DNA from: Betaproteobacteria bacterium
GTDB taxonomy: Bacteria; Pseudomonadota; Gammaproteobacteria; Burkholderiales; WYBJ01
DNA: 51,464 bases
Assembly (NCBI GenBank): GCA_009377585.1
Contig: WHTS01000036.1
Span: forward strand, 1 to 51,464
Direction: 5' to 3'
In this document: one piece after another, positions 1 through 51,464 of the stretch
Layout: each line of letters begins with the position of its first letter
Position numbering within the stretch: position 1 is the first letter of the stretch
Position numbers and translations under genes: made by a program
The notes under the pieces: generated by a model
Databases searched by the model: none
What the model saw: only the letters and a program-made list of their open reading frames with translations
Told to the model about the DNA's origin: nothing

Positions 1-813
1 TCAGGGCGGGCCGTGCCGGTCGAGCCCGTAGAAGCGCATCAGCTCGTCCACGCGCTCGCGCGGCGGCCGGCGGCGGAAATAACCCTTCCTGCTTTGCATC
101 ACGCCGGTGGCGCGGCGCAGGTCGACGAGCGACTCGGCCATCTTGATGGTCGCTCCGATCGAGTCCATCACCGGGCAATCGTCGACCCGATTGATGCCGT
201 TCAGGGCAAGCAGCACGTTGAGCGGCGCCTCCCCCGGAATGATCACGTCGGCCCCTTCGCGGATCAACGCTCGGGCAGCGGCGGTGAAGCGCTCGATCAG
301 CGGTGCGGGATTCGCGAAGCCCGCCAACACGTCGTGAAAGCCGAATCCAGCTGGCCGGGACGCGGCGCAACGGCTGCTCAGACCGTAGCGCTCGACGTTC
401 GCGGCGATGAGCTCGGGAAAGTCCTCGATGAAGGTGATGACGCCGAAACGGGCGCCGAGCATGCAGGCGGTGAGCATCGCGCTTTCGCCGTAAGCGACGA
501 CCGGAATGTCGACCACTTGCCGTGACTCCGGCAGACCCACGTCGGGGATGCTCATGATCGCGAACGCGTCGAACCCCTGGCGCTCGGCCGCTAGCGCGGC
601 GGCGATGAACTGACCGGCGTGCAAGTGCTGCGCAACATGATGGCGGATGTCTATCCCCGGATATTCGGTCTCGTAGGTGCCGGGCCGCATGCCGTGCATC
701 ACGACTTCGGTGTCGGCCCTTGCGACGCGCCGGAAATGGGCCGCCAAGGCCGCCTCGTAGGCGGGCAAGTCGGAAAGCACGGTGAAGCTCTGATGCCAGA
801 TGCGTAGGGTCAT
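1..813 (-). CDS. Asp/Glu/hydantoin racemase-fold protein lacking both catalytic cysteines
   Basis: A 270-residue protein of the aspartate/glutamate/hydantoin racemase superfamily. Recognisable parts are the N-terminal strand MTLRIWHQSF, the first active-site loop at residues 82-94 (DAFAIMSIPDVGL), the GESAML turn and ARFGVITF strand (109-128), and the second loop GADVIIPGEA (187-196). Family enzymes use two cysteines as acid-base pair; in my alignment these positions are Ser88 and Glu195, so ordinary cofactor-free racemisation is unlikely. The start is the ATG at 813 and the stop occupies bases 1-3. The gene is divergent from the flavoprotein gene and close to a TctC-type binding protein, so a role in small-carboxylate metabolism is plausible but inferred. 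Substrate unknown. Confidence 0.75.
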   Translation of the reverse strand: MTLRIWHQSFTVLSDLPAYEAALAAHFRRVARADTEVVMHGMRPGTYETEYPGIDIRHHVAQHLHAGQFIAAALAAERQGFDAFAIMSIPDVGLPESRQVVDIPVVAYGESAMLTACMLGARFGVITFIEDFPELIAANVERYGLSSRCAASRPAGFGFHDVLAGFANPAPLIERFTAAARALIREGADVIIPGEAPLNVLLALNGINRVDDCPVMDSIGATIKMAESLVDLRRATGVMQSRKGYFRRRPPRERVDELMRFYGLDRHGPP

Positions 814-1028
814 GGTGCTCGCCTGGGGAGTTCGGTTGGTCGCGGGCGCATTGTCGGGGCGATGCTGCGCCTGGACGGGCGTGCATCGGCCGCGCCGCCT
901 CGCTGAACCAGTGTGGCGAGTGTACTGAGCGTGGCGTGCCGAGTAAAACGACTACGGCCGGCAGTCGCTCGGGCGTTGGGGCGGTATCGTCGTGGGCCGA
1001 GCGTAGAATGTCTCGCACAGGCCGGCTC

Positions 1029-1054
1029 GGTTGTCCTGGCCGGTTGTCCTGGCC
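1029..1054. repeat. 13-bp perfect tandem duplication
   Basis: The unit GGTTGTCCTGGCC occurs twice head to tail in the 273-bp gap between the divergent racemase-like and flavoprotein genes, about 33 bp before the proposed flavoprotein start. A TAGAAT hexamer at 1004-1009 could be a -10 box for the flavoprotein gene, but no convincing -35 is spaced correctly. The rest of the gap holds nothing I recognise. Confidence 0.8.
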
Positions 1055-1086
1055 TTGTGCATGTCCATGCAGCGTGGAGAAATCGC

Positions 1087-2547
1087 GTGGCGATCGAATC
1101 GCATGCCTTCGACGTCGTGGTGGCCGGATGCGGCATCGCGGGCCTCTCTGCCGCGGTCAGTGCGCTCGAGGAGGGCGCCAGCGTGGCGATCATCGAGCGC
1201 GCGCCGCTCGCGGAGCGCGGCGGCAACACCCGCTATACCGAAGCGTACCTGCGCATGAAGAGCGAGACCGAAGTCACAGACGACTTCGCCGTGCACTTCA
1301 GCGAAAACAGCGGCGGCTATCTCGATCCGACGCTGGTCGCAGCCACTCAAGCGCCGTATGCGAGCTGGCCCGGCGTCGTGAAGGCGCTTTCGTTCGCCGA
1401 TCCCGAAGTGGTCGGCGCGTTCGCCGACGGCTGCGGACCGACGGTGCAATGGCTCAAGCGCTTCGGCGTGCGCTTCGATTTCCTGCCCACGCAGTTTCTT
1501 ACCGCCGCGCAGCCGCGGCTGCTGCCCGTCGGCGGCGGCCTGGCGTTGCTGGAAGCGCTTGCGGCCCAGGTCGAGCGCATGAACGGCCGCTTCTTCTACC
1601 AGACCACGGCGCGCACGCTGGTCCAGAACGACAGCGGTGCGGTCGTGGGACTGCGCTGCGTCGGCGCCGATCACCGGCCGATCGAGATTCGCGCCAAGGC
1701 GGTGGTGCTCGCGACCGGCGGATTCGAAGGCAACTGGGAGATGCTGGCGCAATACATGGGCCGCCAAGCCATTCATCTTCGCCCGGTCGCGCGCGGCGGC
1801 TATTACAACAAGGGCGAGGGCATCCGCATGGCATTGGAAATCGGTGCCGCGCCCGGTGGGGACTACGCGAGCTTCCATGCCGAGCCGGTGGATCCGCGCT
1901 CGGGGGTCGCGGAAGCTTCCGTGTTCGTGTTCCCCTATGGCGTTCTGATCAACCGCCGCGGCGAACGCTTCGTCGACGAAGCGCCGGGAACCGTCGATGC
2001 GGTGTACGACATCATCACCAAAACGATCTGGCAGCAACCCGAGGGCATCGCCTACGCGGTGTTCGACGCCAAGCTTGCCGACGTGCCCAACTATCGGCGC
2101 GGTCTGCGCACCGACCAGCCGCCGATCGCCGCGGACAGCATCGCGGCGCTCGAGCGCTCGCTCGGCTTGCCGCCGATGCGGCTCGAGGCCAGCATCGCGC
2201 GCTACAACGAAGGCTGCCGGCCCGGCGCCTTCAAGCCACTCGAGCTCGACAGCCTGTCCACCCGCGGCATCGAGCCGCGTAAGTCGAACTGGGCGCGTCC
2301 GCTCGATCGTCCGCCCTACCAGGCCTGGCCGATCATGGCGTCATGCGTGCTGACTTACGGCGGGCTCAAGGTCGATGCGCATGCGCGCGTGCTCAATGCC
2401 GATGGCGAGGTGATACCTGGCCTGTATGCCGCCGGCGAAACGGTCGGGCTCTACTACAAGGTGTATACCGGTGCCACCTCGGTGCTGAAAGGCGCGGTGT
2501 TCGGCCGCTTCGCCGGAATCGATGCCGCGTCGCGACGGCGCGGATGA
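1087..2547 (+). CDS. FAD-dependent oxidoreductase, fumarate reductase / tricarballylate dehydrogenase type
   Basis: A 486-residue flavoprotein related to succinate dehydrogenase/fumarate reductase flavoprotein subunits and to TcuA-type tricarballylate dehydrogenases. It begins with a Rossmann FAD motif (VVVAGCGIAGLSAA, residues 10-23), followed by ERGGNTRYTEAYLR, a family-typical FAD-proximal segment. The C-terminal FAD-contacting motif is GGLKVDAHARV...GLYAAGETVGLYYKVYTGAT. I chose GTG at 1087 because a GGAGA ribosome site lies at 1076-1080 and the Rossmann fold then starts at residue 10; the frame is open further upstream to 913 but that extension looks non-coding. No signal peptide or heme motif is seen, so it is probably cytoplasmic. 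The electron acceptor and substrate are unknown; the neighbouring TctC-type receptor favours a carboxylate. Confidence 0.85.
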   Translation: MAIESHAFDVVVAGCGIAGLSAAVSALEEGASVAIIERAPLAERGGNTRYTEAYLRMKSETEVTDDFAVHFSENSGGYLDPTLVAATQAPYASWPGVVKALSFADPEVVGAFADGCGPTVQWLKRFGVRFDFLPTQFLTAAQPRLLPVGGGLALLEALAAQVERMNGRFFYQTTARTLVQNDSGAVVGLRCVGADHRPIEIRAKAVVLATGGFEGNWEMLAQYMGRQAIHLRPVARGGYYNKGEGIRMALEIGAAPGGDYASFHAEPVDPRSGVAEASVFVFPYGVLINRRGERFVDEAPGTVDAVYDIITKTIWQQPEGIAYAVFDAKLADVPNYRRGLRTDQPPIAADSIAALERSLGLPPMRLEASIARYNEGCRPGAFKPLELDSLSTRGIEPRKSNWARPLDRPPYQAWPIMASCVLTYGGLKVDAHARVLNADGEVIPGLYAAGETVGLYYKVYTGATSVLKGAVFGRFAGIDAASRRRG

Positions 2548-2549
2548 CA

Positions 2550-2581
2550 GCCGCCCGCGTTTGCTTCGCAAAGCGGGCGGC
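2550..2581. terminator. Strong hairpin between convergent genes, probable terminator
   Basis: GCCGCCCGC pairs with GCGGGCGGC and continues through TTTGC/GCAAA with one bulged G and a TTC loop, giving about 14 bp of stem directly after the flavoprotein stop codon. There is no U tract on either strand, so termination strength is uncertain. It separates the flavoprotein gene from the convergent binding-protein gene. Confidence 0.55.
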
Positions 2582-2664
2582 AAGGGCGCGGGCGGCAAGG
2601 AGCTACGTGCGTGATCCAAGTGAAGTAACGCGAGCCGGCATGGCTGCAAAGCGCCGCTGACCGG

Positions 2665-3639
2665 CTATTGCAGCCGTACCCCGGCGCTGCGGATCACCTT
2701 GCCCCACTTCTCGATTTCGGATTTGAAGTAAGCGCCGAATGCCGCCGCGCTCCCGCCCGCGGGCTCGCAGCCCAGCGTCTCGAAGCGGTTCCGGATCGCG
2801 GGAGCCTGCATGGCGCGATTGACCTCGGCGTTGACCCGCTCGATGACCGCGGCCGGGGTCCCGGCCGGCGCGAACAGGCCGAACCACGCGTCGGCCACGT
2901 AGCCCGCGATACCGGCTTCCTGCATGGTCGGGATGTCCGGTGCGATGGGTGACCGGCTACGGGACGAGGCGGCCAGGCAGCGCAGCTTGCCCGCCTTGTG
3001 CAGCGGCACCATCCCGATCACGTTGTCGAACACGAACGCGAGCTGGCCGCCCACCAGGTCGTTGACCGCCGGTGCGGCGCCCTTGTAGGGGATCGCCTGC
3101 ATCTTGATGCCGGCCATGCTGGCGAAGAGCTCGGTAAAGAGGTGCGCGCCCGAGCCGTTGCCGGCCGTCCCGTACTGTACTTGGCCGGGACGAGCCTTGG
3201 CGAAGGCGACCAGCTCCTTCACGCTCTTGACCGGGATGGAAGGATGGACGCAGAGCATGAAGGGGGTATTGGTCACGTGCACGATCGGCGCCAGATCGCG
3301 CAGCGCGTTGTAGGGCAGGTTGCTGTACAGCGTCGCATTGTTGGCGAGTGAGATGCTGCCCATGAAGAGCGTGTATCCGTCCGGCGGCGACTTGGCCACG
3401 TGATCGGCGGCGATGTTGCTGGCTGCGCCGGGCCGGTTATCGACGATGACGGGCTGGCCGAAGGCCTGGTGCAGGTTCTGGCCGATCGCGCGGGCGACGA
3501 TGTCGGTCGCGCCCCCGGCCGAGAAGCCGACCACCATGCGCACGGGTTTGACGGGATAAGTCTGGGCTGCAGCGGGGAGAGTAGCGGCCAGGGCCGCAAC
3601 GAGGCAGGCGGCACGCCAGCCCAGCCGATTCGTTTCCAC
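2665..3639 (-). CDS. TctC/Bug-family periplasmic substrate-binding protein
   Basis: A 324-residue extracytoplasmic receptor of the Bug (TctC, tripartite tricarboxylate transporter) family, which is greatly expanded in Betaproteobacteria. The N-terminus is a signal peptide (LGWRAACLVAALAATLPAAA, cleavage likely after AAAQ) followed by the family opening YPVKPVRMVVGFSAGGATD and the GQPVIVDNRPGA segment. Length matches the family (about 320). The preferred start is GTG at 3639 because AGGAGGA lies 7-8 bases upstream; an in-frame ATG at 3657 overlaps that ribosome site and is less likely. No TctA/TctB membrane genes are in the window, so it is an orphan receptor here. Ligands in the family are mostly carboxylates; the specific one is unknown. 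Confidence 0.93.
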   Translation of the reverse strand: METNRLGWRAACLVAALAATLPAAAQTYPVKPVRMVVGFSAGGATDIVARAIGQNLHQAFGQPVIVDNRPGAASNIAADHVAKSPPDGYTLFMGSISLANNATLYSNLPYNALRDLAPIVHVTNTPFMLCVHPSIPVKSVKELVAFAKARPGQVQYGTAGNGSGAHLFTELFASMAGIKMQAIPYKGAAPAVNDLVGGQLAFVFDNVIGMVPLHKAGKLRCLAASSRSRSPIAPDIPTMQEAGIAGYVADAWFGLFAPAGTPAAVIERVNAEVNRAMQAPAIRNRFETLGCEPAGGSAAAFGAYFKSEIEKWGKVIRSAGVRLQ

Positions 3640-3710
3640 GACGGTTTCCTCCTCCATACTTGTTCGAATGGCCGATGTTAATGGCAACCGCAAGTCGGAG
3701 GCGCACGGCC

Positions 3711-3806
3711 CGCGCGCGGGCCTACTTCCACTCCCGCGCGCGGGCCTGGTTCCACTCCCGGGCACGGGCCTGGTTCCACTCCCGGGCACGGACCTGGTCC
3801 CCGTCC
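3711..3806. repeat. Four-copy 24-bp tandem repeat
   Basis: Four head-to-tail 24-bp units lie at 3711-3734, 3735-3758, 3759-3782 and 3783-3806, with core GGGCCTGGTTCCACTCC and variable starts (CGCGCGC or CGGGCAC). A partial fifth unit (CGGGCGGG) follows. It lies in the 450-bp gap upstream of the binding-protein gene. A TATAAT hexamer at 3831-3836 follows without an acceptable -35. The remaining 3840-4035 shows no gene or recognised element. Confidence 0.85.
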
Positions 3807-4039
3807 CGGGCGGGAATGCCGGCTCCGACGTATAATCGAGCCTCCCTCGCCTGCCCTGTACCGAACCTGGCCCAGCTGCAAGCGCGGCAGCGGCTAATCC
3901 CGGACCCGGACTGGAATCCCGGGGCCTGCCCAATTGGAGAAATGGTGTGTTGACGCCCGCGTTCGCCCTGGCACACCGAGCATACGAGCCCTCCCCGGCC
4001 AGCCGGGCATGGAAATGCTTGGAGGCGCGTGCGTCTTGC

Positions 4040-4068
4040 TTGACACTCCCATGTCGGCTACAGACAAT
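4040..4068 (+). promoter_or_regulatory. Sigma70 promoter for the tRNA-Tyr/Gly/Thr-tuf unit
   Basis: A perfect TTGACA (-35, 4040-4045), a 17-bp spacer and GACAAT (-10, 4063-4068) lie 22 bp before tRNA-Tyr. Position and near-consensus sequence fit a strong stable-RNA promoter that also feeds tuf downstream. Confidence 0.8.
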
Positions 4069-4090
4069 AGGCGGTTTCGTCAGGAATCCC

Positions 4091-4175
<85 letters not shown>

Positions 4176-4225
4176 GGTGCATCCGTCTGCGAAGAGCGGG
4201 TAGCAGTGGGCAGGTCGATACGCGC

Positions 4226-4299
4226 GCGGGTGTAGCTCAATGGTAGAGCAGAAGCCTTCCAAGCTTACGACGAGGGTTCGATTCCCTTCACCCGCTCCA
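4226..4299 (+). tRNA. tRNA-Gly (TCC)
   Basis: A 74-nt tRNA with encoded CCA. The acceptor GCGGGTG pairs with CACCCGC, the D arm is TAGCTCAATGGTAGAGC, and the loop CTTCCAA carries TCC at 4258-4260. UCC reads GGA and GGG codons. This matters because the adjacent tuf gene is unusually rich in GGG. Confidence 0.97.
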
Positions 4300-4345
4300 G
4301 CGCTTCACGGCGTGGGCAGGCAGTCACCGGGTACGGGTTTTCCAC

Positions 4346-4420
<75 letters not shown>

Positions 4421-4511
4421 GCGAATTCAGGATTCGTTCGGCAGCCGTCCACGGGGACGAGCCGGGCGGCAGACAAGCGACTCGATAGAAGACGACGGAG
4501 CGGAGCACGAA

Positions 4512-5702
<1,191 letters not shown>

Positions 5703-5720
5703 CGAGTGAACAGTGCGATG

Positions 5721-5800
5721 GAGTGAAACGTGAAGAGTGAAACGTGAGGCGCGACTCACGCGCGCCGAACCCCTTTCACTTTTCACTCTTCACCCTTCAC
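5721..5800. repeat. Heptamer-repeat palindrome downstream of tuf copy 1
   Basis: The left arm (5721-5748) is a run of GTGAANN heptamers (GTGAAAC GTGAAGA GTGAAAC GTGAGGC). The right arm (5773-5800) is the complementary run NNTTCAC (CTTTCAC TTTTCAC TCTTCAC CCTTCAC). Between them GGCGCG (5748-5753) can pair with CGCGCC (5761-5766). The transcript could fold into a hairpin of about 28 bp per arm with mismatches. A related element follows tuf copy 2. It could act in 3'-end formation or RNA processing before tRNA-Trp, or be an interspersed repeat. Confidence 0.85.
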
Positions 5801-5809
5801 GCGAAGCAC

Positions 5810-5885
5810 AGGCCAGTAGCTCAATTGGCAGAGCGTCGGTCTCCAAAACCGAAGGTTGGGGGTTCGAGACCCTCCTGGCCTGCCA
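5810..5885 (+). tRNA. tRNA-Trp (CCA)
   Basis: A 76-nt tRNA with encoded terminal CCA. The acceptor AGGCCAG pairs with CTGGCCT, the anticodon loop CTCCAAA carries CCA at 5843-5845, and the stem is CGGT/ACCG. It lies between tuf and secE, the usual betaproteobacterial position. The 67 bp to secE holds two copies of GATCGCGATGATCG. Confidence 0.97.
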
Positions 5886-5952
5886 GAACGAAGATCGCGA
5901 TGATCGCGAAGGTCGAACGGATCGCGATGATCGAGGACACGGCAAGGAATCG

Positions 5953-6300
5953 ATGGTCGATAAGGTCAAGCTAGCTATCGCGGTCCTGCTGGTGTGCGCC
6001 GGTGTAACCGGCTTCTACCTGCTTGCAGAGAGCCCGGCCATCATTCGCGTCACCGCGGTGCTGGCGGGCGTGGCGCTGGGCGCGGCGGTTGCGCTCACCT
6101 CGGCTCCCGGCAAGCAGTTCTACGCCTTCGCGCAGGAATCGTCGGTCGAGACGCGCAAGGTGGTGTGGCCTTCGCGCAAGGAATCATTCCAGACCACCGG
6201 GATCGTGTTTCTGTTCGTGGTCGTCATGGCGTTGTTTCTCTGGGTCGTCGATACGGGATTGTTGTGGATGGTCAAGATGCTGATGGGCCGGAGCGACTGA
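5953..6300 (+). CDS. secE: Preprotein translocase subunit SecE
   Basis: A 115-residue inner-membrane protein that clamps the SecY channel. Three hydrophobic segments are visible: residues about 6-25 ([18 protein letters not shown]), about 30-49, and the conserved C-terminal helix about 80-108 ([17 protein letters not shown]). The family motif [12 protein letters not shown] precedes the last helix. The ATG at 5953 is chosen over an upstream open frame because it follows an AAGGAA site and gives the normal length. The stop overlaps the nusG start by one base. Confidence 0.96.
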
Positions 6301-6833
6301 TGAACAAGAAGTGGTATGTCGTGCATGCGTATTCCGGCTTCGAGAAGTCGGTTTCGCGCAATCTCCAGGAGCGCATCAAACGCGCCCACATGGAGGACCA
6401 GTTCGGCCAGATCATGGTCCCGGTGGAAGAAGTCGTGGAGATGAAGAGCGGGCAGAAGGCGATCAGCGAGCGCAAGTTCTTCCCCGGCTATGTCCTGGTC
6501 GAGATGGACATGACCGACGAGTCCTGGCACCTGGTGAAGAACACGCCCAAGGTCACCGGCTTCGTCGGCGGCACCGCCACCAAGCCCACGCCGATCTCCG
6601 AGCAGGAAGTGCAGAACATCCTCAACCAGATCAAGGAAGGGGTCGAGAAGCCGCGGCCCAAGGTCCTGTTCGAGGTTGGGGAGGCCGTGCGGGTCAGGGA
6701 AGGTCCCTTCACCGACTTCCACGGCAACGTCGAGGACGTGAACTACGACAAGAGCAAGCTGCGCGTGTCGGTCACGATCTTCGGCCGCTCGACCCCGGTC
6801 GAGCTCGATTTCGGCCAGGTGGAGAAGGCCTAG
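6300..6833 (+). CDS. nusG: Transcription termination/antitermination factor NusG
   Basis: A 177-residue RNA-polymerase-binding elongation factor that links transcription to Rho or to the ribosome through S10. It has an N-terminal NGN domain ([16 protein letters not shown]..., with [10 protein letters not shown] near residues 60-70) and a C-terminal KOW domain ([19 protein letters not shown], then [16 protein letters not shown]). The ATG overlaps the secE TGA (TGATG), indicating coupled translation. Length is as expected. S10 (rpsJ) and the beta subunit, both partners, are encoded downstream. Confidence 0.98.
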
Positions 6834-6855
6834 CCCGGGTATTTCATCTCGGGCC

Positions 6856-6885
6856 TGGAAATTTTTCGGGGAGAGGCCATATAAC
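6856..6885 (+). promoter_or_regulatory. Candidate promoter for rplK
   Basis: TGGAAA (6856-6861), an 18-bp spacer and TATAAC (6880-6885) lie in the 84-bp nusG-rplK gap, 32 bp before the rplK ATG. The rplKAJL-rpoBC operon of other proteobacteria has its own promoter here. The -35 match is only four of six. Confidence 0.45.
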
Positions 6886-6917
6886 CTCGTTCGCACCCGC
6901 TCAAGCAGGAGCAGGCA

Positions 6918-7349
6918 ATGGCAAAGAAAATCGTCGGCATGATCAAGCTGCAGGTGCCCGCGGGCAAGGCCAATCCGAGCCCCCCGATCGGGCCGGCGCT
7001 CGGCCAGCGCGGTCTGAACATCATGGAGTTCTGCAAGCAATTCAACGCCGCCACGCAGAAGCTGGAAGTCGGGTTGCCGATCCCGGTCGAAATTACCGCT
7101 TACGCCGACAAGAGCTTCAGCTTCGTGCTCAAGACCCCGCCCGCGGCCGTCCTGATCATGAAGGCGCTCAAGATCGAGAAGGGCAGCGCGCGCCCGAACA
7201 AGGAGAAGGTCGGCACGCTTACCCGCGCGCAAGCCGAGGAGATCGCCAAGACCAAGACGCCCGACTTGACCGCGGCGGACCTCGAAGCGGCCATACGTAC
7301 GGTTGCCGGCAGCGCCCGCAGCATGGGCGTGGAAGTCGAGGGAGTCTGA
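6918..7349 (+). CDS. rplK: 50S ribosomal protein L11
   Basis: A 143-residue protein of the GTPase-associated centre that binds 23S rRNA and supports factor and RelA function. The N-terminal domain has the typical [20 protein letters not shown] proline segment and the [14 protein letters not shown] helix; the C-terminal RNA-binding domain ends ...[15 protein letters not shown]. It begins after an AGGAG site and is followed by rplA with one base between them. In many bacteria L1 represses this pair by binding the leader; I did not identify that site. Confidence 0.98.
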
Positions 7350-7350
7350 C

Positions 7351-8049
7351 ATGGTGAAGGAATCCAAGCGCGTCAAGGCGATTCACGCCCAGGCCGATCG
7401 CACCCGGCTGTATCCGGTGAACGAGGCGTTCCAGCTGATCAAGACGGCTGCGACGGCGAAGTTCGACGAGTCGGTCGACGTCGCAATCAATCTCGGCATC
7501 GATGCGAAGAAGAGCGATCAGACCGTGCGCGGCTCGGTGGTGCTGCCGAAAGGCACCGGCAAGACCAAGCGCGTGGCCGTGTTCGCCCAGGGAGATAAGG
7601 CCAAGGCGGCTGCGGATGCCGGTGCCGATATCGTCGGGTTCGAAGACCTGGCGGAAAGGATCAAGGGCGGTAACCTGGACTTCGACATCGTGATCGCAGC
7701 GCCCGAAGCGATGCGCATCGTCGGCCCCTTGGGTCAGATTCTCGGACCGCGCGGCCTAATGCCGAACCCCCGGGTCGGCACCGTGTCGCCCGACGTGGCG
7801 ACTGCCGTGCGTAACGCCAAGGCCGGGCAGATCCAGTACCGCACGGACAAGGGCGGCATCGTTCAGTGCACCCTCGGGCGCGCTTCCTTCCCGGTCGAGG
7901 CGCTGCGCGAAAACCTGCTGGTCCTGGTGGACGCCCTCAACAAGGCCAAGCCGGCCGGCGCGAAAGGCGTGTATCTGAAGAAGATCAGCATTTCCAGCAC
8001 CATGGGCATTGGCGTGCGCGTCGACCAGGCAACGCTGAGCGCCCAGTAG
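7351..8049 (+). CDS. rplA: 50S ribosomal protein L1
   Basis: A 232-residue L1-stalk protein and, in other proteobacteria, translational repressor of the L11-L1 mRNA. Conserved parts are [20 protein letters not shown], the [15 protein letters not shown] signature (near residues 130-145) and the C-terminal [15 protein letters not shown]. The ATG at 7351 follows the rplK stop by one base; an upstream in-frame start inside rplK is ignored because 232 residues is the normal length. A 395-bp gap separates it from rplJ. Confidence 0.98.
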
Positions 8050-8174
8050 AACAAGTGGACCAAGTGGACCGTCGGGAGCTCGAACCAAACTGATGAATGC
8101 ACAAGCCTGATGAATGCAGAAGCGGGCCGCTGTGCAGCGCCGCCCCGGTGGGCCGCGCAGTCGGGATCGCACGA

Positions 8175-8400
8175 CGCAATGACAGAACTTTGGGCTGCCG
8201 GGTCGCACCGGCGGTCATCAAAGACCGTAGGAGTCCTTCGGGGCTCAATTTCGTTCCGGACGCCCCGGCCTTTTTTCCGGCCGGCGGCTTCCGCCGATTC
8301 CTACGCAGATGGCGCACCCGAAGCTTGTTGCCAAGGTCGCCGTACGGAGAAGGGCGAGCGCGACAGCAGTGCCGGCGCACGATGCGATCGGCAGGGGCTG
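8175..8400 (+). ncRNA. L10-type leader of rplJL mRNA
   Basis: The 395-bp gap before rplJ contains the signature CCTACGCAGATGGCGCACCC (8300-8319), which resembles the proteobacterial L10 leader bound by the L10(L7/L12)4 complex. Upstream, GGGGC (8240-8244) can pair with GCCCC (8262-8266), followed after GGCC by six T (8271-8276), a possible attenuator. The limits given are approximate. The start of the gap also holds short direct repeats (CAAGTGGAC twice from 8052; TGATGAATGC at 8091 and 8108) that I cannot interpret. Confidence 0.65.
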
Positions 8401-8444
8401 GCGCACACGTTCCTTCGCGTTTTCAATGTTTATGGAGGTTGACC

Positions 8445-8975
8445 TTGGGTCTCAGTCTGCAGCAGAAGCAGGACATGGTGGCCGAAGTGGGTGAGCAGGT
8501 CGCCAAAGCGCAGACGGTCGTGATCGCGGAGTACCGCAATCTCACCGTCGCGGACATGACCGAGCTGCGCCGCAGGGCGCGCGGTGCCGGGGTGTATCTG
8601 CGCGTTGTCAAGAACACCCTCGCACGCCGCGCGGTGGCGGATACGCCGTTCCACGGACTGTCCGAGCAGTTGGTCGGTCCGCTGGCCTACGGCATCTCGA
8701 CCGATCCGGTGGCCGCGGCGAAGGTACTCAGCGACTACGCCAGAGCGAACGCCAAGCTGGTGATCAAGGGCGGTGCGATGGCCAACAAGGTCATGTCCGC
8801 CAGGGACGTCGTCACCCTCGCATCGATGCCAAGCCGCGAACAGCTGCTTGCCCAATTGATGGGCACGATGCAGGCGCCGGTGGCGAAGTTCGTGCAAACG
8901 CTGAACGAGGTTCCCGGCAAGTTCGTGCGCACGCTCGCGGCATTGCATGCCGAGCGGGAAAAGCAACCGGCCTGA
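8445..8975 (+). CDS. rplJ: 50S ribosomal protein L10
   Basis: A 176-residue stalk base protein that anchors L7/L12 dimers on 23S rRNA. The start is TTG at 8445, supported by GGAGG at 8434-8438 and by the family N-terminus [15 protein letters not shown]. Conserved parts include [15 protein letters not shown] and [18 protein letters not shown]; the C-terminal helix ([16 protein letters not shown]) carries L7/L12. The rare start codon and long leader fit autogenous control. rplL follows after 46 bp. Confidence 0.97.
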
Positions 8976-9021
8976 GCATCTTTTCAATCGAGCAATCAAA
9001 TCCCGAATCAGGAGTCCAACG

Positions 9022-9405
9022 ATGAGTGCAGTGATCGACGAAGTGCTTGAAAAAGTCTCCGCCATGACCGTGCTGGAACTGGCCGAGTGCATCAAGCGCA
9101 TGGAAGAAAAGTTCGGCGTGTCGGCGGCTGCGGCCGTGGCCGTGGCCGCTCCGGCCGGCGGCGGTGCCGCCGCTGCGGCGCCTGCCGAAGAGCAGACCGA
9201 GTTCACGGTCGTTCTCACCAAGGCCGGTGAGAACAAGGTCAACACCATCAAGGTCGTACGCGCCCTCACCGGGCTTGGCCTGAAGGAGGCGAAGGATTTG
9301 GTGGATGGTGCTCCCAAGGCGGTCAAGGAAGGCGTTTCCAAGGCCGACGCCGACAACATCATGAAGCAGCTGACCGAGGCGGGTGCCCTCGCGGAGATGA
9401 AGTAA
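9022..9405 (+). CDS. rplL: 50S ribosomal protein L7/L12
   Basis: A 127-residue mobile stalk protein that recruits translational GTPases. The N-terminal dimerisation domain (residues 1-35) is joined by an Ala/Pro/Gly hinge ([20 protein letters not shown], about 38-57) to the globular C-terminal domain with KTEFT-like opening EQTEFTVVL and the [20 protein letters not shown] factor-binding helix. The ATG at 9022 follows GGAG with good spacing. A strong hairpin separates it from rpoB. Confidence 0.98.
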
Positions 9406-9413
9406 TGCGGTTT

Positions 9414-9440
9414 TCCGGCGGGCCGGACCGGCCCGCCGGA
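9414..9440 (+). promoter_or_regulatory. Perfect 13-bp palindrome in the rplL-rpoB gap
   Basis: TCCGGCGGGCCGG and CCGGCCCGCCGGA flank a single A, an almost perfect 27-nt hairpin nine bases after the rplL stop. It lacks a U tract. In Escherichia coli this gap holds an attenuator and an RNase III site that lower rpoBC expression relative to rplJL; the position here suggests a similar role, by inference only. Confidence 0.6.
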
Positions 9441-9557
9441 GTCGTCTGGTTGATGCAGTAAAGACCCCGCAGTGCCCGGCCGTCGGGTGCTGCAGGATGA
9501 TGGGAGCCGCGGGCAGCCCGCCCGGCCCGGCTCCGAGCCTCGTGCCACGGAGTGACC

Positions 9558-13667
<4,110 letters not shown>

Positions 13668-13717
13668 GCCCGCTTTACGCACACGCGAAACCCCAGGTTC
13701 CCCGTACCGGAGGAAAC

Positions 13718-17958
<4,241 letters not shown>

Positions 17959-17962
<4 letters not shown>

Positions 17963-17987
17963 CACCCCTATGGGTGGCTCCTAAAAT
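17959..17987 (+). promoter_or_regulatory. Strong sigma70 promoter overlapping the rpoC stop codon
   Basis: TTGACA (17959-17964), a 17-bp spacer and TAAAAT (17982-17987). The -35 box shares bases with the rpoC TGA. Transcription should begin near 17994, about 196 bases before rpsL, and run straight into the hairpin-terminator unit at 18012-18104. Confidence 0.75.
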
Positions 17988-17993
17988 CGACGG

Positions 17994-18104
17994 TCTTTTG
18001 TTTTTGTAGGCCACTCGCGTTCTTCGGGCCCGGACTACCCGGAGGCGAGTGTCTAGCAGCTCGCAGGGCGACGGCACTCATCCCAAGTGCCGTCGCGTTT
18101 TTTG
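17994..18104 (+). ncRNA. Candidate leader attenuator or small RNA between rpoC and rpsL
   Basis: A unit of about 110 nt is delimited by the promoter at 17959-17987 and the intrinsic terminator at 18068-18103. The first hairpin pairs CACTCGC (18012-18018) with GCGAGTG (18045-18051) and has an inner CGGG/CCCG stem. The terminator follows 16 bases later. It could attenuate the rpsL-rpsG-fusA-tuf mRNA or yield a separate short RNA. The boundaries are predictions and I recall no named family. Confidence 0.5.
18068..18104 (+). terminator. Perfect intrinsic terminator upstream of rpsL
   Basis: GCGACGGCACT (18068-18078) pairs perfectly over 11 bp with AGTGCCGTCGC (18086-18096) around the loop CATCCCA, followed by GTTTTTT. 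It can end rpoBC transcripts and also those from the promoter just upstream. No clear second promoter is seen in the remaining 86 bases before rpsL, so read-through seems needed for the str operon. Confidence 0.85.
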
Positions 18105-18189
18105 AAAGCCCTGTTTGGCAGCGCGCCGGCCGGTGCGGCGCGCTTCTCGACCGAAGTCGTTTCGTTACACAACAGCAACTCGAGCCCTT

Positions 18190-18567
18190 ATGCCCACGAT
18201 CAATCAGTTGGTACGCGGAGCTCGCATCGCGCGGCGCGCGAAGAGCAAAGTGCCGGCCCTGCAGGAATGCCCGCAGCGCCGCGGTGTCTGTACCCGCGTC
18301 TACACCACGACGCCGAAGAAGCCGAACTCGGCCCTGCGCAAGGTCGCCAAGGTTCGCCTCACTAACGGCTTCGAGGTGATCGGTTATATCGGCGGCGAGG
18401 GTCACAATCTGCAGGAGCACTCGGTGGTGCTGATTCGCGGCGGCCGCGTGAAGGATCTCCCCGGCGTGCGTTATCACATCGTGCGCGGCAGCCTCGACAC
18501 AGCCGGGGTGAAGGATCGCAAGCAAAGCCGCTCCAAGTACGGCGCGAAGCGGCCCAAGGCGGCGTAG
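18190..18567 (+). CDS. rpsL: 30S ribosomal protein S12
   Basis: A 125-residue decoding-centre protein. The conserved loops [18 protein letters not shown] and [12 protein letters not shown] are intact: Lys43 and Lys88 are wild type, predicting streptomycin sensitivity at this locus, and Asp89 is the RimO methylthiolation position. The ATG at 18190 gives the family N-terminus [10 protein letters not shown]; the upstream open frame is leader sequence. The ribosome-binding site is weak (CGAG). First gene of the str operon. Confidence 0.98.
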
Positions 18568-18594
18568 GCACCCCCCCCAACACGGTAGACGACC

Positions 18595-19065
18595 ATGCCA
18601 CGCAGACGAGAAATCCCTAAACGCGACATCCTCCCCGATCCCAAGTTCGGGAATCAGGAGGTCGCCAAGTTCATCAACGTCATCACCACCGACGGCAAGA
18701 AGTCGGTTGCCGAGCGCATCGTGTACGGCGCGTTCTCTCAGATCTCCAAGAAGACCGGCAAGGATCCGTTGGGGGTGTTCGGCCAGGCCGTCGGCAACGT
18801 CAAGCCCTCCGTGGAGGTCAAGAGCCGCCGTGTGGGGGGCGCCAATTACCAGGTTCCGGTCGAGGTGCGGCCGATCCGGCGCGCGGCGCTCGCCATGCGC
18901 TGGATCCGGGAGGCCGCCCGCAAGCGCGGCGAAAAGTCGATGGATGCTCGCCTTGCCGGGGAGCTGCTCGAGGCGGCCGAAGGTCGCGGCGGCGCGATGA
19001 AGAAGCGCGAAGAGGTGCATCGCATGGCCGATGCCAACAAGGCTTTCGCGCACTACCGCTTCTGA
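18595..19065 (+). CDS. rpsG: 30S ribosomal protein S7
   Basis: A 156-residue primary 16S rRNA-binding protein of the 30S head. It starts [19 protein letters not shown] and ends [17 protein letters not shown], both typical. S7 is the autogenous repressor of the str operon in Escherichia coli through the S12-S7 gap; here that gap is only 27 bases (including a run of eight C), so the same mechanism is not evident. A 108-bp AT-richer gap follows before fusA. Confidence 0.98.
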
Positions 19066-19173
19066 CCCGTGCGCTTCCAATCCTAGCGCTTTAACCCTTG
19101 CGCCTTTAAACCTTGAATTCCGCGTTTCCGAGCGAATATCGGTATCCCCCCAACGTTTCGAGAGTTTCCTGAA

Positions 19174-21267
<2,094 letters not shown>

Positions 21268-21300
21268 TTTTCTGCCTGCGAAGATTGACGGAGCGCTGCC

Positions 21301-22491
<1,191 letters not shown>

Positions 22492-22493
22492 CA

Positions 22494-22575
22494 GTGAGGC
22501 GTGAATGAGTGAAAGGTGAGGCGCGGCTCTCGCGCGCGCCGGAACACTTTCACCCTTCACTTTTCACTTTTTCAC
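22494..22575. repeat. Heptamer-repeat palindrome downstream of tuf copy 2
   Basis: The left arm (22494-22520) holds GTGAGGC, GTGAATGA, GTGAAAG and GTGAG. The right arm (22547-22575) holds CTTTCAC CCTTCAC TTTTCAC TTTTTCAC. The centre has GGCGCG (22520-22525) pairing with CGCGCC (22535-22540). Both palindromes are followed by CGCGAAGC. It ends 20 bp before the rpsJ start, so it lies in the rpsJ leader and may affect S10 operon expression. Confidence 0.85.
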
Positions 22576-22595
22576 GCGAAGCGAAAGCGAAGCCA

Positions 22596-22910
22596 ATGGC
22601 TGTCAAGAGTCAGAAGATACGTATCCGATTAAAGGCGTTCGACTACCGTCTGATCGATCAGTCGGCGCTCGAAATCGTCGATACGGCCAAGCGCACGGGC
22701 GCCGTGGTCCGGGGACCGGTGCCGTTGCCGACGCGGTTGCAGCGCTTCGACGTGCTGCGCTCTCCGCACGTCAACAAGACCTCGCGCGACCAGCTCGAGA
22801 TCCGCACGCACCTCAGATTGATGGACATCATCGACCCGACCGACAAGACAGTCGACGCGCTGATGAAGCTCGATTTGCCGGCAGGCGTGGACGTCGAAAT
22901 TAAATTGTAA
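22596..22910 (+). CDS. rpsJ: 30S ribosomal protein S10 (NusE)
   Basis: A 104-residue protein of the 30S head that also acts as NusE with NusB and NusG in antitermination. It contains [15 protein letters not shown] and the loop [20 protein letters not shown] typical of the family. The ATG at 22596 gives the normal length; there is no good ribosome-binding site, the preceding bases being GCGAAGCGAAAGCGAAGCCA. First gene of the S10 operon. A 97-bp gap with a strong hairpin separates it from rplC. Confidence 0.98.
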
Positions 22911-22917
22911 CGAGCAA

Positions 22918-22950
22918 AGACGCGATCCGCGCTCGTCGCGGGTCGCGTCT
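22918..22950 (+). promoter_or_regulatory. 14-bp hairpin in the rpsJ-rplC gap
   Basis: AGACGCGATCCGCG (22918-22931) pairs along its whole length with CGCGGGTCGCGTCT (22937-22950), with one G-U and a CTCGT loop. No U tract follows (GCAACCCTTT). It could be a processing site, a weak terminator or a binding site for a ribosomal protein controlling the rest of the S10 operon. Confidence 0.6.
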
Positions 22951-23007
22951 GCAACCCTTTACCTCCGGTCAATTGCAACCGGGCCCTTCAAGCAAGGGGA
23001 ACGATAA

Positions 23008-23652
23008 ATGAGCATGGGATTGGTCGGCCGCAAGGTCGGCATGACACGTATCTTCACCGCCGACGGCGACAGCATTCCGGTCACGGTGCTGGACGTCTCC
23101 AACAACCGGGTTTCGCAGGTGAAGACCGAGCAGGGCGACGGCTATTGCGCGGTCCAGATCATCTGCGGCACCCGCCGCGCCTCGCGTGTGAACAAGGCGC
23201 TCGCCGGACACTTCGCCAAGGCCGGTGTCGAAGCCGGCAACGTCATGCGCGAATTCCGCGTGAGCTTGGAAGAAGCGGCAAACTTCGCTCCGGGCGCGCA
23301 GGTGGGCCCGGATGTGTTCAAGGTCGGTCAGCGGGTCGACGTGGTCGGCACCTCGATCGGCAAGGGCTTCGCGGGCGTCATCAAGCGCCATCACTTCAGC
23401 TCCAACCGGGCGAGCCACGGCAACTCGGTTACGACGCGCGCGCCCGGCTCGATCGGCCAGGCGCAGGATCCGGGGCGGGTATTTCCAGGCAAGAAGATGC
23501 CGGGACACCTCGGCAACAAGCGTCGGACGTCGCAGAACCTCGAAGTGGTGCGCATCGATGCCGAGCGCAAGCTCCTGCTCGTGCGCGGCGCCGTGCCGGG
23601 CCATGCCGGAGGCGCGATCACCGTGGCGCCGTCGACCAAAGCGAGGGCGTGA
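23008..23652 (+). CDS. rplC: 50S ribosomal protein L3
   Basis: A 214-residue protein binding 23S rRNA near the peptidyl-transferase centre. The central loop carries GSIGQ with Gln151 at the position methylated by PrmB in other proteobacteria, then [15 protein letters not shown]. Start [14 protein letters not shown] at 23008 after an AAGGGGA site. The stop overlaps the rplD start by one base (TGATG). Confidence 0.98.
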
Positions 23653-24272
23653 TGGAATTGCAACTGATCAATGACAAGGGCGAGGCGACGGCATCGGTGG
23701 CCGGTTCGGACGCCTTGTTCGGCCGCGCTTACAACGAGGCGCTCGTACACCAGCTGGTCAAGTCGTACCTGGCCAACGGCCGCCAGGGAACACGGGCGCA
23801 ACGCGCACGCGGCGAAATCAACAAGAGCACGGCCAAGCCGTGGCGGCAGAAAGGCACCGGCCGCGCCCGCGCCGGCATGGCCTCGAGCCCGTTGTGGCGC
23901 GGCGGCGGCAAGATCTTTCCCTCGAGCCCGGACGAGAACTTCACGCACAAGGTGAACCGCAAGGTCTATCGCGCCGGCATCGCGACCATCCTGTCGCAAC
24001 TGGTGCGCGAGGGGCGCTTGAGGGTGGTGGAGAGTTTCGCAGTCGATGCGCCGAAGACGAAGCTGCTCGCCACGAAACTGAAGGACATGGGGCTCGAGCG
24101 CGTGCTGATCGTCACCGACAACGTCGACGAGAACCTGGAGCTGTCGTCGCGCAACCTGATGCATGTCGCCGTGTGCGGCGTGCAGCAGGCCGATCCGGTC
24201 AGCCTGGTCGGTTTCCCGCAAGTGCTGGTCACCCGTGCCGCCCTGGCCAAGTTCGAGGAGGTGTTCGCGTGA
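23652..24272 (+). CDS. rplD: 50S ribosomal protein L4
   Basis: A 206-residue L4 lining the exit tunnel. The tunnel loop contains [20 protein letters not shown] followed by [12 protein letters not shown]. In Escherichia coli L4 represses its own S10 operon through the rpsJ leader; here the leader is occupied by the tuf palindrome, so conservation of that control is unclear. Start ATG 23652 overlaps rplC; the 3' end overlaps rplW by four bases. Confidence 0.98.
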
Positions 24273-24613
24273 GCGAGTCCGCCAAACCCGCTGCCAAGCC
24301 GGCGAGCGTAGCCCGCCAGCAGCGCCTCATGCAGGTGCTGCTCGCCCCCACCGTGTCGGAAAAGAGCACCATGGTCGGCGACAAGCACAACCAGGTCGTC
24401 TTTCGCGTCGACCGTGCCGCGACCAAGGGCGACGTAAAGGACGCCGTCGAGCTCATGTTCAAGGTCGAGGTCGCGGCCGTGCAGGTCCTGAACGTCAAGG
24501 GCAAGGAGAAGCGCACCGCGCGTTTCATCGGCCGGCGCAACAGCTGGAAGAAAGCCTACGTGCGCTTGAAGCCGGGGCAGGAGATCAACTTCGCCGAAGG
24601 TGAGGGACGATAA
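24269..24613 (+). CDS. rplW: 50S ribosomal protein L23
   Basis: A 114-residue protein at the tunnel exit that docks trigger factor and SRP. Conserved parts: [30 protein letters not shown] and [20 protein letters not shown]. The start is GTG 24269 with GAGGAGGT just upstream, overlapping the rplD stop (GTGA). It has a slightly extended Ala/Lys/Pro N-terminus ([17 protein letters not shown]). The stop overlaps rplB (TAATG). Confidence 0.97.
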
Positions 24614-25446
24614 TGGCGCTGGTCAAAGTCAAGCCGACATCCCCGGGCCGGCGCACGCTGGTCAAGGTCGTCAATCGCGACCTGCACAAGGGCCGCCCGT
24701 ATGCGCCGCTCACCGAGCGCCAGAGCCGGCGCGCTGGGCGCAACAACAGCGGCCACATCACGATGCGCCACCAGGGTGGCGGGCACAAGCAGCACTATCG
24801 GATCATCGATTTCCGCCGCAACAAGGACGGCATCCCGTGCCGTGTCGAGCGTATCGAGTACGATCCGAACCGCAGCGCCAACATCGCGCTGCTGGTCTAT
24901 GTCGACGGCGAGCGGCGCTACATCATCGCGCCCAAGGGCATCACGGTCGGCGCCCAGCTCGTGAGCGGTCCCGAGGCGCCGATCAAGGCGGGCAACGCGA
25001 TGCCGCTGCGCAACGTTCCGGTCGGCAGCACGATCCATTGCGTGGAGATGCTGCCTGGCAAGGGGGCGCAAATCGCGCGCTCGGCCGGCACCTCGGTGCA
25101 GCTTCTCGCCCGCGAGGGCAGCTACGCGCAGCTACGGCTGCGCTCGGGCGAGATCCGGCGCGCGCACATCGATTGCCGCGCGACCATCGGCGAAGTCGGC
25201 AACGAAGAGCATTCGCTACGCTCGATCGGCAAGGCGGGCGCCAAGCGCTGGCGCGGCATCCGGCCGACCGTGCGCGGCGTGGCGATGAATCCGATCGATC
25301 ACCCGCACGGCGGCGGCGAAGGTCGCACGGCCGCGGCCCAGCCGCCCGTGAGCCCCTGGGGCGTGCTCTCCAAGGGCTACAAGACGCGCAAGAACAAGCG
25401 CACCGATACGATGATCGTACGACGCCGCAACAGCAACAAGGGTTAA
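24613..25446 (+). CDS. rplB: 50S ribosomal protein L2
   Basis: A 277-residue core protein needed for subunit joining and peptidyl transfer. The signature [18 protein letters not shown] with the functionally key His is near residues 219-236. Basic N- and C-terminal tails are typical (ends [12 protein letters not shown]). The start overlaps the rplW stop by one base; rpsS follows after four bases. Confidence 0.99.
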
Positions 25447-25450
25447 GCTC

Positions 25451-25750
25451 ATGGCACGTTCCGTCAAGAAGGGACCGTTCGTCGATCTGCACCTGGTGAA
25501 GAAGGTGGAGACGGCGCGGGCGTCGAACGACAAGCGGCCGATCAAGACCTGGTCGCGCCGTTCCACCGTACTGCCGGATTTCGTCGGCCTCACGATCGCG
25601 GTCCACAACGGCAAGCAGCACATCCCGGTGTACGTGACCGAGAACATGGTCGGCCACAAGCTGGGCGAGTTCTCGCATACGCGCACGTTCAAGGGCCACT
25701 CGCGGGCCGGCAGCGCGGACAAGAGGGCCGGCGCTGGCCCGAGGAAGTAG
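25451..25750 (+). CDS. rpsS: 30S ribosomal protein S19
   Basis: A 99-residue S19 of the 30S head, forming a complex with S13. Core features: [30 protein letters not shown] and the C-terminal [12 protein letters not shown]. It is a few residues longer than the usual 91-92 because of an Arg/Ala/Gly tail ([15 protein letters not shown]). S10 operon, 11 bases before rplV. Confidence 0.97.
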
Positions 25751-25761
25751 CGGAAGACGAC

Positions 25762-26100
25762 ATGGAAACCACAGCGAAGCTACGCGGCGTGCGCCTTTCG
25801 GCGCAGAAGGGGCGACTGGTCGCCGACCAGATTCGGGGCATGCCGGTCGACCGCGCGCTCAACGTGCTGCAGTTCAGCCCCAAGCGCGCGGCCACGATCA
25901 TCCGCAAGGTGGTCGAGTCGGCGATCGCAAACGCCGAGCACAACGACGGCGCCGACATCGACGAGCTGAAGGTCACGCGCATCTTTGTCGAGCGCGGGAC
26001 GTTCCTGCGCCGCTTCCAGGCGCGCGCCAAGGGGCGGGCCAACCGAATCATGAAGCCCACCTGTCATATCTTCGTGACGGTCGGCGACGGAAGGAACTGA
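25762..26100 (+). CDS. rplV: 50S ribosomal protein L22
   Basis: A 112-residue L22 whose beta-hairpin lines the exit tunnel. Opening [20 protein letters not shown] and hairpin segment [19 protein letters not shown], then the C-terminal [10 protein letters not shown]. No deletion in the hairpin of the macrolide-resistance kind is obvious. One base separates it from rpsC. Confidence 0.97.
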
Positions 26101-26101
26101 T

Positions 26102-26839
26102 ATGGGCCAGAAGATTCATCCGACCGGTTTTCGTCTCGCAGTCAATCGCGCCTGGGCCTCGCGCTGGTATGCGAACAACCGCAACTTCGCCTCGATGCTG
26201 AACGAAGACATCAAGGTGCGCGACTACCTGCGCAAGAAGCTCTCGCATGCGGCGGTGGGGCGCGTGGTGATCGAGCGCCCGGCGAAGAATGCGCGCATCA
26301 CCGTGCACAGCGCGCGCCCTGGCGTCGTGATCGGCAAGAAGGGCGAGGACATCGAGGTGCTGCGCGCCGAGCTGCAGCGGATGCTCGGCGTTCCGGTGCA
26401 CGTGAACATCGAGGAGATCCGCAAGCCCGAGCTCGATGCGCAACTGGTGGCCGATTCCATTGCCACCCAGCTGCAGAAGCGCATCATGTTCCGGCGCGCG
26501 ATGAAGCGCGCCATCACCAATGCCATGCGCCTGGGCGCGCAGGGTATCAAGATCCAGAGTTCCGGGCGCCTCAACGGCATCGAGATCGCGCGCTCGGAGT
26601 GGTATCGCGAAGGACGAGTCCCGCTGCACACGCTGCGTGCGGACATCGACTACGGGTTCGCCGAGGCGAAGACCACCTACGGCGTGATCGGCATCAAGGT
26701 CTGGGTGTTCAAGGGCGAGACGATCGGCAAGGGCGATCGTCCGGTCGGTCCGGCGGCGGGCGAGCCGGCAGCCGATACGCCGGCGCCGACGCGACGCCCA
26801 CGCAAGACGGGAACCAAGCAAAATGCTGCAACCAGCTAG
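26102..26839 (+). CDS. rpsC: 30S ribosomal protein S3
   Basis: A 245-residue S3 at the mRNA entry site. It has an N-terminal KH domain with [15 protein letters not shown] (GXXG loop) and the C-terminal domain with [21 protein letters not shown] Pro/Ala-rich disordered tail (about residues 216-245) ends the protein, common in Betaproteobacteria. The last 17 bases overlap the start of rplP, which implies coupling. Confidence 0.98.
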
Positions 26840-27239
26840 GCGGAAATACCGCAAGGAACAGAAGGGCCGCAACAAGGGCATCGCCACGCGCGGCAACAAG
26901 GTGAGCTTCGGCGAGTTCGGGCTGAAGGCGCTTGGCCGGGGTCGCCTGACTGCGCGCCAGATTGAGGCAGCCCGGCGGGCCATGACGCGGCATATCAAGC
27001 GCGGCGGCCGGATCTGGATCCGCATCTTCCCGGACAAGCCGATTTCGCAGAAGCCGGCGGAAGTGCGCATGGGTAACGGCAAGGGCAATCCCGAGTACTG
27101 GGTGGCCGAGATCCAGCCGGGCAAGGTGCTGTACGAAATGGACGGCGTCGACGAAGCGCTCGCCCGCCAGGCCCTGGGGCTGGCCGCTTCCAAGCTGCCG
27201 ATGCGCACCGCGTTCGTCGTCCGGCAACTCGGAGGCTAG
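26823..27239 (+). CDS. rplP: 50S ribosomal protein L16
   Basis: A 138-residue protein at the A-site of the large subunit. Starts [17 protein letters not shown]; motif [16 protein letters not shown] is near residues 80-95, close to the Arg that is hydroxylated by YcfD-type enzymes in some proteobacteria. The ATG lies inside rpsC (17-base overlap), the longest overlap in the operon. Confidence 0.98.
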
Positions 27240-27241
27240 CC

Positions 27242-27436
27242 ATGAAGGCCGCGGAATTGAGAGCGAAAAGCGCTGACGACCTGCAGGGCGAGTTGACCGA
27301 TCTGCTGCGTGCCCAGTTCGGCTTGCGGATGCAGAAAGCGACCCAGCAGCTATCGAACAACAGCCAGCTGCGCAAGGTGCGCCGCGACATCGCCAGGGTG
27401 CGCACCGTGCTGGCCCAGAAGGGACAAAAGCAATGA
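27242..27436 (+). CDS. rpmC: 50S ribosomal protein L29
   Basis: A 64-residue two-helix protein at the tunnel exit. Recognised by [18 protein letters not shown], then [19 protein letters not shown] and [11 protein letters not shown]. Two bases after rplP; overlaps rpsQ by four bases (ATGA). Confidence 0.97.
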
Positions 27437-27696
27437 GCGAAGCCAGCCGCGCACGCACGTTGAGCGGGCGCGTGATTTCCGACAAGGCCGACAAGACGGT
27501 GACCGTGCTGGTCGAGCGCAGGGTCACCCACCCGATCTACGGCAAGATCATCCGCCGCAGCGTGAAGCTGCACGCCCACGACGAGAACAACGAGTGCCAC
27601 ACCGGCGACATCGTGCTCATCCAGGAGTGCCGGCCGCTGTCGCGCAACAAGAGCTGGCGCGTGACCCAGCTGGTGGAAAAGGCGCCGACCGTCTAG
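27433..27696 (+). CDS. rpsQ: 30S ribosomal protein S17
   Basis: An 87-residue OB-fold protein binding 16S rRNA. Motifs: [39 protein letters not shown] and [15 protein letters not shown]. Last gene of the S10 operon; the 195-bp gap that follows carries the candidate promoter for the spc genes. Confidence 0.97.
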
Positions 27697-27714
27697 AAAA
27701 TCGTTGCGCAAGCA

Positions 27715-27744
27715 TTTACTTATGGTTTGACGGCCAGCTATAAT
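27715..27744 (+). promoter_or_regulatory. Candidate promoter of the spc operon
   Basis: A perfect TATAAT (27739-27744) preceded by TTTACT (27715-27720) at 18 bp, in the rpsQ-rplN gap, about 148 bp before rplN. The -35 matches four of six bases. A TTGACG closer to the -10 (27727-27732) is too near to serve. The leader 27751-27891 shows no other element I can name. Confidence 0.6.
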
Positions 27745-27891
27745 CGCTGGCTTCCATTCGCCCCGGCTTTTCTGCCATTCGGCACGGCAGGGCGTTCTTG
27801 ACCCGGACGGGTTCCAATACTGGCCGCCGTTTGACTGGAGTTGGGCGGACCAAGTTGGAAAAGTTTTGAGCGGTAGCCAAAGAGAACGAAC

Positions 27892-28260
27892 ATGATCCAG
27901 ATGCAGACCATGCTGGACGTCGCTGACAATACCGGTGCACGAACCGTGATGTGCATCAAGGTGTTGGGCGGCTCCAAGCGCCGCTATGCCGGCATCGGCG
28001 ACGTGATCAAGGTGAGCGTGAAGGACGCCGCTCCCCGCGGGCGCGTGAAGAAGGGCGAGGTATACGACGCGGTGGTGGTGCGCACCGCCAAGGGCGTGCG
28101 CCGCCAGGACGGCTCGCTGGTGCGCTTCGACGGCAATGCGGCGGTGCTGCTCACTCCCAAGCTCGAGCCGATCGGCACGCGAATCTTCGGGCCGGTGACT
28201 CGGGAGCTGCGGACCGAGCGCTTCATGAAGATCGTGTCGCTGGCGCCTGAAGTGCTGTAA
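27892..28260 (+). CDS. rplN: 50S ribosomal protein L14
   Basis: A 122-residue L14 contacting 16S rRNA at an intersubunit bridge. Starts [19 protein letters not shown] and contains [20 protein letters not shown] and [13 protein letters not shown]. First gene of the spc operon, with its own candidate promoter. Fourteen bases before rplX. Confidence 0.98.
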
Positions 28261-28274
28261 GGGAGACTAGGGCG

Positions 28275-28592
28275 ATGCGAAAGATCAAGAAGGGCGATGA
28301 CGTCGTGGTCACCGCCGGCAAGGACAAAGGCAAGCGCGGCACGGTGCTGCGCGTGGTGGACGCCGATCATCTGCTGGTCGAGGGCGCCAACCGGGTGAAG
28401 AAGCACCAGCGGCCGAACCCGATGCGCGGGCAGCAGGGCGGCATCATCGAGAAGGAGATGCCGCTGCACGCCTCGAAGGTCGCGATCTTCAATCCCCAGA
28501 CGCGCAAGGCCGACCGGGTCGGCTTCCGCAATCTGGAGGACGGCCGCAAGGTGCGCTTCTTCAAGTCCAACGGCGAAGTCATCGACGCCTGA
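28275..28592 (+). CDS. rplX: 50S ribosomal protein L24
   Basis: A 105-residue assembly initiator with a KOW motif ([20 protein letters not shown]) and the segment [18 protein letters not shown]. Thirty bases before rplE. In Escherichia coli the S8 repressor site lies just after this point, around the L5 start; I did not fold it here. Confidence 0.97.
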
Positions 28593-28621
28593 GGCGGCGG
28601 AAACGAGAGGTACGCACAATC

Positions 28622-29161
28622 ATGGCGCGTTTGCAGGACCATTACCGCGAGAGCGTAGTCAAGCAGCTCATCGAGCAGTTCGGCTACAAATCCGTCATGG
28701 AAGTCCCGCGCATCGAGAAGATCACGCTCAACATGGGCGTGGGCGAGGCGGTCGCCGACAAGAAGGTCATGGACAACGCGGTGGCCGACATGACCAAGAT
28801 CGCCGGGCAGAAGCCGGTGATCACCAAGGCGCGCAAGTCGATCGCGATGTTCAAGATCCGTGACGGCTACCCGATCGGCTGCAAGGTGACGCTGCGCGGC
28901 AAGCGCATGTACGAATTTCTGGATCGCCTGGTCACGGTGGCGATCCCGCGCATCCGGGACTTCCGCGGCATCCCGGTGCGCTCGTTCGACGGGCGCGGCA
29001 ACTTCAACATGGGCGTGCGCGAGCAGATCATCTTCCCCGAGATCGAATACGACAAGATCGACGCGATCCGGGGCATGAACATCACGATCACGACCACGGC
29101 AAGAAACGACGAAGAGGCGCGCGCGCTGCTGGCGGCGTTCCGCTTCCCATTCCGAAACTGA
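28622..29161 (+). CDS. rplE: 50S ribosomal protein L5
   Basis: A 179-residue 5S rRNA-binding protein of the central protuberance. Conserved: [32 protein letters not shown] and the C-terminal [20 protein letters not shown]. Third gene of the spc unit, 25 bases before rpsN. Confidence 0.98.
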
Positions 29162-29186
29162 GAAGGCAACGAGCGGGAACCCACAA

Positions 29187-29492
29187 ATGGCGAAACTCTC
29201 CCTCATCAATCGCGAACAGAAGCGCCGCGCCACGGTGAAGAAGTATTCGGCCAGGCGCGCCACGCTGTTCGCCATCCTGGAGGATGTGCGGGCGACCGAC
29301 GACGCGAAGCAGCAGGCGCGCGAGAAGCTGCAGCAGCTGCCGCGCAATGCGAGCCCGGTGCGGCTGCGCAACCGCTGCACGCTCACAGGCCGGCCGCGCG
29401 GCAATTTCCGCAAGTTCGGGCTGTCGCGCAACAAGTTGCGCGAGATCGCAATGCGCGGCGAGATTCCTGGCGTGATCAAGGCGAGCTGGTAG
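29187..29492 (+). CDS. rpsN: 30S ribosomal protein S14, zinc-independent form
   Basis: A 101-residue long-type S14. It lacks the CXXC pairs of the short zinc-ribbon form: only one Cys is present ([20 protein letters not shown]). This is the usual C-minus form in Betaproteobacteria and contrasts with the four-cysteine S4 encoded downstream. Ten bases or fewer separate it from rpsH. Confidence 0.98.
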
Positions 29493-29501
29493 GAGACGGC
29501 G

Positions 29502-29897
29502 ATGAGCATGAGTGATCCGATCGCCGACATGCTGACGCGCATCCGCAATGCGCAGATGTCGGAGAAGCCGTCCACCGCCATGGCATCGTCCAAGGTCAAG
29601 GTGGCCATCGCGAAGGTACTGAAGGACGAGGGCTACATCGAGGACTTCAACGTGGTCGACGCCGACGGCAAGCCACGCCTGGAGATCGGGCTCAAGTACT
29701 ACGCGGGCCAGCCGGTGATCGAGAAGATCGAGCGCGTGAGCAAGCCGGGGCTACGCGTATATCGGCCGAGCAAGTCGGTTCCGCGCGTGATGAACGGGCT
29801 CGGTATCGCCATCGTGTCGACGTCCAAGGGCGTCATGACCGATCGCAAGGCGCGCGGCATGGGAATCGGCGGCGAAGTCTTGTGCGTCGTGGCCTGA
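29502..29897 (+). CDS. rpsH: 30S ribosomal protein S8
   Basis: A 131-residue primary 16S rRNA-binding protein and, in Escherichia coli, repressor of the spc operon. Starts [18 protein letters not shown] and ends [19 protein letters not shown]...GEVLCVVA, all family-typical. Sixteen bases before rplF. Confidence 0.98.
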
Positions 29898-29913
29898 CAG
29901 GGGAGAGCGCGAC

Positions 29914-30450
29914 ATGTCGAGCAGAGTAGCGCGCATACCGGTGGTGATTCCCGCCGGGGTCGATGCCACCGTCGCCGAGGGCCGCATCTCCGTGAAGGGG
30001 CCCCTGGGAACGCTGTCGCAGGCGATGTCTGCGGACGTGAAGGTGTCGAAGGTCGACAATCACCTGGAGTTCGAAGCCGTGGGCGAGAGCATCCAGGCGA
30101 AGGCGATGTCGGGCACTTTGCGCGCGCTGGCGGCCAACATGGTGCAAGGGGTCTCGAAAGGATTCGAGCGGCGCCTGAACCTGGTCGGCGTGGGCTACCG
30201 GGCGCAAGCGCAGGGCGACAAGCTCAACCTCACGCTGGGCTTCTCGCATCCGGTCGTGCACGCCATGCCCCAGGGGGTGAAGGTGGAAACGCCGACCCAG
30301 ACCGAGATCGTGATCAAGGGCATCGACAAGCAGCGGGTCGGCGAAGTCGCCGCCCAGGTAAGAGCATACCGGCCCCCCGAGCCGTACAAGGGCAAGGGCG
30401 TGCGGTATTCGGATGAAGTGATCGTGCTGAAGGAGACCAAGAAGAAGTAG
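29914..30450 (+). CDS. rplF: 50S ribosomal protein L6
   Basis: A 178-residue protein near the factor-binding site. Two related alpha/beta domains; motifs [20 protein letters not shown] and the C-terminal signature [18 protein letters not shown]. An 85-bp gap, longer than most here, separates it from rplR and contains a small GCCGA/TCGGC stem. Confidence 0.98.
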
Positions 30451-30535
30451 GCGCTCCTGCCGAGGCCCTTCGGCACGGCCAAGCGCCGCCTGCCGACGGT
30501 CCGATGGACGCCGACTGGTTCTTCGGAACAACGCC

Positions 30536-30892
30536 ATGCATGACAAGAACAGTGCCAGGACTCGCCGCGCACAGCGGACCCGCCGCCGGATCAGCGGATT
30601 GAACACGGCGCGCCTCACGGTGCATCGCTCCAATTGCCACATCTACGCGCAGGTGATCGACGCGGCCGGGGTCAAGGTGCTCGCATCCGCCTCCACCGTG
30701 GAGCGCGAAGTGCGCGCGGCCCAGGCCAAGGGCGGCAGCGTCCAGGCGGCGGCCGAGGTGGGCAAGCGGATCGCGGAGAAGGCGAAGCAGCTCGGCATCG
30801 AGTCGATCGCGTTCGACCGTGCCGGCTACAAGTATCACGGGCGGGTCAAGGCACTGGCCGAGGCTGCGCGCGAGAGCGGACTGAAGTTCTAA
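30536..30892 (+). CDS. rplR: 50S ribosomal protein L18
   Basis: A 118-residue 5S rRNA-binding protein. The basic N-terminus ([19 protein letters not shown]) is followed by [17 protein letters not shown], and the C-terminus has [20 protein letters not shown]. Twelve bases before rpsE. Confidence 0.97.
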
Positions 30893-30904
30893 ACGGAATC
30901 GACA

Positions 30905-31435
30905 ATGGCCAAGATGCAATCCAGGATGCGCATGCAGGGTGGCGAGGAACGCACCGACGGGCTGCGCGAGAAGATGGTCGCGATCAATCGCGTCACCAAG
31001 GTGGTCAAGGGCGGCCGGGTGCTCGGTTTCGCGGCGCTGACCGTGGTCGGCGACGGCGACGGCGGCATCGGCATGGGCAAGGGCAAGGCGCGCGAAGTGC
31101 CGGTCGCGGTGCAGAAGGCGATGGACGAGGCGCGCCGCAAGCTGGTCAAGATCCCGCTCAAGAATGGAACCCTGCATCACTCGGTGGTGGGCCGGCACGG
31201 CGCCTCGCGCGTGCTCATGCTACCCGCTTCCGAAGGTACCGGCATCATCGCCGGGGGCCCGATGCGGGCGATCTTCGAGGTCATGGGGGTCAGCAACGTC
31301 CTGGCCAAATGCACCGGCTCGACCAACCCGTACAACGTCGTGCGCGCAACCATCGCCGGGCTGAACGAGCTCAATACCCCGGCCCAGATCGCGGCCAAGC
31401 GCGGCAAGACGGTCGAAGAGATCATGGGTGCCTGA
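30905..31435 (+). CDS. rpsE: 30S ribosomal protein S5
   Basis: A 176-residue S5 on the solvent side of the 30S, involved in decoding fidelity. The double-stranded RNA-binding region [20 protein letters not shown] and the motif [18 protein letters not shown] are visible. The loop equivalent to the spectinomycin-resistance region (TKVVKGG) looks wild type. One base before rpmD. Confidence 0.98.
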
Positions 31436-31436
31436 G

Positions 31437-31628
31437 ATGGCCGAGGAAAAGAAACTGCGGGTGAAGCTGGTGAAGGGACTCATGGGCACCAAGCAATCGC
31501 ATCGGGCGACGGTGCGGGGCTTAGGCTTGCGCCGGCGCAACAGCAGCGTGGAGCTGCCCGATACGCCGGCCGTGCGCGGCATGATCAACCGTGTCTCCTA
31601 CCTGCTCGACGTCTCGGAAGCGGCGTAA
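31437..31628 (+). CDS. rpmD: 50S ribosomal protein L30
   Basis: A 63-residue protein recognised by [39 protein letters not shown] and [13 protein letters not shown]. The ATG at 31437 lies one base after the rpsE stop. A 73-bp gap with a hairpin separates it from rplO. Confidence 0.96.
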
Positions 31629-31660
31629 CGAGGATCGTACTGCGTGAGCGTGACCCGAAT

Positions 31661-31679
31661 CCGAGGCAGAGTGCCTCGG
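31661..31679 (+). promoter_or_regulatory. 8-bp perfect hairpin in the rpmD-rplO gap
   Basis: CCGAGGCA and TGCCTCGG flank a GAG triloop, 22 bases before the rplO start. There is no U tract. Function unknown; it may shape rplO translation or be a processing site. Confidence 0.5.
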
Positions 31680-31701
31680 CCTCATTGAAGCGAGTGACTC
31701 G

Positions 31702-32262
31702 ATGCAACTGAATTCACTGAAACCCGCCGCCGGTTCGAACAAGGCGCGCAAGCGCGTGGGCCGCGGCATCGGCAGCGGGCTCGGCAAGACGGCCGGGCGA
31801 GGTCACAAGGGGCAGAAATCGCGCTCGGGCGGTTTCCACAAGGTCGGCTTCGAGGGCGGGCAGATGCCGCTGCAGCGCCGGCTGCCCAAGCGCGGCTTCG
31901 TCTCGCCGCTGCGCGGGCGGGTGGCTGAAGTGCGCCTGTCCGATCTGCAGCGCATGAGCGGCGATGTGGTCGATGTCGCCGCGCTGCACGCTGCGGGTGT
32001 CATCCCGCGTCTCGCACGCGGCGCCAAGGTGATCCTCTCGGGCAAGCTGGAGCGGGCGGTTACGCTCGAAGGCATCGGCGCGACCAAGGGCGCGCGCGCG
32101 GCCATCGAGGCGGCGGGCGGCAAGATCAACGCCCCGGCTGCGGCCGAGGAATCCGCGAAGATCACCAAGCGTAAGGCGGCGAAGGCCAAAGCCGCCCAAG
32201 GTAAGGCCGCCCAAGGTAAGGCCGCAAAAAGCGATGCGGCCGAAGCGGGCAAGAAGGACTAG
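31702..32262 (+). CDS. rplO: 50S ribosomal protein L15 with Lys/Ala-rich C-terminal tail
   Basis: A 186-residue L15; the family is usually about 145. The core is normal: [20 protein letters not shown], the glycine-rich [20 protein letters not shown] and [13 protein letters not shown]. After about residue 145 a low-complexity tail ([20 protein letters not shown]...) extends about 40 residues. Its DNA contains a perfect 15-bp tandem duplication at 32191-32220. The tail is probably disordered. secY follows after 18 bases. Confidence 0.96.
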
Positions 32263-32280
32263 GGAAAGAAGGACCAGGTT

Positions 32281-33612
32281 TTGGCAGCTGACTCTTCATC
32301 GATGTTCGGGCTTTCGGGCAAGCTGGGCGACCTCAAGCGTCGCCTGCTGTTCTTGCTGGGCGCCTTGATTGTCTACCGGATCGGGGCGCACATCCCGGTG
32401 CCGGGGATCGATCCGGTGCAGCTCGCCGAGCTGTTCAATTCCCAGCGCGGCGGCATCCTGGACATGTTCAACCTGTTCTCGGGCGGTGCGCTCGGGCGCT
32501 TCACCATCTTCGCGCTCGGCATCATGCCGTACATCTCGGCCTCGATCATCATGCAGCTCATGACGGTCGCAGTGCCCACGCTCGAACAGTTGAAGAAGGA
32601 AGGCGAGGCGGGCCGGCGCAAGATCACTCAGTACACGCGCTACGGAACGCTGGGGCTGGCACTGTTCCAGGCGCTCGGAATCGCGATCGCGCTCGAGTCG
32701 CAGCAGGGGCTGGTGATCGAGCCCGGCTTGATGTTCCGCCTGTCGGCGGTGGTAACGCTCGTTACCGGCACCATGTTCCTGATGTGGCTGGGCGAGCAGA
32801 TCACCGAGCGCGGCGTCGGCAACGGTATTTCGCTCATCATCTTCGCCGGGATCGCGGCGGGACTGCCGTCGGCGATCGCCGGCACGCTGGAATTGTCGCG
32901 TACCGGGGCGTATTCGATTCCGTTCGTGCTGCTGCTGTTCGCGGGGGTCGTCGTCGTTACCTGGGTGGTCGTGTTCGTCGAGAAAGGCCAGCGCAAGATT
33001 CTGGTGAACTACGCCAAGCGCCAGGTGGGACGAAAGGTCTACGGCGGCCAGACGTCGCATCTGCCACTGAAGCTCAACATGTCGGGCGTCATTCCGCCGA
33101 TCTTCGCCTCCTCGATCATCCTGTTTCCGGCGACCATCCTGGGTTGGTTCGGAACTTCCGACGACAATGTCAGGTGGTTGAAGAGCATCGCCGATACGCT
33201 GCATCCCGGCCAGCCGATCTACGTCCTGCTGTACGCAGCCGCGATCGTCTTCTTCTGTTTCTTCTATACGGCGTTGGTGTTCAACCCCAAGGAGACGGCG
33301 GATAACCTGAAGAAGAGCGGCGCCTTCGTCCCCGGGATACGCCCGGGCGAGCAGACGGCACGCTACATCGAGCGCATCATGATGCGGCTCACCCTCGCCG
33401 GCGCGGTGTACATCACGCTGGTGTGCCTGCTGCCCGAATTCCTGATCGTCAAATGGAACGTGCCGTTCTACTTCGGCGGCACGAGCCTGCTGATCATCGT
33501 GGTCGTCACCATGGACTTCATGTCCCAGGTGCAGGCCTACGTGATGTCGCACCAGTACGAAAGCCTGCTGAAGAAGGCGAGCTTCAAGGGAGGGATGTTT
33601 CCCACGCGCTGA
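32281..33612 (+). CDS. secY: Preprotein translocase subunit SecY
   Basis: A 443-residue channel protein with ten predicted membrane helices. Typical segments: [20 protein letters not shown] (helix 1), plug region with [36 protein letters not shown] and the C-terminal cytosolic loop ending [13 protein letters not shown]. The start is TTG 32281 after AGGACCAGG; an in-frame ATG at 32302 would remove only seven residues and remains possible. Penultimate gene before infA, which overlaps its stop by one base. Confidence 0.97.
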
Positions 33613-33830
33613 TGGCCAAGGAAGAAACCATACAGATGCAGGGCGAGATCGTGGAAACCCTGCCCAATGCAACCTTCAGGGTGAAGCTCGAGAACGGGCA
33701 CATCGTCCTGGGACATATCTCGGGGAAGATGCGGATGCATTACATCCGCATCCTGCCGGGAGACAAGGTGACCGTGGAACTGACGCCGTACGACCTGACG
33801 CGAGGTCGTATTGTTTTCCGCGCGAAGTAG
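33612..33830 (+). CDS. infA: Translation initiation factor IF-1
   Basis: A 72-residue OB-fold factor that blocks the A-site during initiation. Starts [20 protein letters not shown] and has [19 protein letters not shown] and [11 protein letters not shown]. The ATG overlaps the secY TGA. Its position between secY and rpmJ is the usual betaproteobacterial one. Confidence 0.98.
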
Positions 33831-33908
33831 GCGATGTGAACGAACCGGCGGTCGTCCTCACGGCGCGTGAGATGGGGCGGCGGCGCGACGGCCTCGATGG
33901 AGCAAGCG

Positions 33909-34022
33909 ATGAGAGTACAGGCTTCGGTGAAGAAGATCTGCCGGCACTGCAAGGTGATCCGGCGCAAGCGAGTGATCCGGATCATCTGCAAGGATCCCCG
34001 GCACAAGCAGCGGCAAGGCTAG
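33909..34022 (+). CDS. rpmJ: 50S ribosomal protein L36, zinc-binding form
   Basis: A 37-residue protein reading [20 protein letters not shown] and ending [11 protein letters not shown]. The zinc ligands Cys11, Cys14, Cys27 and His32 are all present. Located 78 bases after infA and followed by a 174-bp gap that holds a large palindrome before rpsM. Too short for most gene-length cut-offs but unambiguous. Confidence 0.97.
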
Positions 34023-34045
34023 GCATGTTCGACCGGCCACTTCGT

Positions 34046-34116
34046 CGTCGTTCCCGCGCGCGCGGGAGATCGGGGAACCAGGGCATCCTGGATTCCCGAT
34101 CTCCGTGGCAACGACG
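34046..34116. repeat. 71-bp REP-like imperfect palindrome before rpsM
   Basis: Outer arms CGTCGTT (34046-34052) and AACGACG (34110-34116); inner stem GGAGATCGGG (34065-34074) with CCCGATCTCC (34095-34104), then CCAGG/CCTGG around a GCAT loop. The TTCCCGCG...GCGGGA pattern resembles interspersed repeats common in Betaproteobacteria. It occupies the leader of the alpha operon. Confidence 0.75.
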
Positions 34117-34196
34117 CGATCGAGCAGGCTCTGGCGGTGGCGACGGGCCCGGACGCTCGTCGTGACGAGTTCGAACTTCGATTCTAGGAGGGTCGC

Positions 34197-34577
34197 ATGG
34201 CCCGTATCGGCGGCGTAAACATTTCCAACCATCAGCATGCGTGCATTGCGCTGACTGCGATTTACGGCATCGGGCGCTCGCGCGCACGCCGGATCTGCGA
34301 ATCGGCCGGCATCGTCGTCACGACCAAGATGAAGGATCTGTCGGACGCGGAGATGGACCGGCTGCGGGAACAAGTCGGCAAGTTCACCACCGAAGGCGAT
34401 CTGCGCCGCGAGATGTCGATGAACATCAAGCGGCTGATGGACCTCGGCACCTACCGGGGGCAGCGCCACAAGCGTGGGCTCCCGGTGCGCGGCCAGCGCA
34501 CCCGCACCAACGCGCGCACGCGAAAGGGGCCGCGCAAGGCGGCGATCAAACTGAACAAGCCCGCGGGCACCGCGTAA
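34197..34577 (+). CDS. rpsM: 30S ribosomal protein S13
   Basis: A 126-residue S13 of the 30S head touching the P-site tRNA and bridge B1. Motifs: [38 protein letters not shown] and the C-terminal [20 protein letters not shown]. It has a strong AGGAGGG site (about 34187-34193). First gene of the alpha operon. Confidence 0.98.
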
Positions 34578-34589
34578 AGGATATCGGCA

Positions 34590-34979
34590 ATGGCCAAGGC
34601 CCCCACTCGTGTGCGCAAGAAGGCGAAGAAGAACGTTGCCGAAGGCATCGCGCACGTTCACGCCTCGTTCAACAACACCATCGTGACGATCACCGATCGT
34701 CAGGGCAACACGCTCGCCTGGGCGACTTCCGGCGCGAGCGGCTTCAAGGGCTCGCGCAAGAGCACGCCGTTCGCCGCGCAGGTGGCGGCCGAGTCGGCCG
34801 GCAAGGCCGCGCAGGAATGCGGCGTGAAGAACCTGGAAGTGCGGATCAAGGGTCCGGGGCCGGGTCGCGAGTCGGCAGTGCGGGCCTTGAACGCCCTGGG
34901 CATGAAGATCACGCTCATTTCGGACGTGACGCCGATCCCGCATAACGGCTGCCGCCCGCCCAAGCGGCGCCGCGTGTAA
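34590..34979 (+). CDS. rpsK: 30S ribosomal protein S11
   Basis: A 129-residue platform protein. Core: [39 protein letters not shown] and the C-terminal [20 protein letters not shown], with the Asn-Gly pair that forms isoaspartate in some bacteria. Eleven bases or fewer before rpsD. Confidence 0.98.
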
Positions 34980-34989
34980 GGAGCATTAC

Positions 34990-35616
34990 GTGGCCAGAAA
35001 TCTCGATGCGAAGTGCCGCCAGTGCCGGCGGGAAGGCGAGAAGCTCTTTCTCAAGGGAGAGAAGTGCTTCACCGACAAGTGCGCGGTGGAACGCCGCAAC
35101 TATCCGCCTGGTCAGCATGGCCAGAAGCAATCCCGGCTGTCCGGCTACGGCGTGCAACTGCGTGAGAAGCAGAAGATCCGCCGCACCTACGGCATCCTCG
35201 AGCGCCAGTTCCGCCGCATCTATGCCGAAGCCGATCGGGCGAAGGGCATCACGGGCGAGAAGCTGCTGCAACTGCTGGAGAGCCGGCTCGACACGGTCGC
35301 CTACCGCATGGGCTTCGGCGCCTCGCGCACCGAGGCGCGCCAGGTGGTGCGCCATAACGGCATCCTGGTGAATGGACGCCGGGTGAACATCCCGTCGTAC
35401 CAGTGCAAGCCGGGCGACGTGGTCGAGATCGCGGAGCCGGCCAAGGCGCAGTTGCGCGTGAAGGCCGCGGTGGAAGCGGCCGAGGGGCGCGGCTTTCCGG
35501 AATGGGTCGAGGTGGATGCGAAGGGTTTGAAGGGAACTTTCAAAGCGCGTCCGGCGCGCTCCGAATTGTCGTCGACCATTAACGAATCGCTCGTGGTCGA
35601 GCTTTACTCCAAGTGA
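34990..35616 (+). CDS. rpsD: 30S ribosomal protein S4 with four-cysteine zinc-type N-terminus
   Basis: A 208-residue primary assembly protein and likely alpha-operon repressor. The start is GTG 34990. Unusually for what I recall of Neisseria and Burkholderia S4, the N-terminus holds Cys9, Cys12, Cys26 and Cys31 ([17 protein letters not shown], then [20 protein letters not shown]), the C-plus zinc-binding form. The remainder is standard: [20 protein letters not shown] and the S4 domain [20 protein letters not shown]. Seventeen bases before rpoA. Confidence 0.97.
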
Positions 35617-35632
35617 TCGAGGATAACCAGCG

Positions 35633-36619
35633 ATGATGCAAAGCAGCGCTCTATTGAAGCCCCGTATCATCGACGTCGAGAACTTCTCCCCCACGCATGC
35701 CAAGGTGGTGATGGAGCCGTTCGAGCGCGGCTACGGCCATACGCTCGGCAATGCGCTGCGGCGCGTGCTGCTATCGTCGATGCCGGGCACCGCCCCCACC
35801 GAAGTCAAGATCGGCGGGGTGCTGCACGAGTATTCGACCATCGACGGCATCCAGGAAGACGTGGTCGACCTCCTGCTCAACCTGAAGGGCATCGTGCTGA
35901 AGCTGCACACGCAGAAGGAAGTGTGGCTCAATATCAAGAAGCAGGGCGAAGGCGTGGTGACGGCGGGCGATATCGAAGTGTCGCACGATGTCGAAGTCGT
36001 CAATCCCGAGCACGTGATCGCGCATCTCACCCCCGGCGGCAAGCTCGACATGCAGATCAAGATCGAGCAGGGACGTGGTTATCAGCCGGCGGCCGTGCGC
36101 TCGAGCCTGAACGAAGAGGAAGGGCGTCCGATCGGCTCGATCATGCTCGATGCCTCGTTCAGCCCGGTGCGGCGCGTGAGCTATGCCGTCGATTCGGCGC
36201 GCGTGGAACAGCGCACCGACCTCGACAAGCTCATCATGGATATCGAGACCAACGGCGTGGTCGAGCCCGAGGAAGCGGTGCGCTACGCCGCGCGCATCCT
36301 GGTCGAGCAGCTGTCGGTGTTCGCGGATCTCAAGGGCACGCAGCTTTCGGAAGAGCCGCAGAAGCCGCAGCAGATCGATCCCATCCTGCTGCGTCCGGTG
36401 GACGACCTGGAGCTCACCGTGCGCTCCGCCAACTGCCTCAAGGCCGAGAACATCTACTACATCGGCGATCTCATCCAGCGCACCGAGACGGAGCTGCTGA
36501 AGACGCCGAACCTCGGCCGCAAGTCGCTCAACGAGATCAAGGAAGTCCTCGCCTCGCGCGGCCTCACGCTGGGGATGAAGCTCGAGAACTGGCCGCCGTC
36601 GGGCCTAGAGCGACGTTAA
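35633..36619 (+). CDS. rpoA: RNA polymerase subunit alpha
   Basis: A 328-residue alpha subunit. The N-terminal assembly domain includes [20 protein letters not shown] and [10 protein letters not shown]; the C-terminal domain (about 245-328) has [20 protein letters not shown] and [19 protein letters not shown], which binds UP elements and activators. Two adjacent ATGs (35633 and 35636) are possible starts. Next gene rplQ follows after 21 bases. Confidence 0.98.
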
Positions 36620-36640
36620 GGCGGCGATAAGGAGCAAACC

Positions 36641-37033
36641 ATGCGTCACGGACACGGGCTGAGGAAGCTCAACCGCACCTCCAGCCACCGCCTCGCCATG
36701 CTACGCAACATGACCAATTCGTTGCTGCGCCACGAGACGATCAAGACGACTTTGCCGAAGGCGAAGGAGCTGCGGCGGGTGGTCGAGCCGATCATCACGC
36801 TCGGCAAGGCGCCCAGCCTGGCGAATCGGCGGCTCGCCTTCGACCGGCTGCGCGACCGCGACATGGTGGTGAAGCTGTTCGACGAGCTCGGTCCGCGCTA
36901 TGCAACCCGCAATGGCGGCTACCTGCGGATATTGAAGTTCGGTTTCCGCAAGGGTGATAACGCGCCTATGGCGCTGGTGGAGCTCCTCGACCAGCCCGAA
37001 AGGGCAGAGGGCGGGGAAGCAAAAGCAGCGTGA
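36641..37033 (+). CDS. rplQ: 50S ribosomal protein L17
   Basis: A 130-residue L17, last gene of the alpha operon. Starts [20 protein letters not shown] and contains [20 protein letters not shown] and [20 protein letters not shown]. After it come three consecutive hairpins without a U tract. Confidence 0.98.
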
Positions 37034-37050
37034 GGCGCGTTACGGCGTAG

Positions 37051-37117
37051 ACTTACTTCGCGAGGAACGGCGAAGTTAGTCGGAGGCACAATGCTCCGAT
37101 AGCGCTTGTAGAGCGCT
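37051..37117 (+). terminator. Triple hairpin after rplQ, possible end of the alpha operon
   Basis: Three stem-loops in a row: ACTTACTTCGC (37051-37061) with GCGAAGTTAGT (37070-37080), one mismatch; CGGAG (37081-37085) with CTCCG (37094-37098); and AGCGCT (37101-37106) with AGCGCT (37112-37117). None is followed by U residues, so this may be a Rho-dependent end, a processing site or a structured RNA. Confidence 0.5.
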
Positions 37118-37155
37118 CGACCAGCCACCTCCCCTGATCGCGCTACACTGGCAGC

Positions 37156-37890
37156 GTGATCTACCTCGTCACCGATTTCGGCGCCGCCGACATCTACGTC
37201 GGTCAAGTCAAGGCCGAGCTGGCGCGGCACGCGCCGGCTGTGGCCGTCGTCGACCTGCTGCACGAAGCGCCGGCGTTTCGCGTCGAACCCGGGGCACACC
37301 TGCTGGCCGCGCTCTCGCAATGCTGCCCACCGGGCAGCGTCATCCTGGCGGTCGTCGATCCGGGAGTCGGCACGAGCCGCAAGCCTGTCGTGCTGCGCGC
37401 CCGGGATTCTTACTTCGTTGGTCCCGACAACGGGCTCTTGTCCGTCGTTGCCGCCCGCAGCCGCGACAAGGCCGTGTGGGAGATCGTCTGGCGCCCGGAA
37501 GCGCTCTCGCGTTCGTTCCACGGCCGCGATCTGTTCGCGCCCATCGCCGCGCGGCTCGCGCTCGGTATCTTTCCCAGCGACGCGCTGCGCCCGCTCGCCG
37601 CCTTCGATGTCCAGCTGGACGAAGCGGACCTCGCCGAGATCGTCTACATCGACCACTATGGCAATGCGATCACGGGGCTGCGCGGAGACGACGTGGCCCG
37701 GAACACACCGCTCACGCTCACGATCCATGGCGCCAACGTGCGGCATGCGGAGGTGTTCGCCGCAGCGCCTGCCGGCGAAGCGTTCTGGTACGTAAACAGC
37801 GTGGGACTGGTCGAGATCGCCTGCAATCGCGTCAGCGCAGCTGCAAGGCTCGGACTCGCGGTCGGCGACTCCGTGCATATCCGGTCCTGA
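37156..37890 (+). CDS. SAM hydrolase (SAM hydroxide adenosyltransferase, DUF62 family)
   Basis: A 244-residue relative of fluorinase/chlorinase that in most bacteria hydrolyses S-adenosylmethionine to adenosine and methionine. It opens MIYLVTDFGAADIYVGQVKA; the conserved catalytic Asp-Arg-His set fits Asp68 and Arg75 (VVDPGVGTSRKPV) and His122 (SRSFHGRDLFAP). The C-terminal barrel contains VYIDHYGNAITGL. Start GTG 37156; no ribosome site is visible, and TACACT at 37144-37149 could be a -10 placing the transcript start at the GTG, suggesting a leaderless mRNA. Convergent with the PaiB-like gene. Confidence 0.9.
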   Translation: MIYLVTDFGAADIYVGQVKAELARHAPAVAVVDLLHEAPAFRVEPGAHLLAALSQCCPPGSVILAVVDPGVGTSRKPVVLRARDSYFVGPDNGLLSVVAARSRDKAVWEIVWRPEALSRSFHGRDLFAPIAARLALGIFPSDALRPLAAFDVQLDEADLAEIVYIDHYGNAITGLRGDDVARNTPLTLTIHGANVRHAEVFAAAPAGEAFWYVNSVGLVEIACNRVSAAARLGLAVGDSVHIRS

Positions 37891-38040
37891 CGTTGGCTGA
37901 CGCTCAGGCGCGGGGTTTGCCGAATCTGCGCGGACGCGAAGCGGTTATCGGTGTAACCCGTATCGGCATCGTGCCCGAAAGGCCTTCAGTCGCACTTCGA
38001 AGAAGAGAAGGGTCGCCAGTGGCGGCGCCGGAGCTTGCCG

Positions 38041-38679
38041 TCAGCGCGGGCGCCGCTGCTCGACATCCGCAGCCATGCGCAGCGAATCGGCATCGCCGCG
38101 CCCGCGCAGCCCGGAGATCACGCCATCGATGTCGCGCGCAACGCGGTTCTGGCTCGCCTTCCACTTCCCCACCATGTGCGCGACCTGCACCTCGATGCCC
38201 ACGATCGCCTTCAGCTGCGCGGCGATGAACTCGGCCGGTGCATCGGTGAGCTTCCAGGGTTGCGCACGAGCCGATTCGTTCGCGCTGGTCAAACGGGTGA
38301 GGAACGCCTGCAGCCAGTCGGAATCGTCCACCGCGCGTGCGCTGCCCTGGACGTGGACCGCGACGTAGTTCCAGGTCGGAACCACTTTGCCGGTCTCCGC
38401 CTTGGTGGCGTACCAGGACGGCGTGATGTAGCCGCCCGCATCCTGAAAGATCGCGAGCACCGAAGCGCCGGCACCGAGGTTGCGCCACAGCGGATTGGCG
38501 CGCGCCACGTGTCCTCGCAGCAGCGTTGCGCCATCGGCGCCGGTCGCGACCAGCATCGGGATGTGATCGGCGCAGAGGCCGTTCGCATCGTTGCTTATGA
38601 GCGTTGCCAGCGGATGGCGGCGGATGAACTCCTGCAACCGCGCCGCATCGGTCTCCTCGAACGTCTTTGGCAGGTACAT
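38041..38679 (-). CDS. PaiB-like FMN-binding protein
   Basis: A 212-residue protein of the FMN-binding negative transcriptional regulator family. Typical opening MYLPKTFEETDAARLQEFIR and HPLATLISNDANG; HIPML, the HVARANPLWRNLG segment and the SWYATKAETGKVVPTWNYVA motif are family hallmarks. The ATG at 38679 follows GGAAGGA. The family was named from Bacillus PaiB, but most members probably bind flavin or heme in redox stress. It lies 77 bases downstream of uvrA on the same strand and may be cotranscribed. Confidence 0.88.
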   Translation of the reverse strand: MYLPKTFEETDAARLQEFIRRHPLATLISNDANGLCADHIPMLVATGADGATLLRGHVARANPLWRNLGAGASVLAIFQDAGGYITPSWYATKAETGKVVPTWNYVAVHVQGSARAVDDSDWLQAFLTRLTSANESARAQPWKLTDAPAEFIAAQLKAIVGIEVQVAHMVGKWKASQNRVARDIDGVISGLRGRGDADSLRMAADVEQRRPR

Positions 38680-38756
38680 CGTCGCATCCTTCCGGCGCTG
38701 TTCGCTCCCGCGGCACGCTGCAGCTCGAACCGGCCGACCGCGCCCGGCGGCGAGCG

Positions 38757-41627
38757 TCAAAGCAAATTCCGAAGATACTCCCCGGTGTGGCTTGCGGGAT
38801 TGCGGGCGATATCCTCCGGGCGTCCTGCGGCGACGATCCGCCCGCCGGCCTCGCCGCCCTCGGGCCCGAGGTCCACGACCCAGTCGGCGGTCTTGATGAC
38901 ATCGAGATTATGCTCGATCACGACCACGGTATTGCCGCGATCGCGCAGCCGGTGCAGCACCTTGAGCAGCAGATCGATGTCGTGGAAGTGCAGCCCGGTG
39001 GTGGGCTCGTCCAGGATGTAGAGCGTGCGCCCCGTGTCGCGCTTGGAAAGCTCGAGCGCGAGCTTGACGCGTTGCGCTTCGCCACCGGAGAGCGTGGTCG
39101 CGCTCTGGCCGAGCTTGACGTAGCCCAAGCCGACCTCGAGCAGCGTATCGAGCTTGCGTGCGACGGCCGGGATGGCTGCGAAGAACTCCCGCGCCTGTTC
39201 GCACGTCATCGCCAGCACCTCGTCCACGGTGCGGCCCTTGAACTGAACTTCCAGCGTCTCGCGGTTGTAGCGCTTGCCGTGACAAACGTCGCACGGCACG
39301 TAGATGTCGGGCAGGAAGTGCATCTCGACGCGTGTGACGCCGTCGCCCTGACAGGCCTCGCACCGGCCGCCCTTGACGTTGAAGGAGAACCGTCCGGGTC
39401 CGTAGCCGCGTTCGCGCGCCACCGGCACCCCGGCAAACAGCTCGCGGATCGGCGTGAACAGGCCCGTATACGTCGCCGGGTTCGAGCGCGGCGTGCGCCC
39501 GATCGGGCCCTGGTCGACGGCTGCGACCTTGTCGAAGAACTCCAGCCCGGAGACCGACGCATGCGCTGCCGGTTCGTCGGCGGCGCCGTAGAGATGGCGC
39601 GCGCACACCCGGTACAGCGTATCGTTGATCAACGTCGACTTGCCCGAGCCGGACACGCCGCTCACGCACACGAACAAGCCCACCGGAAGCTCGAGATCCA
39701 CCGCCTTCAGGTTGTTGCCGCGCGCGCCCGAAACGACGAGCATGCGCGTCCTGTCGGGCCGCAGCCGCAGCGCCGGGGTGGCGATCGAGCGCTTGCCGTT
39801 CAGATACTGGCCGGTGATCGACTCGGGGGTGGCCGCGATTTGCGCAGGCGTGCCGTGCGCGAGCACTCGCCCGCCGTGCTCTCCCGCTCCCGGTCCGAGG
39901 TCGATTACGTGATCCGCGGCCAGGATCGCGTCGCGATCGTGCTCCACCACCACGACCGAGTTGCCGAGGTCGCGCAGGTTGCGCAGCGTGGCGAGCAGCC
40001 GGTCGTTGTCGCGCTGGTGCAGACCGATCGAGGGCTCGTCGAGCACGTACATGACGCCGGTCAGGCCCGAGCCGATCTGCGAGGCGAGACGGATGCGCTG
40101 CGCCTCGCCGCCGGAGAGCGTATCGGCCGATCGGTCCAGCGACAGGTAGTCCAGGCCGACGTCGTTGAGGAAGCGCAGCCGATTCAGGATCTCGCGCACG
40201 ATCTTGTCCGCGATCGCCTGGCGGTTGCCGTTCAACTTCAGCGACTGGAACAGGGTTGCGGCCTGGCGCAAGGTGAGCGCGGAGACCTGGTAGATCGCGT
40301 GGCCCGCAACGAACACGTGCCGCGCTTCGATGCGAAGGCGCGTGCCGTTGCATTCCGGGCACACCTGCGTGTTGAGATACTTCGCCAGCTCCTCGCGCAC
40401 GAGTGCCGAATCGGTCTCGCGATAGCGCCGCTCGAGATTGGGCACGATGCCTTCGAACGCATGCTCGCGCACATACCGATTGCCGCGCTCGCCGAGATAG
40501 TTGAAGCGGATGCGCTCGCTTCCGGAGCCGTAGAGCACCACGTCGCGCACCGCTTCGGGCAGCTGCTCGAACGGCGTATCGACATCGAAGCCGTAGTGTG
40601 CCGCCAGCCCCGTGAGCATCTGGAAATAGAACTGGTTGCGCCGGTCCCAGCCCTTGATCGCGCCGGCGGCAAGCGACAAGTGCGCAAAGGCGACGATGCG
40701 CTTCGGATCGAACAGCGTGATGGCGCCCAGGCCGTCGCAGCGCGGGCAGGCGCCGAGCGGGTTGTTGAACGAGAACAGCCGCGGCTCGAGCTCGGGCAGA
40801 CTGTAGCTGCAGATCGGGCAGGCGAAGCGCGACGAAAACATGTGCGAGCGCCCGCTATCGGTCTCGACCGCGATGGCGCGGCCGTCCGAATGGCGCAGCG
40901 CGGTTTCGAACGATTCGGCCAGGCGCTGCTTCGCGTCGGGACGCACGCGCAGCCGGTCGATGACAGCCTCGATGGTGTGCTTCTGGTTGCGTGCGAGCGT
41001 GGGCAGCGCGTCGATCTCGTGCACCACGCTGTCGATGCGCACGCGCACGAAGCCTTGCGCGCGCAGCTCCTCGAACAGATCCGCCTGCTCGCCCTTGCGC
41101 CCGACGATGAGCGGCGCGAGGATCATCAAGCGCGTATCTTCGGGCGCTGCGAGCACGTGATCGACCATCTGCGAGACGCTTTGCGCGCTCAGCGTCACGC
41201 CGTGCTCGGGGCAGTGCGGATCGCCGATGCGCGCGAACAGCAGCCGCAGATAGTCGTGGATTTCGGTCACCGTGCCCACGGTGGAGCGGGGATTGTGACT
41301 GGTCGCCTTCTGCTCGATCGCGATCGCGGGCGAAAGCCCCTCGATGAGATCGACGTCCGGCTTGTCCATCAGCTGCAGGAACTGGCGCGCATACGCCGAC
41401 AGCGATTCGACGTAACGACGCTGGCCTTCGGCATAGAGCGTATCGAAGGCGAGCGAAGACTTGCCCGAGCCCGACAAGCCGGTGACCACCACCAGGCGGT
41501 TGCGAGGGAGGTCGAGATCGATGTTCTTGAGGTTATGCGTGCGCGCGCCGCGGATGCGGATGACGCCTTGGCCCGCGCCCGTTCGGTCGGATGCGGCGGC
41601 GAGCGCGGCGGAAGAATCCTGCTTCAT
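38757..41627 (-). CDS. uvrA: Excinuclease ABC subunit A
   Basis: A 956-residue damage-recognition ATPase of nucleotide excision repair. Two ABC modules are present: Walker [10 protein letters not shown] near residue 50 and [16 protein letters not shown] in the second half; signatures [14 protein letters not shown] and [14 protein letters not shown]. Zinc sites are CPIC...CPRC and CEAC...CDVC. Start ATG 41627 gives the family length; the frame is open upstream. The 67-bp gap to the divergent MFS gene contains TATATT as a possible -10 on this strand but no convincing LexA box. Confidence 0.97.
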
Positions 41628-41694
41628 CGACTGGGAGCGGGCAAAGTCAAACCTGCTAATATACTCGACTTCGTTTCCCAATCCCATTTGGCCG

Positions 41695-43062
41695 ATGTCC
41701 GCATCCGAGCGCATGAGCGCGCGCGAGCTTCGCGCCGCGATCGGCCTCGCGGGCATCTTCGGCCTGCGCATGCTCGGCCTGTTCGTGATCCTGCCGGTGT
41801 TCGCGCTATACGCCGCCCGCCTCGAAGGCGGCAACGATCTCACGCTGGTCGGCATTGCATTGGGGGCCTACGGCCTGTCGCAGGCGATCTTGCAGATCCC
41901 GTTCGGACGCTGGTCGGACCAGTTCGGCCGCAAGCCGCTGCTCTACATCGGCTTGACGATCTTCGCCGCGGGCAGCGTGCTCGCGGGCTATTCGACCTCG
42001 ATTCACGGCGTGATCCTGGGCCGCATCCTGCAGGGCTCGGGTGCGGTCTCAGCGGTGGCGATGGCGATGGCGGCGGACCTCACACGCGAAGAGCATCGCA
42101 CCAAGGTCATGGCGATCATCGGCTCCATGATCGGCGCGAGCTTTGCGGCGTCTCTGGTCCTAGGACCTTGGCTGGGGCGCGTCGTCGGCGTCGATGGCAT
42201 CTTCTATCTCACCGCGATCCTGGCGCTGGCTGCGATGGTCGTGGTCGTGCGCCTGCCCGATCCGCCCGCACCGAATCCGAACGCGACGCGCGCACCGGTC
42301 CGGGTCGCGGAGGTCTTGCGCGACCGGGAGTTGAACCGCCTCAACGTCGGCATTTTCGCTCTGCACGCGGTGCTGATGTCGCTGTTCATCACGGTTCCGT
42401 TCGATCTGGTCGAGGCCGGGCTCGACGGCCACGAACACTGGAAGGTGTACGCGCTGGTGCTGCTCGGATCGGCTCTGTACGTGGTCCCGGCGCTGCACTT
42501 CGGCGATCGCAAGGGCCGCTCCAGGCCGGTGTTTCTTCTCTCCATTGCGGTCGTTGCGGCGAGCCAGGTCCTACTCCTTTTTCGCGCCCAAAGTCTTATC
42601 GGCATCGGCATTGCCCTGCTGGTATTCTTTGCGGGGTTCATGCTGCTGGAGGCGGCGCTGCCAGCCCAAGTCTCGCGGGCGGCACCGGCCGGCGGGCGCG
42701 GAACGGCGATCGCGGTCTACAGCACCGTGCAGTTCCTGGGCGCCGCGTGCGGAAGCGCGTTCGCCGGCTATCTCGCCCAACACTGGGGCCGCACCGCGCT
42801 GCTGGCGATGAACCTGGGGCTGATGGCGGTATGGCTGCTCGCGGCCTGGGGAATGCGAAGCTATGATGCAAGCAGCATACGAACCTACCCGCTTCCGCCG
42901 CTGGACGGGCAGCGTGCGGCCGGTTTGCGCGAGCGGCTGCATGCGCTCCCGGGCGTGCGCGAGGTCACGTTGCAGGCGGGCACGCGCATGGCTTACGTGA
43001 AGGTCGACGCGCGGGCCTTCGACGAAGAGGATGTGTTGAAACTCATTGCGGGAGAGAGCTGA
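41695..43062 (+). CDS. YajR-like MFS transporter with C-terminal YAM domain
   Basis: A 455-residue major facilitator with twelve predicted helices. Helix 1 is [20 protein letters not shown]; motif A is [13 protein letters not shown] after helix 2. A soluble C-terminal domain of about 65 residues ([20 protein letters not shown]...) matches the ferredoxin-like YAM domain of YajR, and total length equals YajR (454). Substrate unknown. It is divergent from uvrA, and its stop overlaps the ssb start by one base, so it is translated just ahead of ssb. Confidence 0.9.
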
Positions 43063-43541
43063 TGGCATCGGTCAACAAGGTCATTCTGATCGGCAACCTG
43101 GGGCGCGACCCCGAGACGCGTTACATGCCCAATGGCGAAGCGGTAACCAACGTGACGCTCGCGACCACCGACACCTGGAAGGATCGAACCAGCGGTGAGC
43201 GGCAGGAGAAGACCGAGTGGCACCGCGTCACGTTCTACCGGCGCCTGGCCGAAATCGCGGGCGAGTATCTGAAGAAGGGCTCGCAGGTATTTGTCGAAGG
43301 GCGCCTGGAGACGCGCAAGTGGACCGACAAGGAAGGCAAGGAGAGGTACACCACCGAGATCATCGCCTCCGAGATGAAGATGCTCGGTTCGCGCGCAGGC
43401 GCAGGCGCGCCCTCCTACGATGCCGGCGACGATGCGCCGGCCGCACGCCCGGCTGCGAAGCCCGCCGCGGGTGCGGCAGCCAAGGCGCCCGCCAAGAATC
43501 CCGCCGGGATTGCCGACATGGACGACGACATTCCGTTCTAG
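43062..43541 (+). CDS. ssb: Single-stranded DNA-binding protein
   Basis: A 159-residue SSB with an N-terminal OB fold ([20 protein letters not shown], then [19 protein letters not shown]), an Ala/Pro-rich linker (about 113-148) and the acidic tip MDDDIPF that binds repair and replication partners. The ATG overlaps the MFS stop (TGATGG). In many proteobacteria ssb faces uvrA; here the MFS gene sits between them. Confidence 0.98.
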
Positions 43542-43542
43542 C

Positions 43543-44022
43543 ATGAGGGTGCGGCCGGGTTGCGTGCGAGCGGCGGCTGCGATTGTCGCCGCGTGCGCCT
43601 GCCCGGTCTCGAGCGCGATGACGTTTTCCGCCACACCTCCGGCCGATCTCGGTGTACGCGACGGCCGGCTCAAGCCCTGTCCCGAAACGCCCAATTGCGT
43701 GAGCAGCCAGACGCAGGGCAAGCACTACGTCGCCCCGCTCGCATTCGCGGATGCGCCCGATGCCGCGCTGGCGCGGCTGAAGTCGATCCTGAGCGGGCTC
43801 GAGCGCGTGCGCATCGTCGCCGAATCGGCGGGTTATTTGCGCGCCGAAGTGTCGAGCCGCGTGTTCGGATTCGTCGACGATCTGGAATTCCATGTCGACG
43901 CTGCGGCTCGCGTCGTCCACGTGCGCTCGGCCGCGCGCCTGGGTTACAGCGATTTCGGCGTCAACCGCAAGCGCATGGAACGCATCCGGGCACAGTTCAC
44001 GCGAGCACCCCTCGTACCCTGA
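43543..44022 (+). CDS. DUF1499 exported protein
   Basis: A 159-residue protein with an N-terminal signal (CVRAAAAIVAACACPVSSA) and the DUF1499 hallmark LKPCPETPNCVSSQ near residues 43-56, followed by LKSILSGLERVRIV and EVSSRVFGFVDDLEFHVD. The Cys pair in the hallmark may be disulfide-bonded in the periplasm. Function unknown. It starts one base after the ssb stop, so it is probably cotranscribed with ssb. Confidence 0.85.
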   Translation: MRVRPGCVRAAAAIVAACACPVSSAMTFSATPPADLGVRDGRLKPCPETPNCVSSQTQGKHYVAPLAFADAPDAALARLKSILSGLERVRIVAESAGYLRAEVSSRVFGFVDDLEFHVDAAARVVHVRSAARLGYSDFGVNRKRMERIRAQFTRAPLVP

Positions 44023-44037
44023 CACCTTCCAATCGCG

Positions 44038-44685
44038 CTACTCCAGCAGGCCGTTGCTGATCGCGTAATAGGTGATGTCGGCGTTGGACTTGAGTCCCAT
44101 CTTCTCCAGGATGCGCGCGCGATAAGTGCTGACGGTCTTCACGCTCAGACACAGCGCCGATGCGATATGGGTCGGCGTATGACCCTCGGCAAGCTTGCGA
44201 AAGACCTGGAATTCGCGCTCGGACAACGTTTCGTGCAGCTTCCTGTCGCTGGAGCGGCGCAGTTCGGTCGACACCAGCTCGGTGGCGGTCTCGCTCAAAT
44301 ATTTTCTGCCTCGCGCCACGACGCGGATCGCGTGCACCAGCGTGGCCGCGGCCGCCTCCTTCGGCACGTAACCGTGGGCTCCAGCACGCAGCAGATTGAT
44401 CGCATAATGCGACTCGGGATAGCCGCTGAGAATCAGGACGGGCAGGCGCGGCTTGGATTGCCGGATGATGCGCAGGCAATCGATACCGTTCTTGTCCGGC
44501 ATGGCGATGTCGAGCAGCACCACGTCGAAATCGTGATCGCGCACCAGGCGGATCGCCTCTTCGCCACTGGATGCTTCCGCATCCACGCGCATGTCGGGCT
44601 GATCGGAGATGAACTGCGCCAAGCCAGCGCGTACAATCGCGTGGTCGTCCGCGATCAGAATGCGAATGGGGAGGGTTGCGTTCAT
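44038..44685 (-). CDS. NarL/LuxR-type response regulator
   Basis: A 215-residue two-component regulator. Receiver domain residues 1-125: acidic pair Asp13-Asp14 (IRILIADDHAIVRAG), phosphoacceptor Asp59 (DVVLLDIAMPDKNGID) and Lys in GAHGYVPKEA. C-terminal LuxR helix-turn-helix: LSEREFQVFRKLAEGHTPTH and LSVKTVSTYRARILEKMGLK. ATG 44685 chosen for a normal receiver start. Divergent from the histidine kinase gene with 137 bp between them; GATAAT on this strand (44736-44731) is a possible -10. Confidence 0.94.
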   Translation of the reverse strand: MNATLPIRILIADDHAIVRAGLAQFISDQPDMRVDAEASSGEEAIRLVRDHDFDVVLLDIAMPDKNGIDCLRIIRQSKPRLPVLILSGYPESHYAINLLRAGAHGYVPKEAAAATLVHAIRVVARGRKYLSETATELVSTELRRSSDRKLHETLSEREFQVFRKLAEGHTPTHIASALCLSVKTVSTYRARILEKMGLKSNADITYYAISNGLLE

Positions 44686-44822
44686 GCCGTTGCGCGCGCG
44701 CACCTGAAACCGCGTCGAGCCATACGAGCTATTATCGAACAGGCTTGCCGTGAACGAAAACGGGACAGGCGGCACGCTCCGACAATACTCCGGTACACCC
44801 GGCAAAACGACAGAGGGAGCAG

Positions 44823-46253
44823 GTGATTCTGGGATTGGACGCTTGGCTGACACGCTGGCGCAGGGAGCTCGCGCTGGGCGGCTGCCTGGTGGTAGCGGCG
44901 GGGATCCTGGTGGTCTCCGAGCTCGGGCATCGCAGCATCACCCATCGCTACCAGTCCGCCATGCAATCCATAGCCACGAGCGTGCGCCTCAATACCCTGT
45001 CGGCGCGGCTCGCGGACGCCGAAACCGGCCAGCGCAGTTTTCTGCTCACCGCCAAGCGCGAATACCTCGAACCGTACGAGGATGCCGTGCCGCAAATCCG
45101 CAAGCTGCTGGACGAGCTGCGTCCGCACTACGCGCTGCATCCGGATGCGGACGCCGAGAAAGTTTACGCCACCCTGATCGCGGCTATCGGTGCCAAGCTG
45201 GGCGAGATCGACCTCACCCTCGATCTCACCGAGCATGCGCGTATCGATCGGGCGCTCGAAATCGTCCAGAGCGGTGTCGGCCAGCGTACCATGGATGAGA
45301 TCCGCTTCCTGCTGGAGGATCTTTCGCGGCGCGAGGACAACTCGGCGCGCACCATCGCTGAGGGTTGGCACGCGAGCCTTGCCTTGTCCCGGCTCGGAAT
45401 CGCACTGGTCGCGGCCCTCAACGTGGTGCTGGTCGTTGCCCTGTTTTTCGGCTTGAAGCGCGACTGGCGTGTCTCCAATGAACGACAGGATCTGCTGAAC
45501 CGCCACGTGCGCGAACGCACGCGCCAACTCGACTCGCTCGCTTCGCGCCTGCAGGAGGCTGCGGAAGCGGAACGCTCCGCGCTCGCGCGCGAGCTCCACG
45601 ACGAGCTCGGGGCGCTGCTCACGGCGAGCAAGATGGATATCGCCTGGATTCGAGGACGGCTCGGAGAAGAACATGCAGCCTTGCATCAGAAGTTGGCGCG
45701 CGTGATCCAACATCTCGATCAGGGCATGGTTGCGAAGCGTCGCATCGTCGAAGGCCTGCGGCCGAGCACGCTGTCGACATTCGGCCTGGCCACCGCGGCG
45801 CGCGAGCTGACCGAACAGGTGGCGGAGCGCGCCGGCTGGGATGTGGAGTTGGAACTGCCGGAGATCGATCCGCAGTTGCCGGAGGAGGTCGAGATCGCGC
45901 TGTTTCGCGTGCTGCAGGAATCGCTCACCAATGCGACCAAGTACGCGCAGGCGACGCGCGTGCGGGTGCGGCTCGGATGCGAGCCGCTGCACTGCAGGCT
46001 GGAAGTCGAAGACAACGGCCGGGGCTTTCGTGCCGGCGAGATGCGCTCCGGCGCGCAAGGACTGTTCGGAATGCGCCAGCGCACCGAAGCCCGCGGCGGC
46101 AGTCTGCACGTGCTTTCCGCGCCCGGCAGTGGAACGCTCATCCGCGCCCTTCTTCCCGTGCAATCACCGCCTTGCTGGCGCTCGTCGCGCCCGCGCGAAA
46201 GCGTCCCGGTTGCGCCTGCGCCCGGCGACGCACACGGCATAGCGGGTGCGTGA
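44823..46253 (+). CDS. CHASE3-domain sensor histidine kinase
   Basis: A 476-residue membrane kinase. Transmembrane helix 1 (about 18-33), a periplasmic CHASE3 domain marked by ADAETGQRSFLLTAKREYLE, transmembrane helix 2 (about 193-214, LGIALVAALNVVLVVALFF), then a HisKA_3 domain with His259 (ALARELHDELGALLTASKMD) and a C-terminal ATPase with QESLTNATKYAQ and DNGRGF. A Pro/Arg-rich tail ends the protein. Start GTG 44823 after AGGGAG. The natural partner is the divergent NarL-type regulator. Signal unknown. Confidence 0.94.
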   Translation: MILGLDAWLTRWRRELALGGCLVVAAGILVVSELGHRSITHRYQSAMQSIATSVRLNTLSARLADAETGQRSFLLTAKREYLEPYEDAVPQIRKLLDELRPHYALHPDADAEKVYATLIAAIGAKLGEIDLTLDLTEHARIDRALEIVQSGVGQRTMDEIRFLLEDLSRREDNSARTIAEGWHASLALSRLGIALVAALNVVLVVALFFGLKRDWRVSNERQDLLNRHVRERTRQLDSLASRLQEAAEAERSALARELHDELGALLTASKMDIAWIRGRLGEEHAALHQKLARVIQHLDQGMVAKRRIVEGLRPSTLSTFGLATAARELTEQVAERAGWDVELELPEIDPQLPEEVEIALFRVLQESLTNATKYAQATRVRVRLGCEPLHCRLEVEDNGRGFRAGEMRSGAQGLFGMRQRTEARGGSLHVLSAPGSGTLIRALLPVQSPPCWRSSRPRESVPVAPAPGDAHGIAGA

Positions 46254-46301
46254 CCGGATCCGATGTTGCGGTCGACGTCGCTCGCAGTCTCGCGAGACCG
46301 G

Positions 46302-46330
46302 CCGGCACGCTGCGCCGGCGAGCGTGCCGG
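46302..46330. terminator. Bidirectional hairpin between convergent kinase and entericidin genes
   Basis: CCGGCACGCT (46302-46311) pairs perfectly over 10 bp with AGCGTGCCGG (46321-46330), loop GCGCCGGCG. No U tract, so it is only a probable terminator for the two converging genes. Confidence 0.5.
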
Positions 46331-46342
46331 TTGCACCGATAT

Positions 46343-46486
46343 CTACATACTTTGCTTCACGTCCTTAGCAGTGTCTTGCACCTTCTCACCGCCGCGCTCC
46401 AGATCGCGGCCCGCGCCCTCGATGGTGTTGCATCCCGAGGCCATGGCGGCTACCGCCATGACGATCGTCATTAACCAGATTTTCAT
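46343..46486 (-). CDS. Entericidin-like small lipoprotein
   Basis: A 47-residue lipoprotein. The signal MKIWLMTIVMAVAAMASGC ends in a lipobox with Cys19, followed by NTIEGAGRDLERGGEKVQ and DTAKDVKQSM, the entericidin A/B pattern. ATG 46486 has a GAGGGAAG site. Entericidins are envelope stress-induced peptides linked to cell lysis control in Escherichia coli; no partner antidote is seen. Convergent with the kinase gene. Confidence 0.88.
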   Translation of the reverse strand: MKIWLMTIVMAVAAMASGCNTIEGAGRDLERGGEKVQDTAKDVKQSM

Positions 46487-46686
46487 TGTCTTCCCTCTCG
46501 TGCCGGATACTCGTCCCGGTGCAAACCGCCACCGAGCCCTAGCCGAGGCCGCGGTCCGTTCGGCAGGAAGGCATGCTCCCCGCAAATGGCACGGCGCTAT
46601 CGTTCGAGCGCCATGCCGCACGGACCGTACCCGGCCCGGCGTGAAGCTTCAAGCGCCCGGCTAACGGCGCGCTTCTTTCGCTCCCG

Positions 46687-47928
46687 TTGCCATCCCTCGC
46701 TTCCACCGTCGCCGCATTGCGACACCGCGATTTCCGCTGGTTGTGGTGCGGCACCTTCTTTTCGACCGCAGCGCAATGGATTCAGCAGGCCACACTCGGC
46801 TGGGTGGTGTACGACATCACGGGCTCGGCGGCATTGCTGGGTGCAGTGCTTGGCGTGCGCGCGGTGCCCATGCTCGCCTTGGCGCCGCTTTCCGGACTGG
46901 TCGCCGACCGCTTCGACCGGCGCTACGCGCTGGCATTGAGCCAGGTTGCGCCTTGCCTGGTTTCCTTCCTGCTGGCCGGATTGCTCGCTTTCGATGTGGT
47001 GCAGGTCTGGCATCTTTTCCTGTTTTCGCTGGTCGGCAGCTCGGGCACGGTGTTCGAGCGCACGCTGCGCAACACCATGGTGTTCGACATCGTGCCGCGC
47101 GAGGAAGCGGCCAATGCGGTTGCCTTGAATACCATCGCGTTCAGCGTGACCCGGACGCTCGGGCCGGCGTTGGCCGGGATCCTGATCGCTGCGCTGGGGC
47201 CGGCATGGAATTTCGCGATTCAGGGCGTCACCTACGCCGGCGTGACGGCCAGTGTGCTCATGATCCGTCTCGCTCGCACACCTGCGGGGGCGCGTCCTGC
47301 GGCGGCGTGGCGAACGATGTTTGCGGGCTTGCGCTTCGTCGCTGCCCATCCGGCCGCACGCGCGATGGCGATCCTCGGCGTGGTGCCGCCGCTGCTGCTG
47401 ATTCCGTCGTTCAGCGCCTTGATGCCGGTATTCGCGGCCGACGTGTTCGCGGTCGGGCCGGAAGGACTCGGGCTCATGCTCTCGGCGGTCGGCGCCGGCG
47501 GCGTCGTCGGCGGAGCGCTCGCCGCGACTCTCGCGCGCTATGAGCATGTCGCGCGCATGCAGATGTACGCGCTGGTTGCGTTCGCCCTCGCCTTGATCGC
47601 GTTCGCGTCGTGCGCCACGGTCGCGGTCGCGATCGTGTTCCTGGTGATCGCGGGAATGGCGGAGATGGTGCTGGCAGCGAGCACCACCACCAGCTTGCAG
47701 ATGTGCGCCCCGGACGCGATGCGGGGTCAGGTGACGAGTGTGTTGCCGATGCTGCCCGCGTTCATCTCGGTCGGCTCGCTCATCGCGGGTATCGGGGCGC
47801 AAGCGATCGGGGCGCGGCCGTTCGTCGTCGTCACCGCGGTCCTGGCCGTGATGGTGTTCGCGCTCCTATGGCGGCGCTCCGCGGTGTTCCGTGGGTTGCG
47901 CATGTCGGCCTTGATCGCACGCCGCTAA
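46687..47928 (+). CDS. MFS transporter, EntS-like (MFS_3)
   Basis: A 413-residue exporter-type major facilitator with about twelve helices. Opening LRHRDFRWLWCGTFFSTAAQ and WIQQATLGWVVYDITGSA, motif A-like GLVADRFDRRYAL, and the middle TLRNTMVFDIVPREEAANAV typical of the EntS group. The start TTG 46687 is a best guess; no ATG or strong ribosome site is close upstream. Substrate unknown. Convergent with the next MFS gene. Confidence 0.85.
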   Translation: MPSLASTVAALRHRDFRWLWCGTFFSTAAQWIQQATLGWVVYDITGSAALLGAVLGVRAVPMLALAPLSGLVADRFDRRYALALSQVAPCLVSFLLAGLLAFDVVQVWHLFLFSLVGSSGTVFERTLRNTMVFDIVPREEAANAVALNTIAFSVTRTLGPALAGILIAALGPAWNFAIQGVTYAGVTASVLMIRLARTPAGARPAAAWRTMFAGLRFVAAHPAARAMAILGVVPPLLLIPSFSALMPVFAADVFAVGPEGLGLMLSAVGAGGVVGGALAATLARYEHVARMQMYALVAFALALIAFASCATVAVAIVFLVIAGMAEMVLAASTTTSLQMCAPDAMRGQVTSVLPMLPAFISVGSLIAGIGAQAIGARPFVVVTAVLAVMVFALLWRRSAVFRGLRMSALIARR

Positions 47929-47959
47929 AAGGGGCCGGCAACGAGATGCGCTGAGAGGG

Positions 47960-48032
47960 CCGGCGCCGACAGAACCGGCGCTCAGGCGGTGGCAGAGTGC
48001 GGCGCTGACAGGGCCACCGCTCAGGCGGTGGC
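47960..48032. repeat. Two 34-bp imperfect direct repeats at the 3' end of an MFS gene
   Basis: Copy A (47960-47993) and copy B (47999-48032) share GGCGC(C/T)GACAG and the perfect 14-bp run GCTCAGGCGGTGGC or CGCTCAGGCGGTGGC. Copy B includes the stop codon and last codons of the minus-strand MFS gene, so the tail of that gene is duplicated into the convergent gap. Confidence 0.7.
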
Positions 48033-49235
48033 GGTCCTGCCCGTCGGGCGCACGATCTCCCGATCGTCGATCGGCCAGTTCACGATTGCCGCGAATACCC
48101 CCGCACCAATGGCGATCGTCCACATGACGCTGTAGGAGCCTGTCTGGTCGAACAGGTAGCCGCCGAGCGCGACACCGACGAAGCTGCCGATCTGGTGTGA
48201 GAGAAATGCGAAGCCGCCGAGCGTGGACAGGTAACGCACGCCGAAGATGTGAGCGATGAGCCCGCTGGTGAGCGGCACCGTGCCGAGCCAGAGAAAACCG
48301 ATGACCGCGCCGAAGAGATAGACGCTCGAGGGGGTAATCGGCAGGACGATGAAGACCGCGATGTTGATCGCCCGCAGAAAATAAAGCAGGCTCAGCAGAC
48401 GCTTTTTGCTGAAGCGTGCGCCCAGCCAACCCCACGAATAGCTGCCGAAGATGTTGAACAGCCCGATCAGGGCGAGTGCGGTCATCCCGGTCTCGGGCGC
48501 CATGCCGCGATCGATGAGAAAGGCCGGGAAATGAACCGAGATGAACATCAGCTGGAATCCGCACACCCAGTAGCCCGCGCACAGCAGCAGGAAGCCGCGG
48601 TGGCCGAAGGCTTCCTTCAAGGCTTCGGGTATGGATTGCTGCGCGCTGCGCTCGCTCGCACGCGGCTCTTCGGCGAGCAGCATCGATAGCGGCGCCACCA
48701 GCGCCACCGTCGCCGCAAGCACCAGCAACGACTGTTGCCAGCCGAGCAGGTTGATGAGCACCTGGCCGTAGGGCAGCATCACGAACTGGCCGAAGGAGCC
48801 TGCCGCACCCGCGATGCCCATCGCGACGCTGCGCTTCTCCGGCGGGAAGATGCGGGCCACCACACCGAACACGATCGGGAAACTGATGCACGAGACCGCC
48901 GTGCCGATCAGCAAGCCGGCGGAGAAGGTGAGCTCGACGCCCGTGGTCGCGCCCGACATCAGCACCAGCCCCACCACGTAGAGCAGCGCCCCGCCCAGCA
49001 TGACGCGCCCGGCGCCGAAACGATCCGCCAGCATGCCGGAGAACGGTTGCGCGATGCCGTAGACGAGATTCTGCGCGGCGAGCGCGAAGGCGAAGGTCTG
49101 CCGGGTCCAGCCGAGATCGCTCGTCATCGGCTGCAGGTACAAGCCGAACGAGTGCCGCGCGCCGAGCGCGAGGGTCATTGCGACCCCGCCCGCGAGCAGC
49201 ACGATCGCGGGCGTGCGCCAGTTCTTCGCCGTCAT
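48021..49235 (-). CDS. MFS transporter, monocarboxylate/oxalate-formate-like
   Basis: A 404-residue permease. Features: WRTPAIVLLAGGVAMTLALG (helix 1), RHSFGLYLQPMTSDLGWTRQ, the helix 2-3 loop GMLADRFGAGRVMLGG and the SYSWGWLGARFSKKRLLSLL motif in the second half. The RHSFG-L-P pattern resembles bacterial members of the oxalate/formate-monocarboxylate group. Start ATG 49235. The last codons lie in a direct repeat. Substrate unknown. Confidence 0.88.
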   Translation of the reverse strand: MTAKNWRTPAIVLLAGGVAMTLALGARHSFGLYLQPMTSDLGWTRQTFAFALAAQNLVYGIAQPFSGMLADRFGAGRVMLGGALLYVVGLVLMSGATTGVELTFSAGLLIGTAVSCISFPIVFGVVARIFPPEKRSVAMGIAGAAGSFGQFVMLPYGQVLINLLGWQQSLLVLAATVALVAPLSMLLAEEPRASERSAQQSIPEALKEAFGHRGFLLLCAGYWVCGFQLMFISVHFPAFLIDRGMAPETGMTALALIGLFNIFGSYSWGWLGARFSKKRLLSLLYFLRAINIAVFIVLPITPSSVYLFGAVIGFLWLGTVPLTSGLIAHIFGVRYLSTLGGFAFLSHQIGSFVGVALGGYLFDQTGSYSVMWTIAIGAGVFAAIVNWPIDDREIVRPTGRTATA

Positions 49236-49541
49236 GCGGCGATTCTAACCGAAGGCTCCGTGCACCGATGTGGCGCTTCATGCATCGGGTTATGACGACC
49301 GGAAGTTTACCCGTTCGCGCGCTGCGTTCGGCTAATGAGGATTCCAACTCCGGGTGTCAATTGCCCCGGCGGCTTGTGATTCATCCAAACCGCCTGCACA
49401 CCGCCGGTCCCAAACAGTTAAGGATCATTGCGCCGCAAATGCCGCCGCCCGCTGATCACGGGCCCAGCACGTGCATCTGAGTGCTTGTGGCCCGCCTGTA
49501 GTCCTTAGGGCTCATGAAATCAACCACGGATGGAGACAACC
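49236..49541. other. 306-bp intergenic region with one hairpin
   Basis: The divergent gap between the MFS gene and the csbD-like gene has no recognisable open frame or consensus promoter. The one structure seen is a hairpin at 49459-49494: CGGGCC with GGCCCG, and AGCAC with GTGCT inside, loop of ten bases. It is about 48 bp before the CsbD start and may be leader structure. Confidence 0.5.
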
Positions 49542-49748
49542 ATGAACTGGGATCGTGTGGAAGGCAACTGGAAGCAGATGAAGGGCGCGGTCAAGGCGCA
49601 ATGGGGCAAGCTCACCGACGATGAGCTGGATGTGATCGCCGGGCGGCGCGACCAGCTTGCGGGAAAGATTCAGGAGCGCTACGGAATCGCGAAGGACGAG
49701 GCCGAGCGGCAGCTCTCCGAGTGGGAAGGCCGCCAGCGCGATTTCTGA
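49542..49748 (+). CDS. CsbD-family stress protein
   Basis: A 68-residue hydrophilic helical protein of the CsbD/YjbJ family: MNWDRVEGNWKQMKGAVKAQ, WGKLTDDELDVIAGRRDQL and KIQERYGIAKDEAERQLSEW. ATG 49542 has GGAG at 49532-49535; an in-frame ATG four codons earlier is less likely because it overlaps that site. Family members are induced by general, osmotic or phosphate stress, with unknown mechanism. Fifty-nine bases before the next gene. Confidence 0.93.
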   Translation: MNWDRVEGNWKQMKGAVKAQWGKLTDDELDVIAGRRDQLAGKIQERYGIAKDEAERQLSEWEGRQRDF

Positions 49749-49807
49749 TTGGGGCTGCCAGCGCTCAATCCAATTATTGTTGCGATCGAAACGAGGAAGG
49801 AATCAGG

Positions 49808-50392
49808 ATGAATACGATGCCATTGAAAGCGTTCGTTGCCGCCGCGGTCGGTCTGGCGTTCTGCGCTCCGGCTGCCGCCGCCGACACGATGACGCGCGAC
49901 CAGGTGAATGCGGAAGAAAAGCGGATCGAGCAGCAGTACGACGCGGCCAAGCGCGCGTGCGATGGCCGCTCGGGCAACGCCAAGGACATCTGCATGGCGG
50001 AGGCCAAGGGCCAGGAGAAGGTCGCCAAGGCCGAGTTGAAGGCTCGTAACAAGGCAACCGCCGAGGCGCGCTATGAAGCGCGTGTCGCGCGCGCCGAGGC
50101 CGACTACGAGGTAGCCAAGGAGCGCTGCGACGACAAGGCGGGCAACGCCAAGGATGTCTGCGTGAAGGACGCCAAGGCGGCGCAAAGCAAGGCGAAGGCC
50201 GATGCCAAGGTGGCCCGTGCCTCGAACGAGAACGCGGACCGCGGGCGCGAGCGCGTCGCCGACGCCCGCCGCGAAGGCACGGCGGACAGCCGCGATTCAC
50301 AGTATGAAGCGGCGCGCGAACGTTGCGATTCGCTCGCCGGCGCCGCGAAGGACCAATGCCAGCAGCGGGCGCGCGCAGAGTTCGGCCGCTAA
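49808..50392 (+). CDS. Exported helical protein with three CX10C units
   Basis: A 194-residue protein with a signal peptide (LKAFVAAAVGLAFCAPAAAA, cleavage near residue 25). The mature part is Lys/Ala/Glu-rich and helical. A unit Y-x-x-A-(K/R)-x-x-C-D-x-x-x-G-x-A-K-D-x-C appears three times: Cys51/Cys62, Cys107/Cys118 and Cys173/Cys184, always CX10C. These are the only mature cysteines. AGGAAGGAATCAGG gives the ribosome site. I do not recognise a characterised family. Periplasmic disulfide-locked helical hairpins are plausible. Followed by a strong hairpin. Confidence 0.85.
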   Translation: MNTMPLKAFVAAAVGLAFCAPAAAADTMTRDQVNAEEKRIEQQYDAAKRACDGRSGNAKDICMAEAKGQEKVAKAELKARNKATAEARYEARVARAEADYEVAKERCDDKAGNAKDVCVKDAKAAQSKAKADAKVARASNENADRGRERVADARREGTADSRDSQYEAARERCDSLAGAAKDQCQQRARAEFGR

Positions 50393-50410
50393 CGGTTGCT
50401 ATCGAGCAGT

Positions 50411-50459
50411 AGCGCCGAGGCGGGCCGGGGCCGTCATGGTCCCGGCCCGTTTCGGCGCT
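50411..50459 (+). terminator. Long GC-rich hairpin after the CX10C gene
   Basis: AGCGCCGA (50411-50418) pairs with TCGGCGCT (50452-50459), and CGGGCCGGG with CCCGGCCCG inside, closing on a GTCAT loop with a few G-U pairs. The tail is TGCAGTTTGT, a weak U tract. Probable terminator before the AI-2E family gene. Confidence 0.65.
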
Positions 50460-50514
50460 TGCAGTTTGTGCGCAAGGCGCGGATTCGAACGCCCCCAGAC
50501 GAAGCAGGGCGACC

Positions 50515-51464
50515 ATGATTCATTCCGGCAGCAGCAAGACGCGTTGGGCGGGCGCCTTCTTCGGGCTGGGAACGCTTGCGCTCACCATTGCCATCCTGCA
50601 TTGGGCGGCGCCGGTGCTGATCCCCATCGGCATCGCGGTGCTGCTCGCTTTCCTGCTCACGCCGGCCGTGCGCTGGTTCGAGAAGCATCGCATTCCACGC
50701 GTCGCCGCGGTGACCGCCGCCGTCCTCGCGGTCATCGTGTTGCTGGGCGGCCTCACCTGGGTGGTCGTGAAGCAGAGCAATGACCTGCTGGATACGTTTC
50801 CGCGATACGAAGACAACCTGCGCGCCAAGCTCGCCATCCTGCGCGGAGGGGAAGGTACGCTCTTCAGCAAGCTGCGCGACGTGGCGCGCAAGGTCGACAA
50901 GGAAATCAGCGGACCGCCAGCGGCCGCGGCCGGCGCCGACAGTGCGGATGCCGTGAAGGTCACGGTGGTCGAGCCGGACAATCCACTGACGCTCGATCGT
51001 CTGCCGGACTACGCAGCCTCGGCTGCGCCGGCCGCCGGCGGCACGGTGCTCGCGTTCGCACTGCTCGCCTTCATTCTCATGCGGCGCGAAGACCTGCGCG
51101 AACGCATCTTCGGCATCGCCGGTCGCAGCCGCCTGCCGATCACGACGCGCGCCATCGACGAGGCGACCGAGCGCATCACGCGCATGTTGCTCACTCAATT
51201 CACCGTGAACTCGTCCTTCGGCATCGCCTACGGGTTGGGCCTGTACGTCATCGGCATCCCGTTCGCGCCGCTATGGGGCTTGCTCGCCATCGCTTTTCGC
51301 TACGTGCCGTTCGTCGGCGCCATACTCATCGCCAGCCTGCCGTTCCTGGTGAGCGTGCTCACCATGCAGGGTTGGACGGGCCCGTTGCTGGTGATCGGCT
51401 GGTTCATCCTGCTGGAGATCGCGGTCATGGGGCTCGAAGCGTGGCTGATCGGCCCCGGGATCGG
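50515..51464 (+). CDS. AI-2E family (PerM/YhhT-like) permease, 3' truncated by the window
   Basis: The frame is open from ATG 50515 to the window end (316 codons, no stop). It is hydrophobic with helices at about residues 12-55 (FFGLGTLALTIAILHWAAPV, then LIPIGIAVLLAFLLTPAV), the helix AVLAVIVLLGGLTWVVV, a long soluble loop (about 90-165), a helix near 175-190 and the family segment FRYVPFVGAILIASLPFLV. The family covers putative autoinducer-2 exporters, Na+/H+ antiporters and uncharacterised permeases, so substrate is open. The only break is the window edge. Confidence 0.9.
   Translation, partial: MIHSGSSKTRWAGAFFGLGTLALTIAILHWAAPVLIPIGIAVLLAFLLTPAVRWFEKHRIPRVAAVTAAVLAVIVLLGGLTWVVVKQSNDLLDTFPRYEDNLRAKLAILRGGEGTLFSKLRDVARKVDKEISGPPAAAAGADSADAVKVTVVEPDNPLTLDRLPDYAASAAPAAGGTVLAFALLAFILMRREDLRERIFGIAGRSRLPITTRAIDEATERITRMLLTQFTVNSSFGIAYGLGLYVIGIPFAPLWGLLAIAFRYVPFVGAILIASLPFLVSVLTMQGWTGPLLVIGWFILLEIAVMGLEAWLIGPGI

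Follow-up and report, generated by a model that had tools for sequence, protein, structure and literature searches.

The described systems closest to the protein considered here are the twin-CX9C (CHCH) proteins of mitochondria, the OsmY/BON proteins and the CsbD and LEA proteins; the chaperone Spy is also of relevance. In the twin-CX9C proteins each CX9C pair runs along one helix; CsbD has a role in stress, Spy acts as a chaperone, and the LEA group 3 proteins consist of 11-mer repeats. The parts of PMC12114033 concerned with the hairpin state an inner disulfide for COX17 (C36-C45, X8) and for COX6B1 (C40-C54, X13), and list an X10 spacing between both motifs for CHCHD1, CHCHD7, NDUFB7 and COA6; we presume that the cysteines of the latter four are bonded across the loop as well. 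OsmY is presented, in the relevant part of PMC7806268, as a periplasmic BON protein with two BON domains.

The gene under discussion lies in a window (i.e., the whole stretch of DNA that was analysed) of 51,464 nucleotides. Its reading frame occupies positions 49808-50392 of the forward strand, starts with ATG and encodes 194 amino acids plus the stop; a purine-rich stretch resembling a ribosome-binding site, GAGGAAGG, was read from the sequence 5' of the ATG at 49793-49800 (+). The N-terminus is hydrophobic and ends in APAAAA, and a signal peptide of about 25 amino acids (49808-49882, +) was assigned with the cleavage site placed by eye; AlphaFold2 (AF2) assigns residues 1-20 a pLDDT of about 50. 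The mature chain of 169 residues contains 39 Ala, 38 Lys plus Arg and 34 Asp plus Glu. The comparison over 192 codons with the relative at locus L013 (the same contig region as L004, which belongs to the same genus as the window) gives a dN/dS of about 0.21, and judging by this ratio purifying selection acts on the gene. The next gene upstream, which ends 59 bp from the start codon, is of the CsbD family (49530-49748, +; 72 aa; PF05532, E 9.2e-23, 80.3 bits against a cut-off of 40), and the two genes are probably co-transcribed. Downstream there is an AI-2E-type transporter gene (50515-51462, +; PF01594, E 8.1e-30), which is open at the window edge. The scan of 49240-50560 for promoters and terminators called none; a GC-rich inverted repeat with a weak T run, seen by eye at 50422-50448 just 3' of the gene, was likewise not called by the terminator scan.

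The cysteines of the mature protein are C51, C62, C107, C118, C173 and C184, with gaps of 10, 44, 10, 54 and 10; the sole further one, C19, falls within the signal peptide. The initial annotation described an exported protein with three repeats of equal Cys spacing that hold all the mature cysteines, and it was right on each point: the signal peptide is seen in the sequence, the six cysteines form three CX10C pairs, and the repeat motif it proposed agrees with the unit consensus YKVAKExCDxxSGNAKDxC. As aligned, unit 1 spans 49919-50032 (Cys codons 49958-49960 for C51 and 49991-49993 for C62), unit 2, which is the most conserved, spans 50087-50200 (50126-50128 for C107 and 50159-50161 for C118), and unit 3 spans 50285-50386 (50324-50326 for C173 and 50357-50359 for C184), all on the forward strand; a variable linker of Ala and charged residues separates units 2 and 3 (50201-50284, +). 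The protein thus has the features by which we define the family: a signal peptide and CX10C units in which position Cys-7 is Y and the tip is of the GNAKDxC type.

Three CX10C pairs appeared in 1 of 200,000 random placements of six cysteines over the 169 mature residues, which is a null model of a crude kind; the pairs are better supported by conservation, which was considered in the alignment A1 of 57 rows, comprising the window protein and 56 three-unit relatives selected from 77 distinct ORFs. The copy of the window (L001), the near-identical L054 and L042, the one- and two-unit forms, the BON fusions and the cut or distant ORFs were left out of A1; the presence of three units in 57/57 rows is by construction, since the rows were selected. 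The six cysteines are invariant across A1, where 342 of the 343 cysteines past residue 28 fall in CX10C pairs, and both cysteines are invariant in 81/81 unit rows (27 proteins, 38 aligned columns). Among the 77 distinct ORFs, cut ones included, three units are found in 60, two in 14 and one in 3. Unpaired cysteines are rare among them (one in L032, two in L010 and two in L077); a clear signal peptide is absent from L010, and the Cys gap in the third unit of L077 is 9.

The scan of genome contigs gave 67 relatives among 333 candidate stretches. By title or genus name 62 of these belong to Betaproteobacteria, the class of the genera being assumed by us; the other five are L019 (Competibacteraceae), L036 (titled Deltaproteobacteria), L079 (Rudaea, a cut ORF), and L024 and L038 (titled Proteobacteria only). 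The whole-genome search found family members in 8/60 related genomes at E 0.001 and, at E 1e-5, in 60/300 genomes of the order, the latter partly as weak partial matches, and the unit profile at E 1e-4 matched 10/369 genomes of the class and 17/398 of the phylum; these samples overlap and include the genome of the window itself. All genomes matching the unit profile in the class and phylum samples belong to the same class, and three-unit ORFs were found in five genomes from its other families (L083, L086-L089). Six large replicons among the plasmid records match, four of Cupriavidus and two of Variovorax; the phage records contain zero matches. In five relatives one to three CX10C units are followed by a C-terminal BON domain (L016 7467-8012, L069 1092-1790, L068 2863-3558, L077 5956-6999 and L008 1486-2508). 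Other families of the class also contain L090 and L106, which are weak, distant, single-unit matches in Ala-rich, coiled-coil-like proteins with a lipobox-like start and CX10C towards the C-terminus, and L092, a protein of the same type with CX11C.

The statement that no characterised family has this design is supported at the cut-offs of the family databases and for the PDB: the window protein stays below every cut-off in Pfam, NCBIfam and PHROGs, and neither the full protein nor the 57-row profile has a relative in the PDB by sequence. The match to DUF4148 (PF13663; 15.9 bits against a cut-off of 27, E 0.018) covers residues 1-36 only, i.e., the signal-peptide end, and was set aside together with other matches below the cut-offs (zf-C3H1, E 0.14; TMCO5, E 0.55; a serine-peptidase model, E 0.029). 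The three weak hits of the unit profile in the PDB, two tick cystatins (E 0.21; a stretch of CX10C is present in them) and a construct of the HIV-type outer domain (E 0.68), were taken as chance. The strings NAKDVC, NAKDIC, AKERCDD and AKEKCDD are absent from the literature searched, and the titles and abstract starts among the matches listed for the CX10C/helical hairpin and CsbD/BON topics contain no description of the family. It is apparently unnamed in the databases and the literature searched.

The period between units 1 and 2 equals 56 in 56/57 rows of A1 and 55 in one row. Between units 2 and 3 it equals 55 in 18 rows, 66 in 11 and 77 in 16, and is thus divisible by 11, the length of three helical turns, in 45/57 rows, the counts being inflated by the relatedness of the rows; in the remaining 12 rows it is 62-65, 68, 69 or 73. 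This suggests that whole 11-residue helical repeats may have been gained or lost in this linker, the only part of the protein for which such steps were noted. It is tempting to consider, in view of these steps, the Ala-rich charged composition and the adjoining CsbD gene, a LEA-like protectant against desiccation or osmotic stress, largely disordered and with the Cys units of secondary importance. We find this improbable: the cysteines and the tip residues are better conserved in A1 than the linker, the window protein has no LEA match in Pfam up to E 1, and the AF2 models of this protein and of its paralog, described below, are confidently helical.

Units at an equal position are 50-65% identical between proteins and those at different positions 35-43%; units inside one protein are 36-45% identical, which is hardly above the values for different positions. 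Since equal-position units are more alike than units within one protein, the triplication looks older than the spread of the family.

The AF2 model of the window protein, based on the 57-row alignment, has a pLDDT of 90.1 and a pTM of 0.81; the alignment is shallow (hhalign Neff 3.2), and helical proteins reach high pLDDT easily. The predicted helices span residues 30-51, 56-82, 85-107, 112-140, 143-174 and 178-191, with breaks between the paired cysteines at 52-55 in unit 1, 108-111 in unit 2 and 175-177 in unit 3. The paralog from the same genome (G000:C81), which is 50% identical, gives a pLDDT of 90.8, a pTM of 0.81 and likewise six helices, ordered as in the window protein; its unit 2-3 period is 77 versus 66 in the window protein, helix 4 is longer by 8 residues and helix 5 by 2. 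A helix break between the two cysteines is present in every unit of both models. The prediction agrees with the helical hairpin units of the initial annotation, each Cys pair flanking a predicted turn, and we consider a three-hairpin helical structure of the window protein fairly likely.

Foldseek gave zero PDB matches to the model at E <=0.001. The best VIA row for the window model is 7vw1 (Z 9.3, rmsd 3.4, 81 residues), and the model of the paralog gave 7vw1 (Z 10.7, rmsd 6.4, 87 residues) and 7vw0 (Z 9.3, rmsd 3.9, 83 residues); all these rows are below a Z of about 13, under which a match may mean a common arrangement among helical bundles. The protein of these entries, entitled "dimeric periplasmic protein (bound with cuprous ions)", is periplasmic and helical like the window protein, but the match extends over only roughly the first half of the model, at 9-12% identity. 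The code 7VW1 is absent from the literature searched. The idea that 7vw1 could be E. coli YqjC (DUF1090) was abandoned; the comparison of YqjC with the 57-row profile by hhalign gave a probability of 2%, over 18 columns in the signal-peptide region.

That the top VIA row of both models was solved with cuprous ions, together with the presence of a homologue on a megaplasmid of Cupriavidus metallidurans CH34, brings to mind a periplasmic metal buffer or carrier, in which the paired thiols would be ligands of a soft metal, for instance Cu(I). The structural match may reflect mere common helix packing, however, and the other observations argue in the opposite direction: His is absent from the mature protein and Met occurs only twice, the 25 neighbour families listed, out of 79, include no metal-resistance family, periplasmic Cys pairs are usually oxidised, and we know of no metal site with the CX10C spacing. 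We assign metal binding a small probability.

Disulfides within the units of the window protein are proposed here: intra-unit pairing is favoured because the cysteines appear and disappear as pairs with whole units, including the BON-fused relative L016, which has one unit and two cysteines. Crude backbone sampling, with idealised helices, loop basins that were guessed and a packing filter chosen arbitrarily, speaks at most slightly against such a staple, with C and C+11 in disulfide range in 1/237 packed hairpin models and, in a second sampling, in 0-4% across loop types, where some other spacings performed far better for certain loops. The disfavoured C/C+11 contact within one hairpin, as well as the up-down order of the six helices, which on the AF2 models would bring all three tips to one end, could be accommodated by disulfides between units or between chains that hold the bundle closed or make up a covalent scaffold of the envelope. 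We regard such bonding as unlikely, considering that the Cys pairs come and go with the units (although the two cysteines of the one-unit relative would also allow bonds between chains) and that hairpin-internal disulfides have precedents in COX17 and COX6B1, as given in the above parts of PMC12114033.

The analogy with the twin-CX9C proteins, from which the initial annotation proceeded, stands with respect to the helical hairpins, which are predicted here, and does not stand with respect to the pair itself. As the turn falls between the two cysteines, the pair corresponds to the inner disulfide that bridges the hairpin loop and not to the CX9C pair. Two CX9C motifs, one per helix, are not found in the window protein, which has CX10C with a predicted break between the cysteines, and it gives zero matches to the CHCH-type Pfam profile up to E 1.

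The gene neighbourhood was considered for 78 loci, L001 among them being the window itself. CsbD occurs within 1.5 kb in 27/78 loci (a number that includes one locus fetched twice, L004 = L013, and four closely related Cupriavidus loci), and there is none within this distance in 51/78. In 18 loci the CsbD gene is co-oriented and upstream by <=300 bp, another 6 loci have it downstream and again co-oriented (four of these loci are from Cupriavidus), and in 3 it is on the opposite strand. The homologue of Cupriavidus metallidurans CH34 (L080 9001-9537) is followed closely by a CsbD-like gene. Since CsbD genes are so few per genome (two in the 6.76 Mb genome of the window and 11 matches in 21 whole genomes), chance adjacency can be estimated at about 0.1% per locus, and the co-occurrence with CsbD that was proposed as a check is supported. 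The same distance contains AI-2E in 8 loci, BON in 7 and OmpA in 6. The Pfam scan of 141 nearby ORFs, namely two ORFs of the window and 139 hand-picked from 234 candidates on heuristic gene calls, with second-nearest ORFs, several long ORFs and near-identical loci left out, gave CsbD in 16, AI-2E in 6, OmpA in 5, the glycine zipper (Rick_17kDa_Anti) in 5, DSBA in 4, and DUF3309, DUF1328 and DUF5670 in 3 each. The genome of the window has nine BON matches.

Co-occurrence with DsbA/DsbB, also proposed as a check, was found in part: DsbB is present in the genome of the window, and a DsbA neighbourhood was dropped, as the four Pfam DSBA neighbours have neither the CXXC motif nor a signal peptide and presumably resemble 2-hydroxychromene-2-carboxylate isomerases. 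This bears on the possibility that the protein is a redox sensor or a thiol buffer whose disulfides answer oxidative stress. Six invariant cysteines on an exported protein would suit such a role, but CXXC is absent from the window protein as well as from the DSBA-family neighbours in the four loci, and we hold this role to be very unlikely.

Some other genes of the window can be mentioned. Upstream of the pair formed by the CsbD gene and the CX10C gene there is a gene for an entericidin-family lipoprotein (46343-46621, -; PF08085, E 1.3e-8), which is adjoined by a gene for a CHASE3 histidine kinase (44823-46253). The genes at 4512-5702 and 21301-22491 are of equal length (396 aa) and identical in the first 60 residues; we take them to be EF-Tu-like. 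They flank a region of large genes and of genes resembling those for ribosomal proteins.

The combination of the signal peptide, the Cys pairing, the predicted helices, the CsbD adjacency and the BON fusions suggests an oxidised periplasmic protein of the stress response. We believe, with moderate confidence, that the CX10C protein is a Sec-exported periplasmic protein of disulfide-stapled helical hairpins, which acts in stress beside CsbD in the manner of OsmY or Spy. After Sec export it would form in the periplasm a helical bundle of three homologous hairpins; in each unit a helix would end at or beside the first cysteine and be followed by a turn of 3-4 residues, so that the second cysteine would be the seventh residue of the next helix. 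The Dsb system would oxidise each pair, stapling the hairpin near its tip, and the staples may keep this Ala-rich, highly charged helical protein compact. Together with CsbD the protein could then serve in envelope or general stress as a periplasmic stabiliser or holdase of the OsmY or Spy kind; both the stress function and the activity as holdase or stabiliser are our guesses, the latter made by analogy.

If the pairs do form disulfides, the unit would be a simple natural repeat for disulfide-stabilised helical proteins of the bacterial periplasm, and the members of the family would probably be substrates of DsbA and could serve as a template from which small, stable helical scaffolds are built. 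Uncharacterised genes often found beside CsbD, and sometimes beside OmpA, BON and AI-2E, would thereby receive a common testable description.

In comparison with the known systems, the protein resembles each of them in part. CsbD (PF05532) is small and charged, as is the window protein; CsbD is not known to be exported, unlike the CX10C protein, and the match to PF05532 belongs to the neighbouring gene, with none in the window protein itself. The LEA group 3 proteins share with it the Ala-rich charged composition, and their 11-mers recall the 11-residue steps of the linker lengths; they differ in that the CX10C protein has conserved Cys units and a confident helical model. The OsmY/BON proteins are exported like the CX10C protein, and BON is fused to five of its relatives and near it in 7/78 loci; OsmY has two BON domains according to the relevant part of PMC7806268, whereas the window protein has none (no match to PF04972 up to E 1). 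The twin-CX9C proteins of the mitochondrial intermembrane space are hairpins of helices that reside in an oxidising compartment and are bridged by an inner loop disulfide, as proposed here; they have two Cys pairs per hairpin, whereas the CX10C protein has one per predicted hairpin and is exported and bacterial. It is tentatively conceivable, although we incline to doubt it, that the family is an independent bacterial counterpart of the CHCH design and an undescribed class of envelope-stress proteins, with the stapled hairpin as a modular brick that would occur in one, two or three copies, alone or fused to BON, and as a weaker distant brick near the end of lipoprotein-like coiled-coil proteins. 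The disulfide-stapled helical hairpin is a known design, which the CX10C protein resembles in a setting and an arrangement that are new.
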